Below are positions 1-64,000 of a stretch of DNA of 64,000 nucleotides, piece by piece (position 1 is the stretch's first letter; each line of letters opens with the position of its first letter). The notes beneath the pieces are model-generated. The model worked only from the letters and a program-made list of their open reading frames with translations. It made no database searches and was not told where the DNA came from. The position numbers and the translations under genes are program-made. The stretch is from Lineus longissimus. Its lineage: Eukaryota > Nemertea > Pilidiophora > Heteronemertea > Lineidae. The stretch is taken from contig NC_088311.1 of assembly GCF_910592395.1 (NCBI RefSeq), positions 15,256,501-15,320,500 on the forward strand, written 5' to 3'.

Positions 1-215
1 CATCCTTCAAACTAGCGGATTCTCCCTCAGTTGCTCCATAACCTTTCTCAGAAGCGTCTCCAAATCCACATACCTCAATGTTACGTAATTTCTTCTATTC
101 TGAGTCCACATAACAACGAGGAATCTGCCATTGATGTAAAAGTTCGAGACCCACAACCCACCTAGTGAATCTGTTGGAATATTCCTGTGGTACCTCTTCA
201 TCCCAAGACAGTTAA
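1..215 (-). pseudogene. BEL/Pao RNase H start, fused after an internal deletion
   Basis: In a different minus frame from the RT piece, this stretch encodes a segment ending in GFGDASEKGYGA, the characteristic start of BEL/Pao RNase H (first catalytic Asp in the FGDAS context). It is preceded by a tract containing LLHQWQIPRCY, typical of the RT-RNase H connection. One in-frame stop (TAG, near 70-75) interrupts it. The direct neighbourhood of FRRWPVALT and this RNase H start shows that the RT core was deleted. Confidence 0.65.
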
Positions 216-2288
216 AGCCACCGGCCATCTTCTGAATCTCATCAAAATCTCAGTAAGGTTAGGCAACAAACTAGGTCCAGTTTCCATACAGTCATTGAGC
301 GAGACTCCATTGAAACCCTTGGCGGACGCATCAAAAACTGGCCGAACTTTGGTAGTCAAGCTAGATGCCCTTAAGACAGGGCGATGAGGCATATAGAACA
401 CTGGGTTGCTGGTAAACAATTCACTACTCGGGACCTCTTCAATGACATCGTTTTGTTCCATTTCCACGAGGGCACCATCATAGAGTTCAGACAGATCTGG
501 ATCCTTTCCTAGTTTACGTGTCAAACTACCGAGTCTACCTCTAGCTAGCTTCTCATTATCTAACAAACGAGAGGTAACTCTTCCATCCTTCCAAGGCAAA
601 GAAACCTCATAACGACCTTCACTTTCAACAAAAGTCACCGTCTCATTGAATCTCTGCCACACTGGATCAACTAAACCTTCCTCAGTCTCCCTTGGACTTA
701 TGCCAATCGATTCTAAGTCCCACAATTGACTAAGGTTCAACTCTGGAATTTCATTGAGACACAACATCGGGTGAGCAACATTAGTCTTGGCCTTATTACC
801 ACCTTTCCAAGACCCACTCACCACCCATCCAAACTTAGTCTCCTGGGCAACAGGACCCCCGTCTAGCCTAATAAGGCCCTGTTCGATGAAACTCCAATAG
901 AAATCCTGACCGACCAAGATATCTATCGACACATCTGTGTCTTTACCATACTCATCCGCAAATTCTATATCACCAAATGACTGTAGGAAATCCCTTGGAA
1001 CCTCGGACCTACGAATGGGTTTGCAAATGATCGGAACCTCAACTGCAACTAGAGACTGTTCAACAGGACTACCTTTCCGATTACACTTTGCTACACCATT
1101 CAAACCTACCCTATAGATATTGCGCAATTCACTCCCGCTGGTCTTCTTACCACCAAAGGCCGCATATGCAATGTGTTGAGAGGTAACCCACTCGGGCTGA
1201 ATCTTATTGACCAAATCACTTGTTATATATGACCTGTCTGACCCACTGTCAAACAGCAGCGTGGCTTCTGTCACACCCTTGTTACCAACAACTTTCACCT
1301 TGGCAGTCTGTAAAACCACCGAAAATTTTTGATCTGCGCATGCAACACTAACATGGGACGTAACATGATTTTGAGCACTCGTACCTTCGCCAGAAGTCCT
1401 GCCCTGTCCACCACCACGATGTCTGCTCATCTTCTTCCGCTGACGCGAACCATTTGATGACGCTTCGTTTATACTGGTCTCTGACAACTTCGGCGCTGCA
1501 CAGATCAGACTATGATGTCGCTTGCCGCATTTCCTGAACGTTGCGACACATCCGCGGGCTCGATGTCCTTTGCAAAGGCAAGAAAAACAAAGATTATTAG
1601 CCCTAAGTTTATCTCTGCGTTCCTCAATATTCAACCTAAGAAAGTCTCGACATTTAGACGTAAAGTGATTTTGATCACAGAATTCACATCTAACCGATGA
1701 ATGCGACATAGAACCAGACGATGACTGGAGAGCTACTGCTGATGAAAAATGGTATTCTAGACCACTGTCTGTAGATTTCATTACAGTATCTTTGAACGTG
1801 TCTGACCGTTCTCGCCTTTTGATTTCTGTTTGCAAGAATTTCATGAGATAGGTCAAATCACTCTCTTTCCCTTCCCCAGAACGTGACCATTCCATTCGAA
1901 TGTCCTGAGGCAACCGAGAGAGTATAAGAGGTGTTAGGAACAGGCCGGGTTTTTTTTTAGCGTCGACGTCGAGGGCCTCTAAACTGCGAATATGAACATT
2001 CAAATCATCCCGCAATTTCCACAAGTCTGCAACAGTGGAGTCAGTACTAACTGGTGTTGACATATTTAACAATGACTGAATATGTGATAACCGAATTTGT
2101 TCCTTACGCCCATAACGCTCTTTTAAAATGTCACAGGCAACTTTATAATGTGCTTCAGTCAAGGTTAAACCTTGTATTGACAGTATGGCTTCCCCTTCCA
2201 GCAACGATTGTAAATATGTGAACTTATTTGTTTCGGAATGTCTGCAGCATCGACTATAGCAACAAATTTGTCCCAAAACGTTTGCCAT
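198..2288 (-). pseudogene. BEL/Pao Gag C-terminus, aspartic protease and start of reverse transcriptase
   Basis: The frame continues Gag (KFTYLQSLLEGEAILSIQGL), then has zinc-knuckle clusters (CEFCDQNHFTSKC and CFSCLCKGHRARGC). A retroviral-type aspartic protease follows, with active-site LLFDSGSDRSYI (DSG). Next comes the N-terminal part of a BEL reverse transcriptase (TKVRPVFDASAKGFNGVSLND, then FRRWPVALT). The frame stops at 198 just after that segment; the palm with the catalytic Asp pair is absent. The real protein would have been a Gag-Pol of well over 1000 residues, so this is a deleted copy. The ATG near 2288 is probably not a real start. Confidence 0.85.
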
Positions 2289-2710
2289 TGGGTGATATCA
2301 CCGCTAAATTTTGCAAGTTCGAGTTTTGGAAGCCGAGCGGATGACAAATGTCCATGAGTTGAGCTGTGGCCGGCGACAACTGCTGTCGTCGCAGGTTCGG
2401 TCGCAGTGAGTTCAGCCATTATTCGGACAGCCTCGAGCCTAACTTCAATAGATTTATTTCTAACGATACTAGCCTTTTTTATGTCCTCTGCCAAATCTTC
2501 CTCGTTGTCATACAGCTTCTGTATTTCTGTCTGCACTGCATCAACCGAAGCGAGGTGTTTGTCGAATTCTTTCACTTGATACTGGAGTTTCTCCTTCGTG
2601 AGACTCGCCGTCCGCAGCATTATGGCATGTAGTGATTCCGTTTCTCTCGTCAACCATCCTCTCGCCGTCGACCGCGCTAGTTTGAGTTTCTCCATGTTGA
2701 CCTGGCTCAC
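2165..2710 (-). pseudogene. BEL/Pao Gag, N-terminal part
   Basis: A frame of about 181 codons starts with ATG at 2710, 18 bases past the primer-binding site. It has a long charged helical region with repeated Lys/Glu, then the segment LPKLELAKFSGD, which resembles the conserved entry to the DUF1759-type Gag domain of BEL/Pao elements. After DAADIP the frame leaves the family pattern and stops; the expected continuation is in another frame (198-2288), so a frameshift lies near 2230-2245. Structural protein of the retrotransposon particle. Confidence 0.8.
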
Positions 2711-2728
2711 GTTCTCGTGCTGATAAAA

Positions 2729-2746
2729 CCGGGTGTTTCGGCACCA
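2729..2746 (-). promoter_or_regulatory. Primer-binding site of the left BEL/Pao element
   Basis: Minus strand TGGTGCCGAAACACCCGG directly follows the LTR. It begins with TGG, the complement of a tRNA 3' CCA end, and sits 18 bases upstream of the Gag ATG. The tRNA was not identified. Confidence 0.6.
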
Positions 2747-2960
2747 ATTTCACGGATTCCACACCGTGATAAATCAAAGTAAAATAAAAGAGAAGAAAAG
2801 ACGAGGTTCCTGTTCCAACAGAGTAGTGGCAAATGCCCCGAGATTATTAATTGTGCTCATGGAATATGTAACCAGGAACATACAAAGCACGGCCCAGATT
2901 GGCCGAGGCCTAAACAACAATATGGACACTATGGTTACCTAGCAAAGGCCAGGCACAACA
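2747..2960 (-). repeat. Probable 5' LTR of the left BEL/Pao element
   Basis: The stretch lies between the primer-binding site and non-element sequence. On the minus strand it starts TGTTGTGCC at 2960. The inner end at 2747 is set only by the primer site and does not show a clear CA, so the boundary is approximate. The partner LTR is not in the window, so identity cannot be measured. Confidence 0.5.
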
Positions 2961-3722
2961 GCACTGGTCAAATAAACCATAGGGGACCGGTAATCTACGA
3001 GAGGGGGTATTTTTTACCGAAAAAGTTATGTAGATCTATGTTGAATGGCGCTGAACGTGTTAAGCATATTAACATGTTGACTAAATTTCTAGTTAATGTG
3101 ACCTTTTTCTCCGGGTCACAGAAGTCCAACTCTGAAATCTCACTGATAGTGTTTTGTCACTTGAGTGTTTATGTTTGATACGTAGACAACAAACAGGCAT
3201 ATTTAGGTTTTTTGACCTACTTTTCAGGTATAAGAAGGTCAAGCTCATATAAGTCTTATCTTAAAGGGTTACACTGTTCGTACTTAATTGTGGGTCAGGA
3301 AAATAGAAATGAAGTCATACACAAAATGAAATAGTGCAGATATCATGTATGAAACTTTGCTGAAGGGAAACATACTACATGTATATATGGTATTTGTATG
3401 TCTACACCATGGCAGTGTTAAAGTTTATAATTATTCCATACATATTTTGAAAATTGAAAATTTTAAATTAACACTATAGGCGTTTCAGAATTATTCAGAA
3501 AATGGTCTCCACATTTATGCCATAGACTCTTCTGTAAAGCATTGTGCTAGAAACATTTTTAGCTAGACCTAGTTTTTAAGGTAACAGATATCAAACTCGC
3601 AAATGTCACTGATGGTGGCAAGTCTTATCATTGGTTGTCCAGGGACTTTTTTGATTTGATTTCTTTTAACTTGTTTTTCAATCTCCGCAGATAAGAAATG
3701 AAATAAAACTTTTTATCTTCAG
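2961..3722. other. AT-rich non-coding DNA, probable CENPC intron
   Basis: No convincing coding exon or mobile element was seen. The stretch ends in a pyrimidine-rich tract and CAG, the acceptor of the CENPC exon at 3723. Confidence 0.5.
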
Positions 3723-3866
3723 CTTATGGTAAGAGATTAAAAACCGCTAGACAAAAGGCGAAGAGATTGTCCATCCACACCAACCTGCCGGCAGATATGA
3801 AATTTGTGGAGACTGAGGGCGAAATTCCGGTCATCAACCCAAGCAGTGGAGAGGAATGTATAATAA
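3723..3866 (+). CDS. CENPC: CENP-C homologue, internal exon leading into the cupin domain
   Basis: The exon lies between an AG acceptor (3721-3722) and a GTAAGC donor (3867). The first two bases complete a split codon and the last base (A) starts one. It encodes a basic stretch (KRLKTARQKAKRLS) followed by EIPVINPSSGEECII. The latter resembles the strand just before the cupin of animal CENP-C, where a 'dP.tre.i' segment follows the basic CENP-C motif region. The CENP-C motif itself (Arg-rich with aromatic residues, binding CENP-A nucleosomes) is not in the window and should be further upstream. Inference rests on the three exons joining in phase and on the cupin exon. Confidence 0.75.
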
Positions 3867-6800
3867 GTAAGCTTGCAGAAGTGTCAATGATTTTTCTTTC
3901 CCTGCAGTTAGAAATGAAATACTTGTTATGCCCCGGCAGCCTATAAGGCAGAGGGGCATTGTTTTCTTGGTTGGTTTCCTCCGCCGCGTCCGCTTAGACA
4001 ACGTGTGCGCTCTTAATAAAAAAATACCTTATCGAGGGTTTTCAAATTTGTTGCGTGGGTTTTCTATGAGGTGGAGCAATTTCCTTTCTTAGTTTTGCCA
4101 CTAGGGGGCAAAATGCCAATGACTCCCTCAATATTAGCTCCAATTTGGCCAGGTGTTTATGGTAGGCTTTGCTGCCAGGCCTTTCAATCACATGGAGACC
4201 TTTACAACCTCAAGTTTTAAGCCTATTTTGGGGACACCTTTTCATCATGATTTGGGGACATTATGTTGTCGTGGCGCTCCGACTGCACACTGGTAATTGT
4301 GATCCTGCAACCACACACTTGGCAAGGTAGGCCTAATTCTGAATTTTTAAAATGTCTCCCTCATGTCAAACCATTCTCACCACTCACTCTGGTCTTATTA
4401 TATAAGGCCATTATATTATGTAAGGTGTCACTGATCTGATAAATGTATCCGGTTATGGGCAGGGAGTTAAAACTTTTTCTTTATCTAGGTAAAGTCATCA
4501 AACCCCGGCTCCAAAATAGGGCCTACAACAGCAGCTGTGTCGAAAATTGTCGGCTCCAAATTGGAAAGATTTTTGACAATGAGATTTCACCATTTCTAGA
4601 AAAACAACTGCCATCTGTTCCTGATAATGTGAGACTACACCAACACTGTCCACAGTTTCTTTTGTTGGAGATTCTAAAATACCTTGGTACCGTAAAGTCA
4701 ACTTTTAAATGGCAAATGCATAAGCCTCGTTCTGAGAGCGGAGTGTTTTGGACACGCAACCAAGATGCTCTACCAAAGTTCCCTCGGGTTGCACTAAAAT
4801 GTGGAAACCATGCACACGTCACGTCAAAGGAATTTCACCTCACTTCAGAAGTTTGAGGCTCTCAAAACACTGCTTCAAACACAAATCAGTCAAGGAAGCA
4901 TCAACCACCCTAAGTTTTTTAATGAGCACTACACATATTTGCCGAGAAAAACGCTCCAAATAGCCCATTTGCGCGGATTTTAGCATCACTTGAGCGAGCC
5001 GATGCGGACTTCCTATGCGCGCTAACATAATGTAAACAACGGCGCTACCGGCGCTCCGGCCGGGCCGGCGATGGATGGAATTTGCCAAATTCGCACATAT
5101 TCAAGTTATTTTCGTGGCCTATCTTTTTAAGTTTGAGGTATTTTAGAATAGAAATTGAACCCTCGGCTTCGGACCTTGGTTGAGTTACCAAGACACTCTC
5201 GGGTGGAGCTAAAATTTCGTCCAAACCCTCGCCTGTCGGCTCGGGTTTGGACTGTATTTTAGCTCCACCCTCGAGTGTCTTGGTAACTCAACCAAGGTCC
5301 TCCGCCTCGGGTTCAATTCCTTAAGTATAGTCCCTGTGGACTCTCCCATGAGACTACGTCACATCATTCGCAGGTTTTTGATTTGCCTTTCTTTTCAAGG
5401 TCACAGAGGTGAAAAAGTGTAAATTGGCTGTTATTGGTTTCCAGAGCATATCTTTTGCCATTATTACAATTAATACAAAGCCATTTGTGACCAAATTTGA
5501 TGTTGTTGGTGTTTCTTAAATTGTCCTAGATTCCTTGAAGTATCCAGGTACCTATTTGGCAACTCAAAATGATGACATAAATTTTGGTTGATTGAAGCTC
5601 CTTTTACCCTCCATTCCCAAGGGCTAGATGGGTATTGTTAAAGCAGGTGTCATCTGTCTGTCTGCCTGTTGGGAGCAGCTAGCCTTAAGCATATAGCTCC
5701 CTTTATAATTGGCGTACAGCCTAGCCGTTTCATTTTGCACTGAGCTAATGAATTATACACGGACTGGTCTAACATTGAATCTAAAACCTCACAATGTCTA
5801 ATGTTGATGCGAATAACTCAGTTTGAGTGAAAGTGAAGTATTTCGATTGGAAATCTTAGAGGCTTTTTGACATTTTCCTTTTCATTACAGTGTACATTGT
5901 GACCATGTATGAGCCTTGATAGTCTACAGTAAACTAGGCAGGGGTCGAGAAATCCACTAGCCCGGGACTGGTGACTTTGACAGCCGGGCTAGCCTACAGT
6001 CAGGGGAACTATAAGGTGCTAGCCAAGACTTTGATATTCACAGCTTGGGTCTAGTCAACTTGAAAACGATTTTTTTTCGACCTCTGCGTAAAATGAGGGC
6101 AGAAATCTAAAACATGAATTTTTTCGTACAGTGATAAGTACTAACACGCTGTGCATTGCATTGTTGGGGATCCCCCCCCCCCCAGTTTCAACCTTGTGAT
6201 GGGATTTTTTGCCTTTGTGAGTTTTATCCCTTTATCTCTCCTCAACCATTATCAGCCACATTAGCTGCGACCCATGAAGCCAATGGGCTTGTTCGTTTAG
6301 TGTCCGGAGCATATGTCCTTAACCATCAAAAGCTAGGCATTTCATCTTTGGGTTGTACATAGGTCTTACAGTGCCATAGCGCCTTTTGGTAGTTTTGTCT
6401 CTTTCGAACGACGCTTGACAGAGTGGGGCACATCACATGATAAACTACTTTTGCCAATATCTCATGAACACAGCTAGCTATTATTATGACATTTTTACTG
6501 CTCATGAGACTTCATCATTTGATTTTGACCTATTTTTCAAGGTCAAAATGTGTAAATTGACCATAGTTTCTGAAGCATATTACAGTAACCATTGATGCTG
6601 GGCATTTCATGTTTGGATGGTATGAAGGTCTCTTAGTGCCATTATATGCCTGTTGGGTGTTATGATGATTTTTGAACTAATGAACACTCGCTCAAGCGGG
6701 CACTTCACGTGAAAACCTACTGTTGGCTATATATCTCATAACGCTGCTAGCAATAATCATCTTCTTATTTTTCTGAGACTTCCGTCGTTTTCCTGTTTTC

Positions 6801-7034
6801 TCGCCACTTAATGTACTAGGTATGAGGACTTTTTTTCCCCGGGTGACAATGGATTCGATGAAGTACAAATTGAATTTTTGCAGTGACATTTGGTTATTGT
6901 ATTGTTTATTATTATCATGATATCAAATTACAAAAGGTTTGAAAATGTCAGTTCATCTTAAATGATGTATTGATCAATTGTTACATTTATGATTTGACAA
7001 TGGCACCCTAAATGAACCTGTTGAACTTTTTCAG
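3867..7034 (+). other. CENPC intron with degenerate repeats
   Basis: A 3.2-kb intron. It contains the hairpin-bearing repeat at 4666-5324 and weak, decayed pieces of the ~300-bp repeat family (for example TTCAAGGTCACAGAGGTG at 5394-5411, and a related stretch near 6530-6560). A CTCF-like CCACTAGGGGGC occurs near 4099. No further exon was recognised. Confidence 0.6.
4666..5324 (+). repeat. Dispersed repeat ending in a long hairpin (copy 1)
   Basis: A near-identical copy lies in inverted orientation at about 53450-54075. Both share the same internal sequence (for example GGAATTTGCCAAATTCGCAC) and both finish in a long imperfect palindrome, here about 5155-5320. The arms of the palindrome read GGACCTTGGTTGAGTTACC and its complement, and both carry TTTTAGCTCCACCC. 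There is no transposase frame, so it is a non-autonomous element of unknown superfamily. Confidence 0.7.
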
Positions 7035-7210
7035 ACTGTGTAGCTAGTAAGAACAGCTATGTATATACTGGACCTACTGGCCTTGAGCCCGCCCCAGGTG
7101 ATGCCCTGATGATTGCTAAACCTATCAAACAGTTGGCATTTGGTTGTGGGGAACTTATCATCAAACCTCTGATGGAAAAATTGACACAGTTTGTTCACAG
7201 TGATACTCTG
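7035..7210 (+). CDS. CENPC: CENP-C homologue, cupin-domain exon 1
   Basis: The acceptor is TTTTTCAG at 7027-7034 and the donor GTAAGTG at 7211. Its phase matches the preceding exon: one carried base plus 176 bases gives 59 whole codons. The peptide includes GPTGLEPAPGDALMIAKP and then LAFGCGELIIKPLMEK, which fits the first strands of the CENP-C cupin ('tGkLilgP' in vertebrates). The exon ends at a codon boundary right before the core VFY strand encoded by the next exon, 13.4 kb away. Confidence 0.85.
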
Positions 7211-7360
7211 GTAAGTGAAAAGATGTTGCAGGCATGAGTTTCTCAGGATCTACTTCTTCCAAATGTTTATTGATTTCAAACCAATCCAAATTCTGCTTGA
7301 TTTCCAAAGGTCAAGTGAGCATTTACCACCTGCACATGAGCAGTTCTCCTTAGTGCGTGG

Positions 7361-7678
7361 TGTTGTTAAGAAAGGACGGGAAAGTTCATAAATCGAGTTA
7401 GATTTCGTCTTTAATATTTTGAGGTCTTCAAGATCGTCGCGCCGTCGTCCCGAGCGAGGACCGCAGCAAATTCACAAAATCATCTCAACAGAAATTAACA
7501 ATTCTTAGCAACTCAAAATTCCCCTAAAAACATGTACAAGTAGTTAGGTATTTTTACCAATAAAATTAAACCCTCAAACAGAAGTTGACACCGTAATAAT
7601 ACCCATACACCGTATGGTGCTGTCACCTGGTTATAAGATAATGACCTAAACGTCTTGTCTTCACCCTGCTTCTCAACA
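7361..7678 (-). repeat. 3' LTR of the intronic BEL/Pao element
   Basis: 318 bp, ends TGTTG/CAACA, aligned without gaps to 19824-20141 with 3 mismatches. Confidence 0.95.
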
Positions 7679-8641
7679 TTCCCCTCCTCTTGACAGAACC
7701 TGTCAAACTATTTTTAAACAATATTGGCAAATCTTCCAACTAACAATAACGGAAGATGGCCCTTCAAAGATCCCATTGATCAAATGAAAAGACAGTTTAG
7801 AATACACAATAGTTCACCAAAAGAACACATTAAAGACAAGAATAGGTGAACACTATTAACTGAAATATATCACTCCTGTAGTAAATTACTAGTACTCTTT
7901 TAGATTTTACAATCCAATCGGAATCTAACACCCACTGAATTTGAGCTCAAGTAATCCAAGTTGCTCATGAATTCCTCAATGTTCTTATCCTTCAAAAGTC
8001 ACTATCATAAGTCCAGAATAATTCTCAATCAAGAATCGACTCTTTAGGGATGGTAAATGAGAAAACCTATTAAACTTAAATTGTTTCCCCACTGGAAACT
8101 GGAGTAAACTTCTCCTCCAAAGGAGATCCAAATTTTTAACCCCTTTTGTTCTACATTGCTTAAAAACATGGCTCAGAATAATGTAACAGAAGCTTAAAGT
8201 TTTCTCCCTTTACCGATACCCGCTAGTCTCTATTTCAATTCCGATATTTTTCGCACTGTAGAAAGTTCGGATACTGACACTCCATTGAGTGTTCTCACTT
8301 TTCAATCAATGTTCAAAACTCGCACCGAGTCATTAAGTGTCCTAGAGTTCACTTCTAAGAATAGAATTGATCAGTGTATATCAGGTGGTGAAACCCAAAG
8401 TTTTTGCCCCCCAAAAAACACAGGCAATTGAAAATGCCAAGGACATCCCGATCAGAAAATTAGCAAGTCACCAGACAATGAGTACACTGACCAACACTAA
8501 CTTTTTAGATCACTCTCTCAGTGTAATTTCACCACACAATGTCAAATGTCAACTTTTAACGGTTATAGACGGATATCATCACCCACGGTTGTAACTGCTT
8601 GGCTGGATTCATCTCAGCATAACCAGACGTTCATCTCAGCG
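7679..8641 (-). other. BEL/Pao 3' non-coding region
   Basis: About 960 bp between the end of the pol frame and the 3' LTR. I see no coding frame of any recognisable family and no env-like gene. Confidence 0.6.
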
Positions 8642-9040
8642 TTACCAGACGGAAGTTGTCATCTCTGGAAACTCGACTGGGCAGAGACGATTCACGGGCC
8701 GGACATATTCCCCATTTGACGTCTTCACCTTGGCCGTTCGCACCAATCCATCTTCACCGGGGTAGACTTCCAGGACTCGACCCATCTTCCATTGTCCTCT
8801 AGGTAATCTTTCCTCAATCACCAGTAGGATATCATCAGGTTTGAGATTGTGCCTTGGAAACAGCCACTTCTTACGGTTGTGCAGCTGGGGTAACAGTTCT
8901 CGCTGCCATCGCTGCCAAAACTGTTTCAGTATGTCCTGTATTCTTCGCCATCTTCTTCTAGGGTTGAATCGTAGTTCATCAGTCGACGGAGGAGCCAGTT
9001 GTCCACCCAGTTGACCATGCAGGAAGTGGTTTGGCGTTAG
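8642..9040 (-). pseudogene. BEL/Pao Pol C-terminal (integrase-tail) domain
   Basis: 133 codons read LTPNHFLHGQLGG, then RRWRRIQDILKQFWQRW, PDDILLVIEE and PRGQWKMGRVLEVYPGEDG, ending at a stop at 8642-8644. This is the DUF5641-type C-terminal domain found after the integrase core in BEL/Pao polyproteins. Immediately upstream, the RNase H-integrase linker runs straight into this domain, so the integrase catalytic core is missing. Confidence 0.85.
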
Positions 9041-9231
9041 TGGTAATCCTCAGCCTGCCTGTACTCTTCGGGGGACAACTCATCTATCCAGGTCTTGGCT
9101 CCCGGGGGTAAGGGTCGCTTTAGCAGCCACATCATGATACGTCGCACGAATCATATTCTCCTTGTTAGTCTTCCCATGTCACTCCATCTACTGGGATGTA
9201 GGGGGAACATCATTGTCTCATTTTGTTCTGG

Positions 9232-9672
9232 TTAGGCTTCCTGTACTGCAAATGTTGAGGTTTTCTCAATATCGGTGGTTTCATCTGGTACAGCTATCTT
9301 TTTCTCTGGCCAGTTGCTCTCGGACTCCTTCCGGAAACTTGGACCCTCCCACCAGAGTTGTGATCTAGCCAATTCCTCCACTGCCATACCTCTAGATGAT
9401 ATGTCTGCTGGGTTTAGTTTGGTTGGTATATGTCTCCATTGGTCAGTACTGGTCCTTTCCTGTATCTCTCCTACTCGGTTGGCTACATAGGGCTTAAACT
9501 GTTTTCCTGGTCGACAAATCCAAAACAGGACGTTCATGGAATCTGTCCAATATGTCACCATCAGTTGCTTGGCTCCTCGACCGCTCTCCAATGGTTTGAT
9601 AACCTTCTTCACCAATCTTGTACCAATGACTGCCCCACATAGCTCCAGTCTGGCAATGGAGATGGCTTTCAG
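9232..9672 (-). pseudogene. BEL/Pao RNase H and linker, downstream of the LINE insertion
   Basis: The frame resumes BEL pol just across the 10-bp target duplication, with ARLELCGAVIGTRLVKKV, then TYWTDSMNVLFWI (RNase H 'tDS..vL.WI') and PTKLNPADISSRGM ('NPADi.SRG'), all typical BEL/Pao RNase H motifs. The frame ends at 9232. Between 9041 and 9232 only a short linker-like stretch remains. The interruption by the LINE lies inside the RNase H domain. Confidence 0.88.
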
Positions 9673-9909
9673 TTTTATTATTATTATTATTTATTAAATC
9701 CAAATAAACAAAATTACATATTGAGACAATTGCCAGGGCTTAGGCTGAAAGCATTAATAGCCCTGGTTACAATGGTATACAAAGAACAAGTTGAATCAAG
9801 ATAAGGTACTTTGAATGGAAAGAAAGGGATGCAAGTAAAGGTAAAGTAACACAAATAGTTATAGTTTGTACAAAGGTAGTGATTGATGAGGGGTTCAATT
9901 GATCTGGCA

Positions 9910-11184
9910 CTAGTTACCAGAAAAGGCGATAATATTACTGAGAAAAGTGGCTGTTTTTTCTACAACAAGCCTGTTTGAAGTAAGGTCCAATGAAAATTGA
10001 CCATTAAGAAGAAAATGGAGCCTCTCATCAACACGAAGATTGAAAAACCTAACAGAAGTAAGGTGTGGCAGCAAACCAGGATCATTCAAGAAATCGTTAC
10101 GTAAATCATTTAATAAAGGGCAATTAAAGAGAAGGTGTTTAGTAGATTGGGAGTGAGCACCGCAATCACAAGATGGACTTAAAACGTTGGTAAAATTGTG
10201 GGAATAAAAGTGACACCGAAAAACTAAGTCACACCTTGTCCTATTGAGTGAAAGTTCATTTTTACGAGTAAGAGCCAATTTTGTAGAAGTAAGAAGGTTA
10301 TGTTTACCTCTCAGAAAAATTTGGATATTGTATTTAAATGAGTTTCTTGAGAAGCAGTTTTTTATATTGACAGGCACAGACTCCCAATCTCTAATTACAC
10401 ATGGCACAGTTGACTTGCTAAATCTTGCAGATGATCTTGGGGGAAGTACATAGTCTCGCTGAGTCCTTAAACGGCCAGGAGGCGCCCGATTACGATAAAT
10501 GTCAAAGATTTCATTGACATAACATGGTACCAAATTGTGTTGTACCTCATACATAAGCACCAATCTTTTTTCCCTACGCCGAGCAGAAAGTGACATCCAA
10601 TCCAAACATTTTAAAACCTTTTGGGTGTTAGTCCCATGAATACAACCACTGACTATAATGGCACCCCTATAATGGATTTTATCTAATTGAGAAAGTAGAC
10701 CCTGATTGGTAAAGTCAAATATAATAGATCCATATTCAAGATGAGGTAATATAAATGATAGATACATGCGTTCAAGATGCCTTGATTGAACCGTAAACTT
10801 CAAAGCATTCAGTGGATTTAACATGTTGTTACATTTTACTACAATATTGTTGATATGCATGCTAAAAGTCAAACACTCATCAAGTGTAACACCAAGGTGC
10901 TTATGGAATGCGCCCCTTGGAATAACTCCCGTACCCAAAGACAGAGGTGGATGGTTATTGATAGTTTTACGAGGAGAGTGAAATATGACCTCTTTGCTTT
11001 TTGACGCTTTAAAATCAAGTTTCCACACATCCGACCAAACTGACAAATTGTGAAGGTCATTTTGAATAAGAGTATGGGTTTCGTCAATGGAATTCGGCAA
11101 GGCCGGGAGAAATAAAGAACTGTCATCAGCATAAAGATACAAGATACAATTTTTAACAACATCACTTAGATCATTAATATACAA
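9910..11184 (-). pseudogene. LINE ORF2, reverse transcriptase C-terminal half
   Basis: Starts in the middle of the RT palm: LYINDLSDVVKNCILYLYADDSSLF contains the catalytic YADD box. Thumb and a long C-terminal region follow, with FILPHLEYGSIIFD and a Cys/His cluster (CDCGAHSQSTKHLLFNC) resembling the zinc-like motif at the end of many CR1/Jockey-group ORF2 proteins. The first Met (YINDL context) is not a real start: coding continues upstream to about 11260 (SGVPQGS box), where the frame shifts relative to 11246-13555. Confidence 0.9.
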
Positions 11185-11245
11185 TAAGAAGAGGAGCGGG
11201 CCAAGTATAGAACCCTGTGGAACACCACTATTTATATAACCTGTC

Positions 11246-13555
11246 TCAGATCGGGCTCAGATCCGAAGAAGAACTTTCGATCTTTACCTTAACCTTGCGG
11301 TTTGAAAGGTACGACCTGAGCAGTTCAAGAAGTTTTCCCCTTATACCATAGGCCTTAAGCTTTTGAAGGAGAAGAAAATGCGGAACAGCATCAAAGGCCC
11401 CCGCAATATCAAGAAAAACCCCTCTAGTTTCCATACCATTTTCAGAATTTGAAAGAATCATATTTACAATACTTAGAAGCTGCTTATCAGTACTATGACC
11501 AGGAAGAAAGCCAGATTGACGTTTGAATAAAAGCTCATTGAGCTGCAAATGATCATACATAGATGAGTACACAACCTTTTCAAACAACTTAGACATGGAG
11601 TTTAGCAGGGTAACAGGACGGTAATTAGAAGGACATGACTTACTCCCTTTATTCTTATAGATCGGCACTATGATGCCTAATTTCCAACAATCAGGAAAAC
11701 TGCCATGCTGTAGGAGGACATTAAATAACTCAGACAGTGGTTTTGCAAGAGAAGAAGCTACAAGTTTGAGCATTTTATTTGTTACACCATCGACGCCGCC
11801 TTGTTTTGAGACGTCCAAGTCCAATAGAAGTTTTCTGACCTCGAGTTCAGTGGTCCTCAGGTCACTAATTGATGCCATTGTCCTTGCAGGGAAAACAGGG
11901 GACAAGACCTCATTGTGGTCATGATGAAATTTGACCATAAACTGTTCCAAGAATAGCTGGCACTTTTCCTGCTGGGAAACATACATATTATCATTGTGAA
12001 CAATACATGGGATACCAGAGGCAAACTTTTTACCGAGCAGTTGCTTAATAATATGCCAATAGTTTTTGCTGCTGGACGAACTGGTATCAAGAGACTTACA
12101 TACATTTTCATGAAATGTCTTCTTAGCTGAAGTAACTAGGTCAGACACACACTTGGCACAATCTTTGTATCGAGCAAAATTGCCAATACTATTGTTCCTT
12201 ACAAGTTTCCTATACATTTTGTCCCGTTTATTTACAGCTTTCTTAATCCTACTGGAGAACCACGGCATGTCCTTAGCTCTGATAACTTTGTCATGATGCG
12301 GTATCTGCTCATTGAATATACTGGATAACGCCTCAACAAAAGAGGAAGTGATGTCATTTACATCGTTGACAATAAACACTCTTTCCCAATCATTGTCAGC
12401 GACAGCAGCATTTAGGGCATCAATGTGTACCCTCGAATAGCTCCAGATTGTTTTGGTTGTAGGAGTGTCAGTCACTGGTTTAGAGAAGTCCAAGGAAACA
12501 ATAGTAGAACTATGATCTGACATGGCAATTGGGGCTTCAACCGTTGCGTCCAGCACATACCCAGGAGCATTACTGAAAACCAGATCAATACAAGATTTGG
12601 AACTGTCGGTGATCCTGGTAGGTTCATGAATAAACTGGGACAGTTGATGTTTAACAGATAAATCAAACAACTGAGAGCCTTCACACGTATTAACATCCCC
12701 GTCCCACCATAGTTTATTCCTAGCATTAAAGTCACCTCCAATTAATGTAACATCTACTTTTGATTTAGAAGCCAGGGTACAACTCCTGTCAAACTCAGCA
12801 AAGTAAGCGTCCCTTGTCGCTTTATCCTGCGAAGGTGAACGATAAAACACCCCTAAGAGAAGTGTTCGCCGCCCTATCTTTACATCCAACCACATACAAC
12901 CTTCATGTGTCTCCAGGTCAAATCGCCTATCGACAACAAGAAAATCATGAACATAGACCATTAGACCACGGGCACTTGCCTTGTAAACAGACTGGTCAAT
13001 GTTGTGGTATCCACTAATTGTACAATCACTTGGGTTCAAATTACACCCCGTTTCACTTAGGCAAGCAATGTGAATATTGTCCGTTTTTAGACGCATGCTT
13101 AGAGCATTGAGTCGCTGACCTTTTTCAGCGGAGAGACTGTTTATGTTTGTGAACAATACATTAAAAGCATTAATATTAGGCCCTGGATTACATTCAACAT
13201 CACCAGCCAGGAGAATAAGTTTACTCGTAAAGTCAGGATTAACTATAAAAATGGTCAAATCCCACAGCCCAGGAACCAATAACAATAAGATGAAAACTGT
13301 TGAAGCATAGTAGACAATACCACGTGGAGCTAAAGGATGCGACAATAAGTTTTTGACAATCAGAAATACACCAAACGGCACCACGAGAAGTACAAGTCTT
13401 ATCACTGAGAAGAGGCAACAGTAGATAAGGACCAAACCAAGTTTTTGGTTAATTAACATAAAAAGCATACAGAGTAGAAGAGCAGTGCCACCAAGAAAGG
13501 CATCTCTTTGGATTAATAGTAATGGCACATTAACCTTATGCATAAAAGATGACAC
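11246..13555 (-). pseudogene. LINE ORF2, hydrophobic leader, 2A motif, endonuclease, RT N-terminal half
   Basis: 769 codons. Residues about 22-105 hold several hydrophobic segments; residues 112-126 read KLILLAGDVECNPGP, matching the 2A consensus D(V/I)ExNPG|P. An APE-type endonuclease follows: NINSL, LSETGCN, FYRSPSQD, GGDFNARNKLWW, then CIDLVFSN and SDHSS. Then comes the RT start: PVTLLNSMSKLFEK, QSGFLPGHSTDKQLL and GVFLDIAGAFDAVPH (first catalytic Asp). The frame ends at 11246 by frameshift just before the SGVPQG box. Known family behaviour: 2A causes ribosome skipping, releasing the leader from the enzyme. Start codon choice is uncertain. Confidence 0.9.
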
Positions 13556-14267
13556 ACCGCCCCTAAGCGGAATGTAGTTCCACCGTTAAACTCACCAACT
13601 CTCGCCCTCCAAAGGGCTAACTCAATCGCCATTAAGTACAATAGAATACAACAATAGGATCCTGGGAAGCTGCCAAGCTAGAAACATACAGTAAAACAAG
13701 TACATAATGAAGAATAAGGTGAACATTTTAGGAGGAATTGAAATTAGTACAAGTACCACAGTAGATACAGGATTAAGTGGATTGGCTTGCCACAAATGAA
13801 AATAATTATGTTGTTGGAGTGTAATGAACACATTTACTTGAAACGCTTATAGTAGGTTGTTATTTTTTAAACCTATTAACAACCGAAAACAAGATATTGA
13901 TACAGTCATCAGTACTAATGTGGCTCAACAAGTTGTGTACAATCATATCGCATAACATTTGATCTCAGCCTGAGTAACAGGTTTGGTTGGAAAATTGAAC
14001 TCACAACCACATGCGCGACTAATCTGCAAGTTACCTACACACCCATGTCAAAACTGTTGGCTGAGATTACTGGCACAATGTTAGACATGTGAAGCACTTT
14101 AGAGGGACCATATAACAGGTAACGCAATGACTGACCATGAATAACTATGCTCAAAATGTCAGAAAAGTCAACAGTCACCTGCAGCTAGCAGATGTCATAG
14201 AGCAATAAATGTCCGGTGTTGGCTGAAACTCATAAGACTATAACTGAACCTCCGTTGACGATCACAT
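13556..14267 (-). other. LINE spacer between ORF1 and ORF2
   Basis: About 710 bp with no family-recognisable frame. An unusually long spacer for a LINE; ORF2 may begin further upstream than the first Met at 13555, or this may be a re-initiation or leader region. Confidence 0.5.
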
Positions 14268-15131
14268 CTAGCTCGCAAAAACAACCAGGCGCTCAAAGTC
14301 AAAGTCATTTTTAACCAGGTGCTTCTTGCTCTTGCACCAGGCAAACAAGCGACCATCCTTCGACCATGCGTTGTCGACAACCTTCTCCCTCTTCAAAGTC
14401 AGTAGGCGGAGGAGCAATTTATATCGTCTGACTGTTAAGTCCTCATTTATGAACACATTAGGGCGCTTCCCCTTTAGCTTTCGTTTACTTTCGAAGAACT
14501 TCGCCCTGGAGGTGTAGCTGCCGAATTTGACCATGAGCTGCTGCTTACCTACTGGGCCAACCGGATGCGCACGATCTATCTCAAGCGGGGATAGGGTACA
14601 TCCCATGTCGTTAGCTACTGCAAGAACCAAAGCCTTGTAGTCCTCAACTCCACGAAGTGCAAGCCCCGACAGACGCAACGAGGCCCTACGAGAATACTGC
14701 TCCAACTCATCGACAGCTTGCCTTAGTTCCTCGACCTTATCGCCCATCATAGCTGTATCACGGTGGGCATCCTCGAGTCTGGACGACATGACTTCGAGGT
14801 TCCCCTCAAGAGTAATGATTAACTGATCCTTCTTACCGATATCGGTCCTTAGCTCGAGTATCTCCTTACGTAGCTCGCTGTAGTCGGCTCTTAGATCAGC
14901 CTTGAGTTCATCAAGTTTCTCGGAGAGAAGACGAGTAAGCTCGGCTTTTAGATCATAACCACGTTTGTGTTCCGGGGATTCCACCTCCGGGTCCGGGGAC
15001 AGGTCAGCAAACTTCCTTGTTATCCCTTTACCTTTCGGGGTCTGAGTATCCAAATCGTCGCTGCCTAGCTTATCCATTACTTCTGAGACGACCCCTAACC
15101 AATCAAAACTCACATGTATGACCAAAGTCAA
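14268..15131 (-). CDS. LINE ORF1 protein
   Basis: 287 codons, intact. Residues about 60-150 are strongly coiled-coil (KAELTRLLSEKLDELKADL and following, with heptad Leu/Glu). A segment EQYSRRASLRLSGL and then DRAHPVGPVGKQQLMVKFGSY follow. This is the arrangement of L1-like 'transposase 22' ORF1p: coiled coil, RRM-like fold, C-terminal basic domain (FESKRKLKGKRPNVFINEDLT). Expected role: RNA-binding trimeric chaperone of the retrotransposon RNP. It is 190 bp from the LINE 5' end, leaving a 5' UTR of that length. Confidence 0.88.
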   Translation of the reverse strand: MTLVIHVSFDWLGVVSEVMDKLGSDDLDTQTPKGKGITRKFADLSPDPEVESPEHKRGYDLKAELTRLLSEKLDELKADLRADYSELRKEILELRTDIGKKDQLIITLEGNLEVMSSRLEDAHRDTAMMGDKVEELRQAVDELEQYSRRASLRLSGLALRGVEDYKALVLAVANDMGCTLSPLEIDRAHPVGPVGKQQLMVKFGSYTSRAKFFESKRKLKGKRPNVFINEDLTVRRYKLLLRLLTLKREKVVDNAWSKDGRLFAWCKSKKHLVKNDFDFERLVVFAS

Positions 15132-15321
15132 CGTTTAACTCCACAAAAAATCAAGTTCAAGTAGCCAGAATCCACTTTCGAGAATCTACATACCACCAGG
15201 ACGGTTTGATAGACCTCCTGTGATGAATTGAGTGTAAAAGAGAGTCTTGAAAGGCAGAGAAAGTCAATTAAATTGGGGACATCAATGAACTCAACTTGTC
15301 CTTTTGGCTGCCACTATACAA

Positions 15322-15987
15322 GGCTTTCAGTGGCGACAGTCTCGTCTTGGCAATCACCAGTCTCACCAGTATCCTCCCGTCCGTCATCAGGGTCCTGGCA
15401 TACACGACAGCAGAAAAGGCATCCTTTGAGGCATCGCTGAACACATGAAGTTCAGTTTGATAACTTGTGTTCATACCAAGATGTCTGCTCACTCGGATGT
15501 TATCCAAATGTGGCAACTCTTTCTTCCACAACGACCACTCCAGGGCTAAGTCTTCTTCCAGGGGGCTGTCCCAATCTTCCTTTTGGATCCATGTCCTTTG
15601 AAAGAGGATCCAGACTCTAATTCTGAACGGATCAACCAATCCCAGTGGATCAAACAAGGCTGCTATGCATCTCAGCATACCCCTCCTCGTGGCTGGATAC
15701 TCTCCTTCCCTCAATCGTGGCTTCACAGTGATGACATCTTCTTCGGCTAACCACAGTATACCCAAGGCTTTCTGACATGGCAAAGTTTCCTTTCCATTTA
15801 TATCCAAGAATGTGGCTTTATCACTTTGTGGGACGTCCTCTAGTACCTCAGGATCATTTGACAGCCATTTTCTCATCTTCATTCCTCCTCGGTCCAACAT
15901 CTCTGTCATCTCAGATCTGGTTTTCTTTGCTTCTCCTGTAGAACATCGGCTATCAATGGCATCGTCGACATACAAAGCATTCTCCAC
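15322..15987 (-). pseudogene. BEL/Pao reverse transcriptase catalytic part to RNase H start
   Basis: ENALYVDDAIDS carries the catalytic YVDD motif. It is followed by KMRKWLSND, then RRGMLRCIAALFDPLGLVDPFRIR, a signature of BEL/Pao Pol, and HVFSDASKDAFSAVVY, the RNase H first catalytic Asp. True BEL sequence stops at the target duplication (15322); the residues read beyond it belong to the LINE. An in-frame TAA at 16009-16011 separates this part from the upstream pol frame. Confidence 0.92.
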
Positions 15988-16008
15988 TGTGTCAGCTGCC
16001 TCTGGATA

Positions 16009-18732
16009 TTAATTCTTCAGTTTACGACTGTGCTCTCTTATAACCAGGTTGGCTTTAAATGGTGATGATGTTTCTCCGAAGATTGTCCTCTGATACTCTA
16101 AAACTTGCTGTTCCCAAACTATCCGATAAAATCGCCTGCTATCAGGGTCAAGGCCAATTTGGAGAAACATCTCAGAGACATCTCCCACAATAGCTACAGG
16201 GTATTGCCTAAATCTCAGGAGTACTTCCACCAGATCATTGAGCAGTTTAGGTCCCGGTAAAATGTTGCTATTCAAGCTTGTCCCATCAAATTTGGCAGCA
16301 CAGTCGAGGACCATTCGGACTTTCGTGGTTGCTCTTGAGTCATCTCTCACAGGAAAAACTGGGATGTGGAATCCTTCATCTTTGGCCTCTGCTACAGGTC
16401 CTATGGGTAGTAAGTAACCCTTTCTGACTTGCTGTTCTATGACTTCCTTACACTTGGCATAAAACTTTGGATCTTTCTTCTGTAGGTTCATTTCCATCTT
16501 GTCTTGGCGTTTTGACACAGCTCGTAAGTTGTGTGGCAGCTTAGGTTGACCATATCTCCACGGTGTCACCACTTCATAACGGCCTCCCACCATTTTCATT
16601 GAGTTCAAGACTGTTTCCTGGGCTCGTCTCTCTTCTGGCGTCATGTTGTTCTCCTTTGGACCATGTTCAGCTCTCCCAAGACCAATCGCATCCAACTCCC
16701 AAAGTTGTTTCACCATTGTCTTCACTTCCGTGATAGGATCATCCATGGTCGCGTGGTAAGTATACTGAGTAGTAGAACTGTCCCATTCTTCTGATTCTTC
16801 TTTGCTCACTGGTCCAATACAGGTCCATCCAAGAGGGGTCAGACGTGCAATAGGTCCGGTTTTCTCTTCGGCCGCAATTTCCCTCAAAGACCGGTGAAAG
16901 TAGGCATGTCTGTTTCCTACCAGGATACCAATCTTTTTTCCTTTTGGCTTCACAGGAAAGGGTACACCTGTAAGGTGCTTCCAATTATCTGCTGCTTTAT
17001 CCCAGTTCACTACTGCTGGCTCTCCAACTAATACGGGATGGGTCCAAATGCTTGATATTTGGAAGTTTTCTTCTTGCTCCACACCCTGGATGGTCAACCC
17101 TTCAACTCTCATGGTATGGTACTCTTCGACCTTGGCTCCAAATACAATGGATACTTTCTTGGCTGTTTCCAATACAGGGAGCTTCAACTGGTGCGCTATA
17201 TTCTCAAGGAGGTAACTTTCAGAGGAACCATCGTCTAGCATTGCATTGGTATGTATAATGCGATCCTTGTACTTCAGCATGACAGGCACCGTTCTTAGAG
17301 AGATATTGCCGCCCATGCTGGCAAACTGAGAACCTTGGTTGTCTTTGCTATCCTGTTTTGGAGCTTTATCTTCATGCTTCTTGGGTTTCTTGGCGGTAAA
17401 CGAGCTCTTTGCTGGTGTTGACATGGGCGCCTTGCCTCCCTTGCTGGCATTCTGGAAGTCGCGCTGTAGAAGTCTATGATTAGGCTTTCTCTCGCCATCT
17501 TTTGAAGTCCCCTTGATGCAGTCCACAGCCATGTGTCCGTGGGCAAGGCAAACCTTGCATAAGCCGCGTTGCTTTACTGTCCTCCAACGGTTACTCAGCG
17601 ATAGCACTTTAAACTTCGGACAGGATTCGACGTCATGACTCTCGCTGCAAACTGGACATCGACTTTCTACAACAGCAAATGTTCTGTTCTTCTTCCAAGG
17701 TTTCACTTCGTTGTCTGTCCTTTCCCAAGTTTTCTTCTGTTGTTCCACTCCAACAACTGCTTCCTTGACTCTCGTTTTCATATCAACCAATTCCTCAAGC
17801 CATGTCTGGATAGTAAAGAGACTGTCTTCTTTTTTGCCTTGATGTTGCCATTGTGCGAACAGGAAAAGTTCTGTTTCTGGTATTTTACTTTTCACGATTG
17901 TAAACATCATCCCATCGCCTAGTTCTCCCTGCCTCCCAACTGTTTCCATGAAAGATATTGCTGTGTTGATGCTATTCAGTAACTCCTTTAACTTCTTGAC
18001 TTTTTCTTTTTCATCGTCCTTGATAACTGGGAACTTGAACAGTTTTTCTAAGAGACGGGATCCTTCTCTTTTATCTCCTCCATATTCCCGTTCCAATCTC
18101 TTTAGTGCCTCTTTATACTGTGCTGAAGTGTAGGCTTGTAAGTCATTTATCAAGGTTTTCGGTTTCCCCGTCAAGACACTTCTTAGTCGCAGCATCTTTT
18201 CTTCGTCTGCCATTGTGGTACGGTCGATTGCTGTATTAAAGGCGGCTCTCCATGCCCGGTATTCAGTCATATCTCCTCCAAATTTATCCAGCTGTATTTT
18301 CGGCAAGCCTTGTGGTCTATTATACTGCTGAGGGGGTCTGTGATTGTAAGGCTGTTCTACCATGGTATACTGGCTCCAAGGTCCACCATCTGCAGATGTT
18401 GTAGAAACCGGTTCCACTCGATATGTATTTCCTGAAGCATTTCTCCAGTGGGTCTCCCCGACATATTGCGATGGCGGATCATCACATCTTCTCCTAGTGT
18501 AGGGTCTCTGATCAGAGTCTTGACCGGTTGGAGTTATCTGTCGTATCTGTCTGGGTTCATCATGGCTGATATCTTCTTCTGTGTGTCCGCGAGACATCTG
18601 GAAGGCTGGCATCAGCGGTTCATCCCATCTAATTGCAGTGAAGGGTCTCTGATCGTGGCTTGCTGGAGTTATCAGTTTGGCCTGGTGATGATTATCTTGG
18701 ATCCTATCTTCATCGACTGGTCGATGAGACAT
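16009..18732 (-). pseudogene. BEL/Pao Gag-Pol main frame: Gag, zinc knuckle, protease, RT N-terminus
   Basis: 907 codons. LPKIQLDKFGGDMTEYRAW starts the DUF1759-like Gag core, followed by zinc knuckles (CPVCSESHDVESCPKF and CKVCLAHGHMAVDC), an aspartic protease (AMLDDGSSESYL, with DDG in place of the usual DSG/DTG) and RT N-terminus (TTKVRMVLDCAAKFDGTSLN, then YPVAIVGDVSEMFLQIGL with the first RT catalytic Asp). It ends at an in-frame TAA at 16009. A second in-frame TAA (18748-18750) separates it from the upstream Gag part in the same frame. Confidence 0.92.
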
Positions 18733-18747
18733 CTGGCTCCATCTGTT

Positions 18748-19392
18748 TTAGTCGTCATCACTTGTACCCTGTTGTCTCAGTTGAAGATTATCATCCTTCA
18801 CCCTTAGAGTATCCCTTTCTCCCTGGTGATGATTATCTTTGATCCTATATTCATCTGCTGGTCTGCGAGACATCTGGCACCATCTGTTGTAGTCATCATC
18901 ACTTGTACTCTGTTGTCTCAGTTGAAGATTATCATCCTTCTCATAACTTAAAATATCCCTTTCTCTCGAGATATTCATATCCGGTTCCTTAGCATCCACC
19001 ATCTGGTGTCCTACGAGCTCCTGATATTCTTTAAATGGGGTCTTCATTACACTGGGACGTGGTAACTTTGATGACTTCTTGCTCCGATGACTGCTACTTC
19101 CCATCACAGACGTCTCCTTCAGCTGCCTCAGCCTATTTATTTCATCGTCTATCTTCTCCTCATACTTGAGAATCTCATCGATCATCTTTTCTCGTAGATT
19201 GTTTTGCCTACCAAATTCTTCAATGGCTTCAATGACCCTCGCCATCTTTTTCCTAACATCCTCTTCTAATGCCGCCAACTCGTCTTCCGATCTCTCCTGT
19301 CCTATGGCTGAACTCAGTTTTGACAGCGCTCGCCCTACTGCAGATTTCAGGCCATTTATCCGGCCCCTTGTAACTGTAAAAACTCCAAGCAC
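18748..19392 (-). pseudogene. BEL/Pao Gag N-terminal coiled-coil part with internal repeats
   Basis: 214 codons. ALSKLSSAIGQERSEDEL and ALEEDVRKKMARVIEAIEEF begin a coiled-coil Gag head. The C-terminal third contains a decaying tandem repeat (QLRQQSTSDDDYNRW and QLRQQGTSDDD, about 50 residues apart). The frame ends at TAA in the second repeat unit where the first unit has a Tyr codon; the frame continues directly into 16009-18732. A single substitution, or less likely a readthrough codon, explains it. Confidence 0.85.
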
Positions 19393-19405
19393 CTGATTAT
19401 CCTTA

Positions 19406-19690
19406 TCACCCTTCAGGAATTTTCCAAAGGAAACTAGGCATTAGAGACAAATCCTCCACTTCAAAATCAGTATTATGGCTTATGACATTTTCGACAGTCA
19501 ATCTGGACGGTTCTGACCTTTTCTCCACAGTATCTTCCTTCCTTGGCTGCGCCGACTCTTGTTCCTCACCCCTTGGTGTCTCGCCAATGACAGGCCCGAC
19601 GGCTCCTGGCTGGGTTTCTTCTTCTTGATCGCACATGGCGGGGTCACGTGATCTCCTACTTTCGTGCGTGCCAGCGGCACGGCAATACAA
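19406..19690 (-). CDS. Small upstream frame in the BEL/Pao leader
   Basis: 94 codons between the primer site and the Gag head, hydrophilic and rich in Glu, Arg and Pro, with no recognised domain. It stops at 19406, 14 bases before the Gag frame, and is not in the same frame. It may be the true start of Gag with a frameshift, a small leader peptide, or chance. Confidence 0.3.
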   Translation of the reverse strand: MYCRAAGTHESRRSRDPAMCDQEEETQPGAVGPVIGETPRGEEQESAQPRKEDTVEKRSEPSRLTVENVISHNTDFEVEDLSLMPSFLWKIPEG

Positions 19691-19807
19691 TGGCAGGCGT
19701 GGCTCGGGACGATTTTTATCTTGCGTTTTTGGGGCGCTATTTTAGGGGTTTCTAAATGTTCTTTCTTAATTTCTTTTTCTCCATAGATCGTTGATGTTCA
19801 TAACTTC

Positions 19808-19819
19808 GCTCTGCTACCA
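19808..19819 (-). promoter_or_regulatory. Primer-binding site of the intronic BEL/Pao element
   Basis: Minus strand TGGTAGCAGAGC lies 4 bases inside the 5' LTR. It begins with TGG, complementary to a tRNA CCA end. The tRNA was not identified. Confidence 0.7.
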
Positions 19820-19823
19820 CTTT

Positions 19824-20141
19824 TGTTGTTAAGAAAGGACGGGAAAGTTCATAAATCGAGTCAGATTTCGTCTTTAATATTTTGAGGTCTTCAAGATCGT
19901 CGCGCCGTCGTCTCGAGCGAGGACCGCAGCAAATTCACAAAATCATCTCAACAGAAATTAACAATTCTTAGCAACTCAAAATTCCCCTAAAAACATGTAC
20001 AAGTAGTTAGGTATTTTTACCAATAAAATTAAACCCTCAAACAGAAGTTGACACCGTAATAATACCCAGACACCGTATGGTGCTGTCACCTGGTTATAAG
20101 ATAATGACCTAAACGTCTTGTCTTCACCCTGCTTCTCAACA
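19824..20141 (-). repeat. 5' LTR of the intronic BEL/Pao element
   Basis: 318 bp, partner of 7361-7678; three mismatches, no gaps. Confidence 0.95.
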
Positions 20142-20627
20142 CGTGGGTATAACTTATACCACAGTGTCCACCATTTATATCCGGTTTCAGAAACAATGGC
20201 ACGCTTCTTTACCACATCGTATGTTTGGTAATTTTTATTGAAGGCGACGTACCTGTTATAAAGTTTTAAGCTGTTTTCCTTTTTACCTGTAAAAGCCCAG
20301 AGAATGGAGCTTGAATCATGAATGCACAGGGCAATAGCTTGGGGTAAAAGTGTGAAGCACTTTGAGCAACTGAAACCAGTTGGATTTAGCGCTATTTAAG
20401 TCTCATAATTATTATTATTTTATGCCTATTCAACTGCTGCATAGAATTGACCCTGCACCTATGCCTACTGGCCCAACTTTAATTCGTTGTTAGTTTTTCA
20501 TAACCTGACCCTGAATTTTCAAAGTAGGTAGGTTTGTAAGAAAAAGTATATTTGATAAAATTTGTTCATTTCATAACCAGAATTTTTTTATGATTGACTA
20601 TAGCTTTAATTTCATTTCTTTTTTCAG

Positions 20628-20798
20628 GTGTTTTACATAGTGAAGGGTAAAGTCGCTGTGACAATTCACCAGACAACATCGCTGCTAGATGCTGGTAGCT
20701 CATTCTTTGTGCCAAGGGGAAACACATATGCAATCAAGAATCTTCGACGAAATGAGGCAAAGTTAACATTTTTCGAAATGAAGAATGAAATTGAGTAG
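20628..20798 (+). CDS. CENPC: CENP-C homologue, terminal cupin exon
   Basis: A TTTCTTTTTTCAG acceptor precedes GTG at 20628 and the frame ends with TAG at 20796-20798. It encodes VFYIVKGKVAVTIHQ, then GSSFFVPRGNTYAIKNL and LTFFEMKN. These match the C-terminal beta-barrel of CENP-C/Mif2, whose vertebrate form has VFYV, a GDSFYVPSGNYYNIKNL-like strand and ends a few residues later. The cupin mediates CENP-C dimerisation at centromeric chromatin. The stop sits at the family's usual C-terminus, so the protein end is intact. AATAAA occurs about 1 kb downstream (about 21797) and may or may not be the polyadenylation signal. Confidence 0.92.
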   Translation: MFYIVKGKVAVTIHQTTSLLDAGSSFFVPRGNTYAIKNLRRNEAKLTFFEMKNEIE

Positions 20799-20866
20799 AT
20801 GCATGGTTTGTTATTAGACTTGAAAAAAGCAGTGTCATTTTGAAACTGAAAAAGCATGCTTCACTA

Positions 20867-21405
20867 CAGGGTGTTTCAAAAAAAGGAAACCAAGATCAAT
20901 TTGTTAATTTCCTGGACATGGATACATATTTTGGAAATTGGCAACCACCATTTATTACCCAATGATGTCCTCTTCCTTATGACACCAAGAAATCCAATTT
21001 ACTGTCACAGATGACTGAACACGAAACAGTTCAATCAACCAAGGCAGAACTGGTCTTGCACCAGATAGACGTTTTGGTAATAAACCTTGTCTGCCCAGTG
21101 CAGGGCTTTTGTTGGGCCTCCAAATTATGCCATCCTTTGCATGTGCTTCCATTGCCCACTCCTTAAAAGTTGGAAAGGTTGCTCACTTTCTCAGATGAAA
21201 CTTACAACTAAGCAGCGTGTGTTTGAGGTAAAAGAGTGGTTGAGGACTGGGAGTAAGTAGCAGATGCATTTGATGTGATCAGCGAGGTCCCCTGACCTCA
21301 CCCCCTGTGATTTTTTTGGTGGGGACATCTTGAGAACCAAGTTGACAAGTCGCCTCACAAGATATCAATGACCTATGTGCCAGAATCGTCACTGCAGTTG
21401 ATACC
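20867..21405 (+). pseudogene. mariner/Tc1-superfamily transposon relic
   Basis: It begins with CAGGGTGTTTCAAAAAAAGG, a mariner-like terminal repeat. At 21195 an ATG opens MKLTTKQRVFEVKEWLRTGS, resembling a mariner transposase N-terminus. At about 21285 SPDLTPCDFF appears, the conserved catalytic-region 'SPDLtP.DFfLWG' box carrying the third acidic residue. The two are only 90 bp apart, so most of the transposase is deleted. No matching terminal repeat was seen on the right, so the 3' border is approximate. It lies just after the CENPC stop codon, so it may be in the 3' UTR. Confidence 0.7.
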
Positions 21406-22225
21406 TTAAAGGGGCACCTGGGGTTTAAATAGTGTGGGAGGGGATGATAGCATGCAAATGTCTGCCTGTTACTATCATGAAGAGAGCTCCTGGGCTTTTC
21501 ACAATGTTTTTAAAAAATTATTTGTCACTATTAAACACATTTGAATGAATTTGATATCAGACACTTATGAATAACATAGGAACATGATGTATTAAAATCA
21601 ACCTGAGAAATTGTCTATGTTATGAGATTATGGAACTTTTTTACACAGCACTGTTGAAAAGCCTTGAAGTTGAATTTACCAGCTTGAATCTGATTGGTTA
21701 TAGCCCTGGTGATGCATTATTTACAAACATTGAGCACATGGCTTATAATCATGAATGAGCATGCAGGAAAGAACTAGATATGCTAGAGATCATGCATAAT
21801 AAAGAGTTTCCTACCAAAGTGATTTTGGTCTGTTTTCTGTATCCTTTAGTCCATAAGTATATATCCTTATCCTACTGAATAATATATATTCTAATCCTAC
21901 TGAATAATGTATATGATACTAATAATCCAAGTCTATAACTATGTGATGTCACAATCCTACTGAATATTGTTTTGTTTAGATGTATCCATGTCTATGATAG
22001 GGTAGTCTACACAATTCTATAATTCTAAAGCATATATTTTTGCTAATCCGCATAAGTATTATGATAGATATCTATGGTATCTATGATGGAAACAAGGAGC
22101 AAAATCCTAGAATCCTCGAAAATTACAACTGTCACAAATTTGTCAAAGTGCACTGTAAATTTCGAAATCGTCCAAAACACCTTCTCAAAAAAATAATGTA
22201 GTCTATCTATCAGTGCTGCTGAAAC
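21406..22225. other. AT-rich intergenic DNA
   Basis: No recognisable gene. A short motif (ATCCTACTGAATAAT and variants) recurs three or four times around 21870-21970. AATAAA at about 21797 is the nearest candidate poly(A) signal for CENPC. Confidence 0.4.
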
Positions 22226-22705
22226 CTATTGCCACTTATGGCCCATGTATGGAATCCCTGGCGGATTTGGATAAAGATTTCTCACAGTCTCTAAAACACA
22301 ATCTGGCATCACTTCACGACATGTCCAAACTATTGATGAGTCATCTGCCATATACTGCTGTTGCATCTGCTGTTTTTTGCCAATAAAGAGAGGATGGTTC
22401 CAGGATCCCCGGTCCTCCATCATTTTCCAAAAAATTTTGTAAAGTTGTTTCCTGATCACATTATTTCCATTTCTGGGTGCTTGTCCATTTCCCAGCCATC
22501 TTTGTGGATGAGTAGTCACACATGGAGAAGAATTGCAATGTTGGCACATATCTGCCCCTGGCACAGGAGCAATAACTGGTTTGAATAGTTCATGGTCCTC
22601 CTCCTGTGGTTGTGGTGGGGGTGGATCAACTACACCACCAGGCACAGGCAAAGGTTCCAGCTCATCATTTCCTCCTTGAATATTCCCCTTATTCTGTATA
22701 TCATC
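22226..22705 (-). CDS. P2X7-intracellular-domain-like protein, 3' exon
   Basis: An open frame ending at a stop at 22226. A proline-rich acidic stretch (VVDPPPPQPQEEDHELFKP) precedes DMCQHCNSSPCVTTHP, then an alpha-rich region, and TCREVMPDCVLETVRNLYP at the end. The Cys cluster and the 'v(l/m)PsC.l..IR..fP....Y.Gf' ending match the zinc- and nucleotide-binding C-terminal domain of P2X7 receptors. In invertebrates this domain often occurs alone, without a channel. The 5' border is an inferred acceptor (AG at 22706-22707); another acceptor at 22694-22695 is possible. Function unknown. Confidence 0.55.
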   Translation of the reverse strand, partial: DDIQNKGNIQGGNDELEPLPVPGGVVDPPPPQPQEEDHELFKPVIAPVPGADMCQHCNSSPCVTTHPQRWLGNGQAPRNGNNVIRKQLYKIFWKMMEDRGSWNHPLFIGKKQQMQQQYMADDSSIVWTCREVMPDCVLETVRNLYPNPPGIPYMGHKWQ

Positions 22706-23560
22706 CTGTAGTGCTTGTGTGATCGTGCCCGGTTGGCACCTCAGACTCTCCCAATTTCATCGGCCAAATAAAGGGACAACGTTTTGTATCCTCGTATATA
22801 ACTCCGAGATTTAATATAATGCTATATCTACTGTTCGTACAAAGGTGGTACAAAAGGGCCAGAAAAAGGGCTGAGAAACATCTCATATCAGCTGTCCTAG
22901 CAACCTGCAATTAAACAACAAGGCTCATAAACAAATGCACCAATTTCAATATATCATGTCTAGTAATGTGAATAGCTGGCAATAATTTCTAACTCTCCTC
23001 TTAATAACATATCACCCACCCGAAGCCCCAACATGATTACGCACGCCCATCACAGACATGGGATGTTCAAAGTGATGACGTCATGTTACACGCCCCCAAC
23101 GACATGGCAGACGCCCAGAACTGATCAGGTTCTGAACTAACCTCAAAAATACGAATTGACTAATAAACAAGATGACCTTGCATTATTATCAATATTCCAT
23201 TAACAAATCTTCCTAATTTGTTTACCTACATATATATCTTAACCAATTTACTCAATGGTTTAAAACAAAATGAAAGCACCTGACTGGCTTTACAGTAGGC
23301 CTAAACCATTGGTTCTTAAAACCCTAAATATACTTGGAAAAGAGCTTGGGTGGCGCACTGCCTTGAACACAATACATGGAACACTGGAAGCGTTACCATG
23401 GTTCACATTTTGATACCAAGACACAAAAGTCCAACAAAATAACACTAGCTTAAATAGGCACACAATACCTATGCACTATGGGGTGGGGCAGACCGCAGAA
23501 CAAAGAATGGCATCAGAATGGCAACAAGATATCCCCAAAGATAGCCAAAATCTCACTTAC

Positions 23561-23953
23561 CTAACTGCATGGACTTTTCCCTACTAATAGGCAATTTTAT
23601 ATTTGTGATAGAAATAACAATTTCCTGAACTTTGCTTCTTTTAATAACGAAATCATCTTGAATAATAGAGCTGCTGGATTCTCCCCCATCCTGACACGAA
23701 GTGACTCCAAGAGCCTTTTGCCAGCGTGACAAAGCTAATGGAGACACGGGGACACTTTTTATCAGCTTGCCGGTGTTGCTGATGGCTCAGATACCAAGGC
23801 CAAGGGCCTAATACTTTTTCAAGGTCACGCATTCTCATTTGGAGGATGGTCTAATTCAACATTGTCCCAATTATAGAAATTTAAAAAAGCATGTATAGCT
23901 TCCCTTTGTTCAGTAGTAAGTGCAAGGGAAACAACCTTCAATTCTTCTGCCAT
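23561..23953 (-). CDS. Putative 5' exon(s) of the P2X7-domain gene
   Basis: ATG at 23951-23953 in a good context (CACCATGG) opens MAEELKVVSLALTTEQREAI and about 22 further residues before an in-frame stop near 23824. A second frame on the same strand (about 23778 to 23561) contains SPLALSRWQKALGV and FVIKRSKVQEIVIS and ends at a consensus donor GTAAGTGAG (exon end 23561). Either a very short intron or a frameshift separates the two. The same strand carries the P2X7-like exon 850 bp downstream, so I place them in one gene; phases between the exons do not close with what I can see, so an exon is missing or the gene is decayed. Confidence 0.4.
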
Positions 23954-24005
23954 GGTGTGATCTACAATCTACTGACTTGAACCTGGAACGGGCCCGCCAA
24001 ATTCA

Positions 24006-24430
24006 CTATGAATGGGACAGTCCAAGCGTGGGGGGGTGCATGGATGTGTGCATCCACCTATCCAGAATCTCATCACGGTAGTCATAAGTTTTTTTCACCA
24101 GCACTGGCTTCCCCACTTGTCGCCCTGGTGCCTTGGCATCCAAAACAAATTTGACGGAGGTGTGGTCACGGTTAACATTCGCGTTCCAGTCGATCAAAGC
24201 CAGATTTGTCCTCAGTTTGTAGGACCTCTCTCCAAAGACAAACCTTTTGTCGTGAAATTGGAGGAGGGCGTTGTTGAATGATTCTACGTAGTGTGTCTTT
24301 CGATCCAGCATAATTTTGGGGTCGTTTATATATGTCCAATTTGTAGCGATAGTCTTTTAGCAATTTCTCTGCGACTGGGTCCGTAATCAGTTTCTTCGAG
24401 GGCTCTCTTTCATCAACTTTTTCGGCTTAA
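24006..24430 (-). pseudogene. Transposon-related protein fragment (THYVESFNN family)
   Basis: Two overlapping minus frames: first PSKKLITDPVAEKLLKDYRY (upstream, about 24340-24420), then KTHYVESFNNALLQFHDKRF followed by SYKLRTNLALIDWNANVNRD. The second resembles the C-terminal part of uncharacterised proteins common in cnidarian, fish and other metazoan genomes that look transposase-derived ('T.yvEsfNn....y.dKr..f....y..R..la.ldwNenv.R'). The frames change between the two, so the copy is broken or spliced. I do not know the superfamily. Confidence 0.4.
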
Positions 24431-24995
24431 GGTAACCTTACTTTATAACTGTTCCATGGAAGCAACTTACTTTGCAACTGTTCCATGAATGCCGATAGAC
24501 ATGACAATGAAACTTGTGACTGCATATTTTTTGATGAGACAACAACACATCATTCAAGAAAAATCATATGACCTACTTAAAATGGTGACGAGGTTAAACT
24601 CCATGCTTTGTTATCATTGTTGTTGTTCAAAGGGATTAGAGAAAAGTTTCTTTTGAGAAGAAAGTTGTTCAATCCTATATTCAACACGGTATAGCAGCCA
24701 TTTTAAATTTGGTTTCCATTGATTCAGAGAACATATTGCATATTGCAGGTGATTAGGGGAAGGGTCCTTTTCAAAAGTGAGCGTGATCCATCGTCGTCCT
24801 TAAGCTTTTGTCCTAGTAGGAAAAGTTCATTTCTGCCTGTCATTTTAAAGACCATGGTACTCAGTCATGCGTGACTGCATGGACATCACAATGGTATCAA
24901 CACTAAGTTCAAAGCGTTTACTTTACTGTACTACAATGTCAAAAGCTGTATGATTTATGGTTTAAAAATATTAACCCTTTTTGCTAGGATTACCA
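24431..24995. other. Intergenic DNA, nothing recognised
   Basis: No gene or repeat border seen apart from a short internal duplication (ACTTACTTTGCAACTGTTCC and a variant near 24440-24485). Confidence 0.4.
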
Positions 24996-25398
24996 TTTTG
25001 GCTCACCATAGGGGAGTCTATACAATACGCTGTGTCCGTCATCATCGTCCCTCATCTGTATTCTGTTTCAAAAACAGTGGAACGTTTCTTAACCGTTAGA
25101 GCTGTGAACTTGAAACTTGGAACACAGGACTCCCAAGGTCAGGTGACCTCTGACTATGAAATTTGGTCCGATCTGATTCTTGACTTGGCCAGCAGGGGGC
25201 AAAAAGTGGAAACTTAAAAAGTGTGATATCTCTCTTATGATTGACTCGTTTACGATAACATTTTTAAGGCAGGTTCTAGCAAGGATACATCACATATAGT
25301 ACATGTTTTTGACATGACCTAATTTTCAAGGTCACTGAGGCTGAATGGTGTAAATTGGTCGCTTAAGCGTAACTATGGCACATTTCTTAACCGCAAAA

Positions 25399-25400
25399 GC

Positions 25401-25434
<34 letters not shown>

Positions 25435-25738
25435 GTAACCCTATTTTCGATTTTTGCCGGAGGTATGGAGTCTTACTACAGGCTACTCTCCACCTATGCG
25501 GGATCTTTTACTTGCCCTGGCATAGACACTCAGGAAAAAGGGACCACGGCTTTTAGCCTTATCCGACAGACCCTCTAGTATTTCATATGACGTATGAGTT
25601 GTGAAGAGCCAGGAACTTTAGTTCCTTAAAACCACGCTGGTTCATCTGGGAATACAATCCCGGGTTCTCCCTGGGATCGAACCCAGGCCCTATGGCGTGG
25701 TAGACAGCGGTGTTAACCACTCGGCTATGAAGCTCCCC
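25399..25738 (-). mobile_element. tRNA-derived SINE
   Basis: On the minus strand the head has a pol III A box TAGCCGAGTGGTTA (25714-25727) and a B box GGTTCGATCCC (25673-25683) spaced as in a tRNA. An unrelated body of about 250 bp follows and the element ends in an ATG trinucleotide tail (25403-25434). The anticodon region is not tRNA-like enough to assign a parent tRNA. It sits within repeat copy A and abuts the TTAA site of the piggyBac element. Confidence 0.75.
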
Positions 25739-25742
25739 TTAA

Positions 25743-26764
25743 CCCTTTCGGACCCAGCACCTAACCCACCCATCTACCGAGGCCCAAAATGGGGATTTTT
25801 ATAGCTTTTTTCTGCTGGCCTGGTGTGTTGAAAATAAGAGAGATAGAAGAAAATGACTGCTTGGGTTGGATAGACAACTGAATGGAGAATATTTTGGTGG
25901 GGAAAAAAATTTTTTTAATGCTAATGAGGTCATGTGACCTCATTAGCATATTCTCAAAACTGTCAGCAAGTGATTTTTTTTACTTTGAAAATTCTTGGCT
26001 CTCTTAGTTTCAAGAACCACGAACAAAAACTGCATGGAATAGGTAGGGGGGTGAGGCAACTTCATTTTCACACATTTTTTTTTCAATTATCTTCGAAATT
26101 ATGATTTTGGGGACATTTTCCTCATTTTTGGGCGAAAACGTCAAAATCTGACGAAAACGACATAATTTCATATTTCAGCCAAAATAAAAGGTAAAAAACC
26201 ACTTCTTTTGTTATTATATCTTTATCATAACTATTAGAACTTTGAAACTGTGATAAACAAATTGTTTTTACCTGATATTTAGGTGAAAAAATTCAAGATC
26301 ACCCTGTTTTTGAATTTTTCACACCCGCAACTGCGACATGTAAGATTGTATGATTCATGGTCCGAGTGGTCGAACTCCCAGTCAGAATTAATGTTTCCCC
26401 ATCTGACAGCTCCATATCTTCACCCCCCAGGTCTATATCAGACTCGCTATCATCATCGAGCACCGCAAGAACATCTTCAGTAGACAAATGTGCTTTCCGT
26501 TTTGCCGCCATATCGCCGCGCTGCTACTCTACAATGCATGGAGTACAAATGTCTACTACGGCCGTATATATCGGTGTGGAATCCCCGAAACCAGCGAGAC
26601 TGGTTTCATTGATTGTCGACATTGGTTTGATAGGCAGTTCGAAGATGGCAGCACCGTAATTTGCTAGGTATCAACGATCTTCTGCATCAACCGCCCCACG
26701 GTTGCTCGGGTAATTGCGGTGGGCTCAAGATCAACCGTGGCACGGTTGCTCAGGTCCGAAAGGG
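25743..26764. mobile_element. Non-autonomous piggyBac element
   Basis: TTAA duplications at 25739-25742 and 26765-26768 flank termini CCCTTTCGGACC and GGTCCGAAAGGG, perfect inverted repeats with the CCC start typical of piggyBac. 1022 bp, too short for a full transposase. It carries a piece of the transposase N-terminus on the minus strand (26299-26511). Confidence 0.92.
26299..26511 (-). pseudogene. piggyBac transposase N-terminal fragment
   Basis: 70 codons starting MAAKRKAHLSTEDVLAVLDD, then an acidic Ser/Asp stretch (DSESDIDLGGEDMELSDGE). This resembles the acidic N-terminus of piggyBac transposases ('lS.eea...l.dsdsd.e'). No catalytic DDD domain follows within the element. Confidence 0.6.
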
Positions 26765-27230
26765 TTAACCCCATGAACTTGAAATTTGGTTCACGTGACT
26801 CCCTATGTTATGTAACCTCTGACATCGAATTTGGTTCGATCTGATTCTTGACTTGGCCGCCAGAGGGCCAGAAGTTGACACCTAAAAGTGTAATGTCTCT
26901 TTGAGTGACAGGTTTTTAGTAACATTTTTATGGTAGGTTCTCCTAGCAAGGATACATCACATAGCATATGGGTTTTTGATATGATCATTCAACCACCATA
27001 CAATATATGTCACACAGATTTTTAATTTCACCTACTTTTCACGGTCACTGAGTCAAATGGTGTAAATTGGCCGTCCGGCTCTAACTATAGCAAGTTTCTT
27101 AGCCACACGCATTCAGATGCGTCTAGATTAGAACTACCTCGATCGATGTTTTTTTTAAAATCCAGATGGGACCACATTGATCCAGATCATTTTGCATTTA
27201 GATGAGAAAAATTTAAACCACATTCAGTTT

Positions 27231-27740
27231 CAATTGGATCGCATGTGGCTTTTTCCTGTCGTCTAAGCAGCCCTACTGATGCCTGGTATTTTACTGTATT
27301 TTGGAAGATAAATCAGTTTATAGTGTTCTGCTTTCTCAGCCTGGTTGCTGTCATTCGGCACACTGGTGTTGTCTGTTTCGCTGCCAGAATAACTATAAAA
27401 ATCATCATCACTGTCAGTGACCCCCATCTCTTCTTGGGCACGTTGTTTGGTCCCCATTAAGCCTAAAATGCATGAAAAACTGTGAGCAGATTGATTTTTG
27501 GCTCACCGGTACGGTGAGTCTTTAAAACACTGCAGCGTCCGTCGTCGTCGCCTTCCGTCGTATCCTATTTCAAAAACAGTGGCACGTTTCCTAACCGCTA
27601 GGGCTATGGACTGAAAAATTTATGCATGACCCCCTAGGTCAGATGACCTTTGACACTGAATTTCGGTTGGTTTGATTCTTGACTTGGCCACCAGGGGGCC
27701 AAAACTGAAAACATAAATAGTGTGATATCTCACTTATTAG
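27231..27740. repeat. Segmental duplication, copy 1 (with 31046-31553)
   Basis: About 510 bp nearly identical to 31046-31553, with a few substitutions and a 1-2 base indel (CTTTTTCC vs CTTTTC). It spans a non-repeat part, including a small minus-strand frame (27263-27457: MGTKQRAQEEMGVTDSDDDF and on), plus the first 240 bp of a GCTCACC repeat. The shared junction shows that the repeat had inserted before the segment was copied. Confidence 0.85.
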
Positions 27741-29122
27741 TGATTTGTTTTTGATGAATTTATATGGTAGGTACTCCTAGCAAGGATATATCACATATCA
27801 TACGAGTTTTTGATTTAACCTACTTTTCAAGGTCACAGAGGTCAAATGGCGTAAATTTGCCGTTTGCGTGTAACTGTGGCACGTTTCTTAACCAATAAAG
27901 CTATGAACTTGAAATTTGGTTCACATGACTCCCTACATCATATAAACTCTGACACCGAATTTCGGTCTGATCTGATTCTTGATTTGGCCACCAGGGGGCC
28001 AAAACTAAAAAAGATAAAAAGTGCAATATCTCGCTTAATAATGACTTGTTTTCAGTTTTATTTTTAAGGTAGGTACTTGGAGCAAGGGTACAACACATAT
28101 TCTACGGGTTTTTGATTTGACCTAATTTTCAAGGTCACAGAGGTCAAATGGTGTGAATTTGCCGTTTGTGTGTAACTGTGGCATGTTTCTTAACCACTAA
28201 AGCTTTGAACTTTAAACTTGGTACACGTGAACCCCTAGGTCAGATGACCTGTGACACTGATTTTCGGTCCGGTTTGATTTTCAATTTGGCCACCAGAGGG
28301 CCAAAACCAAAACTTTGAGTAGTGCCATATCTCGCTTATCACTGATTCATTTTTGGTAAAAATGTTATGGTAGATACTCTGAACAAGGATACATTACATA
28401 TGAGAGGGGTTTTTAATTTGACATTCTTGTCGAGGTCACAGAGGTCAAATGGCATAAATTGGCCATTTGAGCGTAACTGTGGCATGTTTCTTAACCCCTA
28501 AGGCCATGAAATTGAGACTTTGTACAAAGGACCCCCTAGGTCAGGTGACCTCTGACCCTGAATTTCAGTCTGGTTTGATTCTCGACTTGGCCACCAGGGG
28601 GCCAAAAGTGAAAATCTAGAAAGTGTGATATCTCGCTTATTAGTGATTCGTTTACTGTAACATTTTGAAGGTACGTTCTCCTAGCGAGGATATATCACAT
28701 ATCATATGAGTTTTTGATTTGATTTGCTTTTCAAGGTCATAGAGGTCAAATGGCGTAAATGGGTCGTTTGAGTGTTACTATGGCACGTTTCTTAACCACT
28801 AAAGCTATTAACTTGAAATTTGGTATACATGACTCCCTACATCATGTTACCTTGGACACCAAATTTCAACCTGATCTGGTTCTCAACTTGGCCACCAGGA
28901 GGCCAAAACTAAAATAGCTAAAGAGTGCAATATCTCGTTTATTAGTGACTTGTTTTTGATGATATTCTTATGGTACTCCAAGCAACGATATATCACATGT
29001 CATACCGACTTTGGTTTGACCTTTATACTATACATGTTCAATGTTTCTTAAAACCAGGATGAATTCCAAAGCACCAAATATCTATGCGGTGAGCACAATG
29101 GCCCCTGGCCGTTTAATTTTTA
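27494..29122 (+). repeat. GCTCACC-family repeat copy B, five ~300-bp units
   Basis: Begins with a TTTTTGGCTCACC hairpin (27500-27520 folds on itself) and a CGTC-rich stretch, and ends at GGTGAGCACAATGGCCCCTGG (29089-29110) plus a T tract. Internal units repeat every 300-302 bp: CCACCAGGGGGC or a one-base variant lies at 27688, 27988, 28290, 28591 and 28892. Each unit also has TTCAAGGTCACAGAGGTCA and an AGGTCANNTGACCT-like palindrome. No coding capacity. Confidence 0.9.
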
Positions 29123-31045
29123 AAGGGACCATTTCATTTTGAAGTAGAATCACCAGGTTAGTGCAAGGGGCATTTCCCTCGACAAGACCTAACCAGGGGC
29201 CCCCCTCCCCCCCGCCCAGCTGACCAATCACAGTTGCCAGACAGTGTCACGTGACTGCAGGATGGGTTTCGGTTCGTTGATCAAAACACAAAGCAATAAT
29301 TGCCCACAAAATACCTGCCTAATTCTTCATTACGATACAAATAGACGCTAATAAACGGCAGATCTCAGGAGAGCTGCCGATAAGATACGCGCACAGACTT
29401 CCCATGGTGAATACTATGTATTATCTTGACAAAAAAAGCAAGCACTGTATACTTGTAATATATAATTCTACAGATGTCATTTTTGGTGTCTTGCAAATAC
29501 CGTTGATTTTGAAAAGAATAAAAATTGGGAATAGAATCCATACCTTCGCGACTTGTTTGCAGCAAGCAAAGCAAAATGGTGGATTCGGGAATTGTTTGGG
29601 TTTTATCGGCAAGACACGGAAATGCCGTGTTCAATCGCTTTAATCATCTCACCACGTAGCGGGTTCTGACACTGACGCCCGCTCTACATGCAGGAGGGAC
29701 CTGACCCAACCCATTCTGGGAAATATTGTTTTATGGTGTACTTTTCATCAAAATATGAATTAGCAAGTTATCAGTTCTCATAATGTTTCGTGTCACTATT
29801 TCATATATCAAATAGAAAACTTGGTAGCTTGATGCTGAACACAATGGTTAATGATTGCTAATTTCTTTCAGTATAAAGTGTCACTGTTGTCAATAATTGT
29901 TCTTACAATTTGGAGACACTATGTCTGGAAGACCTTTCACCAATACTTGCTTTCACAAGCTTAGTGGATTTGTTTATTGTTTTACTAGGATAATCTCACT
30001 GAGCCAAGATTAACATTAGTGTCTTATTGTCTTGTTGCTGGTATGTAATGTAATGTAGATACCGGATGTATATTTGGTAAACAACAACGGCTTCCTTGGA
30101 CACAATCTCTCATGGTCACAGGTTACGGCTTTTCTGATTGGCTTGACCTCGGTAGCTCAGGTTTCCAAGGTTGGTAAATGCTATTTCTTATTGGTCAACA
30201 TGAATCTCAGAATCCTATATAAGTTAAATGCTTTAGATTTGAAGCACTTTAACTTGGATGTTGATCAACAATAAATGGAATTGCCTGAAATGAATCTTAT
30301 CTACATATTTTACAGGTGAGCCACATTTATCATATTTTCTATTTCATGTTTAGTATGTTTTAACTTAGTTCTAATATTTGTGTACTTGATAATTCCATAT
30401 GTTGAATACTTTGTGAACAGTACTTTATTTCACTCATAGACAGAGTTGACTTAGTTTGTCTGGTAATTTGTCTGAATCATAAGTAAACATGATTTAATAA
30501 TGAACTTAAGTGTCTGTATCCATTTGTATATTATTACCTGTATTTGTAAACGTATGCATGTTGTAATAATTTTGACTTTAACTTGGATGTTGATCAACAA
30601 TAAATGGAATTGCCTTACTTGAATCTTATCTACATATTTTACAGAAAGCTAGTCCCCTTTCCCATAAAAATTGCATGACTTAGGGAGAGAGTGAGGGAAA
30701 GAATTTGTGCAAAAAGTAGGAATGTGAAATAAATGATACCTGTTTTGTTAGATGAAAAAGGCAGTTTTAAAAAAAAGTGTATTTTTTACACTTGCGATGG
30801 CATACAAATGTCCCTAAAATCATAAGGTGTACAAATGGCGTGAAAAAGCATACAAAATACGCCAATATAGTACAACTAGGCAGGTCTGCATGTTGTATTC
30901 AGGGCTGCTCATCCCCCTACCAGTAGCATGCCGATCTACCGTTGTTGTGCGTATATCCATTCTTCACTGCCGATAACTCCCCCCCTGATCGGCTGTCAGT
31001 AGGGTTGTTACTTTATTGGTAGTCTCCCTGCATTCCCTTCCTTTC
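29123..31045. other. Intergenic DNA with a local duplication
   Basis: No recognised gene. A ~60-bp stretch (starting AACTTGGATGTTGATCAACA) occurs at about 30250-30315 and again at about 30577-30645, both ending in TTTTACAG. This may be a 330-bp tandem duplication that has decayed between the ends. Confidence 0.45.
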
Positions 31046-31553
31046 CCAATTGGATCGCATGTGGCTTTTCTGTCGTCTAAGCAGCCCTACTGATGCCTGG
31101 TATTTTACTGTATTTTGGAAGATAAATCAGTTTATAGTGTTCTGCTTTCTTCGCCTGTTTGCTGTCATTCGGCACACTGGTGTTGTCTGTTTCGCTGCCA
31201 GAATAACTATAAAAATCATCATCACTGTCAGTGACCCCCATCTCTTCTTGGGCACGTTGTTTGGTCCCCATTAAGCCTAAAATGCATGAAAAACTGTGAG
31301 CAGATTGATTTTTGGCTCACCGGTACGGTGAGTCTTTTAAACACCGCAGCGTCCGTCGTCGTCGCCTTCCGTCGTATCCTATTTCAAAAACAGTGGCACG
31401 TTTCTTAACCGCTAGGGCTATGGACTGAAAAATTTATGCATGACCCCCTAGGTCAGATGACCTTTGGCACTGAATTTCGGTTGGTTTGATTCTTCACTTG
31501 GCCACCAGGGGGCCAAAACTGAAAACATAAATAGTGTGATATCTCACTTATTA
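31046..31553. repeat. Segmental duplication, copy 2 (with 27231-27740)
   Basis: See the partner copy. The match stops abruptly at TTATTAG (31548-31554), where the Helitron-like insertion begins, and the next bases of the partner reappear at 33753. Confidence 0.85.
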
Positions 31554-33756
31554 GACCATATCCACAACTCCGTGGATATGGTCTATTGTTTTTACTGAGC
31601 CGATCGCCAGGACCCGAGGGATGTGGTTTTCGACACGTATCTCCGAAACTGCCGCACGGAACGACCTGAAATTTGGTTAGGTTACGTTTCATAACCTGCT
31701 AACGAACAACGTGTACTTTATTTTTGCAGCCGTTGCTTACTTTTTTAGTTTTCGGGTGATTTTTGATGAAAATCGCCGGTTCTGAACCGTTCCGGTAAAA
31801 GCACTGCCTCCCGCGTTTTTACCGATTAGGCAAGTTGCTCAACGTTGATCTGTCCTGACCTGAACAGGTGGGAGGACACCCTCTACATGGAAGAGCCAAC
31901 AGACATTTCGTCTACGCATTCTAGACTGGGTGAGTGTGATTTTTTCGTGATTGTAATCGCCCTCAAATTTGTGTTGAAACACTGCATCAGACAAAATTAA
32001 CTCATCAGAGGTCAAGAAAAGAATCTTAAGAATATATATTCGCTGTTAGTTTGGGTGATTATAGGGAGCACGTCCATCTTTTGAGGCAAACTTGTCATCC
32101 GAAAGTTTCCAGATCCCCGCAATGGCGGATATACATTCATCAAAAAAATTACGAATTCGGGCAAGTTTCATCAAACTGTGCGCCTTAAACACCTAAGAAT
32201 GTCTGAAAATCACCCAGACGCTACACATGAGATATACCTTCACTGAAAATAATTGCTAAAACCTCGCTTAACGTGTCGCGAGTGCTGAAAGCAACAGTTT
32301 TGGAGATCGTTTTTCTGTACATTCTGCTCACTCCTGTAGAAATGTACAGTAAAGCACGTATACACGTGCAGTGTAAATGGACACACGAATGTACACACCT
32401 TCTGAAAATATTGTCAGCAAAGGTGATAAGTGTTTGTTCTGAATTATGACAATGAAATTCATAGACTATTAGCAGGTAGTCAGTGTCTGTTGGTCTGAAT
32501 AATGAATGATAAAACTTCTGGTGAAGTTAAAATATTTCCTCGCTCTGTTTTACAGCCTGACGCAGTGACGGGGATGATCAGCATCTGTTCTGTTCTGCGA
32601 CCGCATCAGTCACGGATATAGGAGCCTTGACCACGAGGAGCTGATGAGGCAAAGTCGTATAACCGTCTTAACCTTGACATCGGTGCAGTGCTGAATTTGC
32701 CGTCCGAAGACAAACCAGTATAATATTCAAGCCGTATTTCGTTCTTTTCACTGTAATACTTTTACTTCAAAAAGACTGAATAAATAAACCTACTGTGGCA
32801 GTTAGTTTAAAAATATATTATTGCATTTTACGTTTTTACTCTTAGTGCTGATCGGTCATACCCCTTGGGCCTGGCCGTAACCTTGCATACTGGTTGTCTC
32901 GATGCCGTATGCTATGACCATGTATATATCTACTGGACTGGTTTGTTGCACCATGTCGAAGGAATTTTATGTAGAGATCAAGACACTTCCCTCACATCAC
33001 AATCTACACCTCAAAAGAATGGTTGTAAAAATCCTTGCCATGATTCCCGGTTGCCCCTATGTTGTGACCATGCATGCATCAATGGCCTGGGATGTTGCAA
33101 CCTACACTTCAAAGGAATGCGAAGTCTAAATCACATTTATTTTTTGTCCCCAGGTTGTGACTTTCCTAACAGCAATTGCAGACCATATCCCTGGTGATAG
33201 TGTTTTGTCATCTTAAAAATGAGCACCAGGACAAAGCACCAAAAACCTGCCACTTAAGATCAGATCAGAAGTTACCTACGTGGTGCCAGTACCCACAAGT
33301 GCATGATTGACACCTAGATCATTTGAAGAAAAAATTGGCAGCAGAACCATGTGTGCATGGAGGGAGGTATTATAATATAAATACTGTGGAGACGCAATGT
33401 ATTATTGGTCGTCCCAACATTGGGAGCTTTCATCCCCACCAGCCATATCAGATGGCCAACTGGTTTCCCTCACTCGACCAGAAAACTCATCAAAAGATAC
33501 GAAAGATGTTGAGATTCAGATTACATTTGCTTGTTGTCTGCTGGATTCTGACCATCCATATGCGGAGTTCTTGCAGTCCCAGAACCATCGCTTATTCTAG
33601 TATTTATGATGCACCTACTGTCACAACCTAATTCAGCTGGTTATTCAGGTTATCTGGTTATATCCTGGTGCAAACCTAATTTCTCAACATGACAAAATAC
33701 TTCCACCAGGGATGGTCTGCAATTTGCTGTTAGGCAAATTGCCCAATACTAGTTAG
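31551..33756 (+). mobile_element. Helitron-like non-autonomous insertion, about 2.2 kb
   Basis: Comparison with the uninterrupted partner at 27738-27800 defines the insertion: CTTATTAG is followed by foreign DNA at 31555, and TTAGTGATTTG resumes at 33753. The left end carries a hairpin GACCATATCCAC/GTGGATATGGTC (31554-31583). The right end has a hairpin GCAATTTGC/GGCAAATTGC, then CCAATA and CTAG, the layout of a Helitron 3' end (hairpin shortly before CTRR). The 5' end lacks the TC of classic Helitrons, so a Helitron2/Helentron relative or another class is possible. No long open frame inside. Confidence 0.6.
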
Positions 33757-33812
33757 TGATTTGTTTCTGATGAATTTCTATGGTAGGTACTCCTAGCAAG
33801 GATATATCACAT
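33757..33812 (+). repeat. Resumed piece of the GCTCACC repeat after the insertion
   Basis: Continues the unit interrupted at 31550 (GTAGGTACTCCTAGCAAGG and on) and breaks off again after CACATA at 33812. Confidence 0.75.
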
Positions 33813-34793
33813 ACTAGCATAACCCGTGTAGTGGGCATAATTCGGGTGGTAGCTAGAGTTGAAAGGCAGGCCTATGTTATCATACGTTGTGCCACTGACC
33901 GTGTTTTGTTTGTCATCCGTTCAGTATGTACACACATTTTTCCAATTTGTTAGATACCCCCCCCCCGAGTACGCATAGGTGATACAAAGTAATGTACAGC
34001 AAATTAATGTATTAGAGTACGCAAAATGGCCCCTATATCGTAACCATGGTTACTGAAATATAAAAAACAAACTTTGAAGAAATCGGCCCGGTAGTTTCTG
34101 GAGTCACCCAAAGGGCCAGGTGTGGGGGCGTTGCCGGACACGCATTTATTTCTTTATTGACTTTTGTCTTTTGCATGATAGGACCCAGCCGGCTACCACC
34201 ACCCTCGGCTAGGCCTATGAATATGATTATGATAAGACCCAGCCTACCACCACCCTCGGCTAGGCCTACCTATTTCCGGACAATATCACTGAACGAACAT
34301 ACGAACGTAAATGAGTGCAACCTTTGTACATGTAAGTTGCTGGGCGACTGGCGTTGGTTGACAATGACACGCTGATCATTGCTGATGGATTGGTGCTTGG
34401 CCGTTGGCATTGGTGGTGTAGGGCACGCGATCTATTGGGTCAGGCGGTATGCTAGGCCTACACCGCGCCGTCGCGACTCAACTTGTCGGCGCGGCGGTGG
34501 GTCGATCAGATATTCCGGCATGCAGTCATTATTTGTGGGAAATTTCCTTTTTAGAACGACAAAATTGCACTCGCCTTGCTCAACATGCAGTCGACAAATT
34601 CAACTTGGACAATCTCGCAAATTCGCACGAACGGTGTGATTCTCTCGGTGATGACGTCATTAGCAACGCGTAGAGAAACTTCCAGCGAAATCGCAAATGA
34701 GTGCTTTAGCAAGTGAGTTCTTGCGTTTTCCTGACAAATGCAAGAATAAATTGGCCGCTGACTTTGACAAATGGTGCCGAGGAAGCAAGTTTA
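33813..34793. other. Intergenic DNA
   Basis: A ~57-bp near-tandem duplication around 34180-34270 (both copies contain CCACCACCCTCGGCTAGGCC). A frame from ATG at 34697 (MSALASEFLRFPDKCKNKLA and on) is open until the repeat border at 34794 and continues into the repeat; it may be a short exon or chance. No family recognised. Confidence 0.35.
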
Positions 34794-35476
34794 ATGAAAT
34801 GGCCAGGGCCATTGTGCTCACCTCATGTGGAGGAAAGATGGATAAAGAGCATGGTATTGTGTCATGTAGTGTTAGGTTTGATGTAGGTCCAAGCAATTAC
34901 AATTTCCCCAAAATGGCCAATTTACAGTACATTCGACCTCTGTGACCTTGAAAAGTAGGTCAAATCAAAGAAGACCCGGGTGACACATTGAATGGTTGTT
35001 AGAATTAGATGTACCTATGATATAAAATTGGTGCCAATCGGGCAAGTCATTACTAGGAATAATGGCATTTTGAAGAATTTAGGATTTGGCCCCATCCCTG
35101 GAGGCCAAACGGCAAATCAGATCGCACCAAACTTCGGTACCTGAGATCACCTGACCAAGGGGTACATGTGTACTTAATTTGTGATCAATAGTCATTGCAG
35201 TTAAGAAAGGTGCCATAGTTACGGCCTGACAGCCAATTTACGCCATTTGACCTCTGTGACCTTGACAAGAAGGTCAAATTAAAAACCTGTGTGACATATA
35301 CTGTATGGTGGTTAGATGTACCCATGATATCAAATTGGTGGCAATCGGGCAAGAAGTTAAGGAATAATCACATTTTTAAGGTTTTTGGATTTTGCCCCCT
35401 GGTGGTCAAGTGGTGAATCATATTGGACCAAACTCTTAGCAGAGGTGAGCTTATCCCATACCGTGGCGTCCGTCGT

Positions 35477-35520
<44 letters not shown>

Positions 35521-36559
35521 CGTCGTCCGTTAGCAGGGCACGTTTCGTAACTGTTAGAGCTATTGAGTTGAAACTTGGTACACATGTACCCTTATGTAAT
35601 GACACCTGGGACACCAAGTTTCGGTCCGATTCGTTTCATGGTTTGGCCACCAGGGGGCCAAATGTTAAAAGTGAAAATATGCAATATCTCCCTTAATAGT
35701 AGTCGGGAAATTTTGAAAAAAATATGGTAGGTACTTCTAGCAAAGGTGCATCATATATCCTCCGGGTTTTTGATTTGACCTCCTTTTCAAGGTCACAGAG
35801 GTCAAATGGTGTAAATTAGCCGTTAGGATGTAACGATGGCACGTTTCTAAACTGCAATGACTATTGATACCAAATTTAGTACACATTTACCCCTTAGTCA
35901 GGTGATCTCAGGGACCAAAGTTTGGTCCAATATGATTCACCACTTGACCACCAGGGGGCAAAATCCAAAAACCTTAAAAATGTGATTATTCCTTAACTTC
36001 TTGCCCGATTGCCACCAATTTGATATCATGGGTACATCTAACCACCATACAGTTTATGTCACACAGGTTTTTAATTTGACCTTCTTGTCAAGGTCACAGA
36101 GGTCAAATGGCGTAAATTCGCCGTCAGGCCGTAACTATGGCATGTTTCTTAACTGCAATGACTATTGATCACAAATTAAGTACACATGTACCCCTTGGTC
36201 AGGTGATCTCAGGTACCGAAGTTTGGTGCGATCTGATTTGCCGTTTGGCCTCCAGGGAGGGGGCCAAATCCTAAATTCTTCAAAATTCCATTATTCCTAG
36301 TAATGACTTGCCCGATTGGCACCAATTTTATATCATAGGTACATCTAATTCTAACATCCATTCAATGTGTCACCCGGGTCTTCTTTGATTTGACCTACTT
36401 TTCAAGGTCACAGAGGTCGAATGTACTGTAAATTGGCCATTTTGGGGAAATTGTAATTGCTTGGACCTACATCAAACCTAACACTACATGACACAAGACC
36501 ATGCTCTTTATCCATCTTTCCTCCACATGAGGTGAGCACAATGGCCCTGGCCATTTCAT
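34794..36559. repeat. Fold-back arrangement of GCTCACC-family repeats, 641-bp arms
   Basis: The left arm 34794-35434 is the near-perfect reverse complement of the right arm 35919-36559. Both arms end in the family terminus GTGAGCACAATGGCCCTGGCC. The 484-bp loop holds the family head (CAGAGGTGAGCTTATCCC and a CGT/CGTC run, 35467-35530) and one further unit. The array therefore consists of one plus-strand copy (about 35440-36559) joined head to head with a partial minus-strand copy. Confidence 0.88.
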
Positions 36560-36935
36560 TTTTGATTTGACCTAATTTTCAAGGTCACAGAGGTCAAATG
36601 GTGTGAATTTGCCGTTTGTGTGTAACTGTGGCATGTTTCTTAACCACTAAAGCTTTGAACTTTAAACTTGGTACACGTGAACCCCTAGGTCAGATGACCT
36701 GTGACACTGATTTTCGGTCCGGTTTGATTTTTAACTTGGCCACCAGAGGGCCAAAACCAAAACTTTGAGTAGTGCCATATCTCGCTTATCACTGATTCGT
36801 TTTTGGTAAAAATGTTATGGTAGATACTCTGAACAAGGATACATTACATATGAGAGGGGTTTTTAATTTGACATTCTTGTCAAGGTCACAGAGGTCAAAT
36901 GGCATAAATTGGCCATTTGAGCGTAACTGTGGCAT
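36560..36935 (+). repeat. Duplicate of part of repeat copy B
   Basis: About 370 bp nearly identical to 28109-28478 (I count only a handful of substitutions), far closer than neighbouring units are to each other. It begins immediately after the terminus of the fold-back repeat and stops at GGCATG. Confidence 0.8.
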
Positions 36936-37464
36936 GACTATGAATGAAGATAGTTTTAGCCCTAGGATGCTCGGCAGTTGTTGAATTGAAATGCAAATTG
37001 CGTTGCCAGTATTTGTCCTATTGTAATAAAACTTAAGTTTTCATTAAAGTTCGTTATCTTGTTCATTAAGTCCTTCGTCTCATGTAAAATGCGAAATGAA
37101 TAAAATTATTAATTGGGAGCTCAAAATTGATGAGCGTGTACACGTAGCATGCAGGAATGTTGTGCTGGCCAGCGAGCAGTATGGTGAGTTTCTTCACAAA
37201 GCTACGTGTCTTTATCGATGATGTATGAAGAAACTACGAAGACCCAAGGTAAGCAGTAATCTAATCTGTAATACTCTCAAATTTCAACGAAATCAATCAA
37301 GTATTTGCCGAGAAATTAGAAATTACGCACAACTTTACAGGATCGCGTCAGCCATACTAATGACATTAATGTACATGCAAATGAGGACTGTCACTTGCTC
37401 GTCAATACCGAGCAGCTAATCACGTGGGCATAATTATGATAATATTAATAAGGTACAGCGGTGG
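36936..37464. other. Intergenic DNA, nothing recognised
   Basis: No convincing gene; short frames only. Confidence 0.4.
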
Positions 37465-39052
37465 AAAAATTCAAATTCAAATTCAAATTCTTTATTACTC
37501 TAAAACGCTAAATAGTCTGGTTCTCTGACCTCGATCTCCGGGCTTTTGGTAGGGTTAAGGATCGGGTCAGGTGACAACAACCGTCTACAAATAACACGGT
37601 AGAAAAGAGGAGTGTTATTTTTAGATTCAGCCATTGTTGTAATTTCCCGAGCCAATTATCGTTTTACGGTCGAATTGAGCGCTGTATCTGTCCTAGGATT
37701 ATGCACTATTATTGAACACATCATTCTACACTGTAGAAATACCGGAATTACTCTTAAAATGCGCGATTACGGTTATTTTATGTTTCAGACAAAGGGGTTT
37801 CCCCCATATAATGACGTCACTTTTAGCGATATTGTCATTTTCGCAAAAGTACGATTTGGGACGCTAAACTTTGACCGATTGCGTTGGTTTTTGCAGGATA
37901 GGTTGTTTATAATATTAAAAAAATGTAGGCATAAGAATTTTTGTGGAAATGGTGGTTTAAGCTATTGTTCTATTTATAGATTTTTGTTATTGCCTGACCT
38001 ACGACAGCGAGAGTGAGGTCAGGAGCCCAGACTATAAAACGCCCACTAGGGGCCAACGGTAACATAAAATAATTACAAAATATACAATATAAAGTTACAG
38101 GGTATACAAAATAAGATCACAAATATTTAAAGACAAAAACATAATAATGGAAATCAGGACAATATAGAGTTACGCAGTTTAAAGAACTCGTTGATAATCG
38201 CAGCAGAGGGAGGTGAAGGATGTTCCAGAAAAATTGTAGTCAGATCCGACAGAGACAGAAAATGGAGATCACTTCTATTACAACTGCAATGAGTTTTGCT
38301 GTTTTGACGCATATTTAGGGCACACCGCAAGGAAGTGAAAATCATCCTCAACCTCCCCTGACTTGCAAACCTCACACTTTCTTAGACTACAGTGTCTCCC
38401 AGTTTCGATTCTTAGACAATGGGCTTCCAGCGTTAATTTTGTGATACAAGCCCTGTGTTTCACTGATTTAATATCATTTAAATATGTTTGAAGTTCAAAT
38501 GAAAACAAGATTCCTATATACATCGAGTTTTTCATTTGTTGCGATTTCACCAAAAATTTCATGTTGACAAATATCTCTAATCCTTTACTGGGCATTAGAG
38601 TATAATATTTTCCAGTTATCCACATTAATATTCATTTAATCAAACCATAGGTACCCCAACCCGGAGGAATTAAGAAGTTTTTTAACATAAGCTGCCCAAT
38701 AATGTTTGAATTGATTGGCTTTACATGAGGCATTGGATACATCCAACAGATAAGCCTTCTTGACCAGTGAGTCATCAGGGAGACAGAGTAATCTGAACCA
38801 ATACTTCAGTAAACTTGAGACTGATGCGAGGGGAGTCTTTTAAAGAGAATTGGAAATTTTGCCCGAGTTTTATAAAGACACCTCTTGTAGCCCTCTGGAC
38901 AGGTCTTGCGTAGTCAGCAAAAATTTACCAGATGGAGACAACTTTAAACCAAGGTACATATAACTGTTAACAACTTCAAGAGGTACATTATTGAACAAAA
39001 ACCTGTAGTAAGCAGCTAAAGATTTACCAGATTTGTTAAAGATAATATGATG
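37465..39052 (-). mobile_element. LINE fragment (3' part), interrupted by a DNA transposon
   Basis: The minus-strand 3' end is a GAATTT repeat tail preceded by AATAAAG (37465-37494). The end of ORF2 lies at 38154-38625. The sequence continues after the DNA transposon (44959-45060). It was the target of the element at 39053-44887. Confidence 0.7.
38154..38625 (-). pseudogene. LINE ORF2 C-terminus
   Basis: LEAHCLRIETGRHCSLRKCEVCKSGEVEDDFHFLAVCPKY (in pieces: LRIETGRH, CEVCKSGEVEDDFHFLAVCP) is the Cys/His-rich tail typical of CR1/Rex-like reverse transcriptases. A second frame just downstream ends in FFKLRNSILS, the usual extreme C-terminus of such ORF2 proteins, so there is a frameshift near 38290-38340. 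Confidence 0.75.
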
Positions 39053-39340
39053 TACGGTGGCCCGTATATGCCATATGTTTTTTTAATAATTTAATTTGGA
39101 TTTTTTTTTCCTCGAATTACCACCGCGGTGACAATAATTACCACCGCGGTGACAATGATTACCACCGCGGTGACAATGATTACCACCGCGGTGGTAATTA
39201 ATTACCACCGCGGTGGTAATTAATTACAGCCAAGATGATTGGACGCGCTATATGACGTCATGTAAGCAACATGTGTTTTTAAGGTGAAGGTCAGACACAC
39301 GGATATTTCGAATGGCTACCGTTTCAAGACATCTCGTGAA

Positions 39341-40002
39341 ATGGCCTCTGCTGAATATCTTCCGCTACATTCAAATCCTGCCACAACAGTCGACAGGGAT
39401 GTTGTTAAGATCTACTTCAATTTCGGCTTCAGTTATGCAGATATTATTCGATTTTTGGCTTTGTATCATGACGTGAGCTTAAGTTTACGTCAGCTCAGCC
39501 GGATTTTGAGGAGGCTTGGTCTTCGACGGCGTCATATCAATACCGATTTTAACAATGTTGTTCAGTTAGTGGAACAAGAGTTATCTGGTTCTGGTCGTGA
39601 CTTAGGATACAGGTCAATGCACGAGAGATTACGTAAGATTCATGATGTAGTTACTGATAGGGAGACTGTCCGTTTGACACTTCTTCATCTCGACGCAGAT
39701 AGAGTTGAAATGCGTCGACGACGCAGGTTGCGCAGACGACTATATCAAGTACCAGGGCCGAATTACATATGGCACCTCGACGGATGGGACAAGTTAAAGC
39801 CGTACGGGTTCCCGGTCCATGGCTGCATCGACGGCTACTCGAGACGAATCATCTGGCTGCAGGTAGCTTCGACAAATAACGACCCGTCTGTTGTTTGTAG
39901 ATACTTTGCAGACATAGCAGGAAAAATGAAAGGCGTTCCAAGAGTAGTGAGAGCAGACCGTGGCACCGAAAACGTTCACATTGAAACAATGCAAACCTTT
40001 CT
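39341..40002 (+). pseudogene. Integrase-like transposase, N-terminal two thirds
   Basis: ATG at 39341 (MASAEYLPLHSNP) opens the frame in good context; the frame is also open upstream into the terminal repeat. A helix-turn-helix-like region (RDVVKIYFNFGFSYADIIRF, then LSLRQLSRILRRLGLRRR) binds DNA in related proteins. The integrase core follows: NYIWHLDGWDKLKPYGF (first Asp), HGCIDGYSRRIIWL, and RVVRADRGTEN (second Asp). At 40002 the frame runs into a LINE fragment, before the catalytic Glu. Similar integrase-core proteins occur in fish and invertebrate genomes. Confidence 0.85.
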
Positions 40003-40453
40003 TTTCCACTGGCTTCCTTTGAAAGCAAGGCTCGAGTACAAGGTTAATCTAATGGTCTACAAATGTCTACATGATTACGCACCAAAATATCTCGCAGACT
40101 GCTTGGAAGTTTACAAACCCTCACGCTCCCTGCGGTCAAGTACAATGGGTCTGTGTAAGGAAATCCGCACAAACCGGGTGATAGGCTCCTCTGCATTCGC
40201 AGTGGCGGGACCAAAGCTATGGAATGAGCTTCCAAATAGTGTTCGTGGCCAGAGTACCCTGGGTCGTTTTAAAACTGCACTAAAAACTCATATTTTTAAG
40301 AAATTCTTTTGAATCCTTTGCACGTTTTTTTTTTTAGTAATGACTTTTATTCTATAATGTATTAATGTTATGTTTTATTATAAATTGTAAAGCGCTTAGA
40401 AGTTTTAACAACGTTAAGCGCTATAAAAATGTTTTTAATAATAATAATAATAA
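40003..40453 (+). mobile_element. 5'-truncated LINE fragment inside the integrase gene
   Basis: The frame continues from the integrase into a LINE ORF2 C-terminus (NLMVYKCLHDYAPKYLADCL, SRSLRSSTMG, AVAGPKLWNELPNSVR, HIFKKFF) and a stop. A 3' UTR ending in AATAATAATAATAA follows (40437-40453). A 5-bp duplication TTTCT (39998-40002, 40454-40458) brackets it. Confidence 0.85.
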
Positions 40454-40458
40454 TTTCT

Positions 40459-41012
40459 ACGCAGTGCACATGATGATGATCGCGCGTTACATAACACTAC
40501 ATTCATGTACGGAAGGTCGACTGCTAATCAGCGTATTGAGAGCTGGTGGAGCAAATTTGGCCAACAGGGGATGTATTTCTGGACATCACATTTCAAAGAA
40601 TTGAATGAAATTGGTATCACTGACATTACAAATGAACTGCACATTGAATGTTGTAGATTCTGCTATATGCCACTTGAGTGCGGAATTACACGATATCATG
40701 AAACTGTGGAATACACATTATATACGCAAATCTCGGAACGAGCATGTCCCGCATGGCAGACCCGACGTCATTTACTTCATTCCGGAGATGTTCGGTGGCA
40801 GAGACTATCTACTTGGGGTGGATGATACTGAATTAGTTGCAATTTCTGATTTATTAACTGTTGCACCACCGATGTGTCAGAACGAGTATTCAGAACTGTT
40901 TGAGTTGCTAATGATGGAGAAAACCCTTGCTTATCCTTCGACAATAGAGGAAGCCGATGAACTATTAGTCACTCTGCTTGATACAACTGAGGACTATCTT
41001 GCCCAGCTGTAA
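40459..41012 (+). pseudogene. Integrase-like transposase, C-terminal third
   Basis: Resumes exactly after the LINE with a short charged stretch and FMYGRSTANQRIESWWSKFG, the segment holding the catalytic Glu (RIESWW). A frameshift lies near 40670-40690. The other frame continues with IMKLWNTHYIRKSRNEHVPH and GRPDVIYFIPEMFGGRDYL to a stop at 41010-41012, matching the usual C-terminus of this family. The gene has at least two inactivating lesions. Confidence 0.82.
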
Positions 41013-41031
41013 ACATACTTTATCACGGTTA

Positions 41032-41412
41032 ATGCAAGTTTCAATTCGTTTCTTGTACCCCCCCCCCCCCCCCCCTCCTCAAGGGTAGTTAAGCTATCAC
41101 CACTAATCTTTGCCGATGCTTGAGTAGTATTTATTTTTCCTTTAGTGAAAATTTGGCGAAGCTGGAAAGAATAAGGATGCTAATGTGTCGATGTCTTGTC
41201 GAACATACAGCCTTACCCAGTAAAATTAGTTCGGTTACTTTATATGACGGTGATAACTGATATATTGTTGATGGTGATGTCTTGACGAAAGAAAAAGTAG
41301 CATTGGTGAAAAAAGGGTGATGCTTGAGCCTTAAGATGTCGTTATAGGGTGATAAGGTGTCGTACCCTTGAGGAGGGGGGGGGGGGTACAAGAAACGAAT
41401 TGATACTTGCAT
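41032..41412. mobile_element. Small inverted-repeat element with C/G runs
   Basis: 381 bp whose ends are inverted repeats of about 55 bp: ATGCAAGTTTCAATTCGTTT, then CTTGTAC, a C run and CTCCTCAAGGGTA, mirrored at 41360-41412. No coding capacity. Target duplication unclear (TTA/TAA-like). It sits just after the stop of the integrase. Confidence 0.7.
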
Positions 41413-42233
41413 AATAGCTCGGTGTTCATGTTTCTTATCTGAGCACGGAAACTTATAACTTCCTACATACTAGCTGGAATATTTATAGGCGTTTATCCGT
41501 TGATATTGTTGTTGTCTAAATTCATTGTCGGTCGATGATGCACCCTCTCGACTACATTGTACTGTCTTACTTTCATTCATCAACATAATACTACTTTTGT
41601 TGAATAAATGTTTATTCTTATACAAATTTACATGATCATAATGTTCATTTCGTACATCATAGGTAATTATTTATGAACACAAACGAAAATGGTGCACTTG
41701 TGCAATGAAGTAACAGAAAAAGAAAAATTGTACAAAATAAGGATTTTAGAGAACCTTTCTATTAGTGAGATTTATATTTCAGAGCACATTTCTTGTTCCG
41801 ATAAAATCTGTGCCATCGGCCAGTGATGAAACGTCTCTTTTTGAACTGACAAAATGATGAATTACTAAACTGACAATAAAATGCTAACATAAATGCCACT
41901 TAAAATGATGCGAAAAACTAAGGCAGAACAAACTCAGATACACGTAATTGCAAATTGATAAAAACGATACAACTACAAAGTCAGGTGAACAATTGAGGGT
42001 ACAATACAACACACTCAAATAAATGCAAATGAATATAGAACTATCTTGATGAGATGATTATAAAGTCTAGAGAGCGATCTGCCGACTGAAAATCCCAAGA
42101 AAAAGGGTAGAACAACAAGCCTTGAGTACAAGAAGGCCGGAAAACTCCAGATGCTTTTTAAGTGTAACGTTTGAAGGGTAATGATTTTGCATACAAATAC
42201 AATCTATACTATAATGCGCGTTGTGGCCGCTAT

Positions 42234-42501
42234 TTAGGAGGTAATTTTTGTTTCAAAATTGGGCCTTGGAAATGCGTCGAATTCTTGCAACCTTTGGCTT
42301 CGTAGGTCTGGATCATACGTAAGAGTGTCACTGAGGGTGTCATACGTCGAATATCTTCGTGGTTTTAGAATAAATAACAACTTTTCAGAGAGCACGTCGA
42401 CTGGAGAGCTCCGCTCATTCTCAAAAGCATACACAAACTTCACGCATATTCTCCCTGCCACATCAGTATTAGCTTCCAGCACGTATGTAGTGCTATACAA
42501 C
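42234..42501 (-). CDS. Putative terminal exon of a second transposon gene
   Basis: Following an AG (42502-42503), about 88 codons run to a TAA: YVLEANTDVAGRICVKFVYA, FENERSSPVDVLSEKLLFIL, then RRYSTYDTLSDTLTYDPDLR. Amino-acid usage looks protein-like but I recognise no family. A plus-strand frame overlaps, so this could be spurious. The same strand carries the exon at 43286-43351. Confidence 0.35.
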
Positions 42502-43285
42502 CTGGTCCATGGTGCAGGGTATCAGCAGGGAGATTAATGATTAGCCTGTTCTATTTTAGTTCTATTCGAGAAACACTGACCTGAGTGATAAGGAAAATTC
42601 TGCAGAGTGGCCTACCGGAACATGCAGTCAGGGTATCAATAAACAGTTATGCCAGGATGGACAAAATATGTACAGTGGCCAGCGCTTGCTTTTTGTTTTA
42701 TTCTTTACTGACTGATGTTGTCAGTTTGAATTGCGTTCTGCATCTCTCCATGCGCCTGGCTTTGGTCCGACAGTGGCATTGGGTACGGGAGTGGGTAGGT
42801 GATATGCCTAATATGTGAGGGCCTTATTTGGAACAGGACCTGCTGTCACTGGTCTCAACGCATTGTGCAAAATAGCGTACTCCAATCAATCTATTGGGGG
42901 TTTCATGTAGATAGCAGCAATAAGTCCCTAAATGCAGTTAATTTCGTGTTTAACCTTTAATAAAACTTCAGTAACGTTAGAAATTTAATGTAGCTCAATC
43001 ATCGTGCGCATTTAACTAATGTATATTACATTTCAACTTTGCCCGCTCCTTGGGTATATGCTAGTGTATATAATTAATGATGAAAACATTTCCGGATAAT
43101 TTGTGTATTTTATGCACAAATTCACTTTAAAAATGTGATAAGACAAGTTGTCAATGACATATTTCGAATAGGGGTGCATAGTGGCACCGATTAAGACCGG
43201 CCAAATCCCATCGCATTCAATACCCCTTCATCCATATTGCACTTGAATATGTCATAATCTGTGATTTCTAGGATGGTAGTCATAC

Positions 43286-43351
43286 CTTCTGCTCTCTAAA
43301 TTTCTCAATTACACACTCTTCTACTCCTCGTCGGAGCAAGTATTCACAGAT
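43286..43351 (-). CDS. Putative 22-codon exon with SAM-domain-like sequence
   Basis: Minus strand: acceptor TCTCTTTTCAG, then 66 bases encoding ICEYLLRRGVEECVIEKF followed by REQK, then donor GTATGA. The peptide resembles the first helices of a SAM domain ('..fL...gv.e..i..F.eq.idg'). The phase is 0 at both ends. No neighbouring exon was confidently joined. Inference: a spliced gene carried by the transposon. Confidence 0.4.
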
Positions 43352-43779
43352 CTGAAAAGAGACGATAAATCTCAGACATTGGGTTGTTATTATCATCAAA
43401 GTATATACCGGTATAGGGCGAGCTTATATCATATTTTTGTTATTAGCTGCTGCTTATAGATCCAGAGTCCCCTTAAATATAATCAGTCATTCCGTCATTG
43501 TGCTATTGACAGCTATTTAAGGGGGGGGGGGGGGGTATCTGTCGCAATGTTTCGTTATAAAGAAGCCCCATCCCTAATCCCAGCAGGCAATTTATTCGAC
43601 AAATCCCGACGCAATTTTCTGACCATTCCCGCGTTCCTCTATGTCATAGGCGTCATAGGCACAGTGGCGCACACAAGTTATTATTGGTCGCAAGCATGTA
43701 ACCTACATTGTATAATGCCCATGCATGCTGGAATGAATCAGGCCATGTCAATGCTACAGTGCTAACACGGTGGTTTGTC

Positions 43780-44507
43780 CGGCTGTTATAAAACGCGGAT
43801 TCCGCGGAAATCCTTGCGGATTCCGCGGAAATCCTCGGAAAAAATCACAAAGCCGCCAGTAAATACGCGCATGATATTTAATGATAATTATACTATACAA
43901 ATAACAACATAAATCATAAATCGGAGGCAAGAACTACCAGTTATCTGCACATTTCATCGGTCAGATTTTAATCCTCTGGAGCGCCATTCATGCCATTCCG
44001 ATCGACTCTTCCCTCTTTTTTTCTTGGTGTTGATAAACTTTGCATGTTATCTTCGACACCACCGTGGTTCCTTCCCTAACGGAACACATTACGAGGCTGC
44101 TTTCAAGTGTGATTGATGCCCGGATTGATGTACGTTACGGTATATGCCTCCTTCAAATATAAGTCGATGACGAACTGAATTCTGGTCTACGAAAATGTTT
44201 TAGGACAATCTCCCTGCAGCTCGAACCTAACCAACCATATGCGACTGCACATCGGAGTCTATTTTAAGCAATCACAAAAACTTACTTCGCGGCCCGTCTA
44301 TAAGTTTATTGCAAACTACAAGGTGCTTGTGATTTACGGCGCATACAGCGCACCATATAACGGGGATTCCCAAAGACCTTGTCACCAGGAGTACTTCATG
44401 CCCACAACAATGCACACTACTAATATGAAAAACTCTCACCTGCGGTTCAGGTAGCCACCCTGTAGCCAAGTTAGATTTTCCGCGGAATCCGCGTTTTATA
44501 ACAGCCG
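43780..44507. mobile_element. MITE with 9-bp target duplication (Mutator-like)
   Basis: Ends CGGCTGTTATAAAACGCGG and CCGCGTTTTATAACAGCCG are perfect inverted repeats continuing into ATTCCGCGGAAA. The 9-bp direct repeat TGGTTTGTC flanks the element (43771-43779, 44508-44516). 728 bp without a transposase. A 9-bp duplication is usual for MuDR/MULE elements; the superfamily is an inference. Confidence 0.85.
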
Positions 44508-44958
44508 TGGTTTGTCACCGATACAAATTGAAGCTTGCATAGTAAAATAAGAGTAAAATAAGAAAGAGGGCCTGGGATATGAGGAGTAGTTCTTGGCAAC
44601 GCAGTACAATGTAACAGTGTCAGCTGATACCTACTTCATCACTAGACTTCATCTCTCCGACTTTCACTGTCAACTCGGAGTACTCTACTGACCTTCACCA
44701 TAGCAACCACATGTTGTTTACCAGACCATGACGTCATACAGCGCGTCCAATCATCTTCGTGGCTGTAATTAATTGTAACTAATTATTGTCACCGCGGTGG
44801 TAATTATTGTCACCGCGGTGGTAATTCGAGGAAAAAAAATCCAAATTAAATTATTAAAAAAACATAAGGCATATACGGGCCACCGTAGGTACATTATTGA
44901 ACAAAAACCTGTAGTAAGCAGCTAAAGATTTACCAGATTTGTTAAAGATAATATGATA

Positions 44959-45060
44959 CTTTGGAATGATTGGCAACTGGAAAATCGAGGTCGATGCTGG
45001 AAAAACTGTTTAGTGAGACCTGAACTGAATAAGAACTGCGTCATTCTCTCCATCTTTTGA
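44959..45060 (-). mobile_element. Continuation of the interrupted LINE
   Basis: Inferred continuation of the minus-strand LINE sequence left of 39053 after the duplicated 71 bp. Too decayed to translate with confidence. Confidence 0.4.
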
Positions 45061-45406
45061 TACAGCAGCGGCAGAGAAGCGAGGTGAGAGGATTTTATTA
45101 TTTTCCTTGATTCAGATTACAACCTTTGGCATGGCATGCGCCGTGTCCCTTCTTGAATCATGTTATACTTAGAAGTAATATCACAGCAAGACGCTTGCGT
45201 TTTCGTTTAGTTAGGCCTTCAAGGTTTTATTGGAGCAAAACAACGGAAAAGTTTTGTGATGGATAGCGTATGAACGATAAGCAATGAAATCACTTGGAGT
45301 AACCAACGTTGGTTACTCTAAGGAAATCAAAATGCCTGCGTGTGGCCTATGCATGTAGTGGGCTCATCCTGACATATCGGGGCATTTCACTCGTCTACAT
45401 CTACAC

Positions 45407-45940
45407 TGTTTCGTAAGGCGGGTAGCGTCTGGCAGGTCGAGAAAGAATCGGGTTGATGAAGTAAGACAAATCACATGCTTTATTCCTCATGTCGGACTAC
45501 GATCTCCTGCTACACCGGGTAGATCTAAAATACAGACTATGCTAACTAAAAGTGGACAATATGCTGAATACTCAACATCCCCCCTTTTAAAGAAAGAGCT
45601 TTCCTTAGTGGAAGATTTAACAGTAAATCAAGACACAATATAACAACAGTAAGTTAACCACTTTAGTACCAACATCATACACTACCAGAGCATAGTCATT
45701 AGGGTAAACTAAGTAAGTAGACTTGAGTAAACTAAGAATGTCGAACTACGATCGCCTGCTACACCGGGTAGATCTAAAATGCAACATCATCCACTACCAG
45801 AGCATAGTCATTAGGGTAAACTAAGTAAGTAGACTTGAGTAAACTAAGAATGTCGAACTACGATCGCCTGCTACACCGGGTAGATCTAAAATGCAGACTA
45901 TGTTAACTAAAAGTGGACAATATGCTGAATAATCAACATA
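45407..45940 (-). mobile_element. LTR-retrotransposon remnant with 3' LTR and polypurine tract
   Basis: A 171-bp LTR (45407-45577; plus-strand ends TGTTTCG and CTCAACA) carries AATAAAG on the minus strand. It is preceded on that strand by a polypurine tract (AAAAGGGGGGA at about 45578-45588). A second, partial LTR copy lies at about 45847-45938, and a ~115-bp tandem duplication (45669-45783 with 45785-45899) joins LTR and internal sequence. No coding sequence remains. Confidence 0.65.
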
Positions 45941-46659
45941 CACGATAGTTGAAACGTCCTTGTGAGGATATATCTCAATGGGACGCGCAGGGTCACGTAC
46001 ATAACTTTTTGCCCACAAAATATTGTCTGTATCCGAAAGGCGAAATACTAGTATAATAGGCCTATACACTATTTACACTACAGTCAAAACAGTACACAAT
46101 GGCTGTAGTAGATACATAGCCTACTTACTCCCTTATATAATTGACATGTGTATGGGTAAGGAGGAGTCATGTTGTAGGCCCTGTTTGCAAGAGGATGATG
46201 TGGGCTAGGCCCTACACTCTGTTGGCTACCATGCAATCAGAATATGGCCCTGGTTTGATACTGAGAAGAACCTAGGATTTGTTCTCTGGATGCTAGTAAA
46301 ATTCCTGGCTCTTGACAACAAGTTGAAAACTACAACAAGTTGGAGATAAATTGGGGTCTTTGTCGCAGTAGTGTCGAATGATGAGGACTCCGAAATGAAA
46401 ATAAAAGCCAGCGTGGCCATATGTTGCCGTGGTCCCTTGTTGTTGTTCAGAGTCTTTGCCACCTGGGCAAGTAAAACTAAAATCTCACATTAACCATACC
46501 TTTCGCAAAAATCTAATAGGGTTATGACACTGGTGTGCCAGGGATGGTAGACCCCTGCATACATATAGTCCGGGTAACCATACAATCCACTGCAAGTCAT
46601 TGATCAACATCAAGTGACCATACATGTATGCCCAGGTTTGTGCCCCACTATGATGTCTT
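45941..46659. other. Intergenic DNA, nothing recognised
   Basis: Short frames only, none with a recognisable domain. Confidence 0.4.
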
Positions 46660-47035
46660 TCTGGTTGACACATTGTCTTCACATCCAAGACAACTTGCAT
46701 TTCTGGTTGTGACTTTGTCTTCAGACCAAAGATGACTTGTCTTTCTGGTTGTGACTTTGTCTTCACACCAAAGACAACTTGCCTTCTGGTTGTGACTTTG
46801 TCTTCACACCAAAGAGAACTTGCCTTTCTGGTTGTGACTTTGTGATCAGACCGAAGACAACTTGTTTTTGGTTGTGACTTTGTCTCCAGATCAAAGACGA
46901 CTTGTCTTTCTGATTGTTATGTTGTCTTCAGACCAAAGCCGACTTGTCTTTCTGGTTGTGACTTTGTCTTCGTACCAAAGACGACTTGCCTTTCTGGTTG
47001 TGATGTTGTCTAACGATCGAAGATGACTTGGTCAA
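46660..47035. repeat. 42-bp minisatellite
   Basis: About eight to nine diverged copies of a unit including TTTCTGGTTGTGACTTTGTC and then TTCANACCAAAGACNACTTG. Period 42 bases counted between successive TTTCTGG starts, with small indels. Confidence 0.8.
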
Positions 47036-47439
47036 ACTAACCAATAGTGGCACTGGCATGTTTTGTCAGTATTATTTGTGCTATTGTCTTTAAATTTAGT
47101 ATGTAGTCTACTACATTGTTTTTAAAGGAGCTTTAAACATTTGTCATTTTAGGTACTGTCGCCACTATATTTGCTTGAGAGTCGCAGTACTGGTACTTGT
47201 TTGAAGTTGGTGTTCATCTTCATGTCAAGGTCGACTCCAAAAGACTATCATTGGCCTGCTTTGGGATTGGCCTGCGACTGGACATTTCCACTTTAGAGGA
47301 GTCGACATCCAGTGTTAAAAGTTGTAATTGTCCACAAAACTGTGTGAACTGTACTTTGCTGGAATTTTGTCCTTTACTGTACCTCTCAACAGGTTATTCA
47401 CAGGACTCGTCATATGTCCATTACTGGCCTTTTTATTAG

Positions 47440-48640
<1,201 letters not shown>

Positions 48641-48777
48641 TGATCCTCCTTAGTGGAATCTTAAACTGTACTTCACTGAACTATTGTCACTGACTTCCAA
48701 CACTTGTTGTCAATATTAAGGGCAAGTTCACTTTATCTAACTTATATTCTTGTGTCCATCTAGAATCATATGTCATC

Positions 48778-49191
48778 ATGCCCCGAATATCAAATCTAGA
48801 ACTTAAGAACCTTAAGAATTTACGAAAAAAACATTCACTAGCTGATAATGTTCAACTTGAAGTAGAGTTGAAGGACGATGATCATGATGGAAAACTGCCT
48901 TCCATGAAATCCCAGATTGAAACTGCACACAGCTTGCTGTCACAAAATTCACCTAATGATAAAGTTGCTGAAAATGTTACTGATGACATAATATGCTCCA
49001 CTTCATCTGCTCAGCCTAAAGAAAAAAATCCAAATACTGTACCGTTACTTATTGAAAGTGATACTACTGATTGTGCTATAACAAAGGTAACTTCAAGAAC
49101 AGAACTCTATACATTCAAACCACTTGAGAAATTACAACAATCTAGTATTTGCACAAAAATATCAACATTGGGTGTTATGAATAAAGACTAG
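48778..49191 (+). pseudogene. Helitron protein N-terminal region (before OTU)
   Basis: ATG at 48778 opens 137 codons of charged, low-conservation sequence (MPRISNLELKNLKNLRKKHS). It stops 98 bp before the OTU frame, on the same strand. Placement just upstream of an OTU and, further on, a Rep domain suggests it is the N-terminal part of a Helitron polyprotein; the sequence itself has no recognised motif. Confidence 0.45.
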
Positions 49192-49288
49192 CAAATGCTT
49201 TTACTCTGGTTTTGTACAGGAAGGCCTAGTGTAAATGTACATGGAGATTTAGATAAAAGCATGTGCTTGTCTTTATTCATATCACCCA

Positions 49289-49768
49289 TTGTCTGGTGTA
49301 CATTCCAAAGTACAATCTTTTGTGAATTATACTGGTCATCATTTAGTTCTATCTAGTAATTTTGATCTGAAGAATATAATAGGAGATGGAAATTGCTACT
49401 TCCGTGCTATCAGCTACACCATGTTTGGTGATGAAACCCTTTATCATAAAAATATTCGTAAGATGCTGGCAGATTATGAAAAACAACACCATGACTTTTT
49501 GACAGAACACTTGTGGGAGGGAAAAACATGTAATCACCATATTACCACATTGGCCAAAAATGGCACATATGCTAAAGACTCTGATATCATAGCAACTGCA
49601 TCAATGTTGCAGATCAACATATTTGTGTACCAAAAAGTCAAAATGAATCAATGGTCATGGCACAAATATACTCCCAATATGCTATTCGGTGTAATGGACA
49701 ATGATATTGGTGAGGATTGGCCTTGCATTTATCCACAAAACGCCAATTCAGACCAGTCTGTGGTATGA
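49289..49768 (+). pseudogene. OTU-like cysteine protease of a Helitron
   Basis: Residues 31-44 read IGDGNCYFRAISY, the OTU active-site box (Asp33, Cys36). ATASMLQINIFVYQ and DWPCIYPQN follow at the places of the central strands. The catalytic His is expected in an 'HYdvV' context at the end; here SDQSVV stands there and I see no His, so the protease is probably inactive or mutated. OTU domains are known in several Helitron and Helentron proteins. The frame stops at 49768 and the next part is in an overlapping frame. Confidence 0.75.
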
Positions 49769-50280
49769 GAAAAGATTTCAGTTGCATTGAAGAAGCAGCA
49801 TTGTATACAAGTACAACATCTCAAACTATTGATAGAAATGAAGATTTATCCAGATGCAGTCACCAAAGACTAAGTAGATTTGAACAGTACATGCAATACC
49901 AGCAGTTTAAAATGGCAGAAAAAAAAGAACATGAAATTGAAATTCCTGAACAGAAAAGAACCAGACTTGACAAAAAAAGAGTTTCCATGGCAAAAAGTCG
50001 AATGAATGAATCTCCGCTGAAAAAAGGAAGAGACTTGACCGAATCAGAATTTCCACCACTCAAAAGCGAACTTCTGAAACTGCCAATGAAAAAAAAGCGG
50101 TTGGAGAAACTCAGAACATATCCCAACAAAAAAAACAATCTGACTCGCCAAATGATATTCCATGTAGATTATTTTCCAACCGTTCTTGTCAACGTAAAAA
50201 AAGGAAGTTGCGAAGCTCAGCTGAGACTCAATATTGGCTCACTGTTTATAGTGACCATTAAAGTTGCATGGGTTTTTTAA
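49769..50280 (+). pseudogene. Helitron basic linker region after OTU
   Basis: This frame (open from 49717, useful from 49769) encodes a Lys/Arg-rich region: KEHEIEIPEQKRTRLDKKRV and PMKKKRLEKLRTYPNKKN. Such basic stretches lie between OTU and the DUF6570-like region in Helitron proteins. The last residues before 50280 look random, consistent with the break at which other repeats were inserted. Confidence 0.5.
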
Positions 50281-50422
50281 CCTCATTTTGCGATAACCTC
50301 GTTTGTCCATAAGGGCTGACTGATTCGGGCGCAATCGGCATCATTGGCTGTGTTTGGCATCATAGGTGTGTCTCGTGAAGTGATTTTGGACAACAAACCA
50401 TCGTATATATCTGTTTTTTTCG

Positions 50423-51420
50423 TTTTTAGCTCACCTCTTAGCAGAGGTGAGCTTATCCCATACCGTGGCGTCCGTCGTCCGTCGTCGTCGTCGTCGTCCG
50501 TCGTCCGTTAGCAGGGCACGTTTCGTAACTGTTAGAGCTATTGAGTTGAAACTTGGTACACATGTACCCTTATGTAATGACACCTTGGAGACCAAGTTTC
50601 GGTCCGATTCGTTTCATGGTTTGGCCACCAGGGGGCCAAACGTTAAAAGTGAAAATATGCAATATCTCCCTTAATAGTAGTCGGGAAATTTTGAAAAAAA
50701 TATGGTAGGTACTTCTAGCAAAGGTGCATCATATATCATCCGGGTTTTTGATTTGACCTCCTTTTCAAGGTCACAGAGGTCAAAGTTTGCTGATTCACTG
50801 AACAGTAGCATGTTTCCTATCTATTTTAGCTAGAAGGTTTTAAACCAGTGTGGACATGTATCTGGGGATTCTCTATTCCACCCCTAAAATTTCGGCCGTT
50901 CGGACATCAAATATGGCTGCCAGGCAGCCATCTTGAAAAATAAACACAGTACTATTACTCCAACTAATGATCGGATTGCAACCAAATTTGATCTGGATGT
51001 ATATCTATGTACTCTCTACTAAATCCTTGATTTTTTATCAAATGTGATAGCCAATATGGGTGCCAGGCGGGCATCTTGAAAAATTCTTGGTTTGGCCACC
51101 CGGGGGCCAAATTTAATGTCCAAAGTTAAAATGTTTGATTGCTCGTTTAATAGTGGTCTGATTTTCATAACATTTTTATGGTAGGTACTCCTAGCAAGGA
51201 TACATTTCATAAATGTGGGTTTTTGATTTGACCTACTTCTCAAGGTCACAGAGGTCAAAGTTTTCCTATGGCACCGCCATTTTACAATGACGGCACGTTT
51301 TGTCACTGCTTTAGCTACAGATCCCTAACTTGGTACGAATGTACCCCTATACTCTTAGACTAAACTGCAGTCTTTTTCTGATTCTCAGTTTGGCCAGCAG
51401 GGCCCCAAATGTTAATAGTG
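50423..51420 (+). repeat. GCTCACC-family repeat copy C
   Basis: Head GTTTTTAGCTCACCTCTTAG, folding with AGAGGTGAGCTTATCCC, then a CGTC run. Units contain GGCCACCAGGGGGCC (about 50623) and TTCAAGGTCACAGAGGTCA (about 50765), with a diverged second unit (GGCCACCCGGGGGCC at about 51096, CTCAAGGTCACAGAGGTCA at about 51239). It lies directly after the first Helitron half. A family-type terminus (GTGAGCACAATGACCCTGGCC) occurs only at about 55812. Confidence 0.8.
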
Positions 51421-51589
51421 GACTCTCCCCTCAGGGTGCCTTGAAATGCTGCTAAGTGGGATGTCATAAGCCAGAGCATGCTCCGCACAAAACAGTGAAC
51501 TCTTCACTGTCTCCATTTTCCACTTACACAGTAGACAGTTCACAGTTGGCCAGATGCTTTCGCCGTCTATTATCCGCTTCTTGAATTAA

Positions 51590-52640
51590 CAATGAGTGGG
51601 CCCATACGTGAGACAAAAAGTTACCAGATTGTGATTCGTGGCTGTGAATGATAGGACCCCGACCCCTGATCACTGCCAAACTTTATATGTGAGACAAAAA
51701 AAATCCTGATTGTGACTTACGGCTTGGAATGATGGGACCCCGACCCATGACCACTGCCAAACTTTATATGTGAGACAAAAAGTTACCAGATTGTGACTCG
51801 TGGTTGTGAATGATAGGACCCCGACCCATGATCACTGCCAAACTTCATACGTGAGACAAAAAGTTACCAGATTGTGACTCGTGGCTGGGAATGATAGGAC
51901 CCCGACCCCTGATCACTGCCAAACTTTATATGTGAGACAAAAAGTTACCTGATTGTGACTTACGGCTGGGAATGATGGGACCCCGACTCATGACCACTGC
52001 CAAACTTCATACGTGAGACAAAAAGTTACCAGATTGTGACTCGTGGTTGGAAATGATAGGACCCCGACCCCTGATCACTGCCAAACTTTATATGTGAGAC
52101 AAAAAGTTACCTGATTGTGACTTACGACTGGGAATGATGGGAGCCCGACCCATGACCACTGCCAAACTTCATACGTGAGACAAAAAGTTACCAGATTGTG
52201 ACTCACGGCTGGGAATGATAGGACCCCGACCCATGATCACTGCCAAACTTCATACGTGAGACAAAAAGTTACCAGATTGTGACTCGTGGCTTGGAATGAT
52301 AGGAGCCCGACCCCTGATCACTGCCAAACTTCATACGTGAGACAAAAAGTTACCAGATTGTGACTCGCGGCTGTGAATGATAGGACCCCGACCCATGATC
52401 ACTGCCAAACTTTATATGTGAGACAAAAAGTTCCCAGATTGTGTCTCGTGGCTGTGAATGATAGGACCCCGACCCATGATCACTGCCAAACTTCATACGT
52501 GAGACAAAAAGTTACCAGATTGTGACTCGTGGCTGGGAATGATAGGACCCCGACCCATGATCATTGCCAAAATTCATACTTGAGACAAAAATTTACCAGA
52601 CTGTGACTGGCAGCTGGGAATGAGAGGACCTAACCACCTC
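51590..52640. repeat. 81-bp satellite array
   Basis: About 13 copies of a unit containing ATGATAGGACCCCGACCC, CACTGCCAAACTTCATACG and GAGACAAAAAGTTACCAGAT. Two unit types alternate in places (CCAGATTGTGACTCGTGG vs CCTGATTGTGACTTACGG), suggesting a dimeric higher-order period near 162 bp in the first half. Confidence 0.9.
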
Positions 52641-52754
52641 AACCCCTCATACTCCTGGCACATAGGGGAAAAAGGTCTCTTATTGTGACATGTTGTTGGA
52701 AATGATACCGCCTGTAGCCGCCCATCCTCACTGCTAAAATGAAATAAAAGAGTC

Positions 52755-53449
52755 AAAATTTCAAATTCAAATTGATTTATTGATTTATCATCTATTCGGC
52801 TACAGTCAAAAACTATATATATAGTACAAATTAAAAACACGTGGTCATTCAACAATATTCCAGATTATCATACCTCATTAGTATGTGAGCCAATCACGTC
52901 GCGTCATTCACGACCACGTGCCATGCGATAATTTTGACTATTCCACGGCATTATTCCACCGCTGACGTCATCGATGACGCGATATTGCAAATGGCGGCCA
53001 TTAAGATTTCGACGAAATCGGCGATAAAAAACAGCATATTTACGGCGTTTTAAGCCAGGAAGTTGCATTGGGTGGGACTGTTACATCCACGAACAGAAAG
53101 TACAAGGCATTCAAGTTGGGCCTGGACTCGCTTCAAACAAACATCGTCTGCTAATGTAAACACACACTGTCTACAGTACATAATGTACACGTCTTGGCTC
53201 CATACATGATTTGCGTATCCGCCAATTAAAAATCACTTTGACAGTGGTTTGGGTCGCTGTACAAAACCTGCTGGGCCGATTTCTTCAAGGTTTGGTTTAA
53301 AGCCTCATGAAATAATTTTTGACCTGACCAATAATTTTGACTATTCTATGGCTTGACATGCAATATTTATATAATATTCAATGGTATTCTTTGTTGCGCA
53401 GAGAATGTGCGCAAAAGCAAACACACAGTAGAATGTTTAAGGAATTGAA
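52755..53449. other. Intergenic DNA with a possible LINE 3' end
   Basis: TTTCAAATTCAAATTGATTT at 52757-52780 resembles the GAATTT tail of the LINE at 37465 on the minus strand. Beyond it no coding frame was recognised. Confidence 0.35.
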
Positions 53450-54075
53450 CCCGAGGCGGAGGACCTTGGTTGAGTTACCAAAACACTCTCGGGTGGAGCT
53501 AAAATACAGTCCAAACCCGAGCCGATAGGCGAGGGTTTGGATGAAATTTTAGCTCCACCCGAGAGTGTCTTGGTAACTCAACCAAGGTCCGAAGCCGAGG
53601 GTTCAATTTCTATTCTAAAATACCTCAAACTTAAAAAGATAGGCCACGAAATAACTTGAATATGTGCGAATTTGGCAAATTCCATCCATCGCCTGCCCGG
53701 AGCGCCGGTAGCGCCGTTGTTTACATTATGTTACGGCAGCGCGTATAGGAAGTCCGGATCGGCTCGCTCAAGTGATGCTAAAATCCGTGCAAATGGGCTA
53801 TTTGGAGCGTTTTTCTCAGCAAATATGTGTAGTGCTCATTAAAAAACTCAGGGTGGTTGATGCTTCCTTGGCTGATTTGTGTTTGAAGCAGTGTTTTGAG
53901 AGCCTCAAACTTCTGAAGTGAGCTGTGTGCATGGTTTCCACATTTTAGTGCAACCCGAGGGAACTTTGGTAGAGCATCTTGGTTGCGTGTCCAAAACACT
54001 CCACTCTCAGAACGAGGTTTATGCATTTTCCATTTAAAAGTTGACTTTACGGTACCAAGGTATTTTAGAATCACT
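53450..54075 (-). repeat. Dispersed repeat ending in a long hairpin (copy 2)
   Basis: Inverted counterpart of 4666-5324. The hairpin is at about 53450-53620; arms contain TTGGTTGAGTTACC and TTTTAGCTCCACCC. Sequence differences are scattered and a ~20-bp segment present in copy 1 (near 4815-4835) is missing here. Confidence 0.75.
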
Positions 54076-55562
54076 GTTTAATGCGATATCGACAACAGTG
54101 AAATGCTCTACTGTGGTATAGTAGAGAGTACGTTGCATAAGCGCGCTACTATGGTTAGCGTGCATACGACGTCATCAAATGTAAACAATGTTTCTCAAGT
54201 CCATGGATTCGTTTCAAATGGCTTAAATTTGACTTAAAATGGCCGCCAGAAGAGATAAACGCGCGAAAGTAGTAACTCGACTATTCTGAGCTCCGAGAGA
54301 GAACCACATGAATATTCATACTGTTTTTTAATCACACTTCAATTTCAGGGGGTTTACCCCCCGACATATGTGTTTTGATTTTTGAAACTTTAGTAATAAT
54401 ATCCAAAAGATGCTTAAAATGGATATAATCCCGAATTAATGAAGCAAAAGACGGGCAGGCGTTTCGAGAAAAAAAATGTTATTTTGAGATTTCAATAAAC
54501 CTTTTGAACGAATTCCACATGGGCCGTGGTGGGATCCGAAGACACCTCAAGGAGGAATGTATGTTTTTATAGGGTACCATTGGTTTTGCAGATCTTCTGT
54601 TTTTTTCTAAAGAATAATTAATATTCGCTAGCAGGCTTTTTATGCTCCCAGGTATGAAGAGGGTTCTATGTTCCTCGAGTTCTTTGTTCATCAGTCTGGT
54701 GTTCCTCAAGAGTAAAGTGTCTTCAAGTCTCTTGGCCAGCAAAAACCCTTTCCAACCAATTTTTTATGCATTAACCATTCAGCAACATGTTGGTGGGGGA
54801 AAAACCTGATCCCTAGATCCCTTACCCCTTGAATTGGTTGCCCAGGTACGACCACAAGCAATTGTCTCAAGGAAGCCACCAGTACGACCTCTTGGGAGTC
54901 TTGCCAATATCATGCCAGTGAAAAGGAAGGGTAATGATGGTTGAGGGTTGCAGTTAGGGTACCATCAAAGGAGTACCTCTTCCTTGCTCTGGGTTAAACG
55001 TCTCAAAGGACTGCACCATCATGAAGGTTTGGGGGTTCCACTCGAGCGCCCCAGGGTAAGCAGCTCGGAAGGACTTATTGAGAGGCCAATAGGGGTTTGA
55101 GGGGCCTTCCCCCCCCCCCCAATGCACTGGCTAAAACATGTCAGAAGGACGGGGGTTGGGGGGGAGGGGCTCTCCATGGCGACAGTTGCGCGAGTTCAAT
55201 AGAGCTTGCACTTTACATTAGAATCTGCCAGAGTCCCAGACTACCATAGTCTGGACACCTTTCGGGGGGGGGGACATTTTCCATTTCTTTGCCGGCTATT
55301 ATGACGATGGAGTTGAGTTACTGCTAATGCGATACACGGAGAAAACTGTCTATCAAAACAAAAAATTGGCGGAAGGAACTATAGCAGGGTCCCAACCAGG
55401 GGGTTTGGGGGGTTTCCCCCAACCTGAAGGCGCTGCGCGCTTACTAGGGCACTGCACTGATAATATTAGTCTAAGCCTAGGCAAATGCAGGATTAATTAA
55501 CCTCTACACAGCCCTAGGAATATAACTTCAGACAAAACGTGTCCAAAAACACCACCAGCTAT
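54076..55562. other. Intergenic DNA with G-runs
   Basis: No gene recognised. Several G or C homopolymer runs (about 55110, 55155 and 55263) and a short minus frame at 54479-54742 without a domain. Confidence 0.4.
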
Positions 55563-55685
55563 CAGTCCAAATTGGACCTTGTATTCACCAATCCTACTCC
55601 ATCTGCCACTATTGACTTGGTCGATATAATAGACAATTACTGGTCAGATCACAAAATTGTCTACTCTGCTTTGTCATACCTGTAG
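55563..55685 (+). pseudogene. LINE endonuclease fragment
   Basis: QSKLDLVFTNPTPSATIDLV followed by NYWSDHKIVYSAL and a stop. This is the C-terminal part of an APE-type endonuclease (LDLVFTN then SDH catalytic box). An isolated relic. Confidence 0.7.
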
Positions 55686-57773
55686 TAACCTCAATTAAAT
55701 TCAACTTACGCATTATTTTATCACTCATGTAATTTCATTGTAAAACATTACTTCATTTCTTTCTTACATTTAAAACCATGCTAATGCTTCATCCATCTTC
55801 CCTTCACAAGAGGTGAGCACAATGACCCTGGCCATTTCATTTTTCCATGTAATTTTGCCACGCCCCTTTTCCAGGGTGTTATTCATATTGATTTATTATG
55901 GTCATATGTACGTACATTCGTACAAGGGGACGAGCTTACTATGTTCCAACAAATCGAGTACATTCGCAAAATGTTGATTTTTTGGAAGCGTGTGAGTAGT
56001 GCAAATCGGCCACAAACAATTTATTCCATTTGATTCCATTTGATTCCATTTGATTCCATCGACAAATATTTAAAGAAAAGAACGAATATCGTGCCAGTTC
56101 GATAGTTTCAGGTTTGATTAGTAAGGTTTGATCTGGGGGTGTGATAATGATATGCTACATTAGCCGATAATCAACCTGGGATCGATGAAGTATTGCAGGT
56201 GTATGACTGTATGCAACTAAGCTTATGGTGAGCATTCGGAACGAGGTAATCACCGTAATTACCGTCATCCATTTATGTTTACATCGTTCACTGCTTGCTT
56301 TCCGTACAAAATCAGTAAGTTTTTAGATGTCGAGGTGATGGAAATACTCATCGAAGTGTCAATTAGTTGTCTGTGAATCGCTGGCAGCATTGGTATGACC
56401 TGGTTTGGGTGACACTGACTGACACTGAGTTGCACTTGCAGCCTGATGCGGATGGCCGGTGAATTCTGAAGTCAACGTATAGGCCCTACGTATAGGCCGG
56501 ACATCCTAAACAGCGTCCACCAGCGTCCACCAGGTTTCAAAGTTATCAAAATTATATTTTCTTGACATAAATCAATAAAATAGGTTATTTAAAACATATT
56601 TTGCAAGTTTTATTGCAATATATTGAAAAATAAGTGAATTATCTGTGCTAGAAGGCTGTAGGAAAAACCCGGAGGAAAGGCTGGTGGTATGTTTCTTCTG
56701 GATTAGGCCTACCCACAAGTATGTCTGTGAATAATTTAACAATCTGTATAAATGAAAAAGGCGAATTCACTGATGACGGCTCATCCAAGGCAACCAATTT
56801 GGCCCCAGGCTTTGGCCAGGCTTATTTGCCTTCTCTTCCCAACAGCGATGGATATGAAAACTCCCTGCACTCCTTCGTGTACGTGGTGAAGTCTTTTCAA
56901 TGTATTTCACTATTTTTAAACAAAGATTAGATTGCTTATGTAAACTCATTCTTATCATGTACATGTATTTTGCAATTAACGTAGCGAGAAGTCACCACTA
57001 TAACAGATAAAACTTGGCGGACTAATTCCACATCGCCCGCGGAATGCCGAAGACATTAGAAACCGACACACCAAACGTCGTCGGCAAACTGTACACCTTA
57101 CGACTTTGCCTCCAGACGTAATATTATAGTAGGAGGAGTACACAGCTTCACACCACAAGTTTGTTGTGGCAATCTACATCATGTCTTTAGTGGCCGCATC
57201 AGGGACAGCATGCTAAGTCACATAAAGTGTGTCGTGGAGGTGTGTCCGCCAGACTACCGCGTGATTGGTTGACCTAGTTGATATTTGTGTCAATTCGTTG
57301 TTTTTGCGACGACCAATAATGACGAATCATCAGCAAGAGTATTGACTTGTCGTAGTGGCCGGTAAGGGCGATGGGACGAGGCCTTATCACTAAGTCCGTA
57401 GTGTAACTAGTTGTAACAACCCTTCTTGGTTTATGCACATTTTGCAGTATTTATACCCTTAAAGAAGCAAATGCTTTCAACACATATAATCTGTGCCTCT
57501 TAATGATTCAGCGATATCTAGAAATCATCACTTGCGTGTTTCCAGGGAATGTGAAGATTTTTTTCATATTTTTGCATTTTTCTCTAAATATAGGGTTTAA
57601 AATGTGCCTTAGCCTGATTATACTTCTAAGCTCTTCAATTAGTACTCGCATTTTAGTCTGGTGGTCCGCCATCTTGGATTCAGTAAGTGAACCAATTGGT
57701 CCAGTCCCTGGACACATTGACAATATTATAGCAATCATTTCTCACAGTGAGCCATTATCGCCGAAGGGCTTGT
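55686..57773. other. Intergenic DNA
   Basis: A GCTCACC-family terminus at about 55808-55850 and a short TCCATTTGAT tandem (about 56026-56060). Frames present are short and unrecognised. Confidence 0.4.
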
Positions 57774-59237
57774 ATCAAATTGACTAACAAGGAACATAAA
57801 CGTTGCAAGTATACTGATGATGTTCATGTGGTAAATTAACATGTCGAAGATGAACTTGACAAAATACGTAGGGATGTCAACCAAAAGACTCACTTTGCAT
57901 ACATCTGTGTCAGTGATTTGCGATATCATAGCCTTGGCAATGTAGTGAAAATCAATTTTCCACCTGAAACTACAGAGTTTACAGACAAAGAGCCTAATTA
58001 TACAGAAAAGTCAAACAATGAAGCAACCAAACAAAATAGTCAACACTTTTCCACCAAACATGAAAAAGTCAATTATAACAAACTGATTACTCAGCCATGT
58101 GAGCGAGACAACAAACAAAAGTGCAAAAATGATTTACTAATAAGTAAAACTATTGTGAATGAAGATACTAAATCATTCAATGGACACTGGTACATTTGTC
58201 GCGCATGTAAACGGACTATTGAAAAGAAGAATATTCCACCATGCAATGAGAAAGAATACAAGTTCCATGTACCTGAACTACCACATTATCTTACAGATAA
58301 TGGCATGGCTTTGAATAAGTGTGAAGCACACTTACTTAAGTTAATTATTCCATTTGTCCGCGTATCACATATACCTAAATCTAGTGAATTCAAAGTCCTC
58401 GGACCAGTGATATGTGTTGAATCAAATCTCAATGAAACATTTGACAAAGTACTCCCCATCAATCAAGACCTCATACCCGTTGCATTGAAACGGCGACCAG
58501 AATACAAAAGTACCTACATTGAAGAAGTTGTATCAAAAAGCAAGATTCTGAAATATTTTCAGTATCTGAAAGCTAGCAATCCACTGTATGCTGATGTTGA
58601 GTTTAGTGAAGAGAAAGTAAATAGCTTCTTGCTTGAAACTATGGAAAATATAGCTGAACAAGATGAATGGAAAACGTCTCGAGAGAATGCTTTTATTGAC
58701 AAAATTGAGCATGAAATTCAGAGAGACACTGCACAAGATGACAGTGACACTGAAGTTGACATTGAAATGGATATTGATGTTGAAACCAATAAAAAGAAAA
58801 AAAATCATCCTACTGACCAATTACATATTCAAAGTCAAACTGGTGAACTTATTGTCACTGATGATGCAAAGTTTCAAAAAAATAATGAAACTGATGAAAA
58901 CCTTGAACTCATGGGAGACAACAACTATGATCTCCCGAGCTATTTAAATGAAATCAATGATGATATTGTAATTGATCCGCTCACCAAAAATGAAAACCAC
59001 CAAGATATTAGTGAGCTTATTGCTAATGCCATTATTGAACAGGAGCAAATTTGCAAGAAAAAAAACACTAAGTGGATGACTAGAATTGATATTGCTCCAG
59101 CTGCTGAGGGGAAATTTGTCAAAAACTGGGAAAATGTTAAATATCGCGAAGAAAAAGCATTCCCACATCTGTTTCCAACTGGTACTGGTGGATACCTTTC
59201 AACTTACCTAGTTGAAGATGAAGTTGAAGTCGAATAG
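57774..59237 (+). pseudogene. Helitron protein, DUF6570-like region to start of Rep
   Basis: The frame is open from about 57774 with one in-frame TAA (57837-57839). It has WYICRACKRTIEKKNIPPCN, then ELPHYLTDNGMALNKCEAHL, RVSHIPKSSEFKVLGPVICV and LPINQDLIPVALKRRPEY. These match the region (CxxC, 'iPp.a..N', 'l...E..Li....pf') preceding the Rep domain of Helitrons. An acidic stretch is followed by YREEKAFPHLFPTGTGGYLS, the start of Helitron_like_N. A stop at 59235 and a frameshift separate it from the next part. Confidence 0.8.
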
Positions 59238-59281
59238 ACTGACAACAAAGCTAAAAAAAGAAAGTTGGTTTTGCCAATTAT

Positions 59282-61410
59282 GTGAAACAAAGAATCCTCG
59301 GAAAAGATCCACGGTTTCGTAATGATTCAACCTATATGTTTTTCTTATACATTCTGAAGGAGCAAATTGAAATCAAACGATCATATGCTACATTCTTCCG
59401 GAAAGCTAAAGTCAATCGAAACAAATATAACACAAAATTCCTACGCACTGCTGATAAAGCCGAGATTGAACGAACAGATGTTGGCTACAAAGTCTTCTGT
59501 AATGTCAGAGGTACTGCTCAATATTTCCAACAAGTAAAATTGAAAGTTATGGCTATGATGCGACAATTAGGTGCACCACAGTTGTTTCTTACTATGAGTG
59601 CTGCTGAAGCTCATTGGCCAGAATTAATAAAGATGTTACTACAAAAGGAATGCAAAACTACTGTATCTGATGATGATGTGAACTCCATGTCCAGACCCGA
59701 CATAAATAAACTGATTTCACGTAATGTGGTTGATGTAACAAGTCATTTCAATAATAGAATGAAAATCTTGTTCAAAGCATTCACTAAACCTAGCATTTTT
59801 GGACAATACAAAACAATTGATCACTTCTACCGAATCGAATTTCAGCAACGCAGTGCACCTCATGTGCATTCACTACTCTGGCTGGTAGATAACAATGGAG
59901 ACCCACCTCCCAAATATGACAAAACTGATGAATCAAAAAAAGTGTGCTGCGACTTTATAGATTCAGTTATTTGTGGCAAGTTACCAGACAAAGCTTCAAA
60001 ACTTGATGATAAAGTTCACCTTTTCCAATCACATGCGCATACATTCACTTGTCGTAAGAAGTCCAAGAAAATCAAGATTAGAGAAAATGAAGGTTACGGT
60101 AGATTAGATGGGAAAGTAATTGGACCAGAACTAGTGATGGATTCATGCAGATTCAAATTTCCCAAATTTCCTATGAGCAAAACAACAATAATTGACGCCC
60201 CAAATTCAAACACCACCACAGAAAACTTAAGACAATGGAAAGCTGATTATTTCAAAGTACGGAAATTCATTCTGAGACAAACATATTCTGATCAACACAC
60301 ACAAATGAATGATGAATTCTTGAAACTAACATATGATGAATTCCTCCATGCTGTTGGTCTAACCCATAATCAGCATCTAGATGTACTGAGGATCTGTGTT
60401 GCTACCAACCACTTGGGATCAGAAGTATTCCTACAAAGAGACTGTTGTGATTTATTCACTAATAATTATAACCTAACAATACTTGATCTCCACCATGCTA
60501 ATATGGATTTATCCTTTATCATCGATGAGTACGCGTGTGTCGCTTATATTCTGGGTTATCTCACCAAAAATGAAAGTGGGCTCAGCCGTCTACTACATCA
60601 AATTGATGTGGAAAGTGCACAATATGGTCGCACACCAACAGAAAAAATTCAACAATTAAGCCATGCCCTTGACAACAGCAGAGAAGTTTCTAGACCAGAA
60701 GTAGTGTATCGCATGTTAGGTCTACATTTCTTTGAAAGTACCAGAACACACGACTTTATTCAGGCTAGTCATCCCCGCAACCGTGATGGTATTCTCAAAG
60801 GCAATATCGATGAGCTATCAGACGATGAAAATCCATTCCAGAACAACATCATTGACTACTATGTCAAGAGACATAATAATTTGGAACACCTATCTCTAGC
60901 TGAATTTGTTCGGAACCACAACATTGTGTACCTAACAAAGGACGAAAAAAAAGCTAGAGAACACTTGAACCCACATCTAGATGATGATAAAGTAAACGAC
61001 GACACTGCTCCCAAGGCTATAAAGTGGCTCAAGGATCACATTGGACGATTTAAGCATGTGGACAAGAACAAAATAGTTCGGTACCATTTACCAAAATACA
61101 ATGAAACAGAAATGAAACGCAGTCTATTGTTACTCTTTCATCCTTTCCGCAATGAGATGAGTGAAATCCATGAAGTTCATGGCCATAGCATAGATGATAT
61201 CTATGAACGCCACCGAAATGCTATTGAGGCTGTACGCAAGAACTTTGAACCTAATAAGGAACTACTTATCAATATGGAACAGGCCATGGATAACTTTAAC
61301 ATTGACAATGAAGACACCATTGATGATATGCTAGCAGACCCAGATGATGATAATCATCACCCTCAAAGTGACACAGAAGCAACATTAGACAATGATAAAG
61401 ATCTGGAACA
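59282..61410 (+). pseudogene. Helitron Rep (HUH, two-tyrosine) domain, C-terminally truncated
   Basis: RILGKDPRFRNDSTYMFF, then QLGAPQLFLTMSAAEAHWPE and EFQQRSAPHVHSLLWL with the HUH motif (His-Val-His at 59861-59869), and CVAYILGYLTKNESG with two Tyr spaced by three residues (60544 and 60556), the Helitron Rep nuclease pair. The region after Rep continues for about 280 codons and then the frame enters a GCTCACC repeat at 61411. No helicase motifs were found downstream, so the element is truncated. The first codon here is not a true start: coding comes from the upstream frame. Confidence 0.88.
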
Positions 61411-62050
61411 TTTTTGGCTCACCTGTGAGCCTTTACCATCACGCAGCGTCCGTCGTCGTTGTCCGTCGTCGTTAGACATGGGTGGCACGTTTTGTTACCG
61501 CTAAAGCCACTGAACTGAAACTTAGTACACATGTACCCCTTGGTGACCACTACTCAGAGACCAAAATGCGGTCTCATATGTTTCACGGTTTGGCCACCAG
61601 GGGGCCAAAGGTAAAAAATGAAGAAATGCGTTTTCTCCCTTATTACTGGTCCGAAAAATTTGAAAAAAAATATGGTAGGTACTTCTACTAATGGGACATC
61701 ACATATCCTCCGGGTTTTTGATTTGACCTAATTTTCAAGGTAAGATAGGTCAAAGTTCGCCGACGGCACCGCTGTTAGTCAATGGTGGCACGTTTTGTAA
61801 CCGCTGAGGCTATTGAACTCAAACTTGGTACATATATACTCTTGGGTGACCTTTACTCAGAGACTGAATCGTGGCGTCATACGATTTACGGTTTGGCCAA
61901 TAGGGGGCCAAAGGTCAACAATGAAAATATGCGATTACTCGCCTACGTCTGAAAAATTTGAATAAAATATGGCAGGTACTTCTTGCAGTGTTACATCATA
62001 TATCCTCCGCATTCATTTTTTGGCTCACCTGCCCCTTTTCATCCCCCCCC
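61411..62050 (+). repeat. GCTCACC-family repeat copies D
   Basis: TTTTTGGCTCACCTGTGAGC head at 61411, then a CGTC run, GGCCACCAGGGGGCC (about 61586) and a second unit with GGCCAATAGGGGGCC (about 61898). The nuclear-receptor-like core is mutated (TTCAAGGTAAGATAGGTCA). A second head TTTTTTGGCTCACCTG lies at 62025-62040. Confidence 0.8.
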
Positions 62051-62195
62051 CCGACCCACCCACCCCTGACCCCACCCCTGACCCCACCCCTGACCCCACC
62101 CCTGACCCTACCCCTGACCCCACCCCTGACCCTACCCCTGACCCCACCCCTGACCCCACCCCTGACCCCACCCCTGACCCCACCTCCTCCCCTCC
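62051..62195 (+). repeat. 12-bp tandem repeat
   Basis: CCCTGACCCCAC and its variants, about a dozen copies, preceded by a C run. It encodes a spurious Thr/Pro/Asp repeat. Confidence 0.95.
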
Positions 62196-63254
62196 TCCTA
62201 ATTCCCCTCTTACAACACTAGAACTCTAAGAACTTCCAAGGCAGGTGTAACTACAGAGTGAGAGCAGACCAGACCCAATTTTAGCAATGCATTAACCCCT
62301 CTACCATTTATTGCCAGAGGCCCTTGTGGTTATTGCACAATTGGTCAGATTACTACAGAGAGTGACACTGAGCAGCTGAGAGAAAACTTAGTTAAAGGTA
62401 AAGTCCAAATTTTAACCACTATAAACCTTCCCAACTCAAAGATCACTGTCAGTTTCATTGTTCATGAACTATAGTACAACAAGAAATATTAATTTCTCCA
62501 ATTTCTCTCAAAATTACGTCATTCTGGTGCAGATTATTCACTGTTGACATTTCACAGGAGGACCATGTGATAATGCACTGGGCAGTGTGTGTGCATCATC
62601 CGCATGCTTCCAGGCCTATGCTCGTGCTGGCCTGTGTGCAGAGGAGCCTGTAGTGTTAGGCTCTATTTAGTTTCTCAATCATGTTTTACCCACACTTTAA
62701 AGGGACACTAATCTGACTTCTCATATTACCACTCAGGCTGCCCAGCCCGAAATGAAAATGACAGATCACCCCTATCTTGACAATGGCAAATGCACAGCGC
62801 CAGGATAGGGCATACATAGCCTGAATGAATGAGGACTCACGAGGGGAGTGTATTCTTACTGAAATCGGGGTTGGGGTCGGGTTAGTGTCCCTTTAAAAAA
62901 ATTATTTTTAAACTGAATTTTCAACGGCTGTTGTCATAGTGATAGTCGTCAGAGTAACTATACTGTGGTTCCAGTGTAGCCTAAAGAAATTGCCGCCAAA
63001 TTCCGTCTTGGTGGCGTTGCCAGCATCAACCTCGTTTCCAGGACCTTGCATTGCATATATCTTATGCACTGGGACTTTCGCACCGAAGCCCCTGGGCACG
63101 AGGTACTTTTGCAGTACATCTGTCACCTAAATCTAGAGCGTAACGATGGAGAGTAGTGGAGCGGAAAAGGCCTGCTTGGGTGGGAGGATGCCTTTTGTAG
63201 CCTTTTTTTGAAATTCGATAACAATATAATGATTTTACACTTTCATTTTTGCAG
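62196..63254. other. Intergenic or 5' non-coding DNA
   Basis: No repeat or gene recognised. It ends in a pyrimidine tract and TTTTTGCAG, the acceptor of the exon at 63255. Possible upstream 5' UTR exon not determined. Confidence 0.4.
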
Positions 63255-63270
63255 CATCTAGAGCACCATC

Positions 63271-63335
63271 ATGAGTAACGATACTCCGCCATCAGCAGGC
63301 GTTGCTAGTAGCGCCACTGCCACTGCCCCTGCAAA
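63271..63335 (+). CDS. Putative first coding exon of a host gene
   Basis: After an acceptor (CATTTTTGCAG, 63254) and a 16-base leader, ATG at 63271 encodes MSNDTPPSAGVASSATATAPA and two further bases, then a perfect donor GTAAGTG at 63336. The short Ala/Ser/Thr-rich peptide does not identify the protein. The gene would continue off the right edge. Confidence 0.45.
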
Positions 63336-64000
63336 GTAAGTGTACCGTACCTGTACCTCCCAAATTACATATTTTGGCAAATATTGACATTCTCTTTTAC
63401 TCCGACACAGATTTCGCCAACGTCAATAAGTATTATGAGGAGAAGCTGTACAATAGTCATCTAATTTTAGAACAATGGCTTTAGCACTTTCATTTTCACA
63501 TTCTCAGAAATATATTACACTTATGCTCAAGTTGTCACATCTCGGTGTGAATACAGAGGCATAAGCTAAGGGAGGGGGGGGGCAGGGGGCAAATCAGGCC
63601 TTTCAGTTGCATGGAAGCTCTTGGACCCTCTATTTTTTCAAGCCTATTTTGGGGACGCATTTTTTTGTCGCAATTTGGGAGCCCACGTCAAAAACTCATG
63701 GAATTCTTATTGAAAATGAGAGAGATAGGGAAAGGGGACAAAAAGGACAAAAGGGAAATAAACTAAAGAAAACCAAACATACAGAAAACTTGTTCATAAC
63801 ACCTTAGATGAGAGGAAAGGGGGAAAAAAGGATTTTAAAACATTTTGCTTGGAGAATTTACTGCAGAAACTTCTTGGAAGACTTATTTTGTCACCCAAAC
63901 GCATGTTAAATCATTTAAGTATCAGAATACCCAATCAGTGCTTTGCTTCAACAGCCATTACATCTCTTTAATGTGGGAGCATTTCGAGAGTATTTTGGGT
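63336..64000. other. Probable intron, nothing recognised
   Basis: No exon or repeat border seen to the window end. A stretch around 63600-63670 (for example AAGCCTATTTTGGGGACGC) recalls 4187-4260 and may be a diverged dispersed repeat. Confidence 0.35.

Follow-up and report, generated by a model that had tools for sequence, protein, structure and literature searches.

A 71-bp flanking duplication at one IS3EU-like transposon whose relatives nearly always carry 6-bp duplications

How a DNA transposon came to lie between two long direct repeats is the question raised by the element at positions 39053-44887 of the window, which is the 64,000-nucleotide stretch that was analysed (G000:C4:15256501-15320500, in a 391-Mb genome of 30 contigs). 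Direct sequence comparison of the left copy (38982-39052, consisting of 66 bp of LINE sequence followed by TGATG) with the right copy (44888-44958) bore out the 71-bp duplication adjoining inverted termini that a sequence-only reading had described. The two copies were identical at 70 of 71 bases, both abutted the termini of the element without a gap and the single mismatch was at the final base, G39052 in the left copy as opposed to A44958 in the right one. When the frame was moved one base to the left the match was exact over 71 bases, because A38981 is the same as A44887, with which the element ends. Within the range of 2-300 bp, no further flush duplication was noted at this copy (exact matches if below 6 bp, otherwise up to 17% mismatch). 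The opening 2-12 bases of the 71-mer differed from its closing 2-12 bases and, as the ends share no such overlap, no flush 71-bp duplication would be expected had the element entered a tandem with a short stagger. If it were a true target duplication, about 70 bp would be the longest known for a cut-and-paste transposon. A search of titles and abstract openings, which is limited and no proof, gave no duplication of this order for such transposons.

The element, recognised by its termini and its transposase, lies on the forward strand and measures 5835 bp with its nested insertions. The terminus TACGGTGGCCCGTATATGCC was found at 39053-39072 (+) and 44868-44887 (-), compared with an expectation of 0.00 from shuffles. 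The element starts with TACGGTGGCCC at 39053 and finishes at 44887 with the reverse complement of TACGGTGGCCC, and the outermost 56 bp of its two ends, which form the left (39053-39108, +) and right (44832-44887, -) terminal inverted repeats, are 98% complementary. Repeats of ACCACCGCGGTG were present inside each end, as a subterminal array of direct repeats with units of about 21 bp on the left (39116-39220, +) and as two units, evident from direct and inverted repeats, on the right (44785-44826, -); judged by its sequence, the ACCACCGCGGTG array is a possible candidate for transposase-binding sites. The transposase coding region (39341-41012, +), with an rva_4 integrase core, is interrupted by a frame change and by a nested LINE 3' tail with a 5-bp duplication, TTTCT (40003-40453, +), which is missing in copies L033 and L045 of the element. 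Two further nested insertions were noted: one with inverted ends and C/G runs (41034-41411), missing in L032, L033, L034 and L045, and one inverted-repeat element with 31-bp ends and the 9-bp duplication TGGTTTGTC (43780-44507), missing in L031.

The Pfam family rva_4 matched the forward-strand transposase both before the nested LINE tail (E 2.4e-21) and after it (E 1.2e-7). Homologues numbered 542 of 1912 candidates at E 0.001, the best being 79% identical, and corals, fish, a sea cucumber, a beetle and a ribbon worm were among the 120 matches listed. In 28 aligned sequences D147 and D206 were invariant and E248 nearly invariant (numbering of P0001). Foldseek matches of a structure model of the transposase (mean pLDDT 81, pTM 0.47) included IstA, TnsB and retroviral integrases with E values of 1e-6 to 1e-3; the TM-scores of these matches were low (about 0.1-0.5) and the resemblance in fold is therefore supportive only. 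According to passages of PMC10045372, the termini of complete IS3EU families are TA..TA and their duplications usually 6 bp. The ends of the focal element, TACGG...CCGTA, are of the TA..TA type and its transposase is of the integrase-type DDE class; because these features agree with those described for IS3EU, the element was tentatively assigned to that superfamily, which its termini and rva_4 DDE-type transposase appear to fit. No matches were found among viral contigs searched with the terminus, the subterminal repeat and the transposase, or among plasmids searched with the left end.

The exact 20-base terminus was found at 8 places genome-wide (backwards control 0), the same terminus with up to 3 mismatches at 36 (control 8) and a related 14-base terminus, TACGGTGGCCCATA, at 215 (control 0). 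Long close copies were located on C1, C7 (two), C12 and C20, together with a 228-bp derivative on C16 and a more distant coding relative, with 70-78% DNA identity, at C1:17637338-17647665. In aligned internal stretches the identity of the close long copies was approximately 97-99%; it was lower in the terminal repeat arrays. In this closest family, only the 228-bp C16 derivative, besides the focal copy, has both termini intact. At the left end of the C1 copy the outermost 21 bp are missing. One of the two C7 copies carries at its left end a 10-bp tip that is repeated, together with a deletion and inverted filler, and the other breaks off inside the transposase. For the C12 and C20 copies, no right end turned up in the roughly 16 kb of sequence examined for each. 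Two C7 ends, at 13063889 and 13075337, do not form one element, since L023 and L032 reveal two separate copies, and no partner ends of L022 or L009 were found in the two small stretches where they were sought; all of these were excluded from the count of pairs that follows.

Among 41 other two-ended copies of the same and related families in this genome, 38 were flanked by 6-bp duplications (perfect in 33 cases, with a single mismatch in the other 5, namely L011, L062, L064, L085/86 and L093/94), three had no duplication and none had a long one, the 15- and 25-bp classes being absent as well. Nearly all of the measured pairs belong to related families, mostly with the TACGGTGGCCCATA terminus. 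The 6-bp duplication was present in 9 of 11 other pairs in a first set (none in L010 and in the left-truncated C1 copy), in 18 of 20 loci in a second set (with L056 as a nineteenth once its tip repeat is discounted, and none in L063) and in all 10 further pairs of a third. Thirty of the measured pairs were drawn from the first 100 of the 215 TACGGTGGCCCATA places, as termini lying close together on opposite strands, with three close pairs left out (C1:9735878 and C1:9780579, apparent neighbours of C1:9690929, and C7:18244937). Duplications of L057 and L064 were scored from the outer of two termini, and L021 and L056 were counted as 6 bp after a tip repeat of 9 or 10 bp had been discounted; in L056, TACATG flanks both sides once the repeated 10-bp tip is set aside. 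The 38 duplications indicated a palindromic target preference near CATATG. Thus, 6 bp is the rule and 71 bp is peculiar to the focal copy. This outcome of the check on other copies that the sequence-only reading had proposed weighs against an enzyme that regularly cuts 71 bp apart.

These lengths also bear on whether the focal insertion alone involved a true stagger of 71 (or 70) bp, in which the transposon ends would have been joined to opposite strands, perhaps on a nucleosome, and the gaps filled. Copies that are flush on both sides and identical at 70 of 71 positions, with no alternative duplication, would suit such a stagger, and the related IS481EU and IS1202 groups have longer duplications of discrete lengths (about 4-6, 15 and 24-29 bp, even inside one family, according to passages of PMC10045372). 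However, every one of the 38 relatives with a duplication has 6 bp, with no class of intermediate length, and a true stagger is accordingly regarded as improbable. The same low probability is given to a normally 6-bp IS3EU-like transposase that occasionally joins its ends to target strands with a spacing of about 70 bp, possibly by spanning adjacent nucleosome turns.

The target is a LINE fragment on the reverse strand (37467-39047, delimited by paralogue alignment), with the transposon inserted in its 5' end region. Two paralogues, at C16:7886535 and C8:14052748, were found with a 24-base word allowing up to 3 mismatches, and the two main stretches of the fragment were 85% and 91-92% identical to them. 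The LINE was identified through these paralogues by a YADD motif, present in the translation of L050; a protein search gave 154 candidates with none at E 0.001, and a Pfam search of the LINE read-through gave no families. Paralogues L050 and L051 matched the left flank to 39047 and the right copy to 44953. The LINE sequence had been thought to continue past both copies of the duplication, and this was true for the left copy, which is continuous with the LINE to about 37467, but not for the right side, where homology stops within about 10 bp. There, past 44953, no LINE match was noted save possibly for the six bases ACTTTG, the paralogues reading GATAATA-C-ACTTTG and the focal right copy GATAATA-TGAT-ACTTTG. 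If the alignment across this short indel is correct, both paralogues carry an A that matches the final A of the right copy, a point in favour of the break-repair reading given below. The transposon thus sits within about 10 bp of the LINE 5' end, which may be fortuitous or may reflect the event by which the duplication arose. No target duplication of the LINE itself was evident, as its two ends shared no word of at least 9 bases (one 9-base match lay elsewhere). A stretch of 28-29 bp in the right flank was also noted at two other loci with 86% identity. Separately, a 12-base likeness of the C12 flank to the 71-mer was discounted, the C12 flank having no LINE match.

The same paralogues address the possibility that a 71-bp tandem already existed in the LINE and that the element entered precisely at its junction, which would result in the observed sequence. 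The segment was single in both paralogues (3 kb of each examined) although, as the two are 99% identical over 1610 bp, they may amount to little more than one witness. A tandem would also require an insertion free of duplication exactly at the junction, against the 6 bp seen in 38 of 41 relatives, and this origin is extremely improbable. An allelic empty site was not found in the assembly: a word from the right flank had one exact place, the focal locus itself, and two places with 3 mismatches, so that no second allele was found. An artefact, in which sequence from the occupied allele was joined in the assembly to part of the empty one through a 70-base overlap (k-1, with k = 71), would explain why exactly 70 identical bases are followed by a mismatch, as this is the expected signature of such an overlap. 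The window, however, contains no N and includes tandem arrays and long inverted repeats within a contig of 25.6 Mb, features that suggest a long-read assembly, and an artefact of this kind is very unlikely.

With relatives that duplicate 6 bp and paralogues that carry a single unit, repair or recombination is the favoured option. Thus, of the three origins that the sequence-only reading had offered, namely long staggered cuts, repair and a pre-existing tandem, the second now takes precedence over the others. The best reading is that the focal structure is a real one-off in an ordinary family, the scar of repair or recombination, and it is probable that 6-bp chemistry together with some accident of this kind made the 71-bp duplication. 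A more specific form, in which a 6-bp insertion was followed by copying of about 65 bp beside the right end, is proposed tentatively, with a standing just short of an even chance. An IS3EU-like element of a group with a 6-bp stagger, as shown for its relatives, would have entered beside the 5' end of the LINE fragment, and the original duplication would then consist of a left ATGATG and a right ATGATA, which differ by a single mutation. The right end would have been broken exactly at the element boundary, through transposase cutting of one end or through cutting of both with gap repair. About 65 bp from just left of the insertion point would have been copied, with the empty homologue or the left flank as template, and the patch joined to the intact right terminus, giving 65 + 6 = 71. 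In a variant, the entire right copy through ACTTTG would be a patch copied from the empty allele, which would also account for the G/A difference and for the end of LINE homology about 10 bp from the insertion. Break repair is preferred in view of the frequent damage to element ends within the closest family (C1, C7, C12, C20), although such damage has other causes too. For P-element excision, passages of PMC2895639 document aborted gap repair, in which limited synthesis precedes end joining. At the right-terminus join only one base of possible microhomology was noted (A38981/A44887), and neither an intermediate nor an allele nor a further example was observed in the assembly.

Hybrid element insertion of P elements can leave flanking duplications; Gray (1996) reportedly described such insertion, and Preston et al. 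(1996) are said to have found flanking duplications after P-induced recombination. A flush duplication that exceeds the normal stagger and lies beside one intact element, as expected of this process, is the arrangement at the focal copy. Hybrid insertion, or an exchange between two nearby insertions, would take the left end from an insertion after ATGATG and the right end from one 65 bp leftward with the target GGTACA, either through sister-chromatid ends that paired and inserted in the homologue or through a crossover inside the element between alleles. The outcome would be a flush duplication of 65 + 6 bp, with G/A as an allelic difference. Such an origin relies on the 6-bp chemistry of the 38 relatives and predicts the observed structure exactly, and passages of PMC2775673 describe hybrid element insertion and exchanged duplications for P and Galileo. 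Against it, GGTACA suits the family target preference poorly, scoring -0.9 bits, compared with 0.53 for ATGATG and -1.33 for ATGATA, whereas the median of actual duplications is 1.38. This hardly discriminates between the models (a score as low as that of GGTACA is reached by 18% of actual duplications, and one as high by 38% of window positions), and the values of ATGATG and ATGATA lend no support to break repair either. Moreover, a second insertion was not seen at either site, the right-flank word having its one exact place. Break repair, hybrid element insertion and a crossover of insertions 65 bp apart would each yield the observed sequence; hybrid insertion or exchange is considered rather unlikely, yet well ahead of a true stagger.

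A lone copy can hint at an extraordinary enzyme although its relatives reveal ordinary chemistry. If the 71-bp stagger were true, limits assumed for integrase-type transposases would change. The survey yields a measured 6-bp stagger and a CATATG-like preference for an animal-type group of IS3EU-like elements; it also gives several odd termini, which bear on the breakage and repair of such elements.

Compared with known systems, the focal group resembles IS3EU in its TA..TA termini, its DDE-type integrase-like transposase and the 6-bp duplications of 38 of 41 relatives, and differs from it in the 71 bp carried by the focal copy. According to passages of PMC10045372, IS481EU elements of parabasalids have a related integrase-like transposase and duplications that can exceed 12 bp. 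In contrast with the TNT..AYA ends and lengths near 4, 15 and 25 bp given there for IS481EU, the focal ends are TAC..GTA, of the TA..TA type, and the focal group has 6 bp in 38 of 41 copies and no other length. The hybrid insertions described for P and Galileo in passages of PMC2775673 would resemble the focal copy in that an ordinary short stagger is combined with flanks exchanged or shifted beside an intact element. The aborted gap repair of P-element excision, as set out in passages of PMC2895639, has in common with the preferred break-repair reading a limited, one-sided synthesis with subsequent end joining, and differs from it in that the proposed focal template would be the flank or an empty homologue as opposed to the element on the sister.

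At window positions 44953-44963, the insertion point of the transposon lay no more than about 10 bp from the end of LINE homology, and at this same spot C was present in two LINE paralogues as opposed to TGAT here. The occurrence of this LINE end and C/TGAT difference near the insertion point may be coincidence or an older repair scar. Other repeats noted in the window were a tandem array with spacings that were multiples of 81 bp (51646-52530) and long near-perfect inverted repeats (34793-36560, arms 34793-35434 and 35919-36560).

Among related copies in the same assembly (G000), three pairs lacked a direct duplication, and in two of these, L063 (G000:C4:12108158-12108659) and L010 (G000:C9:11138220), the flanks beyond the termini matched as inverted copies, at 6 of 6 bases in L063 and 5 of 6 in L010. 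The palindromic target preference somewhat raises the probability that such matches arise by chance. Identical or near-identical flanks were shared by termini of L026, L027 and L028 (G000:C9:14688828, 14696351 and 14704197) and of L036-L040, and these copies therefore sit within larger repeated units.

The terminus had its outermost 9-10 bases repeated in tandem at the tip in L023 (1491-1510), L021 (near 1492-1500) and the right end of L056, the 6-bp duplication being found outside the tip repeat in L021 and L056; in one set of termini, tip repeats numbered 2 of 44. Three short elements (G000:C1:19299024/19299125, G000:C1:29027396/29027493 and G000:C5:10402912/10403007) carried an additional inverted terminus, which lay 95-101 bp outside the first one, and in two of the three the 6-bp duplication belonged to the outer terminus.
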